NCBI RefSeq assembly: GCF_012274265.1
Contig: NZ_JAANYY010000004.1
Coordinates: 310,001 to 374,000 of the forward strand
DNA: 64,000 nt
Direction of reading: 5' to 3'
DNA from: Sphingopyxis microcysteis
GTDB lineage: Bacteria > Pseudomonadota > Alphaproteobacteria > Sphingomonadales > Sphingomonadaceae
This document shows, in pieces, positions 1 through 64,000 of this stretch. The position numbers and the translations under genes were made by a program. The stretch's first letter is position 1, and each line of letters begins with the position of its first letter. The notes beneath the pieces are model-generated. The model had not been told where the DNA came from, made no database searches, and worked only from the letters and a program-made list of their open reading frames with translations.

Positions 1-1
1 A

Positions 2-124
2 GGGCTTCAGGATGTCGTCTTGCCGCTTCATCATTGCTACGTGCACACTCTTTCTAACACGGGCGCTTTCAAGCTCATCGAGAACCATGATGGAGCGAGC
101 TTCATCAAGATGATGCGTGAATGA
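2..124 (+). CDS. 3' end of an unidentified gene
   Basis: A reading frame is open from the left edge and closes at TGA 122-124, so only about 40 C-terminal residues are visible, ending FIKMMRE. It contains a His-His-Cys-Tyr stretch and is visibly less G+C-rich than the portal gene that starts 48 bases later. In gene transfer agent clusters the large terminase normally sits here, but this tail is not what I would expect of a terminase C-terminus. I cannot name the family. Either an unrelated gene has been inserted next to the head genes or the cluster has lost its packaging end. Confidence 0.45.
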   Translation, partial: GLQDVVLPLHHCYVHTLSNTGAFKLIENHDGASFIKMMRE

Positions 125-172
125 GCGATGGCTAAGACGTAGGTCTCAGCCTCACTAAATCGGAGGATTCTC

Positions 173-1291
173 ATGAACTGGTTTGGCCGGAAGGCTGCGC
201 AGTCCGCTGCGCGGCCTGCTTTGTCGCGGGTGTATGGGGCATATGGGGTGATGGGCGGTGCGCCCGCGCCCTTGTCGTTCGAGGCGCAGGTGCGCGAGGG
301 GTATCTGTCCAATGCGATCGTGCAGCGGGCGGTGCGGCTGGTGGCCGAGGCGGCCGGAAGCGCGCCGATCGTTGCGAGCGATCCGGCGCTGGGGGCGCTG
401 GTGGCGGCGACGTCGGGCGGGCAGGGGCTCGTTGAGACGCTCGCGTCGCAGCTGTTGCTCCACGGCAATGGCTATGTGCAGATCTTGACCGATGGCGCGG
501 GGGCGGCGGCGGAGCTGTTTGCGCTGCGTCCCGAGCGGGTAACGGTCGAGGCGGATAGCCGCGGGTGGCCGGTCGCCTATCGGTACAAGGCGGGCGGGTC
601 GGCGGTGGTGCTGCCCGCCGAGGATGGCGCGGGGCGGACGGCGGTGGTGCATGTGAAGGCGCTGCACCCGCTGGACGATCATTATGGCGCGGGGTGCCTG
701 GGCGCGGCGGCGGGCGCGATTGCGGCGCATAATGCCGCGGCGAAATGGAATGCGGCGCTGCTTGAGAATGCGGCGCGGCCGTCGGGGGCGCTGGTGCATG
801 ATCCGGGCGACAAGGGGATGCCGTTGTCGGCGGAGCAGGTCGAGCGGCTGCGCGAGGAGCTGAGCGAGAGTTTTGCGGGCGGGGCGAATGCGGGGCGGCC
901 GTTGCTGCTGGAGGGCGGGCTCAAGTGGCAGGCGCTGTCGCTGACGCCTGCCGAGATGGATTTCCTGGCGCTCAAGGAGTCGAGCGCGCGCGAGATTGCG
1001 ATGGCGTTCGGGGTGCCGCCGATGCTGCTCGGGCTGCCCGGCGATGCGACCTACGCCAATTACCGCGAGGCCAATCGGGCGCTTTGGCGGCTGACGGTGC
1101 TGCCGCTCTGCGCGAAGATTTTGGGGGCGGTGGCGCAGGGGCTGCGCGGGTGGTTCGACAGGGCGGAGCTGCGGGTCGACCTGGATCAGGTGCCGGCGCT
1201 GGCGGAGGACCGGATGGCGCTGTGGCACGAGGTGTCGGCGGCGGACTGGTTGAGCGCGGACGAGAAGAAGGCGTTGTTGGGGGTGGCGTAG
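173..1291 (+). CDS. GTA/phage portal protein (HK97 family, GTA gp3-like)
   Basis: The product is 372 residues long and resembles the HK97-type portal of Rhodobacter-type gene transfer agents, the ring through which DNA enters the head. Typical features are an N-terminal segment followed by GYLSNAIVQRAVRLVAEAAG, a middle region with HGNGYVQIL, and the C-terminal block ALKESSAREIAMAFGVPPML followed by YANYREANRALW, which is characteristic of this portal family. The start is supported by GGAGG at 162-166, six bases before the ATG. It opens the structural cluster, followed by DUF6127, protease and capsid in the usual GTA order. The reading frame is intact, unlike the capsid. Confidence 0.93.
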   Translation: MNWFGRKAAQSAARPALSRVYGAYGVMGGAPAPLSFEAQVREGYLSNAIVQRAVRLVAEAAGSAPIVASDPALGALVAATSGGQGLVETLASQLLLHGNGYVQILTDGAGAAAELFALRPERVTVEADSRGWPVAYRYKAGGSAVVLPAEDGAGRTAVVHVKALHPLDDHYGAGCLGAAAGAIAAHNAAAKWNAALLENAARPSGALVHDPGDKGMPLSAEQVERLREELSESFAGGANAGRPLLLEGGLKWQALSLTPAEMDFLALKESSAREIAMAFGVPPMLLGLPGDATYANYREANRALWRLTVLPLCAKILGAVAQGLRGWFDRAELRVDLDQVPALAEDRMALWHEVSAADWLSADEKKALLGVA

Positions 1292-1307
1292 CGTTTGCGG
1301 GCGACGG

Positions 1308-1386
1308 CCCACCCCCACCCAGCTTCGCCTAGGCAGCAAGCTGCCAAGGCTGCGCAACCCTCCCCCATCCCAGGGGGAGGGATTTT
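1308..1386. repeat. Palindromic intergenic repeat (CTTCGCCTAGGCAGCAAGCTG family)
   Basis: The stretch reads CACCCAGCTTCGCCTAGG, then GCAGCAAGCTGCCAAGG, and ends with a CCCTCCCCC/GGGGGAGGG hairpin before a T-run. The same core appears in reverse orientation around 36950-36995, so this is a dispersed repeat family. The final hairpin plus TTTTT could also act as a weak terminator between portal and DUF6127. Confidence 0.75.
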
Positions 1387-1401
1387 TGTGAGGACATCGA
1401 C

Positions 1402-1710
1402 ATGGATGAGGAAGAGGCGCTGGCGCGGTTGATCGCGCTGGCGGGGACGAGTGCGCCCGATGCGGCCTTGCTGCGCGCGGTGGTCGAGGAGGCAAGCGAG
1501 CTGGGGGCGCGGCGGGCGCTGGCGCGGCTGGGGCTGGCCGATGCGGCGGCGCGCGACGACATGGCCGACCTGCGCCAGCTGCTCGGCGCGTGGCGCGACG
1601 CCAAGACGAGCGCGTGGAAGGCGGCGGTCGACTGGGCGGTGCGCGCGATGCTGGCAATGCTGGTCGTGGGGCTGGCGGTGAAGCTGGGGCTGCCGGGGCT
1701 GTTGCGGTGA
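1402..1710 (+). CDS. DUF6127-like small membrane protein of the GTA cluster
   Basis: A 102-residue protein with an acidic, helical N-terminal two-thirds (EEASELGARRALARLGLAD, then LRQLLGAWRDAKTSAWKAAV) and a single C-terminal hydrophobic segment, about residues 78-100, that should cross the membrane. It matches my recollection of the DUF6127 proteins found between portal and protease in sphingomonad GTAs, in the position of the small RcGTA g3.5. Function is unknown; a helper role at the membrane during head assembly is only a guess. The ATG follows AGGACATCGAC, a usable ribosome binding site. Its stop overlaps a possible GTG start (1707) of the following frame. Confidence 0.75.
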   Translation: MDEEEALARLIALAGTSAPDAALLRAVVEEASELGARRALARLGLADAAARDDMADLRQLLGAWRDAKTSAWKAAVDWAVRAMLAMLVVGLAVKLGLPGLLR

Positions 1711-1734
1711 GGGTGCACGCGGTGCTGGATAGAG

Positions 1735-1910
1735 GTTCACGCGGAGACGCGGAGGCGCGGAGGGAAGAAAGAGATTCGCGCAGAGGCGCAGAGAACGCAG
1801 AGGCGTTGGCGTGGAAATCGGCGGCGCAATCCGGTGTACACGTTGGGGAAATGAGGGCGGCTTTGCCGCCTTTTTCTTGCTCTCCGTCCTCTGCGTCTTG
1901 GCGCGAACAA
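1735..1910. repeat. Large inverted repeat (CGCGGAGGCGCGGAG family) at the protease start
   Basis: The left arm (about 1735-1805) carries ACGCGGAGACGCGGAGGC and GCAGAGGCGCAGAGAACGC. The right arm (about 1868-1908) carries CTCTCCGTCCTCTGCGTC followed by TTGGCGCGAA, its approximate reverse complement. The element lies where the prohead protease should begin and appears to have displaced the native start. It is similar in style to the element at 5696-5852 (CACAAAGACACAAAGGCAC), a related motif with different bases. Confidence 0.75.
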
Positions 1911-2306
1911 TCCGTCGTCCGCTTTGCTGGCTATGCGGCGGTGTTCGATCGGGTCGATCGTGGGGGCGATGTCGTGCGGGCGGGGGCGTTTGCGGCGAGT
2001 TTGCGGGAGCGACGGGCGGTGCCGCTGCTTTGGCAGCATCGGCCGGGGGCGGTGATCGGGGTTATCGAGCGATTGGCGGAGGATGCGCGCGGGCTGCGGG
2101 TGGTGGCGCGCCTGACGCATCCGACGCCGGCGGGGCTGGTCGCGCGTGGGGCGCTGACGGGATTGAGCTTTGGCTATCGGGTGACGGCGGCGCGGGGGGC
2201 GCGCCCGCGCGAGTTGCTGGGGCTGGAGCTGGCCGAAGTGAGTCTGGTGGCGGTGCCGATGCAGCCGCTGGCGCGGGTGATTGCGGTGGATTCAACGAAG
2301 GAGTGA
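1851..2306 (+). CDS. GTA prohead protease (HK97 family, gp4-like), start disturbed
   Basis: From FAGYAAVFDRVDRGGDVVR onward the protein matches the HK97 prohead protease family (peptidase S78), which trims the capsid scaffold during head maturation. The expected catalytic His is in LLWQHRPG and the Ser in GALTGLSFGYRV. Family members usually start with Met just before RFAGYA, but here that position is GTC. The nearest in-frame ATG is 1851, inside the right flank of a large inverted repeat; a GTG at 1707, overlapping the stop of the previous gene, is the other option and would translate the whole repeat. The conserved domain is intact to the stop, 5 bases before the capsid ATG. Whether it is still made at a useful level is uncertain. 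Confidence 0.8.
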   Translation: MRAALPPFSCSPSSASWREQSVVRFAGYAAVFDRVDRGGDVVRAGAFAASLRERRAVPLLWQHRPGAVIGVIERLAEDARGLRVVARLTHPTPAGLVARGALTGLSFGYRVTAARGARPRELLGLELAEVSLVAVPMQPLARVIAVDSTKE

Positions 2307-2311
2307 CGGGC

Positions 2312-3454
2312 ATGGAAGTGGAAATGGAAGTGAAAGCGGATGCGCTGGACGGGGCGTTCGATGCGGTGCTGGCGGCGGAAGCCGTTGATGATCTGAAGGC
2401 GTCGGTCGCGGCGTTGAAGGCGCAAGTCGATGCGCAGGCGGTCGCCGCTTCGCGGTTGCCGCTCGACGGGGCGAAGGCAGCCGATCCGGCGCGTGATGCC
2501 TTTGTCGAGCGATACCTGCGGCGCGGGATCGATGCGGGCGTCGAGATGAAAAGCCTGTCGGGGGCGACCGGCGGCGAGGGCGGCTTTGCGGTGCCGCGCG
2601 AGATCGACGGCAGCATTGCCGAAACGCTGAAATCGCTGTCGCCGATCCGTAGCATCGCGACGGTCGTGCAGACGGGAACGAGCGGGTATCGCAAGCTGGT
2701 CGCGACGGGCGCGATGGGGGCGCGATGGGGGCGGGCTGGGTCGGCGAGACCGCGGCGCGGCCCGAAACCGCGACGCGCGCCTTTGCCGAAATTGCGCCGC
2801 CGTCGGGCGAGCTTTACGCCAATCCGGCAGCGAGCCAGGCGATGCTGGACGATGCGATGTTCAACGTCGAGGACTGGCTGGCCGACCAGCTGGGGCGCGA
2901 ATTTGCGGTCGCCGAGGGCAGCGCGTTCGTGACCGGCAACGGCACGAACCGGCCCAAGGGGTTCCTGACCTATGCGACCACGAACGAAGTCGACAGCGTG
3001 CGGGCGTTCGGGACGTTGCAGCATCTGGCGACGGGGACGGCAGGCGCGTTTCCGGCGGCGAACCCGCAGGACAAGCTGGTCGAGCTGGTTCATTCGCTGA
3101 AGGGGCCGTACCGGCAGGGCGCGTGTTGGGTGATGAATTCGGACACGCTGGCGCGCATCCGCAAGTTCAAGACGAGCGACGGCGCGTTCATCTGGCAGCC
3201 GGGGCTGGTCGAAGGGCAGGCGGCGACCTTGCTGGGTTATCCGGTGGTCGAGGCCGAGGACATGCCCGACGTGGCGGCGAACAGCCTGTCGATCGCGTTC
3301 GGCAATTTCCGCGCCGGTTACCTGATCGCCGACCGCGGCGAGACGCGCATCCTGCGCGATCCGTTCCTTTGTGCATTTCTATGCAACCAAAAGGGTCGGC
3401 GGTGCGATCATCGATTCACAGGCCATCAAGTTGATGAAATTCGCCGCCAGCTGA
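2312..3454 (+). pseudogene. GTA major capsid protein (HK97 fold, gp5-like), double-frameshifted
   Basis: The protein begins MEVEMEVKADALDGAFD, has a coiled-coil scaffold-like N-terminus, and continues through SGATGGEGGFAVPREIDGSI to GYRKLVATGAMGA in frame 2. At 2711-2732 an 11-bp unit is present twice, and the continuation (GWVGETAARPETATRAFAEI, through GELYANPAASQAMLDDAMF, to ETRILRDPF) is read in frame 1. At about 3366-3368 the frame returns to 2 for FVHFYATKRVGGAIIDSQ and KLMKFAAS, stopping at TGA 3452-3454. Relatives usually have about four more residues between RDPF and FVHF, so an 11-bp loss is the simplest reading. One ribosome cannot make the complete capsid from this sequence. Without the first change the product would be about 380 residues, normal for the family. 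Confidence 0.88.
2711..2732. repeat. 11-bp tandem duplication inside the capsid gene
   Basis: The unit GCGATGGGGGC occurs at 2711-2721 and again, identically, at 2722-2732. Removing one copy restores GAMGAGWVGETA, the expected capsid sequence, in a single frame. Confidence 0.9.
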
Positions 3455-3474
3455 TTTTTACGCTGGCGCGATGG

Positions 3475-3531
3475 GCGCCCGGTCCATGCTCCCTACCCCC
3501 TTTCGGGGCGGACCGGGCGCTGACTTTTCTT
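3475..3531 (+). terminator. Hairpin with T-rich tail after the capsid gene
   Basis: A perfect 11-bp stem, GCGCCCGGTCC (3475-3485) and GGACCGGGCGC (3510-3520), encloses a second small CCCC/GGGG hairpin and is followed by TGACTTTTCTT. It could attenuate transcription so that capsid is made in excess over the connector and tail genes, or protect the 3' end of the capsid message. Confidence 0.6.
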
Positions 3532-3540
3532 GATGGAGAC

Positions 3541-4095
3541 ATGGCGATGATGATGAGCCTGGTTCCGGGGGCATCCCCGGTGAGCCTGACCGAGGCGCGC
3601 GGGTGGTTGCGGCTGGGCGGTGCGAGCGACGATGCGGTGGTCGAGCCGCTGCTGCGTGCGGCGACGGCGATTTGCGAAGCCTTTGTCGGCCAGTGGCTGG
3701 TGCGGCGATCGGGCAGCGAGCTGGTGCCGGTGGTACAGGGCGCGGCGCGGCTGAGCGTGCGGCCGGTGGTCGCGGTCGACGAAGTACGGATGCTGGCGGC
3801 GGACGATAGCGAGACGGTGCTGGCGGTTGGCGATTACCGGCTGTCGCTGGCGGCGGATGGCGCGGGGCGGCTGATGATCGCGTCGCAGCATGGCGCGGTG
3901 CGGGTGCGCGTAACCTATCGCGCCGGCATGGCGGAGGCGGGCGCGGAGGTGCCCGAGGCGATCCGCCACGGCATCGTGCGGCTGGTGCAGCATCTGTACG
4001 AGGCGCGCGACGCGAAGGAGGTACCGCCGCCGCCCGCGGCGATCGCAGCGCTGTGGCAGCCGTGGCGGGCGCTGCGCCTGGGCAGCCGGCGATGA
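3541..4095 (+). CDS. GTA head-tail connector (gp6-like)
   Basis: The 184-residue protein contains the pattern VSLTEARGWLRLGGASDDAV, followed by LLRAATAICEAFVGQWLV, typical of phage gp6-like head-tail connector proteins that sit under the portal. The C-terminal half (DYRLSLAADGAGRLMI, VRVTYRAGMAEAGAEVPEAI, VRLVQHLYEARD) also fits that family. The ATG at 3541 has GGAG seven bases upstream; further ATGs at 3547-3555 are possible. Because of the capsid frameshift this frame is open continuously from the capsid, but a fusion protein is unlikely to be meaningful. It overlaps the next gene by ATGA, so the two are translationally coupled. Confidence 0.85.
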   Translation: MAMMMSLVPGASPVSLTEARGWLRLGGASDDAVVEPLLRAATAICEAFVGQWLVRRSGSELVPVVQGAARLSVRPVVAVDEVRMLAADDSETVLAVGDYRLSLAADGAGRLMIASQHGAVRVRVTYRAGMAEAGAEVPEAIRHGIVRLVQHLYEARDAKEVPPPPAAIAALWQPWRALRLGSRR

Positions 4096-4484
4096 GCGGC
4101 GCCGAGCAGGCGGTGCGCGCGAAGGCGCTGGCGCTGCTGGGGGATGACGCGGAGCTGGCGGGGCTGGTGCATGGGGTTTTTGACGGCACGCCGGTGCGGG
4201 TAAACGCGCCCTATATGTCCGTTGCCGGTGCCGAGGGGGTCGATTGGGGGACCAAGGATCGGGCGGGGCGCGAGGTGCGGTTGACGCTGGCGCTGGTCGG
4301 GGTCGGTGGCGCGGTCGATGATGTGGCCGCAGGACGGATCGAGGCGGTGGTGGCGGGGCTGCGCGGGGTGGCCGATGGCTGGTCGGTGGTCAGCGCGCGG
4401 GTGGTGCGGACGCGGTTCGCGTTCGTGCGTGACGGCGGGTGGCGGCACGAGCTGGTGGTGCGGTGCCGGTGTTTGGTGGGGTAA
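4092..4484 (+). CDS. GTA tail terminator/head-tail joining protein (DUF3168, gp8-like)
   Basis: A 130-residue protein of the DUF3168 (HK97 gp10-like) family, which caps the tail tube at the head junction. The visible pattern is LVHGVFDGTPVRVNAPYMSV, then a charged loop and the beta-rich stretch REVRLTLALVG, ending in RTRFAFVRDGGWRHELVVRC. ATG 4092 overlaps the connector stop (ATGA). RcGTA has an additional head-closure gene (g7) between these two; nothing equivalent fits here, so it is absent or was never present in this lineage. Confidence 0.82.
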   Translation: MSGAEQAVRAKALALLGDDAELAGLVHGVFDGTPVRVNAPYMSVAGAEGVDWGTKDRAGREVRLTLALVGVGGAVDDVAAGRIEAVVAGLRGVADGWSVVSARVVRTRFAFVRDGGWRHELVVRCRCLVG

Positions 4485-4487
4485 GGC

Positions 4488-4564
4488 CGTCGCCCCGCGA
4501 CGGCGGGGGTCGTCTGCGACCATGGGCTAGGCCGCTGGCGGCCCCCGCCTTCGCGGGGGCGACG
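4488..4564. repeat. Palindromic repeat (CGCCCCCGCGAAGGCGGGGG family)
   Basis: The left arm GTCGCCCCGCGACGGCGGGG and right arm CCCCCGCCTTCGCGGGGGCG flank a short spacer. The same family recurs at 21059-21090, 50580-50668 and 52404-52493. Confidence 0.8.
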
Positions 4565-4570
4565 ATGCGA

Positions 4571-4900
4571 TCACTCGCCCGGCATCGTGTTGTTGGATTT
4601 ATAGTCCTTGAACTTGTCGGTGAAGTTCGCGTGGTAATCCTCGATCTGCATATCGGCGTCTTCGGTCGCGACGGCGAGTGAATCGCCGCCCGAGCGGCCG
4701 AGCGCGATCACCGCCTTGCGGAAGGCGTCGCGTTCGGTGCTGCAATTGGCTTTCAGCGCCATTTCATATTCGACCTCTTCGACCTTGGCCTCGAGCGCCT
4801 TTTTCATGTCGTCGCGCAGGCATTTGGTGAAGGCGGCGCGCGTCGTGTCGACCGCGGGCGACTGGATCATGGCGGCAAAAATCAATGACGTAATCAGCAT
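4571..4900 (-). CDS. Unidentified small exported protein, antisense within the GTA cluster
   Basis: This is the only gene in the GTA cluster on the opposite strand. The 109-residue product starts MLITSLIFAAMIQSPAV, a plausible short signal peptide, and continues as a charged, helical protein with two cysteines (KCLRDDMKKALEAKVEEVEY, then LKANCSTERDAFRKAV), which could form a disulfide in the periplasm. Its base composition and residue use are less biased than those of its neighbours. It fits between the tail terminator and major tail protein genes without overlapping either. An upstream in-frame ATG at 4954 would overlap the tail gene and is less likely. I do not recognise the family. It looks like a host cargo gene rather than a structural one. 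Confidence 0.65.
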   Translation of the reverse strand: MLITSLIFAAMIQSPAVDTTRAAFTKCLRDDMKKALEAKVEEVEYEMALKANCSTERDAFRKAVIALGRSGGDSLAVATEDADMQIEDYHANFTDKFKDYKSNNTMPGE

Positions 4901-4947
4901 CCTGCGACTCCCCGTTCCGCATGTTTTTCTGATGAGGAGATTAGACG

Positions 4948-5355
4948 ATGGCAATTGAAAATGGGAGCGCTTTTCTGCTCAAGGTCGGTGATGGCGCCGC
5001 GCCGCCGACTTATGCGACGGTCGCCGGGCTGCGCACGACGCAATTGTCGGTGAACGGCGAGGCGGTGAACGTCACGACGAAGGATTCGGGCGGCTGGCGC
5101 AGCTTGCTGTCGGGTGCCGGGGTGCGATCGGTTTCGGTGAGCGCTGCGGGGATCTTTACCGGGTCGGCCGCCGAGGTGCGCGTGCGCGGCCATGCGCTGG
5201 CGGGGACGATCGACGATTATGAGCTGAGCTTCGAAAGTGGCGAGCGGCTGCGCGGGCGGTTCCTGGTGACGCGGCTGGACTATGCCGGCGATTACAACGG
5301 CGAGCGCAATTATACGCTGAACTTGGAATCGAGCGGCGCGGTGGTGAGCCTGTGA
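4948..5355 (+). CDS. GTA major tail protein (TP901-1/gp9-like)
   Basis: The 135-residue protein forms the stacked rings of the tail tube. The typical start MAIENGSAFLLKVGDG, the LRTTQLSVNGEAVNVTTKDS segment, the GVRSVSVSAAGIFTGSAAE block, and the end YAGDYNGERNYTLNLESSG match TP901-1-type major tail proteins of GTAs. The start is preceded by GAGGAGATTAGACG. Its TGA overlaps the GTG of the next gene, as expected for coupled tail and chaperone genes. The frame is intact. Confidence 0.9.
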   Translation: MAIENGSAFLLKVGDGAAPPTYATVAGLRTTQLSVNGEAVNVTTKDSGGWRSLLSGAGVRSVSVSAAGIFTGSAAEVRVRGHALAGTIDDYELSFESGERLRGRFLVTRLDYAGDYNGERNYTLNLESSGAVVSL

Positions 5356-5666
5356 GTGCGGCGGCGAATGTCCTGCGCGGCGAGGCGGAGCTGCTGGTCG
5401 GCGAGCGGGCCTATGTGCTGCGCCCGAGTTTTGCGGCGCTGGTCGCGGCGGAGGCCGAGCTGGGGCCGCTGTTCGCTTTGGTCGAACGGGCGGCGGACGG
5501 GCGGCTGGGGCTGGGCGAGCTGGCGTCGTTGTTCTGGCATTGCGTGCGCGACCGGCCCGAGGCGTTGACGCGCGAGGCGGTGGGCGAAGCGGTGGTGGCG
5601 CAGGGGCTGGCGGCGGTGACCCCGGCGCTGCGCGTGCTGCTGGGGCAGATTTTGGCAGGGCGGTGA
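5352..5666 (+). CDS. GTA tail assembly chaperone (gp10-like)
   Basis: A 104-residue protein of the GTA gp10 family (phage tail assembly chaperone type). It begins with a short beta segment, LRGEAELLVGERAYVLRPSF, continues with a helical body, AALVAAEAELGPLFALVERA, and has the LGELASLFWHC motif typical of the family. It is expected to coat the tape measure until the tail tube polymerises. The GTG start overlaps the stop of the major tail gene (GTGA). An inverted repeat of about 150 bp separates it from the second chaperone, which normally follows immediately. Confidence 0.82.
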   Translation: MSAAANVLRGEAELLVGERAYVLRPSFAALVAAEAELGPLFALVERAADGRLGLGELASLFWHCVRDRPEALTREAVGEAVVAQGLAAVTPALRVLLGQILAGR

Positions 5667-5695
5667 GCGCTTTCGTTCGAGCAGGAAGAAAGCAG

Positions 5696-5852
5696 GATCT
5701 CACACAAAGACACAAAGGCACAAAGATGTCGCGTTGGGCGATGTGTCATCCGGTCGCGTGGCGGTCGTGCTAGGTCGCGGCGATACGGGCTTGGCTGCGG
5801 CTTCGCCGCAACTGCTTCTTCTTCGTGCCTTTGTGTCTTTGTGTGAGATTCC
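5696..5852. repeat. Long inverted repeat (CACACAAAGACACAAAGGCAC family)
   Basis: The left arm TCTCACACAAAGACACAAAG is followed by GCACAAAGATG. The right arm at about 5820-5852 reads CTTCGTGCCTTTGTGTCTTT followed by GTGTGAGATT, nearly the exact reverse complement. The roughly 90-base interior has no gene. A degenerate copy lies at 15131-15280. Confidence 0.88.
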
Positions 5853-5882
5853 TTTGAACCGGCGCTTGGGGAGTGGGCAAGG

Positions 5883-6113
5883 ATGAGTTCCCGAACCGAG
5901 GCGGCTAGCGGGCAGGCTTTTGGTCCGTGCGCCGTGCGGCTGCTGGGCGTCATGGCGCGGGTCGCGGGGTGGTCGCCCGACATTTTCTGGAATGCGACGC
6001 CCGCCGATGTGCGGGCGGTGCTGGCGGGGTGGGTCGAGGCGGGCGGCGATGCCGGTTTCGACGGCGCCGCGCTGGAGGCACTGATGGAGCAATTTCCCGA
6101 TGGACGAGATTGA
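5883..6113 (+). CDS. GTA second tail chaperone (gp10.1-like, TAC family)
   Basis: A 76-residue protein with the compact helical pattern of GTA gp10.1/phage TAC chaperones. Diagnostic pieces are RLLGVMARVAGWSPDIFWNA and TPADVRAVLAGWVE. It lies directly upstream of the tape measure gene and overlaps it by 14 bases, which is the standard arrangement for the chaperone that guides tape-measure packing. The ATG follows GCAAGG. Small size and position make the assignment fairly safe. Confidence 0.8.
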   Translation: MSSRTEAASGQAFGPCAVRLLGVMARVAGWSPDIFWNATPADVRAVLAGWVEAGGDAGFDGAALEALMEQFPDGRD

Positions 6114-6669
6114 CGAGATGGTGGTGGCGGTGCGCGCCGACACCGGGGCGTTCCGGCGCGACATTGCGGCGCTGCGCGCCGAACTGGGCGGCGAACTGGT
6201 CGGTGAGGCCGAGCGCGCCGGGCGCGCGATCGACCGGGCGCTGAGCCGCGCGATCGTCAATGGCAAGCTGGGGTTCGAGGATTTGAAGCGGCTGGCGCTG
6301 TCGGTGATGGCCGACATCGCGCGCGCGGCGGTGACGAACGGCATTGGCGCGGCGACCGGTGGCCAGGGCGTTGGCGGCGGGTTGCTGTCGCTGGGCCAGA
6401 GCCTGCTGCTCGGGCTGTTCGGGGCGCCGGGGCGCGCGACCGGCGGGCCGGTAAGCGCAGGGCGCGCGTACCGGGTCGGCGAGCGCGGGCCGGAGTTGTT
6501 CGTGCCGACCGCGAGCGGGCGGGTCGAAGCGGCGGGCGGCGCAGCGCGCGATATTGCGATTACCGTGAATGTGCGGGGCGAGGTCGGGAGCGAACCGCAG
6601 CGGCTGGCGCAGACCGGGCGGCAGCTGGCGCGCGCGGTGCGGCGGGCGGTGGTGAGCGGCGAGGATTAG
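6100..6669 (+). CDS. GTA tape measure-related tail protein (gp11-like)
   Basis: A 189-residue protein comparable to the short RcGTA gp11, which sets tail length. The N-terminus (MDEIDEMVVAVRADTGAFRR, DIAALRAELGGELV) is helical. The middle has the amphipathic glycine-rich stretch GLLSLGQSLLLGLFGAPGR. The C-terminus contains RVGERGPELFVPTASGRV, a motif common near the end of tape-measure proteins, and IAITVNVRGEVGSEPQRLAQ. Such a length implies a short tail, consistent with small GTA particles. It overlaps the preceding chaperone gene by 14 bases. Confidence 0.82.
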   Translation: MDEIDEMVVAVRADTGAFRRDIAALRAELGGELVGEAERAGRAIDRALSRAIVNGKLGFEDLKRLALSVMADIARAAVTNGIGAATGGQGVGGGLLSLGQSLLLGLFGAPGRATGGPVSAGRAYRVGERGPELFVPTASGRVEAAGGAARDIAITVNVRGEVGSEPQRLAQTGRQLARAVRRAVVSGED

Positions 6670-6682
6670 GCGCGCCTGTAAG

Positions 6683-6704
6683 CCCCTCCCCTTCAGGGGA
6701 GGGG
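6683..6704. repeat. Short hairpin (CCCCTCCCC-TTCA-GGGGAGGGG)
   Basis: A near-perfect stem with a four-base loop, directly before a possible ATG at 6705. It belongs to the light-pyrimidine hairpin family also seen at 19177-19372, 36923-37107 and 59674-59798. Confidence 0.75.
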
Positions 6705-6731
6705 ATGTCGCAAGCTGGAAAGGCGGTTGTG

Positions 6732-9055
6732 ATGGGCTGGGCATTGGTGGCGGCCGGTGAGCCGCATCATCGCAAGGGGTGGGTCAAGCGGTTCGATCCG
6801 CCGTATTGGACGGTCGATTTTGCGCGGCCGATGATGGCGAGCGTGACCAATCCGGCGCCGCGGGCGCTGCGCGTCGAGGCGGTTTTTTATCGCAAGCAGG
6901 ATCTGGCAGGGCTGATCTGGGAGAGCGCGGATCGCTGGGATCATCCGCTGCTTGCCTATGAGACGAAGCGCGATTTTCGGCGCACGCGGCTGAAATTCCG
7001 CTGGCGGTCGGATGGGGTCAAGCCGCTCGATGCACTGCACGGGCCGACGCTGACGATCGAGGGGCGCGACGCGGCGGGGAGCCCGCGCGCCTGGTATGTG
7101 CGGCTGTGGAATTATGCCGTGGGCAGCGCCGAGGATGCGGTCGTCACGCTCGATTTCGGTGCGCTGGATGGCGGGTTCCTGCTGCCCGGCGAGGCCGATA
7201 CGGTGTGGGCGGGCGACGTGGACCGGATGTTCATCTCGCTGGTGACGCCGACTTACGACGGCGGCGAGGGTGCGCTGGCGGCGCCGGTCGAGGGCTGGGC
7301 CGAGATGACCGATATTGTTTGTTCCGGGTCGGGGTCGGTGCTGGCGATTGGCGATGCGGTGCTGCCCGAAACGGCGCTCGGCATGACCAATGGTTATGAC
7401 GATTGCTATCACCTGACCCCGGCGCGGGTCGTGCGGCAGATTGTGCAACTGGGGTACCGCGGCGACGTCGTCCATTATGTCGGGATGAGCCATTATATGC
7501 GGCTCGAGGCGCTGGGCGGCGGTTTTTATGTCAGCCTGGCCGGCGGGGTGCTCAACCGACCGACCGCCGAATGGCACCGCGCGCTGGCGGCAGCGTGCGC
7601 GGCGGCGGGGCTGGGGCTGATCTGGTCGCTGTCTTACGAACTGTTCGACGCTTATTGCTGGAACGACTGGAAACAGCGGGGTGCCGATGGCGCGCCTGCG
7701 CTGACCGGCTGGGTGCCGCCGTCGACCTTGCTGTCGCCCGCCAATGCGGCGGCGATGGGATATTTGCAGCTGGTCGCGCGGGCGTTTGTCGCGATCGGGC
7801 GCGACGCCGGATTGCCGCCGAAGTTTCAGGTCGGCGAGCCATGGTGGTGGGTCAATCCGGGCGGCAAGCTGTGCGGTTATGATGGCGCGACGAATGCCGC
7901 GCTGGGATCAGCGAGCGTGGCGATTGCCGATGTGCGCGGGCCGCTCGATGCGGCGCAGCGCGCGATGCTCGATGCCTTGGGGGCGTTGCTTGCGACCTCG
8001 ACCGCGGCGCTGGTCGCGGCGGCGCGTCACGAGGCAGGGCGGCGGGGCTGGATTCGCTGCTGCTGGTGTTCCTGCCGACGGTGCTCGATCCGGCGGCGCC
8101 CGAATTGCGGCGGGCGAATGTGCCGCCGGGGTGGGCCCGGCCCGCCTTCGATGTCTTGCAACTGGAAGATTATGACTGGGTGACCGCGGGGCGCGGCGCC
8201 GAGACGGTGCCGGCGCGCGCGGCGATGGTGCAGCGGCTCGGCTATCCGGTTCACGAACAACATTATTTTTCGGGCTTCGTGCTGAACGCGGAGGACCGCG
8301 GCCAGTGGCGGGCGATTGCCGATGCCGCCGATGCGGCGCGGCGCGCGGGAGTGGCGCGGACATTCGTGTGGGCGCTGCCGCAGGTCGCGCGCGACGGCTT
8401 TGTGGCGTTTGACGGGGAGGATGCGGTGCAGGCTTTCGATGCGGTGGATTTCCCGCTGGCGATCGGGCGCGAGGCGATGGTCGCGACCGAATTTTCGACC
8501 CAGATCGTGAGTTCGCCGTCGGGGCATGAGCAGCGCGCGAGCGAATGGGCCGAGGCGCGGATGCGGTACGACGCGGGGCCGGGGCTAAGGTCCGAGGCCG
8601 ATGTGCGGACGCTGGCGGAATTTTTCCGGGCGCGGCGCGGGGCGGCCCGGGGGTTCCGCTTTCGCGATCCGTTCGATGCGAGTTCGGCGGCGGATGGGGG
8701 CTTGCCGGCGGCGGGGGATCAGATGCTGGGGACGGGTGACGGGGTGCGGCGGCAGTTTGCGCTGGTGAAACGCTATGGTGCTGGGGATGCCGAGCAGGTG
8801 CGGACGATCCGGCTGCCGGTGGCGGGCAGCGTGCGGGTGTCGGTCGATGGGATCGAGACGGCGGCGTTTGTGGTGACCGGCGACGGCGAGGTGTTGCTTG
8901 ACGCCGCACCCGCGGTCGGGGTGGCGGTGCGCGCGGGGTTTCGCTTCGACGTGCCGGTGCGTTTTGCCGAGGATCGGCTGGAAGCGAGCCGCGCGACCTT
9001 TTTGGCGGGCGAGATCGCCAGCGTGCCGCTGGTCGAGGTACGCGCGCCGTGGTGA
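6732..9055 (+). pseudogene. GTA distal tail protein: TIM-barrel-like N-domain plus DUF2460 (gp12-like), frameshifted
   Basis: The first ~430 residues (MGWALVAAGEPHHRKGWVKR onward) include a TIM-barrel-like region with RQIVQLGYRGDVVHYVGMSH, the LIWSLSYELFDAYCW segment and KFQVGEPWWWVNPGG, similar to what have been called non-contractile tail sheath proteins. Up to about 8035 the frame is 0. From about 8042 the natural continuation (AGLDSLLLVFLPTVLDPAAP) is in frame 2, leading into the DUF2460 distal-tail domain (FSTQIVSSPSGHEQRASEWA, ARMRYDAGPGLRSEADVRTL, then RGFRFRDPFD). One missing G in the G-rich stretch 8037-8046 would explain this. ATG 6732 is chosen for its AAGGCGG ribosome binding site; ATG 6705 lies in a hairpin. 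Confidence 0.8.
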
Positions 9056-9078
9056 TGGCCGCAGTTGGTCGTTTTTCA

Positions 9079-9146
9079 CCGTAGCTCTGAGCCTGTCGAA
9101 GGGCGCCTATCCGAGAAGCGCCCTTCGACAGGCTCAGGGCTACGGT
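9079..9146. repeat. Palindromic repeat (CTGAGCCTGTCGAAGGGCGC family)
   Basis: The left arm CCGTAGCTCTGAGCCTGTCG continues AAGGGCGC, and the right arm GCGCCCTTCGACAGGCTCAG continues GGCTACGG. It splits the gp12 and gp13 genes. Close relatives are at 20954-21022, 38974-39061 and 47274-47361. Confidence 0.88.
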
Positions 9147-9168
9147 GTTTGGGTGAGGCGGAAGCAGA

Positions 9169-9999
9169 ATGATGCCGGAAAGTTTTACTACGGCGCCTGA
9201 CTGGCTGCGCGCGGAAGTGGTGACGCTGGCGTGGTGCTGGCGGCTGGCGCGGCGCGACGGGGTGGTGATCGGGCTGACCTCGCACGACCGCGACCTGATG
9301 GTCGGCGGGCTGCTCTATCGCGCCGCGCCGGGGATGAAGCCGTCGGCGCTGGAGACAAGCGACAGCCTGGAGGCGGCGACGATGGACCTGGAGGGCGCGA
9401 TCGCGAGCGATGCGATTGCGGCGCGCGACCTGGATGCGGGGCGGTGGGACGGGGCGGAGCTGGAGCTGTTCGTGACCGACTGGACCGCGGCTGACGCGGC
9501 GCCGGTGACGGTGGCGCGCGGATCGCTGGGCGCGATCGAGCGGCGCGGCGCGGCGTTTGCTGCGGAATTGCAGGGCGTGACGCGGCTGCTCGACCGGCCG
9601 GTGTGCCCGGCGACGTCGCCGTCGTGCCGCGCGATGCTGGGCGACCGGGCGTGCCGGGTCGATCTGGCGCCGTTGACGCATGTCCGGCGGGTGGTGGCGG
9701 TCGATGGGCGCGCGGTGACGCTGGATAGCGCGGCGCCGAACATTGCTTTCGGCGAGCTGTTGTGGATCGAGGGCGCGAATTGCGGGCTGGGAAGCCCGGT
9801 GATTGCTGCCGACGGCGCGGTGTTGCAACTGGCCGAGGGACCGGTGTTTGCGGTGGCGGAGCCGGTGCGGGTGCGGCTGACCCAAGGCTGCGACAAGCAG
9901 CTCGCGACGTGCCGCGAGCGGTTTGGCAATGCGATCAACTTTCGCGGCGAGGCGCATCTGCCGGGCAATGATCTGCTCACACGGTATCCCGGTGGGTGA
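9169..9999 (+). CDS. GTA baseplate hub protein (DUF2163, gp13-like)
   Basis: The 276-residue protein contains the DUF2163 pattern: an N-terminal WCWRLARRDGVVIGLTSHDR, a central EGAIASDAIAARDLDAGRWD, and the cysteine-rich C-terminal block RPVCPATSPSCRAMLGDRAC plus CDKQLATCRERFGNAINFRG ending LPGNDLLTRYPGG. In RcGTA the equivalent protein is part of the tail hub and its cysteines bind an iron-sulfur cluster; the spacing here is compatible with that. Start codons at 9169 and 9172 are equally possible. The stop overlaps the GTG of the peptidase gene. Confidence 0.88.
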   Translation: MMPESFTTAPDWLRAEVVTLAWCWRLARRDGVVIGLTSHDRDLMVGGLLYRAAPGMKPSALETSDSLEAATMDLEGAIASDAIAARDLDAGRWDGAELELFVTDWTAADAAPVTVARGSLGAIERRGAAFAAELQGVTRLLDRPVCPATSPSCRAMLGDRACRVDLAPLTHVRRVVAVDGRAVTLDSAAPNIAFGELLWIEGANCGLGSPVIAADGAVLQLAEGPVFAVAEPVRVRLTQGCDKQLATCRERFGNAINFRGEAHLPGNDLLTRYPGG

Positions 10000-10417
10000 T
10001 CGCTCGCGACAGGATGTGGGCGCCCGCGCCTTTGTCCGCGCCCGGCGGCTGGTCGGGGTGCGGTTCCGGCCGCAGGGCTATGATCCCGCGACCGGGCTCG
10101 ACTGCGTCGGGCTGGTGTGGGCGGCTTATGCCGCGGCGGGACGGCGGCTGGTGCGACCGCGCGATTATCCGCTGCGCGGTTGGTCGCGCGAGCGGATTGT
10201 CGCGGCGCTAGGGCGCGCCGGTTTCGCCGCCGTCGACGGGCCGCGGCAGAGCGGCGATGTGGCGCTGGTGGCGCTGGCGGCCGGGCAATTTCACCTGGTC
10301 CTGATGGGCGCCGATCGCTGCGTCCACGCGCATGCCGGGCTGCGGCGGGTCGTCGAGACGCCGCTCGACGCCGGGCTGATGGCGGCGCCGCGCTGGCGGC
10401 TGACACAGGAGGCGTAA
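9992..10417 (+). CDS. GTA NlpC/P60-type cell wall peptidase (gp14-like)
   Basis: A 141-residue cysteine peptidase. The catalytic Cys is at about residue 38 in ATGLDCVGLVWAAYAAAG and the catalytic His in AAGQFHLVLMG, the standard NlpC/P60 arrangement. It is expected to open peptidoglycan locally while the particle injects DNA. The GTG at 9992 overlaps the preceding stop, which is the usual coupling between gp13 and gp14. A longer in-frame reading from an ATG at 9923 would lie inside gp13 and is not expected. The host-specificity gene starts three bases after its stop. Confidence 0.88.
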   Translation: MGDRSRQDVGARAFVRARRLVGVRFRPQGYDPATGLDCVGLVWAAYAAAGRRLVRPRDYPLRGWSRERIVAALGRAGFAAVDGPRQSGDVALVALAAGQFHLVLMGADRCVHAHAGLRRVVETPLDAGLMAAPRWRLTQEA

Positions 10418-10420
10418 GCG

Positions 10421-12598
10421 ATGGCAACTTTGGTGCTGACGGTGGTCGGCGGCTTTATCGGCGGTCCGGTCGGGGCGGCGATCGGCGCGAGCCTGGGGCA
10501 GCAGGTCGATGCAGCGATTTTCAAACCCAAGGGACGCGAGGGACCGCGGCTGGCCGACCTGAAGGTGCAGGCGTCGACCTACGGCCAGCAGATCCCGCAA
10601 TTGTTCGGGACGATGCGCGTCGCGGGCAGCGTGATCTGGGCGACCGATCTGATCGAACGACGGACCAAGAGTGGCGGCGGCAAGGGGCGGCCGTCGGTGA
10701 CCGAATATAGCTATGCGGTGTCGCTGGCGGTGGCCCTGTCGTCGCGGCCGATCCGCGCGATCCGGCGGATCTGGGCCGACGGCAATCTGCTGCGCGGGAC
10801 GAGCGGGACGTTTCAGGAGCGCTGTATCTTTCGCTGGCACGATGGCAGCGAGGATCAGGCGGCCGATCCGCTGATCGCGTCGGCGATCGGCCCCGCGTCG
10901 GCGAGCGGCTTTCGCGGGCTTGCCTATGCGGTGTTCGAGGAGCTGGAACTGGGCGCGTTCGGCAATCGCATCCCGTCGCTGACCTTTGAGGTCGAGGCCG
11001 ATGCGGGGAGTGTCGATGCCGGGATGATCGGCAACGCGCTGCTCGGAGAGGCCGGGCGCTGTGCGGGCGAATGGCCCTTTGCGGGCTATGCGGCGTCGGG
11101 TGACCGGGCGCGCGATGCGCTGGCGCCCCTGTTCGAGGTCGACGGCGTGCGGCTGGCGAGCGGTGCGGACGGTTGGCGGCTGGTCCCCGCGACGCGGACC
11201 GGGGCGCCGCTGGCTTTGGCCGGCTTTCGTGAGGCACGGCGCAGCGAGGTGGAAAGCGATGCGATCGAGCGGCAACGCGCGCCGCTGGCGGCGTTGCCGG
11301 GGTCGATCCGGCTACGCCATTATGAGCCCGAGCGCGACTATCAGCTGGGTCAGCAGGGCAGCGCGGTGGCGGGCGGCGGGGTACGCGAGGAGCGGATCGA
11401 CCTGCCCGCGGTGCTCCCGGCATCGTCGGCGCGGGCGCTGGCGCAGCGACTGGCCGCGGCGGCGGCCGACGGGCGCGAGACGTTGGTCTGGCAGGGCGAT
11501 CTGGCGGCGCTGGCGCTGCCCGTTGGACGGACCGTCGAGCTCGCTGATGGCAGCGCGTGGCGGCTGGCGGGGCGGAATGTGCGGGCAAACGAGATCAGGC
11601 TTGAGCTCAAGCGATACCAGCCCGTGCCGATTGCCGAGCTTCCCGCCGCACCGGGGACGCCGGTGCGTCCACCCGACTGGCCCGATGCGACCGGAACCGT
11701 GATGCTGTTCGATCTGCCCAATTTGGGGAGTCCGGGCGCCGCGGCGGCGCGGATACTGATCGCTGCGGCGGGGAGCAACGATGGCTGGCGCGGCGCCGAT
11801 TGCTGGTTCGTCGCTGCGGCCGATGCCGAACCGGTCGCGATCGGCACGGTGCGGCCGGCTGCGGCGCTGGGACATCTGGCCGAACCGCTGGCGCCGGGCA
11901 GCGAATATCTGGTCGATCGCGTCCATGCGGCGCTGGTGACGCTGGTCAATCCGTCGATGACATTGGAATCGGTCGACGACGCCGCACTGCTGAGCGGCGC
12001 CAACCGGGCGATGCTGGGCGCGGAAATGCTGCAATTCGGGACGGCGGAACCCGTGGGGGCAGGTGTCTGGCAGTTGTCGCGGCTGCTGCGCGGGCGGGCG
12101 GGAACCCGCTGCGCGGAGGTGCATGCGGCCGCGACGCCGTTCGTGCTGCTTGACGATAGCGCGCCGATGCTGCTGCCCGAGGCGCTGGCGCATGTCGCCG
12201 AAAACGGTGCTGCGCGGTTGCAGTGGGCACCGCGCGGGGGGGCGGCGATGACCGAGGTGGCGATCGCCGCCGCGGGTGCCGCGCTGGTACCGCTGGCGCC
12301 CATTCACGGGCGGATAACGCCCGACGGCACGGGGGGCGTGTTGCTTGGTTGGCGGCGGCGCAGCCGCGTCGACACCGGCTGGCGCGACCATGTCGACCTG
12401 CCGGTCGGGGAGGGGCGGGAGGCGTGGCGCATCAACTTGTCGCCCCCGGTCGCGGGGATCGGGCCATGGGAGTGCGCAACGCCCGATCTGCATATCGGCG
12501 CGGACATCTTGGCCGTTTTGCCGCCGGGAACGAGCATCGCGATCCGCCAGGTTGGTGACTTCGCGCCGTCGCCGCCCCTGTTGTTGCCCGTGACATAG
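10421..12598 (+). CDS. GTA host-specificity/tail tip protein (gp15-like, Phage-tail_3), short form
   Basis: The 725-residue protein starts with the glycine-rich hydrophobic segment VVGGFIGGPVGAAIGASLGQ of the gp15 family, then VQASTYGQQIPQLFGTMRVA followed by GSVIWATDLIER. The central region (RAGTRCAEVHAAATPFVLL; GEYLVDR-like segments) corresponds to the phage-tail_3 and later domains. RcGTA gp15 is about 1300 residues and carries a TIM-barrel domain between these parts. Here there is no room for it, so this is the short form. It forms the tail tip that contacts the recipient. Start ATG follows AGGAGGCGTAAGCG, a strong ribosome binding site. Confidence 0.85.
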   Translation: MATLVLTVVGGFIGGPVGAAIGASLGQQVDAAIFKPKGREGPRLADLKVQASTYGQQIPQLFGTMRVAGSVIWATDLIERRTKSGGGKGRPSVTEYSYAVSLAVALSSRPIRAIRRIWADGNLLRGTSGTFQERCIFRWHDGSEDQAADPLIASAIGPASASGFRGLAYAVFEELELGAFGNRIPSLTFEVEADAGSVDAGMIGNALLGEAGRCAGEWPFAGYAASGDRARDALAPLFEVDGVRLASGADGWRLVPATRTGAPLALAGFREARRSEVESDAIERQRAPLAALPGSIRLRHYEPERDYQLGQQGSAVAGGGVREERIDLPAVLPASSARALAQRLAAAAADGRETLVWQGDLAALALPVGRTVELADGSAWRLAGRNVRANEIRLELKRYQPVPIAELPAAPGTPVRPPDWPDATGTVMLFDLPNLGSPGAAAARILIAAAGSNDGWRGADCWFVAAADAEPVAIGTVRPAAALGHLAEPLAPGSEYLVDRVHAALVTLVNPSMTLESVDDAALLSGANRAMLGAEMLQFGTAEPVGAGVWQLSRLLRGRAGTRCAEVHAAATPFVLLDDSAPMLLPEALAHVAENGAARLQWAPRGGAAMTEVAIAAAGAALVPLAPIHGRITPDGTGGVLLGWRRRSRVDTGWRDHVDLPVGEGREAWRINLSPPVAGIGPWECATPDLHIGADILAVLPPGTSIAIRQVGDFAPSPPLLLPVT

Positions 12599-12609
12599 AG
12601 GAAGAAACC

Positions 12610-13062
12610 ATGAGCGAATTGCCGATGACGCCGCGCTTTGCCCTGCCGTTGCTGGGCGTGGCGCAAGCACAGAAAGAGATCACGCATAACGAGGCGCTGA
12701 CGCTGGTTGACGCGCTGGTTCACGCCGCGATCGAGGCCGGACCGCTGAACGATCCGCCCGCCGACCCCGAGCCGGGGCAATGCTGGCTGGTCGGCGCCGC
12801 GCCGACCCACGGCTGGGAAGGGCAGGTCGATGCGGTCGCGATCTGGAGCGGCGGCGGCTGGCGATTTGCCCCGCCGCGCGCCGGGATGGCGGTGGTGCGG
12901 CTGACCGACGGCGCGCGGCTTCGATTCGACGGGGACGCATGGGTGGTGCCCCCGACCATCGCCGCCCCGTCTGGCGGCTCGACAATCGATGGCGAAGCGC
13001 GTAGCACCCTGAGTGCGCTGATCCTGCACCTTGCGGCGCAGGGTCTTCTGATTTCAGGCTGA
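12610..13062 (+). CDS. DUF2793 protein closing the GTA cluster
   Basis: A 150-residue protein that begins with the DUF2793 signature TPRFALPLLGVAQAQKEITH, then NEALTLVDALVHAAI, followed by PPADPEPGQCWLVGAAPTHG and GGWRFAPPRAGM. Members of this family occur at the 3' end of GTA and prophage tail clusters and are thought to be tail fibre or spike accessories; the exact role is unproven. The ATG is 8 bases after AGGAAGAA and 11 bases after the gp15 stop, so it probably belongs to the same transcript. Confidence 0.85.
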   Translation: MSELPMTPRFALPLLGVAQAQKEITHNEALTLVDALVHAAIEAGPLNDPPADPEPGQCWLVGAAPTHGWEGQVDAVAIWSGGGWRFAPPRAGMAVVRLTDGARLRFDGDAWVVPPTIAAPSGGSTIDGEARSTLSALILHLAAQGLLISG

Positions 13063-13192
13063 ATTTCCTCTCGCTGGCTTTGAAAGTGCGACTTTTTGGC
13101 AACAGATTGACGATTTGTTCACTTGCACGGAACCAAAGCGACGAGTAGGACGTCTGCCGAGACGTATATCTCAAATTGAAAGGGGAATTACT

Positions 13193-14272
13193 ATGAGGAA
13201 GCTTGCCGTAGCTGTGGCGTTAGCCTCCACTGCCCTGGCGTCGCCTGCTTTGGCGCGCGACGACTCTTGGTATGTTGGCGTGGGCGCCGGCGTGATGATC
13301 GTCGAAGATCTCGATCTCGACATCGGCACTGCCGCGAATGCCGCCGCTATCGACCACCGCAAGGGGTATGATTTCGAAGGTGTCGTGGGTTATGACTTCG
13401 GCGGTTTCCGCGCTGAAGTCGAAGTTGGTTATCGCGAAGCCGACATCAAGTCGGGCCGCTTTGCCGCCCCGGGTATCCCGCAGTCAGTGTCGGGCGCAGG
13501 CCCGCTGTTCGTTGGCAACACCGACCTGAACGGCGACACCAATGCGCTGAGCTTCATGGTCAACGGCATGCTCGACTTCGGTGACGACGACGGCCTGCAG
13601 GGCTTTGTCGGCGGTGGCGCCGGTGTGGCCCGCGTGTCGGTCGAACCCGTGTTCGCTGGCGCGTTCCTCGACGATTCGGACACCGGCTTTGCCTGGCAGG
13701 CGATTGCTGGCGTTCGCGCGCCGATCAGCAGCAACTGGGACGTCGGCCTGAAGTACCGCTTCTTCAACGTCGACAATCTCGACCTGGTCGATCAGCGTGG
13801 CCGCGACGTTTCGACGCGTTTCCGCTCGCACTCGATCCTGGGGACGCTGACCTACAACTTCGGTGGTGCACCGGAGCCGGTTGTGGCACCGCCGCCGCCG
13901 CCCCCGCCGCCCGCGGTGTGTGAGCCTGGGCCGTACATCGTGTACTTCGACTGGGATCAGTCGAACATCACGCCGGAAGCGGCTTCGACGCTCGACAACG
14001 CGATCAGCGCCTACAACCGTGGTTGCACGGGCACGCAGGTCATGCTCGCCGGTCACGCCGACCGTTCGGGTGCAGCGACGTACAACGTCGGCCTGTCGAA
14101 CCGTCGCAACGACGCGGTTCGCAGCTATCTGACCGCTCGCGGTATCTCGGATGGTGCGATCAGCGCGCAGGGCTTCGGCGAAAGCCGCCCGGCCGTTGCC
14201 ACCGCCGACGGCGTCCGCAACGACCAGAACCGTCGCGTGGAAATCACTTACGGTCCGAACTCGGGCATGTAA
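13193..14272 (+). CDS. OmpA-family outer membrane protein
   Basis: A 359-residue outer membrane protein with signal peptide (MRKLAVAVALASTALASPAL, cut after ALA), an eight-stranded beta-barrel region (about residues 25-220), a proline hinge (PPPPPPPPAVCEPG) and a C-terminal OmpA domain. That domain carries YFDWDQSNITPEAASTLDNA, MLAGHADRSG and LSNRRNDAVRSYL, the residues that hold peptidoglycan. It anchors the envelope to the cell wall. ATG 13193 follows AAAGGGGAATTACT. Codon use is highly biased and regular, as for an abundantly expressed gene, and a strong terminator follows. Confidence 0.92.
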   Translation: MRKLAVAVALASTALASPALARDDSWYVGVGAGVMIVEDLDLDIGTAANAAAIDHRKGYDFEGVVGYDFGGFRAEVEVGYREADIKSGRFAAPGIPQSVSGAGPLFVGNTDLNGDTNALSFMVNGMLDFGDDDGLQGFVGGGAGVARVSVEPVFAGAFLDDSDTGFAWQAIAGVRAPISSNWDVGLKYRFFNVDNLDLVDQRGRDVSTRFRSHSILGTLTYNFGGAPEPVVAPPPPPPPPAVCEPGPYIVYFDWDQSNITPEAASTLDNAISAYNRGCTGTQVMLAGHADRSGAATYNVGLSNRRNDAVRSYLTARGISDGAISAQGFGESRPAVATADGVRNDQNRRVEITYGPNSGM

Positions 14273-14313
14273 GACCGGTTTCCATTCCCGACCGGGACTG
14301 GAAGAAACAAGCG

Positions 14314-14347
14314 AGGGCGGTACCGCAAGGTGCCGCCCTTTCTTTTT
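14314..14347 (+). terminator. Rho-independent terminator of the ompA-like gene
   Basis: The stem AGGGCGGTACC and GGTGCCGCCCT closes a GCAA tetraloop and is followed by TTCTTTTT. Confidence 0.85.
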
Positions 14348-14540
14348 GTGCGCGCCGCGCAGCCGTATCCCGGCGGTGCGATGCTTGGCGAATGGCGCGA
14401 GATCGTGATCGGATTTCGCTTGCTCTCACAAATTTATGATATACCATCACGTCAAGGGTGCTGGATCGTCCGAGTTCCCTTGTCAAAGGGGCGGACGCCC
14501 GTCATCGCGGCGCGACCGGCCCCAAACCGGGAGAGAGACG

Positions 14541-14981
14541 ATGCGCCGACACCGAAGCATGTTTCATCGCAGCATTTTTCGCGCCGATCCGAACGGCGAT
14601 CCCGATATCAACACCACGCCCTTGATCGACGTGATGCTGGTCATGCTGGTGATGTTCATCATCACGATCCCGCCGCCGACGCATAGCGTCGACGTCACTC
14701 TGCCCGGGGTTGACCCTGGCCCCGCCGAAGTGCGGGATGAAAATCGCATTACCATCGACACGAGCGACATCATCCGCTGGAATGGCGAACCGGTCGATTT
14801 GGCCGAGCTCGGCCAGCTGGTCAAAATGGCGTCGGATCGTCCCGAGGTGGCGACGCTGATGTTCGAGCCCGAAGCGCGGGCGCGCTATCTGCGGGTCGAT
14901 GAGGCGATCGGTGCGATCCGGCGCAACGGCGGGTCAAAAATCGCCTTTCCCGGTATTCACCAATATCGCGAGCTGATCTGA
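14541..14981 (+). CDS. ExbD/TolR-family protein
   Basis: A 146-residue inner membrane protein with a single N-terminal transmembrane segment. INTTPLIDVMLVMLVMFIIT contains the conserved Asp that carries protons in ExbD/TolR. The rest is periplasmic (TIDTSDIIRWNGEPVDLAEL and following). Such proteins form proton-driven motors with ExbB/TolQ to energise outer membrane transport, but no ExbB, TolQ or TonB gene lies next to it, so it must use a partner encoded elsewhere. ATG 14541 follows GGGAGAGAGACG; the in-frame ATG at 14559 is an alternative. It is preceded by the ompA terminator, so it has its own promoter. Confidence 0.88.
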   Translation: MRRHRSMFHRSIFRADPNGDPDINTTPLIDVMLVMLVMFIITIPPPTHSVDVTLPGVDPGPAEVRDENRITIDTSDIIRWNGEPVDLAELGQLVKMASDRPEVATLMFEPEARARYLRVDEAIGAIRRNGGSKIAFPGIHQYRELI

Positions 14982-15332
14982 ACGGCGGGCAGAGTGGCCG
15001 GGGCGGCTTGAAGCCGGGGGTGGCTCAATTGTGCTGGCATGGCGAGGGATTGTCCCGAGCCTGCCGCGCAGGCGACACGGGACTGCACAAGCGCGACTCT
15101 GGCTCGATGCCGCGATGTCGGTCAAATTTGTTTCACACAAAGACGCAAAGGCACGAAGATGTCGTGCTAGCCGCAAGGCCGTCTCTTTTGTTCAGCCGCT
15201 GCGCCGGACCACCGCGGCTGACAGGAGGATGGCCTAGCGGCCGCAAACCACCATTTTCATGTCTTTGGGTGAAAAAATCCAGACCTGCCTGGCCTGAACG
15301 ACGCGCTGTGCGTCGATCGGCTTCCCGCTCCG
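14982..15332. other. Gene-free stretch with a degenerate inverted repeat
   Basis: No convincing reading frame or RNA gene is visible. At 15131-15166 it holds one arm (TTTCACACAAAGACGCAAAG, then GCACGAAGATG) of the repeat family seen at 5696-5852, and at 15257-15277 a shortened, decayed second arm (CATGTCTTTGGGTGAAAAAA). Confidence 0.6.
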
Positions 15333-15869
15333 TCAGGCGGCGGGCGCGGTACCGGGGCGGAGATAGGCCATCATATAGCCGACATAGTCGGCCTTGCCGA
15401 GCGGGACACCCATGTGGCGGAGGATCGAATAGGCGGCGACGAGGTGAAAATAAAATTGCGGCTGCGCCCAGTCGCGGACGTAAGTGAGCGCGGTCATGTC
15501 GAACGCCATGCCGTTCGGCAGGTCGAACCCGACCGCGCGGCCCGGATCGGTATCGAGCGCGGCCGCTTCGACCGAATCGAGCCAGGTCAGCGTCGCAGCG
15601 ATCTGTGCCTGAAGACCAGCAAAATCGGTCGCGTCGTCGGTCAGTTCGGGTGCGCCGGTGGCACCAAGGCGCGCGAGCGGCTGTACCGCCTGGAGACAGC
15701 TGAAACGCACTTGGGCGGCGAGCGGGAACATGTCGGGGGCAAGGCGCGCGACGATGAGTTGGAGTTCGCCGACGTCGTTTTCGGCGCCCCAGGCCAGCGC
15801 CTTGTCCAGCTGCGCCGATAACGCGCGCAGGCCGTTCTGATAGGCGGGAACGGTCATGTCGTAGAGCAT
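15333..15869 (-). CDS. DUF1993 family protein
   Basis: A 178-residue protein of the DUF1993 family, four-helix proteins related to the DinB/YfiT fold. It begins MLYDMTVPAYQNGLRALSAQ, has MFPLAAQVRFSCLQAVQPLA in the middle, and ends with FYFHLVAAYSILRHMGVPLG then KADYVGYMM, all typical. Histidine positions suggest a possible metal site as in DinB proteins, but the function is not known. ATG 15869 is chosen because AAGGA lies seven bases upstream; a GTG two codons earlier is possible. The ABC exporter lies 29 bases upstream on the same strand and the two may be cotranscribed. Confidence 0.85.
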   Translation of the reverse strand: MLYDMTVPAYQNGLRALSAQLDKALAWGAENDVGELQLIVARLAPDMFPLAAQVRFSCLQAVQPLARLGATGAPELTDDATDFAGLQAQIAATLTWLDSVEAAALDTDPGRAVGFDLPNGMAFDMTALTYVRDWAQPQFYFHLVAAYSILRHMGVPLGKADYVGYMMAYLRPGTAPAA

Positions 15870-15898
15870 CGTCACATCCTTGGCAGGGTAGGGGGTGG

Positions 15899-17698
15899 TC
15901 AGGCGGTCGCGAGATTGTCCTGGAATTGCAGCCGCGCAAGGCGGGCGTAGAGGCCATCGGCGGCGACGAGCGCGTCATGCTTGCCCTCCTCGACGATCCG
16001 GCCATCGTCCATGACGATGATCCGGTCGGCGGCGCGGACCGTGGCGAGCCGGTGCGCGATGACGACTGTGGTACGGTCGTGCATCAAGGTTTCGAGCGCG
16101 TCCTGCACCAGCTTTTCGGATTCGGCGTCGAGCGCCGAGGTCGCCTCGTCAAGCAGCAGCAAAGGCGCGCGGCGCAGCAACGCGCGGGCGATCGCGACGC
16201 GCTGGCGCTGGCCGCCCGACAGGCGCGCGCCGCCTTCACCCATGAAGGTGTCGAGGCCGTCCGGAAGCTTGCGCAGAAACTCCTCGGCATTGGCGGCGCG
16301 CGCGGCGTCCCAAAGCTCGTCGTCGGTCGCGTCCCAATTGCCGTAACGCAGATTGTCGCGCGCCGAGGCGGCGAAGATCACCGTTTCCTGCGGCACCATC
16401 GCGATGCGCGCGCGGATGTCGGCGGGATCGGCGTCGGTGAGCGCGACGCCGTCGAGCAAGACCTGTCCCGCCTGCGGATCGTAGAAACGCTCGGCGAGCT
16501 GGAACAGGGTCGATTTGCCCGCGCCCGAGGGGCCAACGATGGCGACGGTTTCGCGCGGCTGGATCGCGAGGCTGAAATCATGCAGCGCGGGGGCGTCGGG
16601 ACGCGTCGGATAGTGAAATTCGACATGCGCGAATTCGAGCGTGCCGCGCGGAGGTTCGGGGAAGGCGCGCGGCTGGGCAGGCGGCGCGATGCTCGCTTCG
16701 GCATTGAGCAGCTCGGAAAGGCGCTCGGCGGCGCCCGCGGCGCGCAGCAGGTCGCCATAGACTTCGGTCAGCGCGCCGAACGCGCCCGCGACGAGGCCGC
16801 CGGTGAGGACAAAAGCGGCGATCGTGCCGCCGGTGATCGTCCCAGCGGCGACGCCTTCGGCGCCGTACCACAGCAAGGTGGTGATCGCGCCGAACAACAG
16901 TCCGATGACGATCGCGGTCATGATCGCGCGGAGGCGAATGCGGCGCTTGGCGGTCGCAAAGGTCGCCTCGACGGCGCTTTCAAAACGTGCCGCTTCGCGG
17001 TCTTCCTGCCCGAACGCCTGGACGATCTTCATCGCGCCCAATTGTTCGGAGGTGGTGGCGCCGATGTCGGCGACACGGTCCTGGCTCGACCGCGCGACCT
17101 TCTGCAGGCGGCGCCCCAGCAGGACGATCGGCATGATGATCACCGGAATACCGAGCAGGATGCCGCCGGTCAGTTTGGGTGACAGGGTGAACAGATAGGC
17201 GATGCCGCCAATCCCCATCACCAGGTTGCGCAGCGCCACCGACACGGTTGTGCCGACGACCTGTTCGATGATCGTGGTGTCCGACGTCATCCGCGAAGCG
17301 ATTTCGGACGGGCGGTTTTCCTCGAAAAAGCCGGGCGCGAGCCGCAGCAGGTTGCGCTGGACCGCCTGACGGATGTCGGCGACGGTGCGTTCGCCCAGCC
17401 AGCTGACGAAATAGAAACGCAGCGCAGTGGCCAAGGCGAGGGTCAGCACGATCGCGTAGAACAGGCGGAAATGCGGCGCGACGTCGCCGCCGCCAGCGAC
17501 GAAGCCGCTGTCGATCATTTCCTTGAATTGCCAGGGGATCGCCAGCGTGGCGAGCGCGGCGACGCCCAGCGCGACCGCCGCGATCACCAGTTGCAGCGGG
17601 TAGGCGCTGGCATAATGCCAGATCATCCGCAGACTGCCGAGCTTGCGGCGCGGTTCGGCGGGGGTTTTCGCGGCGGAAGGGTCGGAAGCGCGTGCCAT
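15899..17698 (-). CDS. ABC exporter, fused transmembrane and ATPase domains
   Basis: A half-transporter of about 599 residues: an N-terminal six-helix exporter domain (roughly residues 30-310) and a C-terminal ATPase. Walker A is GPSGAGKST, the signature LSGGQRQRVAIARAL, Walker B LLLLDEATSALD and the switch His is in VVIAHRLATV. It should work as a homodimer, like lipid or drug exporters of the MsbA/LmrA type, and it lacks any peptidase domain. Substrate cannot be read from the sequence. ATG 17698 starts at MARASDPSAAK; an upstream ATG at 17761 would add a 21-residue Ser/Ala-rich extension and is less likely. Confidence 0.93.
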   Translation of the reverse strand: MARASDPSAAKTPAEPRRKLGSLRMIWHYASAYPLQLVIAAVALGVAALATLAIPWQFKEMIDSGFVAGGGDVAPHFRLFYAIVLTLALATALRFYFVSWLGERTVADIRQAVQRNLLRLAPGFFEENRPSEIASRMTSDTTIIEQVVGTTVSVALRNLVMGIGGIAYLFTLSPKLTGGILLGIPVIIMPIVLLGRRLQKVARSSQDRVADIGATTSEQLGAMKIVQAFGQEDREAARFESAVEATFATAKRRIRLRAIMTAIVIGLLFGAITTLLWYGAEGVAAGTITGGTIAAFVLTGGLVAGAFGALTEVYGDLLRAAGAAERLSELLNAEASIAPPAQPRAFPEPPRGTLEFAHVEFHYPTRPDAPALHDFSLAIQPRETVAIVGPSGAGKSTLFQLAERFYDPQAGQVLLDGVALTDADPADIRARIAMVPQETVIFAASARDNLRYGNWDATDDELWDAARAANAEEFLRKLPDGLDTFMGEGGARLSGGQRQRVAIARALLRRAPLLLLDEATSALDAESEKLVQDALETLMHDRTTVVIAHRLATVRAADRIIVMDDGRIVEEGKHDALVAADGLYARLARLQFQDNLATA

Positions 17699-17920
17699 CG
17701 CAGCGGCCCTAGCAGCGGCGGCGCTTCCGCTCAACGACGCAAAAATGGTGCCGCGCTTCATGGATTATGAAGCGGAACTGCAAAGCCAGCGATGCGATTC
17801 CGGACAAGGATCGCTTGCAATCGCGTTTATGATGCATTGCACAATGGAACGGATGCCCTAGACTGGTGCCAACGACAGACGCCCAAAGAGCGTCGGGGCT
17901 TGCCAAGGAACGTATCGAAC

Positions 17921-19141
17921 ATGCTGTATCATGCCTTTGAAATGCAAAAGAGTTGGCTGGCGGGCGCGAGCGCGCTCGCGACCGCGGGCGCGCAGGTGAT
18001 GCAGCATCCCGCGAATCCGCTCGGCTATTTCGGCGGCAGCCCGATGTTCGCGTCGGCGCTGGAGGTGTTCGCCCACGCCGCGGCGCCGCGCGGCAAGCCG
18101 GGTTTCGAGCTGTACGAGACGATCGTCGATGGCGAAACGGTACGCGTGACCGAAGCGATCGAAGCGCGCAAACCCTTTGGCCAGCTCAAGCATTTCAAAC
18201 ATAAAGGTGCGAAGGACGCCCCCAAGCTGCTGATCGTCGCGCCGATGTCGGGCCATTATTCGACGTTGCTGCGCGGGACGGTCGAGCGGATGCTGCCCGG
18301 CCATGACGTGTGGATCACCGACTGGCGCGACGCGCGCAACGTGCCGCTGGAGGCGGGCAAGTTCGACCTCGACGATTATATCGACTATCTGATCGGCTGG
18401 CTGGAGCATATCGGCCCCGGCGCGCATGTGCTGGCGGTGTGCCAGCCGTCGGTCCCGGCGCTTGCCGCGGCGGCGATCATGGCCGCCGACAAGCATGAAT
18501 GCCGCCCCAAGACGCTGACGATGATGGGCGGGCCGATCGATACGCGCAAGGCACCGACCGCGGTCAACCAGCACGCGATGACCCGCCCGCACGCCTGGTT
18601 CCAGGAAAATGTCATCGCAACGGTGCCGGCCTATTATCCGGGTGCCGGGCGCCGCGTTTATCCGGGCTTTTTGCAATTGGCGGGCTTCATGTCGATGAAC
18701 CTCGGCAATCACATGATGAGCCATTGGGCGATGTTCAAACATCTGGTCGATGGCGACGGCGAGGAAGCCGACAAGACCAAGGAATTTTACGACGAATATC
18801 GATCGGTCTGCGACATGACCGCCGAATTCTATCTGCAAACGGTCGATGTCGTGTTCCAGCGCCACGCGCTGCCCAAGGGCGAGATGCTGCATCGCGGCAA
18901 GCCGGTCGACCTCAATGCGATCGAGGATATCGCGCTGCTGGCGATCGAGGGCGAGCGCGACGATATTTCGGGGATCGGGCAGACCAAAGCGGCGCTCACG
19001 CTGGCCAAGTCGCTGCCCGCGGAGAAGAAGAAATATCTGATGGCCAAGACCGTCGGCCATTACGGCATCTTCAACGGCCGCAAATGGCGCGAGGATATCG
19101 CGCCGGTGGTCGAGGGGTGGATCTGCAGCAACGGGGGGTGA
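17921..19141 (+). CDS. phaZ: Intracellular polyhydroxyalkanoate depolymerase
   Basis: The 406-residue protein matches the intracellular PHB depolymerase family (PhaZ), alpha/beta hydrolase-like enzymes that mobilise polyhydroxybutyrate granules. Characteristic sequences are MLYHAFEMQKSWLAGASALA at the start, LLIVAPMSGHYSTLLRGTVE, the nucleophile region VLAVCQPSVPALAAAAIMAA (a Cys replaces the usual Ser, as in this family), and MAKTVGHYGIFNGRKWREDI near the end containing the catalytic His. ATG 17921 has AAGGAACG upstream. No PHA synthase is adjacent. The function is inferred from family resemblance and is confident. Confidence 0.9.
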   Translation: MLYHAFEMQKSWLAGASALATAGAQVMQHPANPLGYFGGSPMFASALEVFAHAAAPRGKPGFELYETIVDGETVRVTEAIEARKPFGQLKHFKHKGAKDAPKLLIVAPMSGHYSTLLRGTVERMLPGHDVWITDWRDARNVPLEAGKFDLDDYIDYLIGWLEHIGPGAHVLAVCQPSVPALAAAAIMAADKHECRPKTLTMMGGPIDTRKAPTAVNQHAMTRPHAWFQENVIATVPAYYPGAGRRVYPGFLQLAGFMSMNLGNHMMSHWAMFKHLVDGDGEEADKTKEFYDEYRSVCDMTAEFYLQTVDVVFQRHALPKGEMLHRGKPVDLNAIEDIALLAIEGERDDISGIGQTKAALTLAKSLPAEKKKYLMAKTVGHYGIFNGRKWREDIAPVVEGWICSNGG

Positions 19142-19176
19142 GGCGGCTGGACGCGACTGATTGGGGACATAGCCGA

Positions 19177-19372
19177 TCCTCCCCCAACGGGGGAGGGGGA
19201 CCACCCGAAGGGTGGTGGAGGGGCACGGGCGGTTTACGCAGCGCCGGGCCTAAAGCACTGCGCTTTCCGGGAGCCTTGCGGTGGAGTACGACCTCAGCGG
19301 CAAGGCAAACCGATGGTGCCCCTCCACCAGCTTCGCTGGTCCCCCTCCCCGTTCCGGGGAGGATCGCTTCGT
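19177..19372. repeat. Composite palindromic repeat (CTCCCCCAACGGGGGAGGGG type)
   Basis: Opens with CCTCCCCCAACGGGGGAGG and GACCACCCGAAGGGTGGTGG, and closes with GGTGCCCCTCCACCAGCTTC followed by GCTGGTCCCCCTCCCCG. The outer arms are roughly complementary around a 100-base interior, so the two halves look like one inverted element. Confidence 0.7.
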
Positions 19373-19412
19373 CCGCTCCTCACCCCAAACCAGACAACGG
19401 CTGGTCGCCCGC

Positions 19413-19808
19413 TCAGTGCATCGGCGACGTGCGCACCGCCCAATAGACCAGATAGAGCAGCCCTGCCCATAGCAGCAGGATGAACGCCATGCCTGCGCGG
19501 CTCGACGGGCGGGCGCTGGCCGCTTCGGCGGCCGTGTGCAGTTCGGCCCATAGCGGGTCGGGGATCAGACGGCGCACCGCCCACAATCCCAGCGGCACGA
19601 TGATCAGGTCGTCGAGCCAGCCGAGCACCGGTATGAAATCGGGGATCAGGTCGATCGGTGACAGCGCATAGGCGGCGACCGCCACCGCGAGCAGGCGCGC
19701 GAGCTTCGGTACGCGCGGGTCGCGCGCGGCGAGCCATGCGGCGTGCGCCTCGACCGCGAGGCGGTGACCGAGGTCGCCGATGCGTTCGGAAAGGGATTTG
19801 CCGGTCAT
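19413..19808 (-). CDS. YkvA/DUF1232 family membrane protein
   Basis: A 131-residue protein with the DUF1232 core AYALSPIDLIPDFIPVLGWL followed by DDLIIVPLGLWAVRRLIP, which gives the family its name, and an additional C-terminal transmembrane segment, MAFILLLWAGLLYLVYWAV. Members are small inner membrane proteins of unknown function. The gene faces the phaZ gene and is flanked on both sides by palindromic repeats. Confidence 0.9.
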   Translation of the reverse strand: MTGKSLSERIGDLGHRLAVEAHAAWLAARDPRVPKLARLLAVAVAAYALSPIDLIPDFIPVLGWLDDLIIVPLGLWAVRRLIPDPLWAELHTAAEAASARPSSRAGMAFILLLWAGLLYLVYWAVRTSPMH

Positions 19809-19833
19809 CCTTTACTCCATAGACATTTTGTTG

Positions 19834-19908
19834 GTCATTGCGAGCGAAGCGAAGCAATCCAGGGCGGTCTGGCACCGCTCTGGATTGCTTCGCTTCGCTC
19901 GCAATGAC
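19834..19908. repeat. Palindromic repeat (CATTGCGAGCGAAGCGAAGC family)
   Basis: The arms TCATTGCGAGCGAAGCGAAG and CTTCGCTTCGCTCGCAATGA extend through CAATCCAG/CTGGATTG. A second copy is at 41514-41597. Confidence 0.9.
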
Positions 19909-19946
19909 GATGTTGTGGGACGGCTGTCTTCGCTTATGATCGCGCG

Positions 19947-20933
19947 ATGGCGATCCAACTGAAAAGCGCGCGCGTCGAACGCTGGCCGATCGCGGCGGAT
20001 TTCGCGGTGGCGCATGGCGCCCATGTCGATGTCATCGTGGCCGAGGTGGCGGGTGCAGGCGCGATCGGGCGCGGTGAGGGGACGCCCGTCGCGGCGCTGG
20101 GCGAGGATGCCGCGACGTGCCGCGACCAGATCCTGCGCGCCGCGGCGCACATCGGCGGTCTGGGCGCTGCGGCGGCGCGCGCGGCGGTGCAGGAGCTGTT
20201 GCCGCCGGGCGCGGCGCGCAACGCGCTCGATTGCGCGCTCTGGGAGCTGGAGGCCAAGGAAAGCGGGTTGCGGCTGTGGCAGCTTGCCGGGTGCGACGCG
20301 GCGCCGACCGCGCGGGTAACCGCGTTCACGCTGTTGCCGGGCAGCCCCGGCGCGATGGCCGAACAGGCGGCGACGGCGGAGGCCGACGGCTATAGTCTGC
20401 TGCGGATCGAGCTGACCGGCGGCAACGACCGGCTCTGCGTCACCGGCGCGCGCAAGGGCGCGCCGAACGCCCGGCTGATCGTCGATGCCGCCGCGCGCTG
20501 GGGTGAGGCGGACATATTGAGCGAGGCCGAAGCGCTCGCGGATCTGGGCGCCGAAATGATCGTCCAGCCGGTGCCGGTCGGCGCCGATGCGCTGCTCGAC
20601 CCCGTCTATGCGCCGGTGCCGTTCGTTGCAGGTGACAGCTGTCAGACCGCCGCCGATGTGGCGCGGATCGGCGCCTTTTACGATGGGGTCAATATCCGGC
20701 TCGACCACGCGGGCGGGCTGACCGAAGCGTTGCGCATTGCCGACGCCGCCGATGCGGCGGGGCTGGCGATCATGGTCAGCGGCGCGGTATCGACCAGCCT
20801 CGCGATCCTGCCCGCCTTCGTCCTCGCGCAGCGCGCAAAATGGGTCGATCTGGGCGGTCCGGCGCGTCTCGCCGAAGACCGCGATGGCGGGTTCGAATAT
20901 CGCGGCGGACGGATCGGGCCGCCGGTGAGATAG
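19947..20933 (+). CDS. Dipeptide epimerase-like (DgcA-type enolase superfamily) protein lacking catalytic residues
   Basis: A 328-residue protein with the overall pattern of enolase-superfamily dipeptide epimerases and DgcA: RNALDCALWELEAKESGLRL, RLIVDAAARW, VNIRLDHAGGLTEALRIADA and VDLGGPARLAEDRDGGFEYR then GGRIGPP. The active-site positions differ. The KxK motif of strand two is R153-I-E155. The metal ligand Glu of IEQP is Val206 (MIVQPVP). The Asp of ADES is Gly229 (VAGDS). The Lys pair in NIKLDK is Arg251 and His254. Asp180 remains. It therefore probably no longer racemises amino acids or dipeptides, though the fold and opening hydrophobic core look maintained. It may bind ligand or have an altered chemistry. 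Confidence 0.8.
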   Translation: MAIQLKSARVERWPIAADFAVAHGAHVDVIVAEVAGAGAIGRGEGTPVAALGEDAATCRDQILRAAAHIGGLGAAAARAAVQELLPPGAARNALDCALWELEAKESGLRLWQLAGCDAAPTARVTAFTLLPGSPGAMAEQAATAEADGYSLLRIELTGGNDRLCVTGARKGAPNARLIVDAAARWGEADILSEAEALADLGAEMIVQPVPVGADALLDPVYAPVPFVAGDSCQTAADVARIGAFYDGVNIRLDHAGGLTEALRIADAADAAGLAIMVSGAVSTSLAILPAFVLAQRAKWVDLGGPARLAEDRDGGFEYRGGRIGPPVR

Positions 20934-20953
20934 AGCATACGCCATATTATGGA

Positions 20954-21022
20954 ACCGTAGCCCTGAGCCTGTCGAAGGGCGCCTCACGGAGAAGCGCCCT
21001 TCGACAGGCTCAGAGCTACGGT
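20954..21022. repeat. Palindromic repeat (CTGAGCCTGTCGAAGGGCGC family)
   Basis: The left arm ACCGTAGCCCTGAGCCTGTC continues GAAGGGCGC, and the right arm is GCGCCCTTCGACAGGCTCAG then AGCTACGGT. Nearly identical to the copy at 9079-9146. Confidence 0.9.
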
Positions 21023-21058
21023 TTGGTGTTCGCGCCTGACAAACATCGCCTAGCTGCA

Positions 21059-21090
21059 GGCGCCGCCCCCGCCTTCGCGGGGGCGAGGAA
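21059..21090. repeat. Half copy of the CCCCCGCCTTCGCGGGGGCG repeat
   Basis: Only one arm of the family seen complete at 50580-50668 and 52404-52493 is present, itself able to form a small hairpin. Confidence 0.65.
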
Positions 21091-21092
21091 AG

Positions 21093-21557
21093 TTACAGCG
21101 CCACCTCGGCGTGCTGGCCGAGCTCACCTTCTTTCATCGTCATGCCCGTCATCAGCTTGAAGATGCCCTTGATCCCGGGATCGGCGGTCCACATTTCGGC
21201 ATCGCCCAAGTCAAAGCGGAGCAGGAGCAGCTTCGGATCGTCCTTGCCGCCCTCGTACCAGGCGGCGACCCCGTTGCTCCACAGCTTGTTGAGAACCGCG
21301 CGGTCGTTTTCGCGGACCAGCGTGCCCGAAATGCAGGCGAACAGGTCATGCCCCTTCGATGCGAACTGCGCCATCGCGGGGCCGCCGCCGGCCAGCCGGT
21401 TGTCGGTCGAGGTAAAGAACCAGAAGGCGCTGTCGGCGTCCTTGTCGAGCTGCGCATTCATCGGGATATGATGCGTCCGCTCGCCGGCCCGGCCGACCAT
21501 CACATAGGGGCTTGCGGCCAGCGCTTTCCAGAACTGCTGCTTGATGTCGTCGCTCAT
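21093..21557 (-). CDS. PNPOx-like (general stress protein 26 type) flavin-binding protein
   Basis: A 154-residue member of the pyridoxamine phosphate oxidase-like split-barrel family, subgroup of general stress protein 26. Recognisable sequences are KQQFWKALAASPYVMVGRAG, FWFFTSTDNRL, and the C-terminal YEGGKDDPKLLLLRFDLGDA then EMWTADPGIKGIFKL. These proteins bind FMN or F420-like cofactors; a precise reaction is not known. The ATG at 21557 follows AGGAGCCCCCC on the coding strand. It lies directly upstream of the exported DJ-1 protein's 3' end and in the same orientation. Confidence 0.88.
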   Translation of the reverse strand: MSDDIKQQFWKALAASPYVMVGRAGERTHHIPMNAQLDKDADSAFWFFTSTDNRLAGGGPAMAQFASKGHDLFACISGTLVRENDRAVLNKLWSNGVAAWYEGGKDDPKLLLLRFDLGDAEMWTADPGIKGIFKLMTGMTMKEGELGQHAEVAL

Positions 21558-21623
21558 TGGGGGGCTCCTTTTTGGGGTGTGGATGGTCCACCAACGCACC
21601 ACGGCCCCCCAATGTTGCGCCGG

Positions 21624-22682
21624 TCAGCTTGCGGTCGCGAGCTTCGTCCGCGCCTCGGCGATCGCGGCGGCGAGCTGCGGCTCGTCATAGTGCGGCAGCG
21701 CGGTTTCCATGATCGCGATCGCGCCTTCGATCATCTTGCGATCGGCGCCGGGCGTTTTCGAGCGGTACAGCCCCCACGCCGCGATCAACGGCACGTCATA
21801 TCGGGCGGGATTGGCGTTGAGCGATTGCTGCGCCGCCTTGGTGTCGCCCGCCAGCATCTGGCTGATCAACGCGATGCTGTGTTCTTCGGCCAGCAGCTCG
21901 CGCGGCGCGACCTTGCGGCCCATCGCGCGCACGACGGCTTCGGCGGTGCTGAAGGTCGAATAGGGGTTTTGCCCGGTAATGATGCGGCCGTCGGTCACGA
22001 CATGGTTCAGCATCATCGGCGCCTCGCTGAATCGCGCTCCGGCGCCGCGCAGCCCGTCTTCGAGCAACACCGGAAAGGCCGGCAGCCATTTTTTGCCGAA
22101 CAGCAATTCTTCCTCGTTCGACAGCCCGGTCACCGCCCGCCCGGCGATCAGCGACGTTCCGTCCTTCATCGGCACGTTCATCAGCGCAGCCGGTCCGTGG
22201 CACACGGCGCTGATCACACCGCCGCGTTCATAGGTCTGGGCGAGCAGGCTCTTGAGGTCGACATCGACGGGCAGATCGAACATCGCGCCCTTGCCGCCGA
22301 CGACGAAGACTGCGGCGTAATGCTGGTCGCGCACGCTGGCCAAGGTCAGCGTCGCGTTCAGCTTGGCGCTGGCGACCCGATCGTCGGCGAAGCGGCTGTT
22401 GAAGGATTTTTTGGGGTTGAACTTGTCGGCAACGACGATGCCGCCTTTGGGGCTCGCGATATCGACGGTGAGCCCGTTGTCGGCGAATACGGCATAGGCC
22501 TGCGACAGCTCGTCCATCTCAAAGCCCGGACGCGTCTGGCCCTGGTCCACGCCGTTGCTGCTGATGACGAGCAGCACGCGGTCCGGCCGGGCGCCGGTAT
22601 CGGTGCTGGCCTGCGCCGGAATGGCGGCGGTGGCCAGCAGCCCCAGCGCGACGCTTGCCAATATTTTCATTCTCTTCTGCAT
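21624..22682 (-). CDS. Exported DJ-1/PfpI family protein
   Basis: A 352-residue protein with a signal peptide (MKILASVALGLLATAAIPAQ, from the internal Met) and a DJ-1/PfpI domain. VLLVISSNGVDQGQTRPGFE begins the fold, HYAAVFVVGGKGAMFDLPVD leads to the nucleophile elbow GVISAVCHGPAALMNV with Cys-His, and VTGLSNEEELLFGKKWLPAF follows, as in the Hsp31/glyoxalase-like branch. About 110 extra residues at the C-terminus are helical. Periplasmic DJ-1 proteins are unusual; chaperone or glyoxalase-like activity is possible. ATG 22682 or the ATG 12 bases later are the likely starts. It is divergent from the response regulator gene. Confidence 0.85.
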   Translation of the reverse strand: MQKRMKILASVALGLLATAAIPAQASTDTGARPDRVLLVISSNGVDQGQTRPGFEMDELSQAYAVFADNGLTVDIASPKGGIVVADKFNPKKSFNSRFADDRVASAKLNATLTLASVRDQHYAAVFVVGGKGAMFDLPVDVDLKSLLAQTYERGGVISAVCHGPAALMNVPMKDGTSLIAGRAVTGLSNEEELLFGKKWLPAFPVLLEDGLRGAGARFSEAPMMLNHVVTDGRIITGQNPYSTFSTAEAVVRAMGRKVAPRELLAEEHSIALISQMLAGDTKAAQQSLNANPARYDVPLIAAWGLYRSKTPGADRKMIEGAIAIMETALPHYDEPQLAAAIAEARTKLATAS

Positions 22683-22823
22683 ATCCTTACTCCAAACCGT
22701 TCCACGATGCGGCACGGTCTGTCACAAGGGCGGTCGGGGCGATGTGAAAGGGATTTTGACGCAAATTTGATCCGGCATCGCCAAGGGCGGACAGCCAAAC
22801 AGCGTCGCGGCAAAGGATTTCGC

Positions 22824-23510
22824 TTGAACAATGCGTTGGACATCCTGCTGGTCGAGGACAACGCCGATCTCGCGGACAATATCATCGACTATCTGGAAAC
22901 GCTCGGTCATCGGCTGCACTATGCGGCCGACGGCGAAGCGGGGCTGCGCGAGGCGCTGACGCGGCCGATCGACGTCATCTTGCTCGATCTGGCACTGCCC
23001 CGCCGCGACGGCCTGGACGTGTGCGCCGACATCCGGCGCCGCGCCGATCATCACCTGCCCATCCTGATGTTGACCGCGCGCGACACGCTCGACGACAAGC
23101 TCGCGGGCTTTGCCAGCGGCGCCGACGACTATCTGGTCAAGCCCTTCTCGCTTGCCGAACTTGCTGCGCGGATTACGGCGCTCGGACAGCGGCCGCAGCT
23201 CGGGCGATCCTATCAGATCGCGATCGGGCCGCTGACCATCGATCGCCAGCTGCGCACCGCGACGCGCGCGGGTCAGCCGCTACGGCTGTCGCCGCTGCTC
23301 TGGGACATTCTGTTGTTGCTCGCCGAAGCGTCGCCGCAGCCGGTCGTGCGCAGCGAGATCGCGCGCAAGCTGTGGGGAGACGAGCCGCCGCCGTCGGATG
23401 CGCTGCGCAGTCATATCCACCTGCTGCGGCAGATCGTCGACAAGCCGTTCGATCGCGCGATGATCGAAACGGTGCACGGCGTTGGCTTTCGCCTGAGCGT
23501 GCCGCAATGA
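22824..23510 (+). CDS. OmpR/PhoB-type response regulator
   Basis: A 228-residue two-domain regulator. The receiver domain has acidic residues in ILLVEDNADLADN, the phospho-acceptor Asp in VILLDLALPRRDGLDV, Thr in MLTARDTLDDK and Lys in YLVKPFS. The C-terminal winged helix (about residues 130-228) contains LSPLLWDILLLLAEASPQPV and IETVHGVGFRLS. The start is TTG 22824, since no ATG in frame precedes the conserved LDILLVEDN; AAAGGA lies six bases upstream. Its stop overlaps the kinase start (ATGA), so the pair is one operon. It is divergent from the DJ-1 gene, a plausible target. Confidence 0.92.
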   Translation: MNNALDILLVEDNADLADNIIDYLETLGHRLHYAADGEAGLREALTRPIDVILLDLALPRRDGLDVCADIRRRADHHLPILMLTARDTLDDKLAGFASGADDYLVKPFSLAELAARITALGQRPQLGRSYQIAIGPLTIDRQLRTATRAGQPLRLSPLLWDILLLLAEASPQPVVRSEIARKLWGDEPPPSDALRSHIHLLRQIVDKPFDRAMIETVHGVGFRLSVPQ

Positions 23511-24778
23511 GGGTGCGCCGCCATAGCCTGCGCCGCCGCGTCATCGCGGCGCTGGTCGCCGCCGTGCTGGCGACGAGCGCGATCTTCGGTCTGGCGACCT
23601 TCATCTTTGCCTATACGCTGGAGGATCGCCTGTTCAGCAACGCGCTCGACGGCGAAATCGCGCGGCAGCAACAGGGCTGGCGCCGCGACGGCCAACTGCC
23701 GACCCCTGAAATCGCGTATATCAAAGTCTATCCGAGGGCGGCCGGCCTACCCGCCGATCTGGCGCCGCAGGTTGCGGCCAACCCGCAGCAGCGCGAATTT
23801 TACGGTGCCGCGGGGCGCCATTATCATGTCGCGCCCTTCGCGCTCGACGCGCACACCCCTGCCGTCGCGGTCGCCGAGGTCAGCCGCTACCTGCTCGTCC
23901 GCCCGGTGCGCGACGGGATGATCCGGTTCCTGATCGGGCTTGGCCTGTTCATCGCCTTGTCGATGGCGCTGCTCGGCTGGTGGCTTGCCAGTCGCGCGAT
24001 GCGCCCGCTCAGCCGCCTTGCGAGCGATGTCGCGGGGGGCGACTATGCGGTGCCCGTCGTGCGGGCGGAGGACTATCCGGCGAATGAGATCGGCGTGCTG
24101 GCAGGCGCGCTGGGGCAGGCGTTTCAGCGCATCCGCGGCTTCGTCGATCGCGAGCGCAGCTTTACCCGCGATGCCAGCCACGAGCTGCGCACGCCGTTGG
24201 CCGTCGTCCGCGGCGCTGCCGAAGTGATCGGCCTGCAAGCGGACTTGCCCGCGCCGGTCCCCGAAGCGCTGCGCCGGATCGAAACCGCGACGATCGACAT
24301 GACGCAAACGCTCGACCTGCTGCTGGCGCTGGCGCGCGAGGGCGATGCGCTGCCGGTGGAACATGTCCAGCTGCGCCCGGTCGTCGAAAAGGCGATCGCG
24401 GCGGCGGCGGTGCGCTATCCGGCGAGCGGGATTGCCGTCACGAATGCGGTGGCAGAGGACGCCGCCGTGATCGTCCAGCCGACATCGTTGCAGCTGGTGC
24501 TCAACAATCTGATCGGCAACGCGTTTCAGCACGCCGCCACCGCGAATTTGCAGATCATGTTCAGCGGCGGCGAGCTGACGATCGCCGATGATGGGCCCGG
24601 CCTCGGGACGACAACCGACGCGTTCGCGGCGTTCGCGAAAGGTGATGCGAGCGCAGGCAGCGGGCTCGGCCTCGATATTGTCCGGCGATTGTGCGCGGCT
24701 GCGGCCATCGGCCTGCGCAGCGATGCGGGCCCGGACGGACGCGGCGCCTGTTTCAAGCTGAATTTCGGCGAGCGATAG
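23507..24778 (+). CDS. Sensor histidine kinase
   Basis: A 423-residue membrane sensor. The first transmembrane helix spans about residues 12-34 and the second about 138-160, bracketing a periplasmic sensing region of around 100 residues. A HAMP-like linker follows (ASRAMRPLSRLASDVAGGDY). The phospho-acceptor His is in FTRDASHELRTPLAVVRGAA. The ATPase has the N box LVLNNLIGNAFQHA, G1 IADDGPGLG and G2 GSGLGLDIVRRLC. It phosphorylates the overlapping response regulator. The signal is unknown. Confidence 0.92.
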   Translation: MRVRRHSLRRRVIAALVAAVLATSAIFGLATFIFAYTLEDRLFSNALDGEIARQQQGWRRDGQLPTPEIAYIKVYPRAAGLPADLAPQVAANPQQREFYGAAGRHYHVAPFALDAHTPAVAVAEVSRYLLVRPVRDGMIRFLIGLGLFIALSMALLGWWLASRAMRPLSRLASDVAGGDYAVPVVRAEDYPANEIGVLAGALGQAFQRIRGFVDRERSFTRDASHELRTPLAVVRGAAEVIGLQADLPAPVPEALRRIETATIDMTQTLDLLLALAREGDALPVEHVQLRPVVEKAIAAAAVRYPASGIAVTNAVAEDAAVIVQPTSLQLVLNNLIGNAFQHAATANLQIMFSGGELTIADDGPGLGTTTDAFAAFAKGDASAGSGLGLDIVRRLCAAAAIGLRSDAGPDGRGACFKLNFGER

Positions 24779-24811
24779 GAAAGCGGGCGGCACTGCGCTA
24801 ATCTGCGTGGC

Positions 24812-27112
24812 ATGACCGACCGGAAACCCCGTTACCGCACCTATACCAGCCCCGCTGGCGGTTGGGGCGCCGCCGCGGCGACGGCAAAGGTGCTGATGGA
24901 ACAGAGCGTCGTCGGCAAGGGATCGCGCGCACTGCTGGCGATGAACCAGCCCGGCGGGTTCAAATGCCCCAGCTGCGCCTTTCCCGATGCGACCTGCACC
25001 AAGAAGCTCGAATTCTGCGAAAATGGCGCCAAGGCGCTCGCGCATGAAGCGACCAAGTTTCGCGTGACGCGCGACTTTTTTGCCCAGCACAGCGTGTCCG
25101 ATCTGATGCAGCAATCGGACTATTGGCTCGAGATGCAGGGGCGGCTGACCGAACCGATGCGCTATGATGCTGCGAGCGATCATTATGTCCCGGTCGGCTG
25201 GGACGATGCCTTTGCGCTCATCGGTCGCCATCTGCGCGCCCTCGACAGCCCGCACCGGGCCGAATTCTACACCTCGGGCCGCACCGCGAACGAGACAGCG
25301 TTCCTCTATTCGATCTTTGTGCGCGAGTTCGGGACGAACAATTTTCCCGATTGTTCGAACATGTGCCACGAACCGACCAGCCGCGGCCTGCCGCCCGCGA
25401 TCGGCATCGGCAAGGGTACGGTGGTCCTCGACGATTTCGAACATGCTGAGGCGATTTTCCTGATCGGCCACAATGCCGGGACCAACGCGCCGCGGATGAT
25501 GACCCCGCTCGTCGAGGCGCGCAAACGCGGGGTCTCGATCGTCGCGGTCAACCCGATGCCCGAACGCGCGCTGATCAAGTTCACCGAACCGCAGGACATC
25601 GTCCAGATGGCGACGCTGGGGTCGACCGCGGTCACCAGCGAGTTCGTTCATATCCGGATCGGCGGCGACCTCGCGCTGCTCAAGGGCATGATGAAGGTGA
25701 TGTTCGAGCGCGAGGCGGCGGGCGAGGCCATATTCGACCACGCATTCATCGCCGAACATACGTCGGGTTTCGACGCGCTGAAGGCCGACATCGCGGCGCA
25801 GAACTGGCCCGATCTGGTCGCTGCGGCGGGGATCAACGAGGCGCAGATCCGGCGCTGCGCCGACATCTACATCGCATCGAGCGCGACGATCATCTGCTAC
25901 GGCATGGGGGTCACCCAGCATCAGCAGGGGTCGCAGCTGGTGCAGCAGATCGCCAACCTGCTGCTGCTCAAGGGCAATTTCGGCAAGCCGGGCGCGGGAA
26001 TTTCGCCGATCCGCGGCCATTCGAACGTCCAGGGCGACCGCACGGTGGGGATCGATGAGAAGCCGAGCGCGGCCTATCTCGACAAGGTGCGCGAGGTGTT
26101 CGGCTTCGAACCGCCGCGGGCGCACGGCCATCACAGCGTCGAATCGATCGAAGCGATGCTCGACGGCAGCGCCAGGGTGTTCATCGGCCTCGGCGGCAAT
26201 TTCGTGCGCGCGGTCCCCGACACCGACCGCGCCTATGCCGCAATGCGCCGGCTCGACCTGACCGTCGGAATCGCGACCAAGCTCAACCGCGGCCATCTGG
26301 TGCACGGCAAGGACGCGCTGATCCTGCCCGTCATCGCGCGGTCCGAACGGATCGTCACCGCGGCGGGCGAACAGTTCGTCACCATCGAGGATTCGATGTC
26401 GAACGTCACCGCCTCGCGCGGCGTCCTCGACCCGGCGAGCGAGCATTTGCTGCCCGAAACCGAAATCGTCTGCCGCATGGCGATGGCGACGCTGCCCGAC
26501 AGCAAGGTCGATTGGGCGCGCTATATCGACGATTACGGCGCGATCCGCGACAAGATCGCGGCGGTTTATCCCGCGCTTTACGAAGGTTTTGCCGAGCGCA
26601 TCGAGGCGCCGCAAGGCTTCCACCTCGACATCCCGCCGCGCCGCCGGGTGTGGGCGACCCCGAACGGCAAGGCGAATTTCCTGATCCTGCCCGGGCTGGC
26701 GGTCAACGCAGCCATCGACGACCCCGCGATGCTGCGGCTCGCCACCGTGCGTTCGCACGACCAGTTCAATACGACGATCTACAGCTATAACGACCGTTAC
26801 CGCGGTGTGTATGGCGACCGGATGGTGTTGTTCATGAACGCCGACGACATCGCCGATCGCGGGCTGGAGGCGGGCGCGAAGGTCGCGCTCGAAACCTTCA
26901 GCGACGACGGCGCTCGCCGCCGGGTCGAGGGGCTGACGATCATCGACTATCCGATGTCGCGGGGCTCGGTCGCGGGCTATTATCCTGAACTCAACCCGCT
27001 GCTCCCGCTCGGCTTTTATGACAGGACCAGCGGTTGCCCGGCGGCCAAGGCGATCCCGGTGCGCGTTGTGGCGATGGCGGCGGTCGACGAGCGCGGCCCG
27101 TACGAAATCTGA
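24812..27112 (+). CDS. FdhF/YdeP-type molybdopterin oxidoreductase
   Basis: A 766-residue alpha subunit of the formate dehydrogenase-like YdeP family, using a bis-MGD cofactor. It begins RKPRYRTYTSPAGGWGAAAA and has the cysteine pair GFKCPSCAFPD (residues 52 and 55) found in this branch. The active site region is FPDCSNMCHEPTSRGLPPAI and the MGD-binding segments ICYGMGVTQHQQGSQLVQQI and KFNARSHDQFNT-like RSHDQFNTTIYSYNDRYRGV are clear. E. coli YdeP is linked to acid resistance; the substrate of this family is unsettled. It faces mobA and fdhD, which supply and activate its cofactor. Confidence 0.92.
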   Translation: MTDRKPRYRTYTSPAGGWGAAAATAKVLMEQSVVGKGSRALLAMNQPGGFKCPSCAFPDATCTKKLEFCENGAKALAHEATKFRVTRDFFAQHSVSDLMQQSDYWLEMQGRLTEPMRYDAASDHYVPVGWDDAFALIGRHLRALDSPHRAEFYTSGRTANETAFLYSIFVREFGTNNFPDCSNMCHEPTSRGLPPAIGIGKGTVVLDDFEHAEAIFLIGHNAGTNAPRMMTPLVEARKRGVSIVAVNPMPERALIKFTEPQDIVQMATLGSTAVTSEFVHIRIGGDLALLKGMMKVMFEREAAGEAIFDHAFIAEHTSGFDALKADIAAQNWPDLVAAAGINEAQIRRCADIYIASSATIICYGMGVTQHQQGSQLVQQIANLLLLKGNFGKPGAGISPIRGHSNVQGDRTVGIDEKPSAAYLDKVREVFGFEPPRAHGHHSVESIEAMLDGSARVFIGLGGNFVRAVPDTDRAYAAMRRLDLTVGIATKLNRGHLVHGKDALILPVIARSERIVTAAGEQFVTIEDSMSNVTASRGVLDPASEHLLPETEIVCRMAMATLPDSKVDWARYIDDYGAIRDKIAAVYPALYEGFAERIEAPQGFHLDIPPRRRVWATPNGKANFLILPGLAVNAAIDDPAMLRLATVRSHDQFNTTIYSYNDRYRGVYGDRMVLFMNADDIADRGLEAGAKVALETFSDDGARRRVEGLTIIDYPMSRGSVAGYYPELNPLLPLGFYDRTSGCPAAKAIPVRVVAMAAVDERGPYEI

Positions 27113-27120
27113 GCCATTCA

Positions 27121-27202
27121 TCCGTTCGTGTCGAGCGAAGTCGAGACACCGCGAAGTCTTGCGCTGTCCATGCGTGTCTCGACTTCGCTCGACACGAACG
27201 GA
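27121..27202. repeat. Palindromic repeat (CCGTTCGTGTCGAGCGAAGT family)
   Basis: The left arm TCCGTTCGTGTCGAGCGAAG continues TCGAGACAC; the right arm GTGTCTCGACTTCGCTCGAC continues ACGAACGGA. An almost perfect 29-bp stem between the convergent oxidoreductase and mobA genes. Confidence 0.9.
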
Positions 27203-27234
27203 ATCGAAACGGTTCCGATTTTTCCCAATCCGCT

Positions 27235-27750
27235 CTAGCCCGCTTCGCCCGCGAGCCGCGCCAGATCGTTGGCGCTGTTGATATTGGGCGGCGCCAAATC
27301 GGTCGCGACCGCGCGCGCGCCGATGCGCCGGGCAAAGGCGCGCACCGCAAGGTCGCTTTCGTCCTCGAGCATCGCCCGCAGCGGGACCAGCGACGCGACC
27401 GGCCACAGCCCGATCACCGGCTGGCTGCCCAGAAACGCCGGAGCGGGTTCGAGCCGCGCGCGGAGGTCGGGCGGCAGGCGCACGCAATCGACCGGGACGG
27501 TCAGCAACTGGTCGAACCCCCGCTCCGCCGCATGGGTCAGCGCCCCCGCAATCCCGCCGAGTGGCCCCATGTCGGCGCGCGGCCAATCGGCGATCTCGCC
27601 ACGCCCGACAACGACCACCGCATCGCAATGCGGGCCGAGCGCCGCCGTCGCATGGTCGAGCAACGTCCGTCTGCCCAGCATCGCGAGCGCCTTGTCCGAT
27701 CCGAAGCGGCGCGACCGCCCGCCCGCCAGCACCGCGCCGAGCGTCTTCAT
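27235..27750 (-). CDS. mobA: Molybdenum cofactor guanylyltransferase
   Basis: A 171-residue MobA that attaches GMP to molybdopterin to give MGD. The nucleotide-binding signature is LGAVLAGGRSRRFGSDKALA, followed by VVVVGRGEIADWPRADMGPL and GGIAGALTHAAERGFDQLLT with the metal-binding Asp in VPVDCVRLPP. NINSANDLARL at the end is also typical. It overlaps fdhD by ATGA, so both are cotranscribed, and both serve the convergent YdeP-like oxidoreductase. Confidence 0.9.
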   Translation of the reverse strand: MKTLGAVLAGGRSRRFGSDKALAMLGRRTLLDHATAALGPHCDAVVVVGRGEIADWPRADMGPLGGIAGALTHAAERGFDQLLTVPVDCVRLPPDLRARLEPAPAFLGSQPVIGLWPVASLVPLRAMLEDESDLAVRAFARRIGARAVATDLAPPNINSANDLARLAGEAG

Positions 27751-28574
27751 GCGATCATCCCGTGCGCGTCGCTGACGATCAACGCCGAATCGGTCCGCGC
27801 CAGCGCGACCAGCGTCAGCCCCGCCTGCGCGGCGCGCTGTGCCGCCAGGCTCGTCGGTGCCGAGATGGTGACCAGCATCGGACAGCCCGCGCGCACCGTC
27901 TTTTCGACCAGCTCGTAACTGCACCGCGCCGACAACAGGATAAAGCCGGTCGCGGGATCGATGCCCGCGCGCGCCATCGCGCCGATCAGCTTGTCGAGCG
28001 CATTGTGCCGTCCGACGTCTTCGCGCACCAACCGGATGTCGCCGGTCGGCGAGCAGAAGGCGGCGGCATGGACCGCGCCCGTTGCGCGCGCGAGCGGCTG
28101 ATGCGCGCCGAGCGCTGCCAACGCGGCTGCGATCGCGCTACGGTCAGTGGCGATCCGCGCGGTGACGAGGGGCAGCGGGCGCAGCACTTCCTCGATATTC
28201 TCGATCCCGCACAGCCCACAGCTGCTCTCGCTCACCCGTTTGCGCGCGCGGTCGAGCGCGATCGCGTTGCGCTCGGGCGGCAACCAGATGCGCAGCGCCC
28301 AGCCGCCCTCGATCCGATGGACATCGACGCGGTCGATCTGGCCCGGCGTCTCGATCAGGCCTTCGCCGATCGCAAAGCCGATCGCATAGTCCTCGAGGTC
28401 GGCGGGGGTCGCCATCATCACCGCATAGGCGATGCCGCCGACCTCGACCGACACCGGCGCCTCGACCGCGATGCTGCGGACCAGCGCCGCGTCGCCCGGC
28501 TTGGCCAGTCCCAGCTTACGGACCGGCCTATCGATCATCTGGTGCGGGTGGGTTGCGCGATCATCGTGACTCAT
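27747..28574 (-). CDS. fdhD: Formate dehydrogenase accessory sulfurtransferase FdhD
   Basis: A 275-residue FdhD, which passes sulfur to the molybdenum cofactor of formate dehydrogenase-like enzymes. The family signature RKRVSESSCGLCGIENIEEV contains the active cysteine loop. VREDVGRHNALDKLIGAMAR and ILLSARCSYELVEKTVRAGC then PMLVTISAPTSLA are also diagnostic. Two consecutive ATGs (28577, 28574) follow no strong ribosome binding site; either is possible. It is cotranscribed with mobA and probably activates the YdeP-like enzyme nearby. Confidence 0.93.
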   Translation of the reverse strand: MSHDDRATHPHQMIDRPVRKLGLAKPGDAALVRSIAVEAPVSVEVGGIAYAVMMATPADLEDYAIGFAIGEGLIETPGQIDRVDVHRIEGGWALRIWLPPERNAIALDRARKRVSESSCGLCGIENIEEVLRPLPLVTARIATDRSAIAAALAALGAHQPLARATGAVHAAAFCSPTGDIRLVREDVGRHNALDKLIGAMARAGIDPATGFILLSARCSYELVEKTVRAGCPMLVTISAPTSLAAQRAAQAGLTLVALARTDSALIVSDAHGMIA

Positions 28575-28597
28575 CATGCCACGATAGCCGATCGGGC

Positions 28598-28644
28598 TCA
28601 GCCTGTCCCGGTCCGGGCGACCCGTTCGGACGGGACAGGCTGAG
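28598..28644. repeat. Palindrome with CTCAGCCTGTCCCG arms
   Basis: CTCAGCCTGTCCCG and CGGGACAGGCTGAG flank a GC-rich loop, 20 to 70 bases upstream of fdhD. Confidence 0.75.
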
Positions 28645-28698
28645 ATCGACAAGGGGGAGGGGAAACCTTGCCGATATGGCGACGCCGCGTGCGGCGGA

Positions 28699-28941
28699 TC
28701 AGCCCCGCTTCACATCGTCCAGCGAGGCGCCGAAATTGATGTGATAGACCTGCCCGTCGACGACCAGCGCGGGCACCGACACGACGCCCGCCGCTTCAGC
28801 CTCGCCGATCCGGCCCGGCGCGTTGGCGAAATTGACGATCTCCGCGTTGAAGCGCGCGGGATCGAGCGCGTGGGCCAGACCCTGCTCGGCATCGACGCAG
28901 ACGGGACAACCGGCGTGGTAAAAAATGGCTTTGGACAACAT
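28699..28941 (-). CDS. Small thioredoxin-like protein (CPVC)
   Basis: An 80-residue glutaredoxin-like protein with the redox motif GCPVC at residues 11-15 right after the first beta strand (MLSKAIFYHAGCPVCVDAEQ), and the cis-Pro segment VVSVPALVVDGQVYHINFGA typical of the fold. It is expected to reduce disulfides or shuttle electrons in the cytoplasm. ATG 28941 is preferred because AAGGAGA lies at the right distance; an ATG two codons earlier would leave none. It is transcribed away from a MarR regulator, with a perfect palindrome 25 bases upstream of its start, so it is likely repressed by that regulator. Confidence 0.85.
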   Translation of the reverse strand: MLSKAIFYHAGCPVCVDAEQGLAHALDPARFNAEIVNFANAPGRIGEAEAAGVVSVPALVVDGQVYHINFGASLDDVKRG

Positions 28942-28965
28942 GGTCATTCTCCTTGCTTCGAATCG

Positions 28966-29032
28966 GTATCGACTCGATACAATTAGAATGGCGCCATCGC
29001 TGCGGCTTGCCAAGATGGTATTTAGTCGATAC
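28966..29032. promoter_or_regulatory. Two palindromic operators between the thioredoxin-like and marR genes
   Basis: Site 1, 28966-28980, GTATCGACTCGATAC, is a perfect 7+1+7 palindrome. Site 2, 29018-29032, GTATTTAGTCGATAC, shares five of seven positions per arm with site 1. Site 1 overlaps the expected promoter of the minus-strand gene, and site 2 lies 9 bases before the MarR start codon. They are good candidates for MarR binding and autorepression. Confidence 0.75.
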
Positions 29033-29041
29033 CAAATTTCC

Positions 29042-29590
29042 ATGGACCGGGCCGCCGACCTTCTGACGCGCTTCAGCCGCATCATTGCCGCCGACGGTTA
29101 TGACCGCGGGTTACAGCCTGTGCAGTGGCAGGCGCTCTTGTTCCTGCGCTCGGCGAACCGCTTCTCGCGCACGCCAAAGGCGCTGACGGCGTGGCTTGGT
29201 CAGACGAAGGGGAGCGTGTCGCAAACGCTCGCGGCGCTCGAGAAAAAGGGGCTCGTCGCGCGGCGCGCCGATCCCGATGACCAGCGCGTGATCCGGCTCG
29301 AGCTGACCGGGGCGGGCGCCGAACTCGTCGCGGGGCCACCGCCCGCGTTCGCGGCGCAGATGCTCGGCCATCTGACCGCGGCGCAGCGCGACAGCTTTTC
29401 AGGCCTTGTCGAACAGATGCTGCGCGCCGAGCTCGCGCGGTCGGGCGGGCGACCCTTCGGCCTCTGCCGCGATTGCCGTCATTTCGAATCGGGCCCGCGC
29501 GGGCCGGGGCTGCACCGCTGCCGCTTGCTCGACGTCGCGCTGAGCGAGGCCGACAGCGCCCTGGTCTGTATCGAACAGGAGGCTGCATGA
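29042..29590 (+). CDS. MarR-family regulator with C-terminal cysteine motif
   Basis: A 182-residue winged-helix regulator. The DNA-binding part is ALLFLRSANRFSRTPKALTA then WLGQTKGSVSQTLAALEKKG and the wing LVARRADPDDQRVIRLELTG. The C-terminal 45 residues add GLCRDCRHFESGPRGPGLHR, CRLLDVALSEAD and CIEQE: four cysteines beginning at residues 142 and 145, spaced like a zinc knuckle or redox switch. Upstream ATGs in this frame overlap the operators and are rejected. The MOSC gene overlaps by ATGA. It probably represses the divergent thioredoxin-like gene and itself, responding to metal or oxidant. Confidence 0.88.
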   Translation: MDRAADLLTRFSRIIAADGYDRGLQPVQWQALLFLRSANRFSRTPKALTAWLGQTKGSVSQTLAALEKKGLVARRADPDDQRVIRLELTGAGAELVAGPPPAFAAQMLGHLTAAQRDSFSGLVEQMLRAELARSGGRPFGLCRDCRHFESGPRGPGLHRCRLLDVALSEADSALVCIEQEAA

Positions 29591-30249
29591 AGACCGAAAT
29601 CCTCGCCGTGCTGACGGGCAAGGCGATCCCCTTTCGCGGCGACGAACCGAGCGCGATCGGTAAGCTGCCGGTCGCCGATGCGGTCGCGGTCGATGCGATG
29701 GGGCTCGTCGGTGATGAACAGGCCGATCGCAGCGTCCACGGCGGCATCGACAAGGCGATCCACCATTATCCCGCCGACCATTATGACTGGTGGCGCGGCC
29801 AGCTTGGCGCAGTGCCGCTGCTCGACGCGGCGGGCGCGTTCGGCGAGAATATCTCGACCACCGGGCTCGACGAAAACAGCGTCTTTCTCGGCGACCGCTT
29901 TCGCCTCGGCACCGCGCTCGTCGAGGTGACGCAGGCGCGTCAACCCTGCTGGAAACTCGACCATCGTTTCGGCGCGAAGGGCGTTATGGCGGCGGTGGTC
30001 CAGACGCGGCGCTCAGGCTGGTATTACCGCGTGCTCGAACCCGGCACGGTGCGCGCAGGCGATGATCTGGAACTTGTCGAGCGCCCCTGGCCCGACTGGC
30101 CGCTCGCATCGCTGTTCGGCCTGCTGATCGGCGGCGAGGCGAAGGACCGCGTCGCCGACCTTCGCGCGCTCCGCGACGTGCCCGCGCTCGCCGAAACGTG
30201 GAAGGTCCGCCGCGCCAAGCTCGCCGAACAGTTCGGCGCCGATCTTTAA
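29587..30249 (+). CDS. MOSC domain protein (YiiM-like)
   Basis: A 220-residue MOSC-domain protein. The conserved cysteine region is VTQARQPCWKLDHRFGAKGV. The typical GDEQADRSVHGGIDKAIHHY and GAFGENISTTGLDENSVFLG match the YiiM-type family, which carry sulfur or molybdenum cofactor and detoxify N-hydroxylated compounds. It overlaps marR and probably belongs to its regulon. Molybdenum cofactor genes nearby (mobA, fdhD) support a cofactor-dependent role. Its stop overlaps the convergent stop of glpD by 4 bases. Confidence 0.88.
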   Translation: MKTEILAVLTGKAIPFRGDEPSAIGKLPVADAVAVDAMGLVGDEQADRSVHGGIDKAIHHYPADHYDWWRGQLGAVPLLDAAGAFGENISTTGLDENSVFLGDRFRLGTALVEVTQARQPCWKLDHRFGAKGVMAAVVQTRRSGWYYRVLEPGTVRAGDDLELVERPWPDWPLASLFGLLIGGEAKDRVADLRALRDVPALAETWKVRRAKLAEQFGADL

Positions 30250-31754
30250 GGGCGCTCGGTCCTGCTGCTCAACCACGCCGCGAGCTTGGCCACCTCGTCG
30301 GCGCTGAAATGCAGCCCCAGCTTGCTGCGCCGCCACAAGATGTCGCCCGCCGTCTGCGCCCATTCCTGATCGACCAGCCACGCCGCCTCGGCGACGCTCA
30401 GCCCGTGGGCGATTTCGCCGCCGAGCGCGTCCCAGCCGTCGGCATCGCCCAGCCAGCGGCGCGCGTCGGTGCCATAGGCCTTGACGATGCGATCGACGGT
30501 GTCGGCGCTGAGGAAGGGGTGGGCGAGCTTGATTTCCGCCTTCAGCGCCGCCGCGCCGGTGACCGGGAAATCGCCGCCGGGCAGCGGTGCCTTCGCGGTC
30601 CAGCGCTTGCCCGTCAGTGCCGCGACATGGCCCGTCAGTTCATCGACCGCGGCTTCGGCGACATGGCGATAGCTGGTGATCTTGCCGCCATAAATGGTGA
30701 GCAGCGGCGCGCCTTCGGCGAGGTCGAGGTCGATGCGGTAACCGCGCGTTGCCGCCTCGGGTCGCCCCGACCCGTCCTCGATCAGCGGCCGCACCCCCGA
30801 ATAGGTCCACACGACGTCGGCGGGGGTGATGGCTTCGCGGAAATAGAGGCTCGCCCCTTCGCACAGATAGGCGATTTCCTCGGCGCTCGCGCGCGCTTCG
30901 CTCGCCGGTCCATCATGATCGACGTCGGTCGTGCCGATCAGCGTGAAGTCGCGCTCATAGGGAATGGCGAAAAAGATGCGGCCATCGGGGAGCTGGAAGA
31001 AATAGGCATATTCGTGCCGGAACAATCGCCGCACGACGATATGCGACCCGCGCACCAGCCGCATCGCATGATCGGGCTCGGCATCGGCGCGCTTCAGCAG
31101 GTCGAGCACCGCCGGCCCCGCGGCGTTGACGATCGCGCGCCCGCTGAAGCGATATTGATGCCCATTGGCGCAGCTCGCCTCGACCACCCACAGCCCGTCC
31201 TCGCAGCGCAGCATGTCGGCGCGGGTGCGGGTGCGGACCCGCGCGCCGTGCGCGGCGGCGTCGCGCGCGTTCAGCACCACCAGCCGCGCATCGTCGACCC
31301 AGCCGTCCGAATATTCGAAGCCGCGTTCATATTGCGGCTGCAATGCTTCGCCCGCGGCATGGCGGCGGAGGTTGATCGAGCGCGTCGCGGGCAACTTCTT
31401 GCGCCCGCCGATATGGTCATAGAGGAACAGCCCGAGCCGCAGCAGCCAGCGCGGACGCAGCCCCGGCCGGTGCGGCAGGACAAAGCGGAGCGGCCAGATG
31501 ATGTGCGGCGCGATGCCCCACAAGGTTTCGCGCTCTTTCAATGCTTCGCGCACCAGGCCGAACTCATAATGCTCCAGATACCGCAGCCCGCCGTGGATCA
31601 GCTTGGTCGATGCCGACGAGGTGCCCTGCGCCAGATCGCCCGCCTCGAGCAGCAATACCCGCGCCCCGCGCCCCGCGGCATCGCGCGCGACCCCGGCGCC
31701 GTTGACACCGCCGCCGATGATGATGACGTCATAGGGCTGGGCGCTGTCGGGCAT
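30246..31754 (-). CDS. glpD: Aerobic glycerol-3-phosphate dehydrogenase
   Basis: A 502-residue FAD enzyme of the GlpA/GlpD family that oxidises glycerol-3-phosphate to dihydroxyacetone phosphate at the inner membrane and passes electrons to quinone. The FAD motif is DVIIIGGGVNGAGVARDAAG followed by LLLEAGDLAQGTSSASTKLI; HGGLRYLEHYEFGLVREALK and the C-terminal SVAEAAWLVDQEWAQTAGDI then LWRRSKLGL confirm it. ATG 31754 (MPDSAQPYD) is preferred. It links triacylglycerol breakdown by the lipases downstream in the window to central carbon metabolism. Confidence 0.95.
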   Translation of the reverse strand: MPDSAQPYDVIIIGGGVNGAGVARDAAGRGARVLLLEAGDLAQGTSSASTKLIHGGLRYLEHYEFGLVREALKERETLWGIAPHIIWPLRFVLPHRPGLRPRWLLRLGLFLYDHIGGRKKLPATRSINLRRHAAGEALQPQYERGFEYSDGWVDDARLVVLNARDAAAHGARVRTRTRADMLRCEDGLWVVEASCANGHQYRFSGRAIVNAAGPAVLDLLKRADAEPDHAMRLVRGSHIVVRRLFRHEYAYFFQLPDGRIFFAIPYERDFTLIGTTDVDHDGPASEARASAEEIAYLCEGASLYFREAITPADVVWTYSGVRPLIEDGSGRPEAATRGYRIDLDLAEGAPLLTIYGGKITSYRHVAEAAVDELTGHVAALTGKRWTAKAPLPGGDFPVTGAAALKAEIKLAHPFLSADTVDRIVKAYGTDARRWLGDADGWDALGGEIAHGLSVAEAAWLVDQEWAQTAGDILWRRSKLGLHFSADEVAKLAAWLSSRTERP

Positions 31755-31885
31755 GGCGATCTTCCTAAGACAGACGGGCCGGTCTTGCCAAGCGGCGCGG
31801 TCGATGCAGGGGGTCATCGACCAAGCTGGACAGCGGCGCGCTCCGGGGCAAAGGTCGCCGTGGATGAGGGCAGGAGGAGGGGGTC

Positions 31886-33424
31886 ATGCAGCGATTTTCG
31901 AAACGGTGGAGCGGGTGCGCTATGGCGATGGCAGGGCTGTTCGCCGCGGCCGCAAGCACCCCGACGGCGGCGCAGCAAGCGATGCTCGATCCGGCGGTGC
32001 TGGAGGAATATATCGCCTTCCTGTCGCTGCCCAACGACGCCGCGAACCCCGCCGACGCGCTCGCCAACGCGCGCTTCGTTCAGGCGATGATGCAGCGGCG
32101 CGGGATCGCATCCGAACTGCTGTACGACCCCGACCGCAAGGCGCCGCCTGCGGTGTTCGGAGAGGTCAAGACCCCGGGCGCGACGCGCACGATCGTCTTT
32201 TACGCCCATTATGACGGCCAGCCGGTGGTGCCCGAACGCTGGGCGCCGGGGCTGTCGCCCTTTCGCCCGACCGCGATCTCGCGCCCGATCGAACAGGGCG
32301 GCACGGTGCTGGGTCCATGGTCGCCGGGGGCAGAATTTCCGGCCGGCTGGCGGCTCGCGGCGCGCAGCGCCGCCGACGACAAGGCGGGGGTGATGGTCGC
32401 GCTCAACGCTTTTCAGGGCGCTGCCGGCACCGCCGCGCGACTGGGCGTCAATGTGAAATTCTTTTTCGAGGGCGAAGAGGAAAAGGGGTCGCCGAACCTC
32501 CGCGCGATCCTGCACGCGCATAGCGAAAAGCTCGAAAGCGACCTCTGGGTCATGGTCGACGGCCCGCGGCATACCGAGGGCTATCGCGCGATGGTGCTGG
32601 GGGTGCGCGGCGTCGTCGATGTCGGCATCACCGTTTATGGTGCGAAGCGGCCGCTGCACGCGGGCAATTACGGCAATTGGGCGCCGAACCCGGCGTTGCA
32701 GCTCGCGGCGCTGCTCGGCAGCCTGAAGGATCGTGACGGGCGCATCCTGATCCCCGGCTTCTACGACGACGCGGTCCCCGCGACCGCCGCCGAACGCGCC
32801 GAAATCGCCAAGGCGCCGTCGATGGACGCGACGCGCCAGAGCCTGGGCATCGCGCGGACGCAGGGCGGCGGCAAGCTGCACGGCGAGCTGGTGCTGCTGC
32901 CGGGGATCGAGATCACCGGGCTGCGCGCAGGCGCCACCGACGCGCGCGCCGCCAATGTCATCCCGACCGAAGCCGAGGCGCGGCTCGACATGCGGCTGGT
33001 CAAGGGCGACCGCATCGACCGCCAGCTCGCCCGGCTGGTGCGCTTTGTCGAAGCGCAGGGCTATCTGGTCCTCGATCGCACCCCGACCGCAGAGGAGCGG
33101 CTGGCGCATCCGCTGATCGCCAAAATCACCTCGGGCTTTGGTTATGAAGCGCAGCGTACCTCGCTCGACGAACCGATGGTGACGCGGGTCAAGCAGCTGC
33201 TCGAACGCGTGTCGCCCGACCGACTGGTCGTCGTGCCATCGACCGGCGGCAGCCTGCCGCTGTCGCTGTTCGCGCACGAACTCGGCGCGCCGATGGTGAC
33301 GATCCCCGTCGTCAACGCCGACAACAACCAGCATGGCGAGAATGAAAATGTCGATCCGGCCTTCCTCGCCGAAGGGATCGTCAACATCCGCGCAATCATG
33401 GAGGATGATTTTTCCGTTCGCTGA
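31886..33424 (+). CDS. Exported M20-family metallopeptidase
   Basis: A 512-residue peptidase with a signal peptide (cut near ASTPTAAQQ) and the M20/M28 zinc-site pattern: the His in IVFYAHYDGQPVV, the Asp in AARSAADDKAGVMV, the catalytic Glu in FFFEGEEEKGSPNLRA, the Asp in MVDGPRHTEG and the final His in NADNNQHGENENVD. It probably removes amino acids or short peptides from the N- or C-terminus of periplasmic substrates. An RRGIASELLYDPDRKAPPAV segment is consistent with carboxypeptidase-like M20 enzymes. ATG 31886 follows GGAGGAGGGGGTC. Confidence 0.9.
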   Translation: MQRFSKRWSGCAMAMAGLFAAAASTPTAAQQAMLDPAVLEEYIAFLSLPNDAANPADALANARFVQAMMQRRGIASELLYDPDRKAPPAVFGEVKTPGATRTIVFYAHYDGQPVVPERWAPGLSPFRPTAISRPIEQGGTVLGPWSPGAEFPAGWRLAARSAADDKAGVMVALNAFQGAAGTAARLGVNVKFFFEGEEEKGSPNLRAILHAHSEKLESDLWVMVDGPRHTEGYRAMVLGVRGVVDVGITVYGAKRPLHAGNYGNWAPNPALQLAALLGSLKDRDGRILIPGFYDDAVPATAAERAEIAKAPSMDATRQSLGIARTQGGGKLHGELVLLPGIEITGLRAGATDARAANVIPTEAEARLDMRLVKGDRIDRQLARLVRFVEAQGYLVLDRTPTAEERLAHPLIAKITSGFGYEAQRTSLDEPMVTRVKQLLERVSPDRLVVVPSTGGSLPLSLFAHELGAPMVTIPVVNADNNQHGENENVDPAFLAEGIVNIRAIMEDDFSVR

Positions 33425-33470
33425 CACGTCGCTGGCATGCTTCAGCCGATCAGCGTCATGAAGGATTGAT

Positions 33471-33502
33471 TGTAACAGCACTTATATATAAGGTCTGTTA
33501 CA
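33471..33502. promoter_or_regulatory. 32-bp nested palindrome touching the MarR start codon
   Basis: TGTAACAG and CTGTTACA (outer arms) enclose CA-CTTATATATAAG-GT, whose core is itself palindromic. The last base is directly followed by ATG 33503. TTGATT (33466) and TATAAG (33487) could be -35 and -10 boxes, placing transcription start at or next to the ATG, so the transcript may lack a leader. It is most likely the autorepressor site of the MarR protein. Confidence 0.75.
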
Positions 33503-34012
33503 ATGTCGAACGATCACCAGTCGCGCGGGCTCGGAACGCTGCTTCGCCACCTCATCGACCTGCTCGATGGCGATGTCGCGGCGGCCTATGCAGCGGCGGG
33601 GCTTGCCGATTATCGCCCCCGCTTCACCCCCGTCGTGCGGGCGCTGGACGAGCAGGATCCGCTCTCTGTCGGGGGCATCGCGCAACATGCCGGAATCTCC
33701 CACTCGGCGGCGAGCCAGACCGTCGCCGAAATGGTGCGGCGCGGCCTGGTCGAACGATGCAAGGGGCGAGACGGGCGGCAGGCGATGATCCGCAAGTCGG
33801 ATCGGCTCGTCGCGCTGTTGCCAACGCTGCGGCGCCACTGGGCGACCGCAAATCGGGCCGAAGCCGCGCTGAACGCCGAACTGTCGCACAGCCTGCGCGC
33901 GCTTGTTGTCGAGACGATCGAGACGCTGGAGCGCCAGAGCTTTCTGGAGCGGATCGCGGCTGAAAGTGATCAGGGCTACGCGGAAACGCCTTCGAAACGG
34001 GGGGATGTATGA
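33503..34012 (+). CDS. MarR-family regulator, apparently leaderless
   Basis: A 169-residue winged-helix regulator. The helix-turn-helix and wing read LSVGGIAQHAGISHSAASQT then VAEMVRRGLVERCKGRDGRQ, and long helices lie on both sides. No ribosome binding site precedes ATG 33503, because a perfect operator-like palindrome fills the 32 bases before it. No other in-frame start exists before the helical core. The gene overlaps the S41 peptidase by ATGA, so the regulator and the peptidase form an operon that is probably autoregulated. The ligand is unknown. Confidence 0.88.
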   Translation: MSNDHQSRGLGTLLRHLIDLLDGDVAAAYAAAGLADYRPRFTPVVRALDEQDPLSVGGIAQHAGISHSAASQTVAEMVRRGLVERCKGRDGRQAMIRKSDRLVALLPTLRRHWATANRAEAALNAELSHSLRALVVETIETLERQSFLERIAAESDQGYAETPSKRGDV

Positions 34013-35340
34013 TCGATTATCGAGCCCTGGTCGCGGCCATGGCGCTCTGCTGCGTAATGGGTCCGCCAGTCGCGGCGCAGGCGCCCGATCCGGCGGCGGC
34101 TTCGGGGTCCGCGTGGCAATCGAGCGCGCTCAGCGAGGTCAAGGACCAGATTCGCGCCCATTATGTCTTTCCCGAAATGCGCACGCCGCTCGTCGCTGCG
34201 ATCGAAGCGCTGGAACAGGGCGGCACGTTGGCGCCGCTGTCGGGAACGGCCTTCGGCGACCGCGTGACGCGCGTGATGCAGGACGTGGCGCACGACAAGC
34301 ATCTGGCGCTCGTTTTTGATCCGAACTGGGCCGCAAGCTTCGCCAAACAGCAGGATGATCCGGCGGCGGGCGATTTTGATCGCGAGGCGATCCGCGACAA
34401 TTTCGGCGTCGTCAGCCTCGAGCGACTGACCGGCAACATCCGCTATATGAAGATCGACGGCTTCGGCTGGGTCGATGATGTGACGGGCGAAACCTATGAC
34501 GCCGCCGCGCGCTTCCTGAAGGCGGGTTCCGCGATCATCATCGACATTCGCGGCAACAGCGGCGGCGATCACAGCGCGGTGCGCTATCTGGTCAGCCACT
34601 TCCTGAAGCCCGATACCCCGCTTTACGAATTTCAGTCCACCCGCGAGGCGACCTGGCGATCCTACGCGCTCGACCAGCTTCCGGCCGGACGGATCAACAG
34701 CGTTCCTCTCTATGTGCTGATCGACGGTCGCACCGTCTCGGCCGGCGAGGATCTGGCGTATCAGGTGCAGCAATATCAGCTGGGGAAGCTGGTCGGGACG
34801 CGCACCGCCGGCGCGGCGAACAACAACGAATATTTCGCCGTCGCGGGCCAGTTTCGCCTCAGTCTTTCGGTCGGTCGTCCCGTGCATCCGGTCAGTCAAA
34901 GCAATTGGGAGGGGCGCGGAATCCAGCCCGACATAACGGCCCCCACGGGCGAAGCGCGCGACCGGGCGATCATCGCCGCGACCGAGCAATTGCTGAAGAA
35001 CGCCGCGGCATCGCCGATCGAGCGCGCCGAATATCGCTGGGCGCTAGAAGACGCCGAAGCGCGGCTGACACCCGCGAGCTACGGCGCGGCGCAGCTGCGC
35101 GGCTATACGGGACAATATGGCGACTATCTGGTCAAATTGTCGGGATCGGATTTGTGGCTGCAGGCGGGAAATCGCGATCCGCTTCGCATGGTTCCGCTCA
35201 AGGAAAAAGGACAGTTCGGCCTTGCGGGACGCAGCTATCTGCGGGTGCGATTTGCCGAGGGGCGCCTGGAGGTGATGCCGCTGGGCGCTCCCGAGCCGTT
35301 GGTCGTTCCGCGCACGTCGCCGGGACAACGGGCCAACTAG
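34009..35340 (+). CDS. Exported S41-family peptidase
   Basis: A 443-residue protein with a signal peptide (MIDYRALVAAMALCCVMGPP, cut near AAQA) and a peptidase S41 (tail-specific/CTPase-like) fold. YMKIDGFGWVDDVTGETYDA then SAIIIDIRGNSGGDHSAVRY form the core and the nucleophile Ser is at about residue 244 in VLIDGRTVSAGEDLAYQVQQ. A separate C-terminal domain (YTGQYGDYLVKLSGSDLWLQ onward) is beta-rich. No PDZ domain is evident, which points to the interphotoreceptor-type branch of S41. Substrates are unknown. Cotranscribed with the MarR gene. Confidence 0.88.
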   Translation: MIDYRALVAAMALCCVMGPPVAAQAPDPAAASGSAWQSSALSEVKDQIRAHYVFPEMRTPLVAAIEALEQGGTLAPLSGTAFGDRVTRVMQDVAHDKHLALVFDPNWAASFAKQQDDPAAGDFDREAIRDNFGVVSLERLTGNIRYMKIDGFGWVDDVTGETYDAAARFLKAGSAIIIDIRGNSGGDHSAVRYLVSHFLKPDTPLYEFQSTREATWRSYALDQLPAGRINSVPLYVLIDGRTVSAGEDLAYQVQQYQLGKLVGTRTAGAANNNEYFAVAGQFRLSLSVGRPVHPVSQSNWEGRGIQPDITAPTGEARDRAIIAATEQLLKNAAASPIERAEYRWALEDAEARLTPASYGAAQLRGYTGQYGDYLVKLSGSDLWLQAGNRDPLRMVPLKEKGQFGLAGRSYLRVRFAEGRLEVMPLGAPEPLVVPRTSPGQRAN

Positions 35341-35449
35341 CGCGGCGGCGCCGGACCCGGGCGAGGGTTCGACGGACGGCCTACGTATGCGCGTTGCAAT
35401 CATGACGCGGCTCCGCCATTTCCAGTGATGGATATCCAAGGGGATTGGC

Positions 35450-36913
35450 GTGAGCGTGAAAGTCGAAACATTGATATTGTTCGGCGCGACGGGCGATTTG
35501 GCGCAGCGCATGCTGTTCCCTTCGCTTTACAATCTCCACGTCGATGGCCTGCTTGCCGACGTGCTGACGATCGTCGCGTCGGGGCGGTCGCAGATGGACC
35601 GCGCGGCGTGCCACGCGATGGTGCGCAAGGCGCTGACCGATCATCTCGCCGACGATCGCCTCGATGACGCACAGATCAGCGGTTTTCTCGATCGGATCGA
35701 CTATTGCCCGGTCGATGCGGGCGCGGGCGCCGGTTACGACGATCTTGCGGCGATGCTCGGCGGCCGGATCAGGCGTCCGATCGGCGCCTATCTTTCGACC
35801 CCGCCGTCGATGTTCGGCCCGATCGCGCAGGGGCTGAAAAGCGCAGGCATCGCCTGCGCCGAATGCCGCATCGCGATGGAAAAGCCGATCGGCCACGACC
35901 TCGCCTCGTCGCGCGACGTCAATGCCCAGGTCGGCGACGCCTTCGCCGAGGACCGCGTGTTCCGCATCGATCATTATCTCGGCAAGGAAACGGTGCAGAA
36001 TCTGCTCGCGCTGCGCTTTGCCAATATGTTGTTCGAACCGCTGTGGAACGCGCAGGCGATCGACCATGTCCAGATCACCGTCGCCGAAACCGTCGGCCTC
36101 GAAGGCCGCGTCTCCTATTATGACGGCGTCGGCGCATTGAAGGACATGGTTCAGAACCATATGCTGCAATTGCTCGCGATCATCGCGATGGAGCCGCCCG
36201 CCAGCGTCAGCGCGACCGCGGTGCGCGACGAAAAGGTCAAGCTGCTGCGGAGCCTCCGCAAACTGACCGCCGAGGATGTGAAGGCGCACAGCGTCAAGGG
36301 CCAGTACAGCAGCGGTGCGGTCAGTGGCGGCGCGGTGACTGGCTATGCCGACGAGCTCGGCCAGCCGTCGAACACCGAAACCTTCGTCGCGATCAAGGCT
36401 TTCATCGACAATTGGCGCTGGAAGGGCGTGCCCTTTTACCTGCGCACCGGCAAACGGATGCCGCAGCGCAAGTCCGAAGTGCTGATCCAGTTCAAGCCCG
36501 TGCCGCACAACATCTTCGCACGTGTCGGCGCGGGCAAGCTCGACGCGAACATGATGATCATCAACCTTCAGCCCGAGGAAAATATCCGCGTAAAGGTGAT
36601 GGCGAAACAGCCTGGGCTCGACCGCGACGGGGTCAAGCTGAAAGAGGTGACGATGGACGTCTCGCTCTCGCACAGCTTTGCCGGCGAGCGGCGGCGGATC
36701 GCCTACGAGCGGCTGCTGCTCGACTTCATCGAGGGCGACCAGACCCTGTTCGTCCGCCGCGATGAAGTCGAGGCGCAGTGGCAATGGATCGATTCGATCC
36801 GCGACGCGTGGGCGGCGGTCGACATGGCGCCGCAAAGCTACACCGCGGGCAGCTGGGGCCCGTCGAGCGCCATCGCGCTGATCGAACGCGACGGGGCGAG
36901 CTGGCATGATTGA
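35450..36913 (+). CDS. zwf: Glucose-6-phosphate 1-dehydrogenase
   Basis: A 487-residue enzyme that feeds glucose-6-phosphate into the Entner-Doudoroff and pentose phosphate routes, making NAD(P)H. The dinucleotide motif is LILFGATGDLAQRMLFPSLY, the substrate/catalytic signature RIDHYLGKETVQNLLALRFA is near residue 170, and FVAIKAFIDNWRWKGVPFYL then RTGKRMPQR follows. The start is GTG 35450, with AAGGGGATTGGC before it. Next along the strand are edd and eda, as expected in a bacterium relying on the Entner-Doudoroff pathway. The interval to edd is filled by palindromic repeats. Confidence 0.96.
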   Translation: MSVKVETLILFGATGDLAQRMLFPSLYNLHVDGLLADVLTIVASGRSQMDRAACHAMVRKALTDHLADDRLDDAQISGFLDRIDYCPVDAGAGAGYDDLAAMLGGRIRRPIGAYLSTPPSMFGPIAQGLKSAGIACAECRIAMEKPIGHDLASSRDVNAQVGDAFAEDRVFRIDHYLGKETVQNLLALRFANMLFEPLWNAQAIDHVQITVAETVGLEGRVSYYDGVGALKDMVQNHMLQLLAIIAMEPPASVSATAVRDEKVKLLRSLRKLTAEDVKAHSVKGQYSSGAVSGGAVTGYADELGQPSNTETFVAIKAFIDNWRWKGVPFYLRTGKRMPQRKSEVLIQFKPVPHNIFARVGAGKLDANMMIINLQPEENIRVKVMAKQPGLDRDGVKLKEVTMDVSLSHSFAGERRRIAYERLLLDFIEGDQTLFVRRDEVEAQWQWIDSIRDAWAAVDMAPQSYTAGSWGPSSAIALIERDGASWHD

Positions 36914-36922
36914 GCGGATAAA

Positions 36923-37107
36923 CCCCCTCTCCCCTTGCGGGAGAGGGATGCGCAGACTTGGCAGCTTGCTGCCTAGTCGAAGCTGGGTGAGGGGTATGCG
37001 CTCGCACGACGAGCGCGCGAGCCTCCGGCTCGCAACCCCTCATCCAACTACGCCTAGGCGCTTCGCGCCAAGGCTTCGTATCCTTCTCCCACAAGGGGAG
37101 AAGGGAT
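36923..37107. repeat. Composite palindromic repeat between zwf and edd
   Basis: CCCCTCTCCCCTTGCGGGAG opens it and CTTCTCCCACAAGGGGAGAA closes it. Inside, CAGACTTGGCAGCTTGCTGC and CTAGTCGAAGCTGGGTGAGG match the reverse complement of the element at 1308-1386, and ATGCGCTCGCACGACGAGCG forms a further hairpin. Confidence 0.8.
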
Positions 37108-37120
37108 CGGGTATCGCAAT

Positions 37121-38965
<1,845 letters not shown>

Positions 38966-38973
38966 CCCCTGAT

Positions 38974-39061
38974 CCGTTCGTGCTGAGCTTGTCGAAGCAC
39001 CGTCCTTTTCTTTCGACGCCGCAAAGAAAGAACGGCCCTTCGACAAGCTCAGGGCGAACGG
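38974..39061. repeat. Palindromic repeat (CCGTTCGTGCTGAGCTTGTC family)
   Basis: The left arm CCGTTCGTGCTGAGCTTGTC-GAAG and right arm CTTCGACAAGCTCAGGGCGA-ACGG flank a second hairpin (TCTTTCGACGC/GCAAAGAAAGA). Related to 47274-47361. Confidence 0.9.
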
Positions 39062-39087
39062 AGCTTAGAGTTTCGAACGGAGTATTT

Positions 39088-39708
39088 ATGCCAGACCAAT
39101 CCATCGACCAGATCATGACATTAGCCCCCGTCATCCCGGTGATCGTCATCGACCGGGTCGAGGATGCGGTGCCGATGGCCGAGGCGCTGGTTGCGGGCGG
39201 CCTGCCCGTGCTCGAAGTCACGCTGCGCACCCCCGCCGCGCTCGACGCGATCGCCGCGATGAAGGCGGTCAAGGGCGCGGTTGTCGGCGCGGGGACCGTG
39301 CTCAACCCCGCGATGCTCACCGCCGCGATCCACGCGGGCGCTGAATTCATCGTCTCGCCCGGGCTCACCGATAATCTGGGCAAGGCGGCGGTCGCGAGCG
39401 GCATCCCCTTCCTGCCCGGCACCGCCAATGCGGGTGACATCATGCGCGGCATGGACCTCGGCCTCGACCGCTTCAAATTCTTCCCTGCCGCGACCAGCGG
39501 CGGCATCCCGGCGCTGAAGGCGCTCGCCGGGCCTTTCGGTCAGGCGCGCTTTTGCCCGACCGGCGGGATCGCGCTGGCGACCGCCCCCGACTGGCTCGCG
39601 CTCGACGCGGTGCGCTGCGTCGGCGGCAGCTGGGTGGTCCCGGCGGGCCCGCTCGACCCGGCGCGGGTCGAGGCGCTGGCGCGCGAAGCGGCGGCGCTTT
39701 GCCAATAG
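39088..39708 (+). CDS. eda: KDPG aldolase
   Basis: A 206-residue class I aldolase splitting 2-keto-3-deoxy-6-phosphogluconate to pyruvate and glyceraldehyde-3-phosphate, the last step of the Entner-Doudoroff pathway. The catalytic Glu is in LPVLEVTLRTPAALDAIAAM (about residue 42) and the Schiff-base Lys in LDRFKFFPAATSGGIPALKA (about residue 130). GTVLNPAMLTAAIHAGAEFI and FCPTGGIALATAPDWLALDA complete the pattern. The frame upstream of ATG 39088 is open through a repeat, but that extension is not plausible. Confidence 0.95.
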   Translation: MPDQSIDQIMTLAPVIPVIVIDRVEDAVPMAEALVAGGLPVLEVTLRTPAALDAIAAMKAVKGAVVGAGTVLNPAMLTAAIHAGAEFIVSPGLTDNLGKAAVASGIPFLPGTANAGDIMRGMDLGLDRFKFFPAATSGGIPALKALAGPFGQARFCPTGGIALATAPDWLALDAVRCVGGSWVVPAGPLDPARVEALAREAAALCQ

Positions 39709-39710
39709 CC

Positions 39711-39788
39711 CGTCATCCCGGCGAAGGCCGGGATCTCACCCTATCGTCGCTACGCACCGGCGAGACCCCGGCCTTCGCCGGGGTGACG
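39711..39788. repeat. Palindromic repeat (CGTCATCCCGGCGAAGGCCG family)
   Basis: CGTCATCCCGGCGAAGGCCG-GGATCTC and GAGACCCCGGCCTTCGCCGG-GGTGACG. Other copies are at 43972-44050, 57136-57213 and, in a variant form, 57249-57333. Confidence 0.92.
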
Positions 39789-39886
39789 AAATATGGGGCA
39801 GGCCGCGCCACTTCCCCGCCATTGATAAACGCCATCTTTACTGCCATCGTGCAGGGAAAGGCGGCAATATAGCCGCTGGTGGGGAG

Positions 39887-41500
39887 ATGCGCGTGCCAAG
39901 ACCGCAGCCGCATTTGGAAGAAGTGCTCGCGTCCGAACCCGGATCGCATATCGCCGCATTGTTCGATTTCGACGGCACCATCATCTCGGGCTACTCCGCC
40001 ACCGCGATGCTGCGCGAGAAATTCCAGCGCCGTCAGATGTCGGTTGAGGAAATTGCCGAGACCGCACAGGTCATCGCCCAGCACAGCCTGGGCACGATCG
40101 GCTTTTCGGGGCTGATGTCGGGCGCCGCCAAATTCATGAAGGGCGTCGACGAGGAAAGCTTCATCGAGTTCGGCGAAGAACTCTATAAAAAGCACATCGC
40201 CCGCAAAATCTATCCCGAAACCCGCGCGATCATCGAGGCGCATCAGGCGAAGGGCCACCGCGTCGCGATCATCTCGTCGGCGACGATCTACCAGATCGAG
40301 CCGACCGCGCGCGACCTTGGCATCACCGACATCAAATGCTCGGCCTATGAGATCGAGGACGGGGTGTTCACCGGCGAGATCATCCGGCCGCTCTGTTTCG
40401 GCGAAGGCAAGGTGCTTGCCGCCGAGGAACTGGCCGCCGAATATGGCCTCGATCTCGATCAGAGCTTTTTCTATTCGGACAGCGACGACGACATCGAATT
40501 GCTCGAGCGCGTCGGCAAGCCGCGCCCGCTCAACCCGAATTTGAAACTAAAAGCCATCGCCGAGGAAAATGGCTGGCCGGTGCAGCGCTTTGCGAGCCGC
40601 GGCACGCCGTCGTGGGTCGACTATACGCGCACCATCTACGCCACCGGCTCGCTGGTCGGCGCCTTTGCCGCGGGGCTGCCGATCTGGGCGCTCACCCGTT
40701 CGCAGCGCGAGGCGGCGAATTTCTCGATCGGGCTGTTCGGCGATTTCGCCACCGCGATCACCGGGGTCGAACTCGAGGTCGAGGACGAGAAGCATCTCTG
40801 GTCATCGCGCCCCTGCGTCTTCATCTTCAACCACCAGAGCAAGGCCGATGTGATGATCCTCGCCAAGCTCATCCGCCGCGACATGGGAGGGGTGGGCAAG
40901 AAAGAGATCAAGGACATCCCCATCCTGGGGAAGCTGATGGAATGGGGCGGCACGGTCTTCGTCGACCGCGCGGACGGCAAGAGCGCGATCAAGGCGATGG
41001 AGCCGCTGGTCGATGCGATCCGCGTCGAGGGCAAGTCGATCTGCATCTCGCCCGAAGGCACGCGCAGCCTGACGCCCAAGCTCGAGCCGTTCAAGAAGGG
41101 CGCGTTCCACCTCGCGATGCAGGCGGGCGTCCCCATCGTCCCGATCGTGATCCATAACGCCACCGACGTCGCGCCGAAGAACGAGTTTGTGATGCGCCCG
41201 GCAACGGTGCGCGTCACCGTGTTGCCGCCGGTCGATACATCGGGGTGGTCGCCGCGGACGATCAACAACCATGTCCGCGACGTGCGCAACATGTTCCTGC
41301 GCACCTTGGGCCAGCCCGAGGAAAGCGTCGCCGAATCGGTGGCAAAGGAACCGGCGCCGGAGGCTGCGGCTTCCGAGGAAAAGGCGGCAAAGCCGAAGTC
41401 CAAAAAGGCAGCGGCGAAAAAACCCGCCGCAAAGAAAAAGGCAGCGCCGACAAAGGCGGCCACCAAGAAAGCCTCCCCGCGAAAGGGAAGGGCGGCCTAG
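39887..41500 (+). CDS. HAD phosphatase-acylglycerolphosphate acyltransferase fusion (PSP-PlsC)
   Basis: A 537-residue fusion. Residues about 22-210 form a HAD-IB hydrolase (ALFDFDGTIISGYSATAMLR, SSATIYQIEPTARDL, FYSDSDDDIELLERVG). Residues about 300-470 form a PlsC-type acyltransferase with the HX4D motif NHQSKADVMILAKLIRRDMG, then KKEIKDIPILGKLMEWGGTV and ICISPEGTRSLTPKLEPFKK. It could acylate lysophosphatidate and dephosphorylate a phospholipid precursor, consistent with a route to diacylglycerol. The last 60 residues are almost purely Lys/Ala/Pro (AAKPKSKKAAAKKPAAKKKA), resembling histone H1 tails. It opens the lipid island. Confidence 0.92.
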   Translation: MRVPRPQPHLEEVLASEPGSHIAALFDFDGTIISGYSATAMLREKFQRRQMSVEEIAETAQVIAQHSLGTIGFSGLMSGAAKFMKGVDEESFIEFGEELYKKHIARKIYPETRAIIEAHQAKGHRVAIISSATIYQIEPTARDLGITDIKCSAYEIEDGVFTGEIIRPLCFGEGKVLAAEELAAEYGLDLDQSFFYSDSDDDIELLERVGKPRPLNPNLKLKAIAEENGWPVQRFASRGTPSWVDYTRTIYATGSLVGAFAAGLPIWALTRSQREAANFSIGLFGDFATAITGVELEVEDEKHLWSSRPCVFIFNHQSKADVMILAKLIRRDMGGVGKKEIKDIPILGKLMEWGGTVFVDRADGKSAIKAMEPLVDAIRVEGKSICISPEGTRSLTPKLEPFKKGAFHLAMQAGVPIVPIVIHNATDVAPKNEFVMRPATVRVTVLPPVDTSGWSPRTINNHVRDVRNMFLRTLGQPEESVAESVAKEPAPEAAASEEKAAKPKSKKAAAKKPAAKKKAAPTKAATKKASPRKGRAA

Positions 41501-41513
41501 CGCATGTCCCACA

Positions 41514-41597
41514 TCGTCATTGCGAGCGTAGCGAAGCAATCCAGGGCGGGGTACGCCACGCTGGATTGCCGCGTCGCTTCGCTCCTCGCAATGACGG
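41514..41597. repeat. Palindromic repeat (GTCATTGCGAGCGTAGCGAA family)
   Basis: CGTCATTGCGAGCGTAGCGA-AGCAATCCAG and CTGGATTGCCGCGTCGCTTC-GCTCCTCGCAATGACG. Same family as 19834-19908. Confidence 0.9.
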
Positions 41598-41612
41598 AGG
41601 GATTTTAGCGAC

Positions 41613-43955
41613 ATGGCCGACGGCAGCCCCCGCCCGCCCATCGCGACCGCGGACGCCGCCGACCGCCTCTACATCATCGACGCGCGCCACGGCGTCGAAC
41701 GCCAGCTGCTGCTCGATTGGGTCCACGCCACCGCGGGCGACGACGACCCCCAATGGGCCAGCCTTGCGATCGAGGACGACGATCAGGCGCTACCGCTCGA
41801 AACGCTGCGCGCGCGGCTCGGCGGGCTGCCGTCGCGGCAGGTCGTGCCGCTGCGCGTCGCGTGGCGCATTCCAGGGTTCGACAAGGACCGCGCGCTCAAA
41901 TTCCGCCATATCTTGTTCGGCGACCCGCGCCATCCCGGCTCGCTGCGCGCGCGGTTGATCCTGCTCCGCGACCGCCGCCGCGCGCAGATTTTGGTGGGCG
42001 AGGCGGCGACGCTCGATGCGCTGCGCGACCGCTTCACCGCGCAGACCGGCGGCGGCGACGGCGCCGGCTGCGACAGCGCCGAATTCGCCGCCTTCGTCGC
42101 GCGGCAGGCGTCGCTCGCGCTCGACGTCGCCGAACGCGGCATTCGGGGAACAAGATACAAGGTGCCGCGCTTCGTCGCCGACGGTCTGCGCACCAGCCCG
42201 AAATTCCGCGCCGCGCTCGCCGATCTCGCCGAAGCGACGGGGCGCCCCGTCGCCGACCTGTTCCGCGAAGCGCGCCCGTTGATGAAGGAAGTGATCGCGC
42301 GGCCCAGCGCGATCTTCCTCGACCTCCGCGCCCGGCTCGACCGGATGATGTTCGGCGGCTACGCGCCCGAGATGGAGGTCGACGCCGCCGAACTCGCGCG
42401 GCTGCGCGCGATCCTGCGCGAACATCCGACCGCGATCCTGTTCACCCACAAAACCTATATCGACGGCGCGACCCCCAGCCGCCTCACTTACGAAAACGAC
42501 ATGCCGATGCTGCATAGCTTCGGCGGCGCCAATCTCGACTTCGCGATCATGGGCGAATTTTTCCGCTGCTCGGGGATGATCTTCATCCGCCGCAGCTTTC
42601 AGGATCAGCCGGTCTACAAGCTCGTGCTGCGCCACTATATCGCCTGGCTGCTCGCCAAGCGTTTTCCTCTGAGCTGGGCGTTCGAGGGCACCCGCTCGCG
42701 CCTCGGCAAGCTGATGCCGCCCAAATATGGCCTGATGAAATATGTTCTCGACGCCGCGCACGCGACGGGCACGCGCGGGGTGCATTTTGTGCCCTTCGTC
42801 ACCAGCTTCGACCTCATTCGCGATGTCGAGGAATATGCCGCCGAACAGACGGGACGGAACAAGAAGCCCGAAAGCCTGTCGTGGTTCATCGGCTATATGA
42901 AAAGCCTGAAGGAACCCTCGGGCCGCATTCGGCTCGACATCGGCAATCCCGTGGTCATCGACAGCGCGCCGGGCGCCGACGACAAGCGCGCACTGGAACG
43001 CATCGCCTTTGCCGTCGCGGTCGAGGCAAATCGCGTGACCCCGCTCACCGTCACTTCGGTCATGTGCCTGATCCTCCTTGGCATGGCGCCGCGCGGCGCG
43101 ACCTCGGCCGAACTGCTTGGCGCGATCGGCGCGGTGACCGACTGGGCGCGCGCGCGCGACATCAGGCTCAGCAGCGACCTTGCGAGCGGCGACGATGCGG
43201 CGCTTTCGGCCACCGTCGACACCCTCGTCGCCAGCGGACTGCTCACGCGCTACGAAGCGGGCAGCGAAAACATCTATTCGATCGACCCCGCCAAACATCC
43301 GATGGCAAGCTATTACCGCAACATCATCGCGCATCACTTCCTCGACCGCGCGATGATCGAACTCGCGCTGTTCGAGCTGCGCGACGCCGACAGCGGCGAT
43401 GCGACTGCGGCGTTCTGGGCGAAGGTCGATCGCCTCCGCGACCTGTTCAAATTCGAATTCTTCTATCCGCCGCGCGACGAGCATATGGCCGCGCTGCGCG
43501 CCGAGCTCGAACGCATCGACCCCGTCTGGGACCGCCGCCTCGCCAGCGGCGACCGCGGCATCGCGCAGCTGCTCCGTCGCTGCCAGCCGGTCGTCGGCCA
43601 CGCGATCCTGCTGCCGTTCGCCGAGGCCTATTCGGTCGTCGCCGACCTGCTCGCGCGGGCAAGGCCGGGCGATGCGGTCGACGAAAAGGCCTTGCTCGAC
43701 GCCGCGCTGACCGAGGGCAAGCAGGCGTATCTGCTGCGCCGGATCAGCAGCGAGGCGGCGATCGGCAAATTGCTGTTCGCCAACGGCCTGTCGCTGATGC
43801 GCCACATGGGGCTGGCCGAGGAAGCGACCCCCGATATTCTTGCCCAGCGCCGCGCGCTGCTCGCGGAACTGCGCGGGCTGGCAAACGTGATGGAAACGAT
43901 GCGGCTGTCGACAGTGGCGCTCGCGGACCGGTTGGTGGGGACGAACGATGTTTAA
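41613..43955 (+). CDS. PlsB-like glycerol-3-phosphate acyltransferase
   Basis: A 780-residue member of the PlsB-like acyltransferases. The HX4D motif is FTHKTYIDGATPSRLTYEND (His near residue 279), followed by GEFFRCSGMIFIRRSFQDQP, and the region FPLSWAFEGTRSRLGKLMPP then KYGLMKYVL corresponds to the substrate-binding motif III. It is expected to acylate glycerol-3-phosphate at the inner membrane, the first step of phospholipid and triacylglycerol synthesis. It precedes the WS/DGAT gene and follows the PlsC fusion, forming a complete acylation set. An alternative start exists at TTAGCGACATG only; ATG 41613 is kept. Confidence 0.88.
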   Translation: MADGSPRPPIATADAADRLYIIDARHGVERQLLLDWVHATAGDDDPQWASLAIEDDDQALPLETLRARLGGLPSRQVVPLRVAWRIPGFDKDRALKFRHILFGDPRHPGSLRARLILLRDRRRAQILVGEAATLDALRDRFTAQTGGGDGAGCDSAEFAAFVARQASLALDVAERGIRGTRYKVPRFVADGLRTSPKFRAALADLAEATGRPVADLFREARPLMKEVIARPSAIFLDLRARLDRMMFGGYAPEMEVDAAELARLRAILREHPTAILFTHKTYIDGATPSRLTYENDMPMLHSFGGANLDFAIMGEFFRCSGMIFIRRSFQDQPVYKLVLRHYIAWLLAKRFPLSWAFEGTRSRLGKLMPPKYGLMKYVLDAAHATGTRGVHFVPFVTSFDLIRDVEEYAAEQTGRNKKPESLSWFIGYMKSLKEPSGRIRLDIGNPVVIDSAPGADDKRALERIAFAVAVEANRVTPLTVTSVMCLILLGMAPRGATSAELLGAIGAVTDWARARDIRLSSDLASGDDAALSATVDTLVASGLLTRYEAGSENIYSIDPAKHPMASYYRNIIAHHFLDRAMIELALFELRDADSGDATAAFWAKVDRLRDLFKFEFFYPPRDEHMAALRAELERIDPVWDRRLASGDRGIAQLLRRCQPVVGHAILLPFAEAYSVVADLLARARPGDAVDEKALLDAALTEGKQAYLLRRISSEAAIGKLLFANGLSLMRHMGLAEEATPDILAQRRALLAELRGLANVMETMRLSTVALADRLVGTNDV

Positions 43956-43971
43956 ACTGCCACCCTATTTT

Positions 43972-44050
43972 CGTCATCCCGGCGAAGGCCGGCATCTCGC
44001 CGTGGCAGTAAAACGCGAGGGAGAGATCCCGGCCTTCGCCGGGATGACGA
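43972..44050. repeat. Palindromic repeat (CGTCATCCCGGCGAAGGCCG family)
   Basis: CGTCATCCCGGCGAAGGCCG and CGGCCTTCGCCGGGATGACG arms, between the PlsB-like and WS/DGAT genes. Confidence 0.92.
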
Positions 44051-44068
44051 TCTTCGTTGGAGGATAAC

Positions 44069-45640
44069 ATGCTCAAACAGCTCAGCGCACAGGACGCCCA
44101 GTTCCTCTACACCCAGACCGCGAACAACCTCACGCACATCATGGGCGTCTATATCTACGACCCCTCGACCGCGCCGGGCGGTTTCGTGAGGTTCAAGGAC
44201 ATCATCCGCCACGTCGAAAGCCGCGTCCACACCTCGCCCTTGTTCAAACGCCGCCTCCACCGCCTGCCGTTCGACATGGACCATCCCTATTGGGTCGAGG
44301 ACGAGCATTTCGATATCGAGGCGCATATGAGCCACGCGCGACTGCCCGAACCCGGCGACTGGCGGCAATTCTGCATCGCCACCGCGCGCTATTTTTCCAA
44401 ACCAATGGATATGAACCGCCCGCTGTGGGACATTTACATCATCGAGGGGCTCGACCGCATCCCGGGGATTCCGAAGGGCAGCTTTGCGATGCTCCATCGC
44501 GTCCACCACGCGGCGGTCGACGGCGCCTCGGGCGCACACGCCTTCATCGCGATGAGCGACATCGATGCGCACGGCACGCCCGCGATTCCCGAACCGCCCC
44601 CGGTCGAGGATCTCGGCGATCCGCCGTCGAGCGCCGAAGCGCTGTCGCGCGCCTGGTCGGCGTCGCTGCAATCGCCGGTCAAGTTCATGAACGCGCTGAT
44701 GAAGATGTCGCCCGCGATCATCTCGTCGGCGCGCAAGGCGATCGAGGGCGGGATGACCGCGGGGGTTCCCGAAACGCGCTTCAACACTGCTGTCGGCCCG
44801 CACAAGATGTTCGACGGCACCTCGGTCGCGCTGTCCGACGTCGCGCTGGTGCGCCAGAAGGTGCCGGGCGCGACGGTCAACGATGTGGTGCTGACCACGG
44901 TGGGCGGCGCGCTGCGCAAATATCTGGCGAAGCACAAGGAATTGCCCAAGGAAAGCCTGGTCGCGGTCGCCCCGATCAACCTGCGCGGCAAGGACAAGGG
45001 CGCCGGCAAGGCCTCGACCCCCGGCAATCAGGTGTCGGCGATGAGCGTCCCGGTCCGCACCGACATCGCCGACCCGCTCGCGCGCCTCGCTGCGATCCGT
45101 GACTATACGGTCGAGGCGAAGGAGGCGAAGGCAGGCGTCAGCGCGCGGATCATGACCGACCTGTCGCAACATATTCCGGGCGCGACGATGGCCGCGGTGG
45201 CGCGGCTGGTGACCAGTGAGCGCTTTGCGGTGCGCGGCACCAACCTCTTCATCTCGAACGTCCCCGGCGCGCAGGTGCCGCTCTATCTGGCGGGCGCGCA
45301 GCTGGTGATGCAGCACGGCATGGCGCCGCTCGCGAACAATATGGGGCTGTTCGTCGCGACCCCCAGCTATAACGGCCGCATCGCCTTTTCGATCATCTGC
45401 GAACGCGCGATCATGCCCGACATCGCCTTTTTCCGGGAGTGCATCGACGAAAGTTTCGCCGAGTTGATGGCGGCGACGCCCAAGCCCGAAAAGCCGAAAG
45501 CCGATACGGCAACGCCGAAACCGGCGACCAAGGCGGCACCAAAATCCAAGGCCGCCAAACCGGTCGCCAAACCAAAGGCGAAGCCGAAACCGACGGCGAA
45601 AGGACGCAAGAAGGCTTCTTCTTCGTCATCCCGGACTTGA
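44069..45640 (+). CDS. Wax ester synthase/diacylglycerol acyltransferase (WS/DGAT)
   Basis: A 523-residue WS/DGAT. The acyltransferase motif HHAAVDG is at residues 146-152, and MLKQLSAQDAQFLYTQTANN, MNRPLWDIYIIEGLD, VAPINLRGKDKGA and SNVPGAQVPLYLAGAQLVMQ are typical. It esterifies diacylglycerol or fatty alcohols with acyl-CoA, making storage triacylglycerol or wax esters on lipid bodies. ATG 44069 follows GGAGGATAAC. The last 50 residues are Lys/Ala/Pro-rich (ATPKPATKAAPKSKAAKPVA, KPKAKPKPTAKGRKKA) and the stop falls inside a palindromic repeat, so the last residues (SSSSSRT) are repeat-derived. Confidence 0.92.
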   Translation: MLKQLSAQDAQFLYTQTANNLTHIMGVYIYDPSTAPGGFVRFKDIIRHVESRVHTSPLFKRRLHRLPFDMDHPYWVEDEHFDIEAHMSHARLPEPGDWRQFCIATARYFSKPMDMNRPLWDIYIIEGLDRIPGIPKGSFAMLHRVHHAAVDGASGAHAFIAMSDIDAHGTPAIPEPPPVEDLGDPPSSAEALSRAWSASLQSPVKFMNALMKMSPAIISSARKAIEGGMTAGVPETRFNTAVGPHKMFDGTSVALSDVALVRQKVPGATVNDVVLTTVGGALRKYLAKHKELPKESLVAVAPINLRGKDKGAGKASTPGNQVSAMSVPVRTDIADPLARLAAIRDYTVEAKEAKAGVSARIMTDLSQHIPGATMAAVARLVTSERFAVRGTNLFISNVPGAQVPLYLAGAQLVMQHGMAPLANNMGLFVATPSYNGRIAFSIICERAIMPDIAFFRECIDESFAELMAATPKPEKPKADTATPKPATKAAPKSKAAKPVAKPKAKPKPTAKGRKKASSSSSRT

Positions 45641-45697
45641 TCCGGGATCCATGACGCCGCCGCTGCAATGGATCCCGGATCAAGTCCGGGATGACGG
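45624..45697. repeat. Palindromic repeat (CGTCATCCCGGACTTGATCC family)
   Basis: CGTCATCCCGGACTTGATCC-GGGATCCATG and CATGGATCCC-GGATCAAGTCCGGGATGACG like arms; the first arm contains the WS/DGAT stop codon. A relative is at 56231-56313. Confidence 0.9.
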
Positions 45698-45787
45698 AAG
45701 TGGGGGAGTTCGATGTCAAAACAGTTGCCAAAGGCAACGCAACCGGCAAGACTCGCAAAAAATAACCATGTTCTGCAGGACGACTAG

Positions 45788-47239
45788 ATGCTTTTCACCC
45801 CGACGCTCAGCGCCGACCGCGATCTCGTGACCGCGTCCGATTACACCGCCTGGGCCAAGGCCGCGCGCGAGCACGACAAGAAATCGGGGATGCAGGCGTG
45901 GCGCGACGCCGACGAAAGCAAGCATTTCGATTACAAGGCGATCCGCGCCCGGCTCGAAAAATTGCGCAAGCTGTCGGCGGCGGGCGACGTCAAGGGGCTG
46001 CTGTTCGTCCTTAACGAAGGCATCCACGGCAATATCGACGGCATGGGCCACGAACGCCTGTATCAAAAGGCGCGGTTCGGCACCAAGAAGCTGATCGAGG
46101 ATTATGTCGCCGAGGTCGTCGCCTCGCTCGACAAGATCGCCGCCGCGCGCAGCATCGGCAAAGAGGAAAAGCGCGATTTCTTCCGCCGCGCCCAGCATTG
46201 CTATGGCCGCTCGGCGCTATTGCTCTCGGGCTCGGGCAGTTTCCTGTTTTTCCACATCGGGGTCGTGAAGGCGCTCTGGTCCGAAGGCGTCTTGCCCGCG
46301 ATCATGTCGGGCGCCAGCGGCGGTTCGATCGTCGCGGCGGTCGTCTGCACCCGCAAGGACAGCGACATCGGCGCCTTCCTCGAAAGCGATCGCCTCGCCA
46401 ACCCCGACCGCGACAGCGACGGGCGTCGCCTCGCCTCCGACGAGGTGCGCGACCGGCTCGCCGACCTGATCCCCGACCTGACCTTTCAGGAAGCGTTTGA
46501 GATCAGCGGCCGCCACCTCAACGTCTCGGTCGCGCCCGCCGAAAAGCATCAGAACGGCCGCCTGCTCAATGCGATCACCGCCCCCAATGTGTTGATCCGC
46601 GAAGCCGTACTCGCCTCGTGCGCGGTCCCCGGCGTCTTTCCACCGGTGATGCTGATGGCGCGCGACGACAGCGGCGCGCGCGTGCCCTATCAGCCCGACC
46701 GGCGCTGGGTCGATGGGTCGGTCACCCACGACATCCCGACCAAGCGGCTCGAACGCCTCTACGGGGTCAACCATCATATCGTCAGCCAGGCGAACCCGAT
46801 CGCGTTGCCCTTCGCGACCGACACGCGCAAGCAGATGGCGCCGATCGAGGCGATCCAGCATGCGTCGATGGCGACCTTCAAGGCGTGGCTCAACGCCAAT
46901 ATGATCATCTTCCAGAAACCGCTCGAATGGGTGCCGCCGCTCAACAGCATCGCCAATATGGCGCGGTCGGTGATCAATCAGGAATATACCGGCGACATCA
47001 ACATCATCCGCCCGCCCAAATTCTGGTCGCCGACGAAAATCCTGTCCGACCTGGCGCAGGACGACATCGACGAGCTGATCGACACCGGCGAACGCACCGC
47101 CTGGCCCAAGGTCGAAATGGTCCGCACCCAGACCGCGATCAGCCGCGCGCTCGAAGGCATTTTGGCGCGCATCGACCGCGCGGGCGACGACGGTCCCGGC
47201 CACCGCAGCACCGCCGCGCTGAAGAAAGCGGTGCGGTAA
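45788..47239 (+). CDS. DUF3336/patatin triacylglycerol lipase
   Basis: A 483-residue lipase of the yeast Tgl3/plant SDP1 type: an N-terminal DUF3336 domain (about residues 12-140, with YTAWAKAAREHDKKSGMQAW and LLFVLNEGIHGNIDGMG) followed by a patatin domain. The nucleophile Ser is at about residue 176 in MSGASGGSIVAAVVCTR, and the dyad Asp lies in RRWVDGSVTHDIPTKRLERL. The oxyanion segment reads LLSGSGSFLFFHIGVV. It should release fatty acids from stored triacylglycerol. It sits directly after WS/DGAT, pairing synthesis with mobilisation, and ahead of a monoacylglycerol lipase-like gene. Confidence 0.9.
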   Translation: MLFTPTLSADRDLVTASDYTAWAKAAREHDKKSGMQAWRDADESKHFDYKAIRARLEKLRKLSAAGDVKGLLFVLNEGIHGNIDGMGHERLYQKARFGTKKLIEDYVAEVVASLDKIAAARSIGKEEKRDFFRRAQHCYGRSALLLSGSGSFLFFHIGVVKALWSEGVLPAIMSGASGGSIVAAVVCTRKDSDIGAFLESDRLANPDRDSDGRRLASDEVRDRLADLIPDLTFQEAFEISGRHLNVSVAPAEKHQNGRLLNAITAPNVLIREAVLASCAVPGVFPPVMLMARDDSGARVPYQPDRRWVDGSVTHDIPTKRLERLYGVNHHIVSQANPIALPFATDTRKQMAPIEAIQHASMATFKAWLNANMIIFQKPLEWVPPLNSIANMARSVINQEYTGDINIIRPPKFWSPTKILSDLAQDDIDELIDTGERTAWPKVEMVRTQTAISRALEGILARIDRAGDDGPGHRSTAALKKAVR

Positions 47240-47273
47240 CGCGATGCGCCATAGACATCGCCCCACCTCTCTC

Positions 47274-47361
47274 CCGTTCGTGCTGAGCTTGTCGAAGCGC
47301 CGTCCTTCCTTCGGCGCCGCTGAAGAAAAGAGCCGCCCTTCGACAGGCTCAGGGCGAGCGG
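47274..47361. repeat. Palindromic repeat (CCGTTCGTGCTGAGCTTGTC family)
   Basis: CCGTTCGTGCTGAGCTTGTC-GAAG and CTTCGACAGGCTCAGGGCGA-GCGG arms, with a second inner hairpin. Confidence 0.9.
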
Positions 47362-47373
47362 AGTAGATTTGAT

Positions 47374-48243
47374 ATGACGACGCACATGGTCCAGCTGCCC
47401 GCGGGATCGGTCGGCGCCGGGGCAAAACTCCATGTCACCCATTGGCTGCCCGCAGCCCGGCCCAAAGCCATTGTGCTGCTCGCGCATGGCTATGCCGAGC
47501 ACGCCGGGCGCTATGCGCATGTCGCCGAGCGGCTGACCGACGCGGGCTATGCCGTCTATGCGATCGACCATTGGGGCCACGGCCAATCGGACGGGGAGGG
47601 TGGCTATGTCCCGCGTTTCTCGGCCTTCACCGACGGCCTGAGCGAGTTGCTGACGCTCGTCGAGGTCAACCATGGCGAGACCGCACGCCTGCTACTCGGC
47701 CACAGCATGGGCGGGCTCATTTCGACCTTGTTCCTGATCGAGCGGCAGCAGGCGTTCGTCGCCGCCGCGCTCTCCGGCCCCGCGATCGTCCCCGCCGCGC
47801 CGCCCTCGCGCTTCACCGTCTGGATCAGCCGCTTCCTGTCGCGCTTCCTCCCGCGCCTCGGCGTGCTGTCCTTGGACGCCAACGGGGTGAGCCGCGATCC
47901 CGCGGTCGTCGCCGCCTATCTCGCCGACCCCCTCGTTTACGCCGGCAAGATCGGCGCGCGGCTGGGGCGCGAGTTCATGGACGCGATGGCCGCAGCGCAG
48001 GCGGGCGCCCCCCGCATCACCCTGCCGATCCTGCTCCAGCACGGCAGCGCCGACAGCCTCGCGTCGCCCGCGGGCTCACAATATCTGTTCGACCATGTCG
48101 CCTCGACCGACAAGACCCTCAAACTCTACCCCGGCCTGTTCCACGAAATTTACAACGAGCCGGAACAAGATGCGGTGCTGGACGATTTGATCGCCTGGTT
48201 CGACGCGCAAGTGGCGTCTGATTTTCGTTCACCGCCTGAATAA
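47374..48243 (+). CDS. Monoacylglycerol lipase-like alpha/beta hydrolase
   Basis: A 289-residue serine hydrolase of the lysophospholipase/monoacylglycerol lipase group. AIVLLAHGYAEHAGRYAHVA gives the oxyanion HG, AIDHWGHGQSDGEGGY the typical loop, the nucleophile Ser is at residue 111 in LLLGHSMGGLISTLFLIERQ, and the acid and His follow in LLQHGSADSLASPAGSQYLF and YPGLFHEIYNEPEQD. It is expected to finish triacylglycerol breakdown to glycerol and fatty acid, completing the set begun by the patatin lipase. The start lies 12 bases after a palindromic repeat. Confidence 0.9.
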   Translation: MTTHMVQLPAGSVGAGAKLHVTHWLPAARPKAIVLLAHGYAEHAGRYAHVAERLTDAGYAVYAIDHWGHGQSDGEGGYVPRFSAFTDGLSELLTLVEVNHGETARLLLGHSMGGLISTLFLIERQQAFVAAALSGPAIVPAAPPSRFTVWISRFLSRFLPRLGVLSLDANGVSRDPAVVAAYLADPLVYAGKIGARLGREFMDAMAAAQAGAPRITLPILLQHGSADSLASPAGSQYLFDHVASTDKTLKLYPGLFHEIYNEPEQDAVLDDLIAWFDAQVASDFRSPPE

Positions 48244-48355
48244 CCAGACAATCGCTGCGAGCGCTATCAATACATCGCTTTAAACAATTGACCGCCCATC
48301 CCGATATCAGCAAATAGCCGCGGGCTTTGCAAAAAATATAATGGGGGAGTGGGGT

Positions 48356-49624
48356 ATGAACCGAGCGATGTGGCTTTTGGCGCCTGCGATGTTGATCGCG
48401 CAGCCCGCGTCGGCGCGCGACGCAGACACCAAGGCGGAAGAGGCGCAGGAAATCGCCGAAGATGCCGCGCGTGACCTTAAAGACAGTCGCTTTTACAATA
48501 AGCCGGGGGCCAGCCGTGCGGACTATGACGCCGACTGGCAAACCTGTCGCCTGATCGCGCGCGGGTCGAAAACCCCCGCCGGATCGGTGCCAATCTATGA
48601 TCCGGCGATGTACAATCCCGCGATCTCGCCGCTTGCGGCGGGCATCGGTAGCGGGATCGGCGCGGCGATCGGTGCCGCGATCGTCGAAGGCCAGATGCGC
48701 CGCGCCAACCGGCGCAACTGCCTGCTGATCAAGGGCTGGCGCCTTGTCGAGCTCCCCGCGGCGGAGTCCGCAAAGGTCGCCGCAATGTCGGATACCGACC
48801 GGCAAAGCTATTTCGCGACTATGGTCGGCGCCCAGACGGTCGATGGCGACATTACCGAAATGACCAGCTTCACGCCGGTCACCGATGCCAAGTTGAACAT
48901 GACCGGCACGCCGACCGGGCCCGCTTCGCTGTTCCTGGGCAAGAAAGTCGACCCCCGAACCCCGCTGACCCTTGCCGACAATGAAGGTGCGCTGGTGCTG
49001 GCTTTTCGGCGTAACGATGCCGGAAGCGCGGGGCGTTCCGGCCGCGTCCAGATCCGCCGCTTCGACCGCGAAAATGGCGACCTTTTCTACCAGCCGCGCG
49101 ACTGGAAGAAAAAGGGCGACCACACCACCTATAACAGCGAATTTGTCAGCAAGGACAAGAAGGCGGCGTATGAACTGCACGTCGCGAAGCTGACGCCGGG
49201 CTGGTATGTCTTGCAAACCGATGCCGTGGGGACGGTGCTGCCCAACACCACCAATTGTTTTGGCGCCCCCGCGTTCGAGGTCAAGGCGGGCGAATATGGC
49301 TATCTGACCGACGCATCGCCGTTTCTGGACGCCGCACTGGCGACGGGCGGTCGCCATACTGGCATGGGTTATGCGCGCAATTTCGACGAAGCCAAGGCTG
49401 CCATGATGGGTTTCCAACCGGAAGCCGCCGCGCGCATGGTCGAAGTCAGAATCGAAAATGGCGCGACCTACAGCTGTGCCGGACAGGTGATGACGCGGAT
49501 GGATTTCCCCGGGGTGACCGACGTCGTTCCGGGCCCCATTGCCAAGACCGAGCCCAGCGTCGGCGAGCCGCAGGACGTTCTGCCGACATCGGCGGCGTCG
49601 GACGGCTTGCCATCAGCCGAATAG
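48356..49624 (+). CDS. Exported protein of unknown function
   Basis: A 422-residue protein with a signal peptide (MNRAMWLLAPAMLIAQPASA). I do not recognise the family. It has a charged helical start (TKAEEAQEIAEDAARDLKDS), a glycine-rich membrane-active-looking stretch (LAAGIGSGIGAAIGAAIVEG) reminiscent of glycine-zipper proteins, and a long beta-rich body with DGDITEMTSFTPVTDAKLN, GALVLAFRRNDAGSAGRSGR, WYVLQTDAVGTVLPNTTNCF and GYARNFDEAKAAMMGFQPEA. The ATG 48356 follows GGGGGAGTGGGGT. It is followed closely by an alpha/beta hydrolase. Confidence 0.75.
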   Translation: MNRAMWLLAPAMLIAQPASARDADTKAEEAQEIAEDAARDLKDSRFYNKPGASRADYDADWQTCRLIARGSKTPAGSVPIYDPAMYNPAISPLAAGIGSGIGAAIGAAIVEGQMRRANRRNCLLIKGWRLVELPAAESAKVAAMSDTDRQSYFATMVGAQTVDGDITEMTSFTPVTDAKLNMTGTPTGPASLFLGKKVDPRTPLTLADNEGALVLAFRRNDAGSAGRSGRVQIRRFDRENGDLFYQPRDWKKKGDHTTYNSEFVSKDKKAAYELHVAKLTPGWYVLQTDAVGTVLPNTTNCFGAPAFEVKAGEYGYLTDASPFLDAALATGGRHTGMGYARNFDEAKAAMMGFQPEAAARMVEVRIENGATYSCAGQVMTRMDFPGVTDVVPGPIAKTEPSVGEPQDVLPTSAASDGLPSAE

Positions 49625-49641
49625 CTGGCACAGTCATCGCC

Positions 49642-50577
49642 ATGAAAACCCTCCTCATCCTCCTCTTCGCGCCCATCATCGCGCTGACGCTGATGTATTT
49701 CGTTTTCCCCGGTCGCCTCGTCGCGCTCGGGCGTGCGTTGCTGCGTCAGCGCGGGCGGATGGTGCAGAAAAGCGTGGTGGTTGACGGCCGCAACTGGCCC
49801 TATCTGGAGGGCGGCGACCCCGCCAAACCTTTGCTCCTGCTCGTCCACGGCTTTGCCGGCGACAAGGACAATTGGTCGATGATCGCGCCCTACCTCACGC
49901 GCGATTATCATGTCATCGCCCCCGACCTGCCGGGCTTCGGCGAGAATGAGCGCAACCCCGACCTCGCCTATGACCTCGGCGCGCAGACCGCGCGGCTCAA
50001 GCAATTTGCCGACACGCTCGGGCTCGACCGCCCGCATGTCGGCGGCAACAGCATGGGCGGCTGGATCGCGCTGCGCTATGCGATCGACTATCCCGACGCG
50101 CTCGCCAGCCTGATCCTGCTCAACAATGCCGGGGTCAACGGCGCCAACGAAAGCGATCTCCAGAAACAGGCGGCGGACGAGACCTATAATCCGCTCGTCC
50201 TCGCGGGCCTCGAGGATGCCGACCGGCTGGTAAGCATGGTCGTCCACAAACCGCCCTATATCCCCGCGCGGCTCAAACCCGTGCTCTACGCCGACGCGCT
50301 CAAATATCGCGACCAGCTCGACACCATATTCTGGGTCATCGCCACCGAGGGCCGCGACCAGCCGCTCAACGACCGGCTGGGCGAGGTCAAGGTGCCGACC
50401 CTGATCATCTGGGGCCGCCACGACCGCCTGCTCGACGTCAGCTGCGTCGCCGTCCTCGAAGCAGGGATCGCGGGCAGCCGCAGCCATATCTTCGAACATG
50501 TCGGCCATGTCCCGATGATCGAGGATCCGAAGGCGACCGCGGCGGTGATGAAGGCGTTTTTGGCGGATCATTGCTGA
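49642..50577 (+). CDS. Membrane-anchored alpha/beta hydrolase
   Basis: A 311-residue hydrolase with an N-terminal transmembrane anchor (MKTLLILLFAPIIALTLMYF). LLLLVHGFAGDKDNWSMIAP gives the oxyanion region, the nucleophile Ser is at residue 137 in VGGNSMGGWIALRYAIDYPD, the acid is in LIIWGRHDRLLDVS and the His in FEHVGHVPMIEDPKAT. It resembles lipases and hydrolases of the meta-cleavage/triacylglycerol type. Its position next to the lipid island suggests a lipid or ester substrate, but that is inference. ATG 49642 lies 15 bases downstream of the previous stop. Confidence 0.88.
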   Translation: MKTLLILLFAPIIALTLMYFVFPGRLVALGRALLRQRGRMVQKSVVVDGRNWPYLEGGDPAKPLLLLVHGFAGDKDNWSMIAPYLTRDYHVIAPDLPGFGENERNPDLAYDLGAQTARLKQFADTLGLDRPHVGGNSMGGWIALRYAIDYPDALASLILLNNAGVNGANESDLQKQAADETYNPLVLAGLEDADRLVSMVVHKPPYIPARLKPVLYADALKYRDQLDTIFWVIATEGRDQPLNDRLGEVKVPTLIIWGRHDRLLDVSCVAVLEAGIAGSRSHIFEHVGHVPMIEDPKATAAVMKAFLADHC

Positions 50578-50579
50578 TC

Positions 50580-50668
50580 GTCGCCCCCGCGAAGGCGGGG
50601 GCCGCTGGCGTTTTGCCCAGCAGCGAGGTCGAAGGCCGCCAACGGCCCCCGCCGTCGCGGGGGCGACG
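50580..50668. repeat. Palindromic repeat (CGCCCCCGCGAAGGCGGGGG family)
   Basis: GTCGCCCCCGCGAAGGCGGG-GGCCG and CGGCCCCCGCCGTCGCGGGG-GCGAC arms. Confidence 0.92.
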
Positions 50669-50727
50669 CCATGCTTGCCAACCCGCCATAACCCCGCCAC
50701 TCTCCCCCAAAAATAGGGGAGAGACAT

Positions 50728-51729
50728 ATGCGCCTGAAGGTCGGCCTGCTCGGTGGGGGCAGCTGGGGGACGACGGTCGCGGCGGTGGTGTCGCGCAACG
50801 CGCCGATCACCCTGTGGGCGCGCGATGCCGAGACGGTCGAGGGCATCAACCGCGACCATGAGAACCGCAAATATCTGCCCGGCATCAAGCTGCCGTCGGC
50901 GCTCGGCGCAACGCAGGACATGGCCGAAGTCGTCGCGGGCGCCGACGTCCTGATCATGGGTGTCCCCTCGCACAGCTTCCGCGCCGTGCTCGAAGAGGCA
51001 CGCCAGCACCTCCGCCCATGGGTGCCGGTGATCAGCCTGACCAAGGGCCTCGAACTCGCCTCGGGCCAACGAATGACCCAGCTCATTGAGGAAGTGCTCC
51101 CCGGCCACCCCGTCGGCGTCCTCACCGGCCCCAACCTCGCGCGCGAGATCATGACCGGGCAGGCGGCGGCGAGCGTCTTGTCGATGGAGGACGAGATCGT
51201 CGTCCGCGCGCTCCAGCCGGTGTTCCATTCGGGGCTGTTCCGCGTTTACACCAACACCGACCTGCTCGGCTGCGAACTCGGCGGGGTGCTCAAGAATATC
51301 ATCGCGATCGCGGTCGGCATGGGCGACGGGCTCGGGGCAGGCGACAACACCCGCTCGGCGCTGATGACGCGCGGGCTGGCCGAGATCACCCGGCTCGGCG
51401 TCGCGATGGGCGGGCGCCCCGAAACCTTTGCCGGGCTGACCGGCATGGGCGACCTCATCGCCACCTGCACCAGCCCCTTGAGCCGCAATCGCCACGTCGG
51501 GGTCGAACTCGGCAAGGGCCGCCCGATCGAGGAGATCATCGCGGGCATGAACATGGTCGCCGAAGGCGTCAAAAGCGCCCCCACCGTCATCGCGCTCGCC
51601 GAACAGCACGGCATCGCGATGCCGATCGCGCGCGACGTGTTCGACGTGACGCAGGGCAAACGCAGCGCGCAGGACGTGTTCCGCGGCCTGCTGCGCTCGG
51701 CGGTGGGGGATGAGGCACATCCGGGATAA
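50728..51729 (+). CDS. gpsA: NAD(P)-dependent glycerol-3-phosphate dehydrogenase
   Basis: A 333-residue enzyme that reduces dihydroxyacetone phosphate to glycerol-3-phosphate for lipid synthesis. VGLLGGGSWGTTVAAVVSRN is the nucleotide fold, VISLTKGLELASGQRMTQLI and LTGPNLAREIMTGQAAASVL are typical, and the catalytic Lys lies in GCELGGVLKNIIAIAVGMGD. TFAGLTGMGDLIATCTSPLS RN and TKGKRSAQDVFRG-like end match GpsA. It follows the lipid genes and provides the substrate for the PlsB-like enzyme, while glpD degrades it. The start lies 16 bases after GGAGAGACAT. Confidence 0.95.
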   Translation: MRLKVGLLGGGSWGTTVAAVVSRNAPITLWARDAETVEGINRDHENRKYLPGIKLPSALGATQDMAEVVAGADVLIMGVPSHSFRAVLEEARQHLRPWVPVISLTKGLELASGQRMTQLIEEVLPGHPVGVLTGPNLAREIMTGQAAASVLSMEDEIVVRALQPVFHSGLFRVYTNTDLLGCELGGVLKNIIAIAVGMGDGLGAGDNTRSALMTRGLAEITRLGVAMGGRPETFAGLTGMGDLIATCTSPLSRNRHVGVELGKGRPIEEIIAGMNMVAEGVKSAPTVIALAEQHGIAMPIARDVFDVTQGKRSAQDVFRGLLRSAVGDEAHPG

Positions 51730-51743
51730 TCGATCGTTATTCA

Positions 51744-51862
51744 CCGTTCGTCCTGAGGAGGGGCTGAGCCCGTCGAAGACCCGTCTCGAAGGACTGCAGC
51801 GCTGCATCCGCGTCCTTCGAGACGCCATTTCGACAAGCTCAATGGCTCCTCAGGACAAACGG
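51744..51862. repeat. Long palindromic repeat (CGTTCGTCCTGAGGAG family)
   Basis: ACCGTTCGTCCTGAGGAG...CCCGTCTCGAAGGA and TCCTTCGAGACGCC...CTCCTCAGGACAAACGG. A second copy is at 54779-54892. Confidence 0.9.
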
Positions 51863-51991
51863 CAATTGGTCCGCCTCCCGGATTCCACCGCCAGCCGTGC
51901 TTTATCCCCGCCGAGCCGGGAAGAAATCCGCCGCCTGCTTCGTTGACTCCCCTGACCGCCCGGCAACGGACGGACAATCAGGAGATGGACG

Positions 51992-52330
51992 ATGAAAAAA
52001 TGGACCACCCTTGCAGTCATTCTGGCGCTTCCCGCCACCGCCGCCATTGCGGCCGTGCCTTATCATTCGATGCCGCCGGGTTTCGAACCGCCGCCGATCC
52101 GCGAGCGCCCGATCGCGGGCGTCGTCAACCAGCAATGGTATAATTACAAAACCGACATTCTCGAGGCCGAGAAGGAGCTGACCAGCGACCTTCGCCGCGC
52201 CACCGACCGCGAGGACCGCTGGGATGCGTGGGACGAATGGGAAACCGAAGTCATCGACGCCGACAAGGATTATGTGAAGGAAATGCGCAAGAAAGGTTAT
52301 CGCGTCGGCCGCGTGACCGTCGGCGGTTAA
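51992..52330 (+). CDS. Small exported protein, unknown function
   Basis: A 112-residue protein with a signal peptide (MKKWTTLAVILALPATAAIA, cut after AIA-A) and a helical, highly charged mature part: ILEAEKELTSDLRRATDRED RWDAW then WETEVIDADKDYVKEMRKKG. It has no cysteine and would be a small periplasmic helical protein. The ATG follows GGAGATGGACG. A rho-independent terminator follows, so this is a single-gene transcription unit. I do not recognise the family. Confidence 0.75.
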   Translation: MKKWTTLAVILALPATAAIAAVPYHSMPPGFEPPPIRERPIAGVVNQQWYNYKTDILEAEKELTSDLRRATDREDRWDAWDEWETEVIDADKDYVKEMRKKGYRVGRVTVGG

Positions 52331-52363
52331 GTTTCCCCGGAGCAGCTTCCGGGTCGCAAGGGA

Positions 52364-52400
52364 AGGGCGGGCGTCATGGGGCGTCCGCCCTTTTCTTCTT
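52364..52400 (+). terminator. Terminator after the small exported protein gene
   Basis: GGGCGGGCG and CGTCCGCCC form a stem around ATGGGG, followed by TTTTCTTCTT. Confidence 0.7.
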
Positions 52401-52403
52401 CAC

Positions 52404-52493
52404 CGTCGCCCCCGCGAAGGCGGGGGCCGCTGTCGTTTTACGCAGCGATGTCGGGTCAGGTCGCTTGCGGCCCCCGCCTTCGCGGGGGCGACG
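52404..52493. repeat. Palindromic repeat (CGCCCCCGCGAAGGCGGGGG family)
   Basis: GTCGCCCCCGCGAAGGCGGG-GGCCG and CGGCCCCCGCCTTCGCGGGG-GCGAC arms; the closest copy to the perfect consensus. Confidence 0.92.
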
Positions 52494-52499
52494 GTGATT

Positions 52500-53123
52500 T
52501 TATGTCTTGCCCTCCGCCAGCAACGCCTTCGCCTCATCCCCCTGCCAATCGATCGCCCCGACCACGCGCCAGATCTCGCGCCCCTCGGCATCGTAAAAGA
52601 TGCTCGTCGGCAACGCGCTGTTGGCGGCATCGAGCAACCCGTTCTCGGGATCGAGATAAGGCTGGAGCGCCTTCAGCCCCGCCTTCTGGAACCACGGATC
52701 GACGACTGCGGCGCCCTGCAGGTCCTGCGCCACCGCGATCACCGCCATCGCCTCGCCGCTCTCTGCCGCCAGCGCATCCAGCGTCGGCATTTCCGCGACG
52801 CACGGCGCGCACCAGGTCGCCCACAGATTGACCAACAGCGGCTTGCCCTTGAACGCCGCCAGCGTCACTGCTGCATCGTCGGGACCGGTAAAGGCCGCGG
52901 TCGGCGCCGCTTTGCCCTTGTGGCTCCTATCGACGATATATTCGAACTGGCCGACGCCCTTCGCTTGGCCTGCCGAAACATTTGCTTGGCCTTGCCCCGC
53001 TTGCTCCGCGCCCGCCTTTTCCCTATCGCAGCCCGCGACTGATCCGGCCAGCAGCAGGCCAAGGATTGCAACGGACGGGCTTGGAACGCGGCGGATGGCG
53101 AATACTCCGGACAGTAACAGCAT
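52500..53123 (-). CDS. TlpA-family thioredoxin lipoprotein
   Basis: A 207-residue membrane-anchored thioredoxin. The N-terminus ([15 protein letters not shown], then [16 protein letters not shown]) is a signal with lipobox AGC, so the mature protein is a lipoprotein. [20 protein letters not shown] contains the redox CAPC and [17 protein letters not shown] the C-terminal part. It reduces or isomerises disulfides in the periplasm, as in cytochrome c maturation. Its start ATG at 53123 lies inside the N-terminus of the divergent argH gene; the two overlap by about 29 bases. Confidence 0.88.
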
Positions 53124-54498
53124 GTGGGGCGGCCGCTTCGGTGGCGGACCCGCGGCGATCATGCAAGAGATTAACGCCTCGATCCCGATCGACAAGCGCC
53201 TGTGGGAAGAGGATATCGCCGCCAGCCGTGCCCATGCCGCGATGCTCGGCGCCGCCGGGATCATCGGCGCCGACGATGCGGTCCAGATCGACCGCGGCCT
53301 CGCGCAGATCGCCAGTGAATTTGCCGCGAACGGCGTCCCCGTCGATCTCGCGCTCGAAGACATCCACATGACCGTCGAGGCACGGCTGAAGGAACTGGTC
53401 GGCGACGCCGCCGGGCGCCTCCACACCGCGCGCTCGCGCAACGATCAAGTGGCGACCGATTTCCGCCTGTGGACGCGCACCGCGTGCGAGCGCATCGACG
53501 CGGGGCTCGCCGCGATGCAGACGGCGCTGCTGGCGCGCGCCGACGAACATGCCGACAGCATCATGCCCGGCTTCACGCATCTGCAAGTCGCGCAGCCGGT
53601 GACACTCGGCCACCATCTGCTCGCCTATGTCGAGATGCTGGGCCGCGACCGTGGCCGCTTTGCCGACGCGCGCCGCCGCCTCAACGAATCGCCGCTCGGC
53701 GCCGCCGCGCTCGCGGGCACCGGCTTCCCGGTCGATCGCCACGCCACCGCCGCCGCATTGGGCTTCGACCGCCCGATGGCGAACAGCATCGACGCGGTGT
53801 CCGACCGCGACTTCGCGCTCGAATTCTGCGCGTCGGCGTCGATCGCCGCGATCCATCTGTCGCGCCTCGCCGAAGAAATCGTGATCTGGGCCAGCCAGCC
53901 CTTCGGCTTCATCAGCCTGCCCGATGCCTGGTCGACGGGTAGCTCGATCATGCCGCAAAAGCGCAACCCCGATGCCGCCGAGCTGGTACGCGGGCGCGCG
54001 GGCTTGCTGCTCGGCGCGTTCCAGCGGCTCGCGGTGATCGTGAAGGGGCTGCCGCTCACCTATTCAAAGGATCTGCAGGACGACAAGGAAACCGTCTTCG
54101 GCGCCTTCGACGCGCTCGCGCTGTCGCTCGCCGCGATGAGCGGCATGGTCGAAACGCTGACCTTTCGCACCGACCGCATGCGCGCGCTCGCCGCCTCGGG
54201 CTATTCGACCGCGACCGACCTTGCCGACTGGCTGGTGCGCGAAAACGGATTGCCGTTTCGCGAGGCGCATCATGTCGTCGGCGCCTGCGTCAAGCGCGCC
54301 GAGGAACTGGGCGTCGAATTGTCCGCGCTGCCCGCCGCCGATGCCGCCGCGATCCACGCCGCGGTCACCCCCGACGTGCTCGCGGCGCTGACGGTCGAGG
54401 CGTCGGTCGCCAGCCGCACCAGCTATGGCGGGACCGCCCCGGAACGGGTAAGGCAGGCGATCGCTGCGGCCCGCGCCGCGCTGGAAGGATCGAATTGA
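53095..54498 (+). CDS. argH: Argininosuccinate lyase
   Basis: A 467-residue fumarase/aspartase superfamily enzyme, last step of arginine synthesis. The signatures [26 protein letters not shown], the loop [20 protein letters not shown] and [20 protein letters not shown] are complete. The N-terminus [13 protein letters not shown] is normal for this family. ATG 53095 lies within the N-terminus of the divergent TlpA-like gene. The small lipoprotein gene follows with a one-base overlap, then lysA. Confidence 0.95.
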
Positions 54499-54749
54499 TG
54501 GCGACGAAGCGCCTCATCATCGCAACATTGGCTGCATCGGCGCTGCTCGGCGCCTGCGGCAGCAAGGAAGATCTGAAACCGGTGGCGGGCCAGCCCGCGC
54601 CGGTCGTCCCCGTCGGCGCCACGCGCGCCCCGACCACGGAGGAGCTCACGACGCCTGACGCGCAGGCCCGCCCCGCGCGCAGCGACGAACTTCTCAAACG
54701 GTCCGAACAACGCGAACCCGATGATTTCGACTTGCCGCCTCCGGGCTGA
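54498..54749 (+). CDS. Small lipoprotein before lysA, LptM-like candidate
   Basis: An 83-residue lipoprotein. The signal ends with the lipobox LLGAC and the mature part starts CGSKEDLKPVAG, continuing Pro-rich (GQPAPVVPVGATRAPTTEEL) and ending with charged residues (DDFDLPPPG). In gammaproteobacteria a small lipoprotein, LptM, is encoded next to lysA or dapF and starts with CG-x-KGPL; the pattern here (CGSKEDL) is a looser version. It may therefore assist LPS export machinery, but the assignment is tentative. ATG 54498 overlaps the argH stop; TTG 54495 is an alternative. Confidence 0.7.
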   Translation: MATKRLIIATLAASALLGACGSKEDLKPVAGQPAPVVPVGATRAPTTEELTTPDAQARPARSDELLKRSEQREPDDFDLPPPG

Positions 54750-54778
54750 GGGTGAGTGAAAGATCGGGCCACGAACCA

Positions 54779-54892
54779 CCGTTCGTCCTGAGGAGCCATT
54801 GAGCTTGCCGAAATGGCGTCTCGAAGGAAGGCTGCGAAAACATCCTTCGAGACGGGTCTTCGCCAGGCTCAGCCCCTCCTCAGGACGAACGG
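54779..54892. repeat. Long palindromic repeat (CGTTCGTCCTGAGGAG family)
   Basis: ACCGTTCGTCCTGAGGAG...GGCGTCTCGAAGGA and TCCTTCGAGACGGG...CTCCTCAGGACGAACGG. Same family as 51744-51862, orientation reversed. Confidence 0.9.
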
Positions 54893-54928
54893 CTTAACGT
54901 AATCAAGACAGAGCTTTAGGACTTTCCA

Positions 54929-56188
54929 ATGGATCAATTTGCCCTTCGTGACGGCGTCCTCCACGCCGAAGACATTCCGCTGCCGCGCCTTGCCGAAGAA
55001 ATCGGCACCCCCGTCTATGTCTATTCGCGCGCGATGCTCGAAGCGCATGCGCGCGAATTCCGCGACGCGCTGAAGGACGTGCCGAAGAAGCACCTCGCCT
55101 TTGCAATCAAGAGCAACCCCAACCTCGGCGTGCTGCGCGTGCTGGCGCGGCAGGGCTATGGCGCCGACGTCGTGTCGGGCGGCGAACTCGAACGCGCGAT
55201 TGCCGCGGGCATGGCGCCCGACGACATCGTCTTTTCAGGCGTGGGCAAGACGCGCGCCGAGCTCGCGCTGGGGCTCGATCGCGGCATCGGCCAGTTCAAT
55301 ATCGAACATGAGGCCGAAGGCGTCGCGCTCGCCGAAATCGCGCTCCAGAAGGAAATGACCGCGCGCGCGGTGCTGCGCGTCAATCCCGACGTCGACGCCG
55401 GTACCCACGCGAAAATTTCGACCGGCAAGGCCGACAACAAATTCGGCGTCGGCATCGACGTCGCGCCCGCGATGTTCGACCGCCTCGCCGCGCTGCCCGG
55501 GCTCCAGATGCGCGGCATCGCGGTCCATATCGGCAGCCAGCTGACCAGCCTCGACCCGCTCGAAGCCGCGTTCGAGCGGCTCGGTCGCCTGATCGCCGAC
55601 CTGCGCGCCGCGGGGCACAGCATCACCCACGTCGATCTCGGCGGCGGGCTCGGCGTGTCGTACAAGCCCGAGGATAATCCGCCCAGCATGGCCGCTTATG
55701 GCGCGATGGTCGCGCGAGTGACGAAGGATTGGGACGTCACCTTGATGTTCGAACCCGGCCGCGTGATCGCGGGCAACACCGGGGTGCTGTTGACCGAGGT
55801 TCTGTGGGTCAAGCCGGGCGCGACCAACCCCTTTGTCATCGTCGACGCCGCGATGAACGACCTCGCGCGCCCGGCGCTCTACGACGCCTATCACGACTTC
55901 GTTGCGGTACAGCCGACCGGCGAAAAGATGACCGCGTCGATCGTCGGCCCGGTATGCGAAACCGGCGACACCTTCGCGCGCGACCGCGTGACCGACGCGG
56001 TCGAACCCGGCGACCTCGCGGTGTTCCGCACCGCGGGTGCCTATGGCGCGACGATGGCGTCGACCTACAACAGCCGCAGTCTGGTTCCCGAGGTTCTCGT
56101 TGACGGCGACCGCTACGTCGTCGTCGCCGACCGCATCGCCGCCGGCACGATCATGGCGGCGGAACGCGTGCCGGACTGGATTGATTGA
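54929..56188 (+). CDS. lysA: Diaminopimelate decarboxylase
   Basis: A 419-residue PLP enzyme making L-lysine. The PLP lysine is in HLAFAIKSNPNLGVLRVLAR (K61), ITHVDLGGGLGVSYKP binds the phosphate, and VCETGDTFARDRVTDAVEPG and RTAGAYGATMASTYNSRSLV are typical. The start ATG 54929 lies 17 bases after a repeat and after AGGACTTTCC. The gene follows argH and the small lipoprotein gene, a common arrangement in alphaproteobacteria. Confidence 0.96.
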   Translation: MDQFALRDGVLHAEDIPLPRLAEEIGTPVYVYSRAMLEAHAREFRDALKDVPKKHLAFAIKSNPNLGVLRVLARQGYGADVVSGGELERAIAAGMAPDDIVFSGVGKTRAELALGLDRGIGQFNIEHEAEGVALAEIALQKEMTARAVLRVNPDVDAGTHAKISTGKADNKFGVGIDVAPAMFDRLAALPGLQMRGIAVHIGSQLTSLDPLEAAFERLGRLIADLRAAGHSITHVDLGGGLGVSYKPEDNPPSMAAYGAMVARVTKDWDVTLMFEPGRVIAGNTGVLLTEVLWVKPGATNPFVIVDAAMNDLARPALYDAYHDFVAVQPTGEKMTASIVGPVCETGDTFARDRVTDAVEPGDLAVFRTAGAYGATMASTYNSRSLVPEVLVDGDRYVVVADRIAAGTIMAAERVPDWID

Positions 56189-56230
56189 GCCAGCCTGGTT
56201 GCGTGAATACGCAGCGACGCTATCTTTTCT

Positions 56231-56313
56231 TCGTCACCCCGGACTTGATCCGGGGTCCATGGCCCAACGGCGCGACAGGGGTCAGGGATGCCGGATCAAG
56301 TCCGGCATGACGA
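56231..56313. repeat. Palindromic repeat (GTCACCCCGGACTTGATCCG family)
   Basis: TCGTCACCCCGGACTTGATC-CGGGGTCCATGG and CCGGATCAAGTCCGGCATGA-CGA arms around a short loop. Confidence 0.88.
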
Positions 56314-56329
56314 GAAAAAGGGCAAATTC

Positions 56330-57109
56330 ATGCACCAACTCCCGATCTTCCTGAACCTCACCGGCCGCACCGCCGTGCTGGTGGGCGAGGGGGAGGCCGC
56401 TGCCGCCAAGGCCCGCCTGATCGAACGCGCCGGCGGGCGCATCGTCCCCGCGTGGGAGCCGGGCGCCACCATCGCCTTCGTCGCGCTCGACGACCAAACC
56501 GCCGCGCGCGCCGCCGCCGATCAGCTTCGCGCCCGTGGCCTGCTCGTCAACGTCGTCGACCGGCCGGAGCTGTGCGATTTCACCACCCCCGCGATCGTCG
56601 ACCGCGCCCCCGTCACTATCGCAATCGGCACCGGCGGCGCCTCGGCGGGGCTCGCGAAAGCCGTCCGCCAACGCATCGAATCTCTGCTGCCCGCCCGCCT
56701 CGGCGCACTCGCGACCGCGCTCCATGCCGCGCGCGACGCGATGAAGGCGCGCTGGCCCGCCGCCGCCGACCGCCGCCGCGCCATCGACGCCGCACTTGCC
56801 AGCGGCGGCGCGCTCGACCCGCTCGACGACCGAGCGGGAGACAAGGTTTCGGTCTGGCTGGCGAGCGACGCCGCGCCGCAGGCGTCGCGCCTCGAAACGA
56901 TCCACCTGACCAGCGCCGACCCCGACGACCTCACCCTCCGCGCCGCGCGCCTGCTCGGCGAGGCCGACCATATCTTCCACCCCGCGACGGTCCCCCCCGC
57001 GATCCTCACCCGCGCCCGCGCCGACGCAGTGCGGCATGTTGTCGACGCGCCACCACCGGATGCCCCGACGGGTTTGTCGCTGTGGCTGGACATGCCGCAA
57101 GACTGCTAG
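56330..57109 (+). CDS. Precorrin-2 dehydrogenase/sirohydrochlorin ferrochelatase-like (CysG N-terminal) protein
   Basis: A 259-residue protein resembling the N-terminal half of CysG (siroheme synthase). The start HQLPIFLNLTGRTAVLVGEG-EAAAAKARLIERAG and LLVNVVDRPELCDFTTPAIV then PVTIAIGTGGASAGLAKAVR match, and the C-terminal half carries the helical dimer part. The normal family also contains the uroporphyrinogen methyltransferase in a second half; that half is missing here, so a separate cobA gene should exist. The siroheme product serves nitrite and sulfite reductases. The start is 16 bases downstream of a repeat. Confidence 0.85.
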   Translation: MHQLPIFLNLTGRTAVLVGEGEAAAAKARLIERAGGRIVPAWEPGATIAFVALDDQTAARAAADQLRARGLLVNVVDRPELCDFTTPAIVDRAPVTIAIGTGGASAGLAKAVRQRIESLLPARLGALATALHAARDAMKARWPAAADRRRAIDAALASGGALDPLDDRAGDKVSVWLASDAAPQASRLETIHLTSADPDDLTLRAARLLGEADHIFHPATVPPAILTRARADAVRHVVDAPPPDAPTGLSLWLDMPQDC

Positions 57110-57135
57110 CGATCGAAAGCAGACCATCATTACAT

Positions 57136-57213
57136 CGTCATCCCGGCGAAGGCCGGGATCTCGCCGGTGCGGTTCGACGATAAGGTGAGATCCCGGCCTT
57201 CGCCGGGATGACG
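57136..57213. repeat. Palindromic repeat (CGTCATCCCGGCGAAGGCCG family)
   Basis: CGTCATCCCGGCGAAGGCCG-GGATCTC and GAGATCCCGGCCTTCGCCGG-GATGACG. Confidence 0.92.
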
Positions 57214-57248
57214 GAAGATGAGAGGTCGGGAACGACCGAAGTCGGCAG

Positions 57249-57333
57249 TTCCCCGGCGAAAGCCGGGGTCCAGAGCGGCCATCACGCAATGTTTGTTTTC
57301 AACGCCCTGGGCCCCGGCTTTCGCCGGGGAACA
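57249..57333. repeat. Variant palindromic repeat (TTCCCCGGCGAAAGCCGGGG)
   Basis: TTCCCCGGCGAAAGCCGGGG-TCCAGAG and CCCCGGCTTTCGCCGGGGAA arms, immediately after the previous element and close to the stop of the beta-propeller gene. Confidence 0.85.
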
Positions 57334-57379
57334 GTATGGCCGCTTCCCACCCCAAATCTGCCCACCCGATAAACCGCCC

Positions 57380-58330
57380 TCAGGGCGCGATCGCCAGCCC
57401 GTCGCCCTGCTTCCCCGCCGCGATCCGGCGCAGCACCTTGCCGCTCGCCACATCGACCTCGGCGACCTTGTCGACCCCCGTCTCGGCGGCATAGAGCCGC
57501 TTCGAATCGGCGCTGAACAGCAAGGTTACCTGCCGCGCCGCGTCGCCCTCCGACACCTGGATCGTCCGCACCGGCGCGCGCGTTTCGGCGTCGAACAGGC
57601 TGATCGTCCCCTTGCCGATGTTGCTCGTCGCGATCAGCCTGCCGTCGGGGCTGGCCAGCACCCGGATCGCGACCGGATCGACCGGCAGCTCGGCAACCTT
57701 CTCACCGGTCGCCACATCCCACACCGTCACCCGCGGCGCATCGAGATCGCCGACCCACAGCTCGCGCCCGCCCTTTGCCAGCGCCAGCCCCTCGGGCTTG
57801 CCGCCGATCACCAGATCGCGCAGCTTCGTCCCGGCATTCAGGTCGAGCACGCTCACCGTCCCCGACCCGATATTGGCGGTATAGGCGGTGCGGTTGTCGG
57901 GCGCGACGACGACCATATGCGTCCCCTTCTGCCCGGTCGAAATTGACGTCACCGTCCCATCAGGCGCGACCACCGCCACCGACTCGCTGCCCTCGGTCGT
58001 CGCGACCAGCCGCCCGTCGGCGAGCCACAGCAGCCCGTGCGGCCGCTGGTTCGGGCTGAGGTCGATCGTCTTCAGCTTGCGCCGCGCCGCAACATCGAAC
58101 ACGTCGATCGTCGTCCCGCCATAAGCGACCACCGCCGCTTGGCTGCCGTCGGGCGACACCGCGATCTCGTGCGGCATCTTGCCCGTCGGCAGCCGCGCCA
58201 GCTCCGCGCCCGACGCCAGCGCCACCAGGCTCAGCGTATCTTCGCCCTTGTTGCCGATCAGCAAGGTTTCGGCGGCGACGGGCCCCGCCAGCAGCAGGGC
58301 GGCAAGGGCGGTGGCAATCGTGCGGCGCAT
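57380..58330 (-). CDS. Exported YVTN-family beta-propeller protein
   Basis: A 316-residue protein with a signal peptide (MRRTIATALAALLLAGPVAA, cut before ETLLIG) and YVTN/NHL-type propeller repeats, for example LPTGKMPHEIAVSPDGSQAA and LRDLVIGGKPEGLALAKGGR, with VRVLASPDGRLIATSNIGKG. The last repeat includes VTLLFSADSKRLYAAETGVD. Such secreted propellers often accompany PQQ-dependent enzymes or peptide systems and act as binding scaffolds; function is unknown. ATG 58330 is preferred over the longer frame. It is divergent from the 48-residue peptide gene, separated by 164 bases. Confidence 0.85.
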   Translation of the reverse strand: MRRTIATALAALLLAGPVAAETLLIGNKGEDTLSLVALASGAELARLPTGKMPHEIAVSPDGSQAAVVAYGGTTIDVFDVAARRKLKTIDLSPNQRPHGLLWLADGRLVATTEGSESVAVVAPDGTVTSISTGQKGTHMVVVAPDNRTAYTANIGSGTVSVLDLNAGTKLRDLVIGGKPEGLALAKGGRELWVGDLDAPRVTVWDVATGEKVAELPVDPVAIRVLASPDGRLIATSNIGKGTISLFDAETRAPVRTIQVSEGDAARQVTLLFSADSKRLYAAETGVDKVAEVDVASGKVLRRIAAGKQGDGLAIAP

Positions 58331-58494
58331 GGCAAATCTCCCGGTTCGTTTCCGCCATCCTATGCCGCCGTCGCGCGCGGGCAAGCCGCCTTCGACCAGC
58401 GACATTACGACAAGTTAACTGGCGCACGGGGCGCGGCTTCCTAACCCTGCACCCCGGCGGCAGGTCGCGCCGCCGGTCACCACAGGAGAAACAT

Positions 58495-58641
58495 ATGGGT
58501 CTGCCAGCCATCGACATCGACGCGCTGCCCTTGCTCGACACCGCGGTCGGGTTGTTCGGCTCGCTCGTCAGCGAAAGCGCCTCGTCGGGGCCGTCGGTGT
58601 TCGAGATCGCGGTCACCATCGCGCTGATCATCCACGACTGA
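58495..58641 (+). CDS. 48-residue peptide gene, candidate precursor peptide
   Basis: A short gene with a strong ribosome binding site (ACAGGAGAAACAT, 8 bases from the ATG). The product begins MGLPAIDIDALPLLDTAVGL then FGSLVSESASSGPSVFEIAV and ends TIALIIHD: acidic, no Cys, no Met beyond the first, no signal peptide, hydrophobic centre. It is followed 70 bases downstream by two genes with cupin-like plus HEAT-like domains on the same strand. It resembles ribosomal-peptide precursor genes in size and context, but no modification site can be pointed out. No function is claimed. Confidence 0.65.
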   Translation: MGLPAIDIDALPLLDTAVGLFGSLVSESASSGPSVFEIAVTIALIIHD

Positions 58642-58711
58642 CGAAGCGGCGGGAAGGGGCAGCGGGGCGCCGCCCGTCCTTTCCCGCGCATCGCCCTTTG
58701 CTCCAGCCAAG

Positions 58712-59824
58712 ATGCCCGCCCGCGCCTCGCGCCACGATCACTTCCCCCGCGCCGACCTCGCGCGCCGCACCGCGATCCGCTGCGCGGTGAGCGAACTCGC
58801 CGCCGCATGGACCGCGATCGACACCGCCCCCGACGGCCTGCTCGCCGCCATCGATGCGCAGGCGGACGCCCCCGCCGACGCCGCGATCGCCGCGCTGCTC
58901 CCGTGGCTCACCGATCCAGACTGGCTCGCCGCCCGCCTCGCCAGCGCGCTCGCGCTGCTGCGCGCAGACCCCTTCGCGCGCCCGCCGCTCCGTGCCTTCG
59001 GGGGCGGCGAGAGCGGCGCCCCAGGTGGCCTCGTGCTCGCCGATCGCGGCGGCATCCGCCTGACCCTCCGCCTGTGGCCTGCCGCGGCGCGCCCGGCGCC
59101 GCCCGCCGCGCCCGCGATCTTCGTCCCCGGCCGCGCCGCGCTTCACATCCTCGTCAGCGGCGGTGCGCAGCTCTGCGAGCACCGCGTCGCGGTCACCCCC
59201 GCCGAGGAAGTCGGCGCCTTCACCGCGCGCGCCGCCGCGCCCTGCCACACCACCGCGCCGCGCCCGCTGCACCGCGGCGAGACGCTCCACCTCGACACCG
59301 CGCGGCAAAGCTTCTCGCTCATCCCCGGCGGCCGCGACACGCTTTTCCTCGAACTCACCGTCCAGCCGCCGTCGCGCCTGCCGATCCGCAGCTACGACCC
59401 CGCCACCGGCCGCCTCCTCCACGTCAGCGCGTCCCGCCGCGACAGCAGCTTTCGCGCCATGGCGCTGACCCTGCTCCGCCACCTTGGCCGCGCCGACGCC
59501 GCGCCGCTGTTCGACGCCGAAACCCACAGCAGCGATTTCGCCGCGCGCTGGCACGCGATGCGCGAACTGATCGCGCTAGCCCCCGCTGCCGCCCGCGCTC
59601 CGCTCACCCGCATGGCGGCGCACGACCCCCACCCGGAGGTGCGCGCCGCTGCAGAAGCCACGCTGGCGCTCTTATCTCCCTTACCGCTTGCGGGAGGGGG
59701 TGTCACGAGGCACGTGACTCGTGACACGGGAGGGCCTGTTACTCCCAACGCGGCGGAACATGCCCCACCCAAACCCTCCCCCAAGGGGGAGGGCTTAAAG
59801 GAAGCCCCATGCCCCGCGCCATAA
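58712..59824 (+). CDS. Cupin-like/HEAT-like protein of unknown function (first)
   Basis: A 370-residue protein. Residues about 90-230 are beta-rich and resemble a degenerate cupin (FVPGRAALHILVSGGAQLCE, HRVAVTPAEEVGAF, SLIPGGRDTLFLELTVQPPS). Residues about 250-320 are helical with a HEAT-like pair (MALTLLRHLGRADAAPLFD, AHDPHPEVRAAAEATLALL). The C-terminal 50 residues come from a palindromic repeat (TRHVTRDTGGPVTPNAAEHA). It overlaps the second such gene by 16 bases, so they are coupled. The second paralogue keeps the HxH metal-site pattern that this one lacks, so this one may be a binding or regulatory subunit. Confidence 0.7.
   Translation: MPARASRHDHFPRADLARRTAIRCAVSELAAAWTAIDTAPDGLLAAIDAQADAPADAAIAALLPWLTDPDWLAARLASALALLRADPFARPPLRAFGGGESGAPGGLVLADRGGIRLTLRLWPAAARPAPPAAPAIFVPGRAALHILVSGGAQLCEHRVAVTPAEEVGAFTARAAAPCHTTAPRPLHRGETLHLDTARQSFSLIPGGRDTLFLELTVQPPSRLPIRSYDPATGRLLHVSASRRDSSFRAMALTLLRHLGRADAAPLFDAETHSSDFAARWHAMRELIALAPAAARAPLTRMAAHDPHPEVRAAAEATLALLSPLPLAGGGVTRHVTRDTGGPVTPNAAEHAPPKPSPKGEGLKEAPCPAP
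59674..59798. repeat. Composite palindromic repeat inside the first cupin/HEAT gene
   Basis: CCCTTACCGCTTGCGGGAGG opens it and CCCTCCCCCAAGGGGGAGGG closes it; in between lies GTCACGAG-GCACGTGA-CTCGTGAC, a perfect 8-bp stem at 59702-59725. The element is translated as the tail of the host gene. Confidence 0.8.
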
Positions 59825-60711
59825 CCCCGCCCCCCGGCCCCCCGCTCACCCTGACCGAAGTCACCGCCACCCTCGACCAGCACGGCGTCGACCTCGCCGA
59901 CGAAGCCAGCATCGCGCGCTGCGCTACCCTCCTCGCGGGGCTGCAACGCAACCGCGCGTTCCTCGCCGACCGCGTCATCGCCGCGCTGAAGGCCAGCTAC
60001 GCCGACCAACTCGAAATCAACCGCTATTCGGCGCAGGTCTTCCTCCTCCACCGCAGCCCGCGCGGTTTCTACCTCCGCGCCAACCTCTGGCCCGCCGCAG
60101 GCGACGCCGTCACCACCGCGAGCGGCCCCGCGGCCTTCTCCTACGGCGTCGCGCACGACCATAATTTCAGCTTTCTCACCGTCGGCTATTTCGGTCCCGG
60201 CTATGTCAGCGACTATTATGAAGTTGATCCGGAAACGGTCGACGGGCGCCGCGGCGAACCGCTGGCCCTCAAATTCGTCGAGCGTAGCCAGCTAAGCGAA
60301 GGCAAAATGATGCTCTACCGCGCCCACCGCGACATCCACCGCCAGCTCCCGCCCGAAAGCCTGTCGGTCAGCCTCAACATCATGGACGAGGGCGACCATG
60401 TCCCCTGGCGCGACCAATATATCGTCGATCTCGGCCGGCAAGCGCAGGGACGCGGCACGATCGCCAAACGCCCGACGCTGACGAGCAGCGAAATGCTACT
60501 GCGCTGCGCGGTGCACCTCAGCGACGACGCCCACGACATCGCCGCCCACTTCGCCAAGGCGCACCCCGTCCCCCGCGTCCGCGCCAACGCGATCGCCGCG
60601 CTCGCAGCGGTGGCGGAGGAGGGCGAGGGCAGGGCGGCGGTGCTGGAACGCGGGCTGCGCGATGCGGACGCGCGGGTGCGGGATGATTGTCGGCGGTGGC
60701 TGGCAGAATGA
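59809..60711 (+). CDS. Cysteine dioxygenase-like cupin/HEAT-like protein (second)
   Basis: A 300-residue protein with a cupin region reminiscent of cysteine dioxygenases: the HxH metal site in YGVAHDHNFSFLTVGYFGPG, then YVSDYYEVDPETV, MMLYRAHRDIHRQLPPESLS (a third His) and VSLNIMDEGDHVPWRDQYIV. It ends with a HEAT-like helical pair (VRANAIAALAAVAEEGEGRA and LRDADARVRDDCRRWLA). It is a plausible non-heme iron oxygenase-like enzyme whose HEAT part could hold a peptide or protein substrate. It overlaps the upstream paralogue and follows the 48-residue peptide gene, and the three may form one system. Confidence 0.7.
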   Translation: MPRAITPPPGPPLTLTEVTATLDQHGVDLADEASIARCATLLAGLQRNRAFLADRVIAALKASYADQLEINRYSAQVFLLHRSPRGFYLRANLWPAAGDAVTTASGPAAFSYGVAHDHNFSFLTVGYFGPGYVSDYYEVDPETVDGRRGEPLALKFVERSQLSEGKMMLYRAHRDIHRQLPPESLSVSLNIMDEGDHVPWRDQYIVDLGRQAQGRGTIAKRPTLTSSEMLLRCAVHLSDDAHDIAAHFAKAHPVPRVRANAIAALAAVAEEGEGRAAVLERGLRDADARVRDDCRRWLAE

Positions 60712-60775
60712 TCCTCCCTGTGGCGAAGCCATGGGGAGGTGGGAGCGCAAAGCGCTGACGGAGGGGCAGGGGCGG
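60712..60775. repeat. Palindromic stretch (CCTCCCTGTGGCGAAGCCATG type)
   Basis: TCCTCCCTGTGGCGAAGCCA-TGGGGAGG forms a hairpin around GGCGAAGCC, and GAGCGCAAAGCGCTGACG follows as a second small stem. It lies between the cupin/HEAT genes and the convergent methyltransferase gene. Confidence 0.65.
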
Positions 60776-60808
60776 TAAGGCGCGGCGGCGAGCGTCCGCC
60801 CTCGCGCC

Positions 60809-63800
60809 TTACCCCGCCTCGTCGTTCGCCAACCGCGATGCCGGGATCAGCGGCCCGTCGCACACGCGCTTCAGCAGGTCGGCCTGCGCCGGTTCCAGCT
60901 CGACGAGCAACCCCAGCACGTTCAGCACGTTAATCAACTCGCTTGTATATTCGCTCAGCCAATGGTCGGGCTGAATATCGCCCAGCGGCGACGGCTTGCG
61001 GCGGTCGCCGATCTGCGGCCGCTCGCGGTCCTTCTTGCGGTAACTGAACCACTGGCGCAGCACCTGCTTGCCCGACACTTCATAGGCCCAGACGGCGGGC
61101 GGCACATGGTCGATAAAGCCGGTGCCGATTTTCAGCTGCTGCAATTCGGGATCATAATCGATGCTGTCGGGAAAACCCTCGGGTGTCGCGGGAATCGCGC
61201 CATCCTTTGGGATCGTCGGGCGGCGCCCCTCGGGCATGCGCGGCGGTCCCGCCGGGTGCCCGTCGGCAAAACGCTCGCCGAAACTGTGCAGCCATATCAC
61301 CTCGCGCCCCAGCTTGGCCGCCTCGGCGAACAGCGCCGCATCGGCGGTCAGCGGCACGCGCAGGCCGGGGCGTACCAGATCATCGCGGAAGGTTTCGACA
61401 TAGGCCGGGTGCGCGAGCAGCGCCGCGACATAGGCAAAGACATCGACCGGATCGACCGGCGCGCCGTGGGCTCGCGCGAGTTCGGCAAGTATGTCCGGCG
61501 CGATATTGGCGTCGGTCGCGGCGGCGTCTTTCCAGAGGGCGAAGACGCGGCCGCCGAAAGAACCGCGATAATGACTGAGGTCTGGAATAAGCGACGTGAA
61601 AGAGAGTCCGGGACCGCCCGTGGGACTGTGGGACATTAATGCCGTGAGATAAACTTGGCTGCTGCTATGGTTCTTCCAAATACTTGGATTAGGCTGATTG
61701 ATGAGCCGCGCGTCAGGAATCATGAACTGTCGATCAAACGAGCGATAGCCGATCAAAATCGGGGTTACCAAATGCGGAATTTCGCCTCGTGCGATCATTG
61801 CGCCGATTGCTTCCGTCGGCTCTTGGTGCGGCGCTAATCCACTGGCAGGCTTGTCGATATGGCGATCACCGGCGAGACCGTTTCGCAAATGCGGATGGAA
61901 CAAGTCGCGCCGTTTTTCAGCGTTCGGCTCTCGCACCAATTTATCCCACCGGTTATATAGAGAAGCGGCGTCTGGTGCGATGATCCAAGTCCGACCGGGC
62001 ATGACGCCCGAACCACAGTCTCCGATGATGGAGTCTAACGGAACCATATCTGCCCATCCGCCAGAAAATTCCGGAAGAAACGGAGCTCGCCAACCTTTTG
62101 CTCCAGAATCCCATCCAACTGAATCGAGGGTTATGCGAGATAGTTCAGCGAACTTTTCGTCGCGAGATCCCTTGCCCAAGGCACGATATTTCACACTTGC
62201 TGGAACGTCAGAGCAGTTTGCAGGAGAGCGAGAAGCCAGAACGATGCAAACAGGTTGCTGAACGTCTTGGAAAATGCGCGTTGCCACTTCCGGCTGATGG
62301 CCTTCCGGCGAGCAATCCACTACCCAGATTTCGTCGCACTTGCTCCGCAAGTCGGACCGCATCATCTGAAAACCGGGGCCGTTCAGGAAACCGGCCGTAG
62401 TAATGTAGCACACGATCCCCGACAGATGCTCCTCGACCGGCGGCTGCAGGTCGCGACCGCCCGCGCCTTGTTCGAACACCTTCCACGCCGCCCAGCGCCA
62501 GAAATAGATATAGAGGTTGCGTAAATGCTTGGCGTGCGCGCCGACACCCCACGCGGCGGGGGGCTGCCAGTCGTTCAGCGGCGCGGCGCGGTTGCCCGAC
62601 CCGCTTTCGACCCAGCTGCCCTTGCCCTTGGCCTTTTCCTTATATGGCGGATTGCCGATCACCACCGTGATCGGCTGCGACCGCTTGATCTCGTTCGCTT
62701 CGCGCCGCGACCGCGACAATTCGCGATAAATGCCGGTGCCGCTTTCGAACTCGGCGTGCGGATCGCCCAGCGTGTCGGTTACGAACAGCCGCGGGCTGCC
62801 CGCCGCACCATATTCGATCATCTCGGCCAGCATCCGCAATTGCGCGACGGCAAAGGCACCGAATTGCAGCTCGAATCCGATCAGCCTTTGCGCGATCGCG
62901 GTCATCGCCGGGCCAACCGCGCCCGCGCCTTGATCGTTCTCGATCGTCGCCGCAATCTGGCGCATCACGCCCAGCAGGAATGTGCCCGATCCCATCGCCG
63001 GATCGGCGACATGCACTTCGGGTCCGGCCAACCCCTGCGGCACCGCAAAGCGTGCCGACGATTTTAGTGCCTCGTCGCACAATCGCACCATCGTCTGCAC
63101 GACCTCGGGTGGGGTGTAATAACTTCCCGTCTTCTTGCGCAGGCTGTTGTCGTAAACCTCCAGAAAATGCTCATAGAAATAGAGCCAGGCCTCGGGATCG
63201 CCCTTGGACACCTTCGACCAGTCAACCACGTCCAGCACGCGCAGCATCGTGTCGAGCGAGGTGACCAGCACCGGCCCCTGCTGGTCGGTGAGCAGGCGCA
63301 GCGCGACGCCGATCAGCGTGTTGGTTTCGCCCAGTTCGCGCGCAACATCAGCAAAACCTTCGGATAGTTTCAGCCCGCGCGATTTCGCCATCAACAGCCC
63401 GAACGTCACCGCCTGTGCATAGCCGTCGGCGAATTGCTCGTCGTTCGCTTCGGGGAACAACAGCCCGCGCCAATCGTCGCGCAGCTCGATCAGCGGCTGG
63501 CTGCCCCGCTCCATCTGTTCGATGACTTCGTCGCGCAGAAAGCGGCTGAGCCGCGCGGCGATGGCGGCGAGCTGGCGCGCATTGCGCGGCGCGATCGGTT
63601 CCCACGTCAGGAAATCGTGAACCAGCGTCAGCAGGCTTGCGGGTGCCTCGACCGCGCCGCCGTCGCTTTCAATATCGCCGGTCAATCGGACGACACCGCC
63701 TTGCAGCTCGCCGTCACGCCACAGCGAAAAACCATTGCCGTCGGTATAGATCAGGTTCGGCAGTGCCTTCAGCCGGTCCCACTGCGCCTTGTCATGCTTG

Positions 63801-64000
63801 TCCTTGAACTTGCGCGGGTCGGCGCCCTTGCCAGGTGCCTTGACTTCGACAAAGCCGATCAGCGCATTGTTCACCGTGACCGCATAGTCGGGCCGGGTTT
63901 TCAGGTCGGCGAGCGATGATTCACCGACCATGTGCATTTTCGCGGCGGGTGCGGCTTCGGCGGCAAGCGCAGTGAACAGGGTTTCGAGCGGTGCGCGCAG
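60809..64000 (-). CDS. Nuclease-methyltransferase restriction enzyme (type ISP/IIG-like), 5' end outside the window
   Basis: At least 1060 residues are visible; the frame stays open to the right edge. Near its N-terminus it has a PD-(D/E)xK nuclease pattern (RPDYAVTVNNALIGFVEVKA, catalytic D and E-x-K), then helical coupling segments, then an N6-adenine methyltransferase with motif I VADPAMGSGTFLLGVMRQIA and motif IV VVIGNPPYKEK, preceded by KTGSYYTPPEVVQTMVRLCD. The C-terminal third is a target-recognition region (ILIGYRSFDRQFMIPDARLI and following). No helicase motifs lie between nuclease and methyltransferase, unlike classical type ISP enzymes. It should cut and methylate DNA as a single polypeptide. 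Confidence 0.85.
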   Translation of the reverse strand: MRAPLETLFTALAAEAAPAAKMHMVGESSLADLKTRPDYAVTVNNALIGFVEVKAPGKGADPRKFKDKHDKAQWDRLKALPNLIYTDGNGFSLWRDGELQGGVVRLTGDIESDGGAVEAPASLLTLVHDFLTWEPIAPRNARQLAAIAARLSRFLRDEVIEQMERGSQPLIELRDDWRGLLFPEANDEQFADGYAQAVTFGLLMAKSRGLKLSEGFADVARELGETNTLIGVALRLLTDQQGPVLVTSLDTMLRVLDVVDWSKVSKGDPEAWLYFYEHFLEVYDNSLRKKTGSYYTPPEVVQTMVRLCDEALKSSARFAVPQGLAGPEVHVADPAMGSGTFLLGVMRQIAATIENDQGAGAVGPAMTAIAQRLIGFELQFGAFAVAQLRMLAEMIEYGAAGSPRLFVTDTLGDPHAEFESGTGIYRELSRSRREANEIKRSQPITVVIGNPPYKEKAKGKGSWVESGSGNRAAPLNDWQPPAAWGVGAHAKHLRNLYIYFWRWAAWKVFEQGAGGRDLQPPVEEHLSGIVCYITTAGFLNGPGFQMMRSDLRSKCDEIWVVDCSPEGHQPEVATRIFQDVQQPVCIVLASRSPANCSDVPASVKYRALGKGSRDEKFAELSRITLDSVGWDSGAKGWRAPFLPEFSGGWADMVPLDSIIGDCGSGVMPGRTWIIAPDAASLYNRWDKLVREPNAEKRRDLFHPHLRNGLAGDRHIDKPASGLAPHQEPTEAIGAMIARGEIPHLVTPILIGYRSFDRQFMIPDARLINQPNPSIWKNHSSSQVYLTALMSHSPTGGPGLSFTSLIPDLSHYRGSFGGRVFALWKDAAATDANIAPDILAELARAHGAPVDPVDVFAYVAALLAHPAYVETFRDDLVRPGLRVPLTADAALFAEAAKLGREVIWLHSFGERFADGHPAGPPRMPEGRRPTIPKDGAIPATPEGFPDSIDYDPELQQLKIGTGFIDHVPPAVWAYEVSGKQVLRQWFSYRKKDRERPQIGDRRKPSPLGDIQPDHWLSEYTSELINVLNVLGLLVELEPAQADLLKRVCDGPLIPASRLANDEAG

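Follow-up and report, generated by a model that had tools for sequence, protein, structure and literature searches.

A short peptide gene linked to two cupin/HEAT-type genes in Sphingopyxis forms a probable RiPP-like peptide-maturation system

The closest described systems are the cysteine and 3-mercaptopropionate dioxygenases (CDO and MDO), the ADO and plant cysteine oxidase (PCO) proteins, the pbs cluster and a putative peptide modification system named by NCBI. The Ser-His-Tyr (SHY) motif of thiol dioxygenases is used here as defined in the accessible portion of PMC10966181. According to the available text of PMC8503633, MDO relies on an arginine other than Arg60 of CDO, and ADO and PCO act on proteins and, like protein B described below, do not have the SHY motif. 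In the pbs cluster, as presented in the accessible part of PMC12257519, PbsQ is a cupin-like, JmjC-related hydroxylase and PbsC is an MNIO with the partner protein PbsD. No description of the system reported here, or of a pair of thiol-dioxygenase-fold/HEAT proteins, was found among the open-licence papers listed by literature searches.

We have analysed a window of 64,000 nucleotides from Sphingopyxis microcysteis (contig NZ_JAANYY010000004.1, positions 310,001 to 374,000), for which the original prediction had proposed a peptide system consisting of a 48-residue peptide, two overlapping cupin/HEAT genes and a divergent propeller. All of these parts were found where they had been placed, numbered from the first nucleotide of the window:

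58484-58489, plus strand: Shine-Dalgarno sequence AGGAGA of the peptide gene, 5 nt upstream of the ATG
58495-58641, plus strand: peptide gene, 48 aa, putative precursor, identified by pN/pS, profile and alignment
58712-59824, plus strand: protein A, 370 aa, predicted degenerate cysteine-dioxygenase-like cupin with C-terminal HEAT repeats
59809-60711, plus strand: protein B, 300 aa, predicted thiol-dioxygenase-fold cupin with HEAT-like helices
57380-58330, minus strand: YVTN/YncE-like beta-propeller, predicted to be secreted, a divergent neighbour that is not in the system

The A and B genes share a 16 nt overlap, and purine-rich sites are also seen by eye upstream of the peptide genes of relatives. 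The propeller ORF, on the minus strand, extends over 57380-58405; with its start placed at 58330 the protein has an N-terminus that looks signal-like by eye. A promoter and terminator scan of the locus returned nothing informative.

The 48-codon peptide gene is real, because its in-frame pN/pS of 0.33 is below the values of all five other frames (0.97, 3.09, 0.68, 0.61 and 3.16) in the same 21 Sphingopyxis copies, a set restricted to the 48-aa peptides from L001-L030. The peptide is composed of a conserved N-terminal part (residues 1-22), a linker (23-33) and a Val/Ile-rich tail (34-48), with pN/pS values of 0.24 for residues 2-22, 0.44 for residues 23-33 and 0.40 for residues 34-48. The consensus of the N-terminal half is ..LP.IDI..LP.LDT..GLFGS, in which the Leu of LP.L and the Gly of GS are each 95% conserved among 128 aligned peptides, a partly circular figure as these peptides were chosen by profile. 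Across relatives the tail is usually rich in Val and Ile, their fraction in 131 unique peptides being 0.46 in the best stretch of 11 tail residues, a value biased upward by the picking of that stretch, versus 0.15 in residues 2-22. The tail varies strongly among lineages and the N-terminal motif is constant, giving the short precursor with a conserved N-terminal leader and a more variable core that is expected of RiPPs. The window peptide matched no Pfam or NCBIfam model, and an NCBIfam scan of seven peptides from relatives gave three chance-level matches only, all to one peptide; an eighth entry, an L113 reference, is excluded from this count as it was one base out of frame.

Co-occurrence of the peptide with both cupin/HEAT genes was observed as predicted. 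Of the 184 loci having both A and B, 174 have a short peptide ahead of A (profile, E <= 1), 171 of these peptides matching the profile at E <= 1e-6; the counts refer to loci, not genomes, and are partially redundant because several loci share one genome. Besides these 184, the complete set of 201 loci comprises 16 in which B stands without A and one (L039) in which neither passed the cut-off. Eleven of the B-only loci are located at the end of a contig, two (L038 and L040) are remnants, L078 and L084 have a weaker A, and the weak A of L087 is visible in the longer L216. The ten A and B loci without a profile peptide include L079/L083 and L080/L082, in which divergent peptides were read by eye, and L004, whose peptide was found by tblastn next to an A missing its N-terminal half; the others are L030, L123, L135, L139 and L175. 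In a held-out test, whose training set of 76 peptides was first cleared of the 10 with 70% or more identity to any test peptide, the profile detected the peptide in 41 of 44 loci versus 0 of 440 control windows (E <= 1e-3). Among 148 related genomes, peptide and B occur together in 54 (degenerate copies such as those of G013 and G019 included), peptide only in 1, B only in 9 and neither in 84; in five of the nine the peptide upstream of A is more divergent, two have only B remnants and in two B is close to a contig end. Lack of conservation and lack of co-occurrence had been named as outcomes that would speak against the system; the peptide is conserved and does co-occur, and its linkage to A and B is the linkage part of what is expected of a RiPP precursor and its enzymes. 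Candidate peptides at the distant loci L211, L212 and L233-L236 are without a clear Val/Ile tail, that of L231 sits on the opposite strand, those of some other distant loci were picked by eye, and none was recognised upstream of A in the Vibrio plasmid L219 or in L237. In a sample of 396 genomes from the order, B is present in 143, and no viral copies of the system were confirmed.

The propeller was rejected as a member of the system, being present at 17 of 27 loci in the genus versus 0 of 96 outside it and intact in two genomes whose B is a remnant. L132, one of the ten genus loci scored as propeller-less, has a 143-residue piece; L153 and L156, which carry no genus name and were counted in neither group, both have a propeller (partial in L153), and L031-L034 and L036, also in neither group, have none. 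The interpretation originally given was retained for the peptide, the paired cupin/HEAT genes and the likeness to peptide-modifying pathways and abandoned for the propeller.

B is predicted to be a cysteine-dioxygenase-fold cupin with CDO topology, from a structure model (pLDDT 93.9) whose best structural match is 4tlf (Z 13.1, 161 residues, 3.3 A) and in which the cupin part occupies about residues 8-225 and HEAT-like helices are added. The cupin reading rests on structure models because no cupin family matched A or B by sequence in Pfam at E <= 1. CDO_I (PF05995, E <= 1) and PF07847 did not match B, its only Pfam matches were to HEAT and below the cut-off, and no useful sequence-only link from B to solved structures was obtained. 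HEAT_2 in A (E 1.3e-7) is the sole Pfam match above the cut-off in the two proteins. By sequence, A also matched designed HEAT-like repeat proteins, as expected of HEAT.

The predicted metal histidines of B, H116 and H118 of an HxH motif (H116-D117-H118) and a distal H177, are conserved in 61, 61 and 60 of 61 aligned proteins, respectively, and the HxH and third His align with those of seven CDO-like proteins, although weakly (E 0.006, probability 6%). Conservation of these putative ligands argues for catalysis. A has no conserved counterpart of the ligands, carries in its model a degenerate cysteine-dioxygenase-like cupin fold and, as judged by hhalign (E 4e-8 over 239 columns), is a paralogue of B without the metal histidines. 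As originally proposed, the metal site looks active in one protein of the pair and is degenerate in the other. The SHY motif is absent from B, in which S188-N190-M192 is found instead (a mapping via a weak alignment), position 190 holding Asn in 59 of 61 proteins and Thr in the other 2, and position 192 being Tyr in none of the 61. The equivalent of CDO Arg60, on a motif-anchored reading, is position 75, with Pro in 34, Ala in 17 and other non-Arg residues in the rest (60/61 rows).

At some loci outside the genus, operons of one or more peptides with A and B contain MacB/HlyD or full ABC transporters. On the Alteromonas plasmid pASTE61-200 the order is Yip1-HlyD-ABC ATPase-MacB permease-two small ORFs-A-B-ABC ATPase-ABC2 permease; in L089 two A-B pairs are accompanied by three small peptides and by HlyD-ATPase-FtsX-MacB-ABC genes, in overlapping or adjoining frames; L209, L229-L231 and L235 are other transporter loci, and a C39-ABC gene is near A-B in L217. 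ABC transporter genes lie within about 8 kb at 7 of 17 loci outside the family by raw count, and no ABC exporter was seen in the other ten of the 17 read; inside the family, such genes lie within about 8 kb at L089 and L217. In L234, TIGR04511 (twice) and TIGR04510 are found directly upstream of peptide-A-B, families for which the NCBI names are, respectively, 'peptide maturation dehydrogenase' and 'peptide modification system cyclase'. L233 has a close homologue of the TIGR04511 dehydrogenase, tblastn detected none in the loci of other genomes (L224 and L225 belong to the same two genomes), and the L234 peptide matched no NCBIfam model. At some loci different peptides stand in tandem ahead of one A-B pair. 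In the main lineage of the family the locus lies among apparent housekeeping genes, and neither an exporter of the ABC, MacB or HlyD type nor a protease nor any other modifying gene was recognised nearby; at the window locus, too, no dedicated exporter or leader protease was recognised. An AI-2E-type permease is seen by eye downstream in about 20 syntenic loci. Double-glycine (C39) export was rejected for the window genome, in which no C39 peptidase family match was obtained. The transporter operons and SagB-related genes near some relatives strengthen the peptide-modifying reading, a likeness already drawn from the window alone.

Combined, these results suggest that the peptide, A and B probably constitute a RiPP-like peptide-maturation system. 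We infer that the 48-aa peptide is a precursor and that it is modified, the N-terminal half serving as a recognition leader and the Val/Ile-rich tail as the site of the modification. A heteromer of A and B is probable; in it A, its metal site lost, would hold the leader by means of its HEAT helices, and B, at a putative three-histidine iron site, would oxidise at least one tail residue with O2. Counting against this reading are the housekeeping surroundings of the main lineage, the conservation of the tail within Sphingopyxis, the missing C39 match in the window genome, the distant loci without a recognised peptide or a clear Val/Ile tail and the ten of 17 loci at which no ABC exporter was seen. 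B is unlikely to catalyse a simple thiol dioxygenation because most precursors are without Cys, which is present in 18 of 131 unique peptides, and B is without the tested small-thiol substrate residues. Export of the product would, for some operons outside the genus, run through MacB/HlyD, full ABC or C39-type transporters; for Sphingopyxis, an exporter and any protease would be encoded elsewhere or be absent. We put forward only tentatively the further proposal of a new RiPP class, widespread in Sphingomonadaceae and found also on gammaproteobacterial plasmids, in which a heteromer of active and dead cysteine-dioxygenase-fold/HEAT proteins oxidises non-Cys residues of Val/Ile-rich tails, a thiol-oxidising iron fold having become a peptide C-H or backbone oxidase. 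The locus provides a concrete, testable candidate for a type of peptide-modifying enzyme not found in searches of open-licence papers; should the peptide be modified by B, a new reaction on polypeptides would be added to those of the thiol-dioxygenase fold, and a family of small genes that match neither Pfam nor NCBIfam would become findable via their neighbours.

It is unlikely, although worth weighing, that the peptide is an unmodified structural or regulatory microprotein subunit which, for example, adds a strand or closes the active site, with a thiol or other free small molecule being oxidised by B. The single peptide copy found in the window genome, the housekeeping contexts without a recognised ABC, MacB or HlyD exporter and the fold of B, that of small-thiol dioxygenases, are consistent with such a role, and within Sphingopyxis both peptide ends are conserved, tail included, which suits a structural role as well. 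However, B has neither the SHY motif nor an Arg60 equivalent, the tail changes strongly between lineages under a constant N-terminal motif, and tandem differing peptides, transporters and SagB-type genes fit a product better. Appreciably less probable is an unmodified bacteriocin-like or signal peptide exported by ABC transporters, with A and B as chaperone, immunity or sensor proteins: hydrophobic Gly/Val tails, a Gly-Gly ahead of the tail in a few precursors and MacB, ABC2 and C39 transporters close to some loci would be explained, but the conserved metal ligands of B argue for catalysis, most loci are without such transporters and the window genome is without a C39 peptidase match. A housekeeping oxygen or redox sensor, in which B oxidises a protein or the peptide as a signal in the manner of plant PCO and human ADO with N-terminal Cys, is highly improbable: these enzymes are structural neighbours of B (Z 10.9-12.5) and likewise without SHY in the available text of PMC8503633, but the few Cys-containing peptides never have Cys at position 2, and the patchy distribution and the remnants within the genus speak against an essential sensor.

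The proposed maturation system resembles CDO and MDO in the predicted fold of B over residues 8-225 and in the aligned HxH and distal His (weak score), and differs in that B is without a CDO_I match and Ser-His-Tyr, has mostly Pro or Ala at the Arg60 position, is fused to HEAT-like helices and is paired with a degenerate paralogue and a peptide. ADO and PCO (PF07847), near the B model in structure, have Asp where B has Asn, according to the accessible parts of PMC8503633 and PMC10966181; most partner peptides of B are without cysteine and 0 of 131 have Cys after Met1, an absence which counts against an ADO/PCO type only if the peptide is the substrate. Genes of the NCBI putative peptide modification system (TIGR04510 cyclase, TIGR04511 SagB-related dehydrogenase) adjoin peptide-A-B in L234, with dehydrogenase homologues limited to L234, L233 and loci of the same genomes. 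The pbs cluster, as described in the available portion of PMC12257519, likewise combines short precursors, metal oxygenases with a partner protein and a transporter gene, and differs in that PbsQ is JmjC-related and PbsC is an MNIO.

Re-reading of the window upheld the coordinates originally predicted for a gene encoding a 48-residue putative precursor (the peptide) and genes for two cupin/HEAT proteins, the degenerate 370-residue A and the 300-residue B, which has a predicted thiol-dioxygenase fold.

58495-58641, same strand as A and B: peptide gene, encoding MGLPAIDIDALPLLDTAVGLFGSLVSESASSGPSVFEIAVTIALIIHD, with AGGAGA in front
58712-59824, same strand as the peptide gene and downstream of it: gene A
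59809-60711, same strand as A, with a 16-nt overlap: gene B
60809-63937, minus strand, convergent and directly after B: type ISP restriction-modification gene (Type_ISP_C, N6_Mtase)

Divergently upstream of the peptide gene lie a YncE/YVTN propeller gene, then cysG-like and lysA genes; the interval separating the propeller from the cysG-like gene holds two REP-like palindromes with 30-nt arms (57136-57213 and 57248-57332). The A and B genes overlap at 150 of the 180 loci at which both ends could be placed, an arrangement that hints at coupled translation. The C-terminal tail of A (59660-59824) is modelled by AlphaFold at low confidence (pLDDT about 50) and small palindromes run across the same segment, which looks as if it had been lengthened by a repeat element.

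The peptide is a real gene. Among 21 Sphingopyxis copies of 48 residues, pN/pS is 0.33 in frame, the five alternative frames giving 0.97, 3.09, 0.68, 0.61 and 3.16, and a purine-rich stretch lies 5' of the copies displayed among relatives. Of 148 related genomes searched, 63 contain B and 55 the peptide, both occurring in 54, the peptide alone in one (a 77% complete genome), B alone in nine and neither in 84. Five of the nine B-only genomes carry a divergent short peptide 5' of A, two contain B remnants and two have B near a contig end. An iterated profile detected a short peptide upstream of A at 174 of 184 A+B loci (E <= 1; 171 at E <= 1e-6). Because this profile was trained on the loci being counted, a second was trained on 66 peptides, each of <70% identity to any test peptide, and it matched 41/44 test loci at E <= 1e-3 versus 0/440 control windows. 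The original prediction of a conserved peptide accompanying A and B was thus borne out. Degenerate B copies occur in four genomes of the genus (loci L037, L038, L039 and L040), as remnants only in G010, G013 and G033 and with an internal gap in G019, indicating that the set has been lost again in some species; one remnant genome retains a partial peptide. At L004, also in the genus, the N-terminal half of A is missing and the peptide lies directly 5' of the remainder, an apparent in-place loss.

A B profile matched 143/396 genomes of the Sphingomonadales, in 30/84 genera all belonging to one family, and 14/398 genomes sampled across the phylum, of which two lie outside that family. Matches were also obtained in 5/200 and 2/197 genomes of other orders, 12/197 of one outside family and 2/229 of one class, in samples that overlap (G750, G585 and G1018 are among the shared genomes). 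Among named genomes, one pattern yielded 386 matching stretches, 382 coding for relatives, the best 80 of the 386 coming from Sphingopyxis, Sphingomonas, Erythrobacter, Sphingosinicella and other Sphingomonadales. Copies are also plasmid-borne, with 42% identity over 84% in Alteromonas stellipolaris and 26% over 56% in Vibrio sp. ED002. The Vibrio plasmid locus (L219:7231-8787) has two genes in A-B order, only B matching a profile, adjoining restriction-modification and transposon genes; no upstream peptide was recognised, a 59-residue Cys-containing ORF instead overlapping the end of B.

The propeller had been assigned to the set. It lies near 17/27 genus loci (those of at least 9 kb), is present at 0/96 others (L153 and L156, which carry no genus name, counted in neither group) and persists in two genomes in which B is a remnant; it is therefore excluded. 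Within the main family the locus occupies several settings of housekeeping appearance, and the telling neighbourhoods lie beyond the genus.

Alteromonas plasmid: Yip1, HlyD, ABC ATPase, MacB permease, two small ORFs (each preceded by a ribosome-binding-like site), A, B, ABC ATPase, ABC2 permease, every gene in the same orientation
L089 (window's family): two A-B pairs and three small peptides, then HlyD, ATPase, FtsX, MacB and ABC transporter, frames overlapping or adjoining
L209, L230, L231: transporter genes of the FtsX/MacB and ABC2 types; L231, whose peptide is encoded on the opposite strand, adds an adaptor gene
L229: HlyD, ATPase and MacB permease ~2-6 kb downstream
L235: full ABC transporter 32 bases 3' of B
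L210: ABC ATPase downstream
L217: C39-peptidase ABC transporter upstream, other strand
L234: TIGR04511 (peptide maturation dehydrogenase, SagB-related), TIGR04510 (peptide modification system cyclase), TIGR04511, then peptide-A-B
L233 (genus of L234): arrangement resembling L234, from tblastn with the dehydrogenase and reading
L237: Cupin_8/JmjC-like gene upstream

ABC transporter genes lie within ~8 kb at 7 of the 17 non-family loci read with enough flank (L209, L210, L218, L229, L230, L231 and L235), a raw count over loci that are not independent, and are absent from that range at the other ten (L211, L212, L214, L215, L219, L232-L234, L236 and L237). MacB, FtsX and HlyD queries (E <= 1e-8) matched, among the collected loci, only L089/L248, L209, L218 and L229-L231. 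An RND pump was seen by eye upstream at L215, and uncharacterised proteins of 284 and 268 residues with no Pfam match follow B at L232:9717-10571 and L210:9543-10349. The strongest rival explanation, that the peptide is an unmodified small subunit, is made less likely by the transporters near some loci, the tandem distinct peptides and the SagB-type genes beside some loci.

AlphaFold models of B and A reached pLDDT 93.9 and 88.6, respectively. For residues 8-225 of B the structural matches are dioxygenases of cysteine and mercaptopropionate (4tlf, Z 13.1, 161 residues, 3.3 A, 20% identity), with likeness also to the protein-level thiol dioxygenases PCO and ADO (Z 10.9-12.5). A is modelled as a cupin whose best matches are cysteine dioxygenase (CDO)-like (Z no higher than 10.6, rmsd 3.7-4.6 A) but tied with other cupins. 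A and B are taken as paralogues since their profiles align over 239 columns (E 4e-8). As predicted, only one partner keeps an HxH-type site: the putative ligands H116, H118 and H177 of B occur in 61/61, 61/61 and 60/61 aligned proteins, while A has no conserved metal ligands among aligned relatives, its invariant residues R279, W280 and R284 all lying in the HEAT part. A weak profile alignment with seven CDO-like proteins (E 0.006, probability 6%), trustworthy in its motif-anchored part alone, places the three histidines on the CDO iron ligands and sets SLNIM of B against SLHIY of CDOs. Thus, B seems to lack the Ser-His-Tyr motif, as well as CDO Arg60; ADO and PCO likewise lack Ser-His-Tyr, according to PMC8503633 and PMC10966181. 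CDO_I and PCO_ADO gave no matches in the window genome.

An alignment of 128 peptides shows stronger conservation in the N-terminal half than in the tail, with the Leu of LP.L and the Gly of GS each at 95%. The tail is short and usually Val/Ile-rich, often flanked by acidic residues; GG-x-x-Cys tails occur in several lineages, and two loci found beyond the class have as their tail a run such as AVAIGVAVGVGVAVGLGVGIAV. Precursor-like ORFs at L209 (oriented 6756-6956) and L230:7793-8008 have long alternating Gly/Val runs, then Pro/Gly-rich ends. Cys occurs anywhere in 18/131 unique peptides and at position 2 in 0/131. Judged from these sequences, thiol oxidation of the peptide is unlikely in most species, because the tails are Cys-poor and B seems to lack the small-thiol residues.

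The linkage of the peptide with A and B, the predicted fold and the conserved site of B are established, and we infer a reaction of B on the peptide; in its simplest form, A and B would recognise the N-terminal half, A acting as a dead partner, and B would oxidise the tail at its presumed iron. No description of a cupin/HEAT peptide system was found in open-licence papers, among the matches listed. RiPP-type pathways are already known; the enzymes A and B, as a pair, would be a novelty among them.
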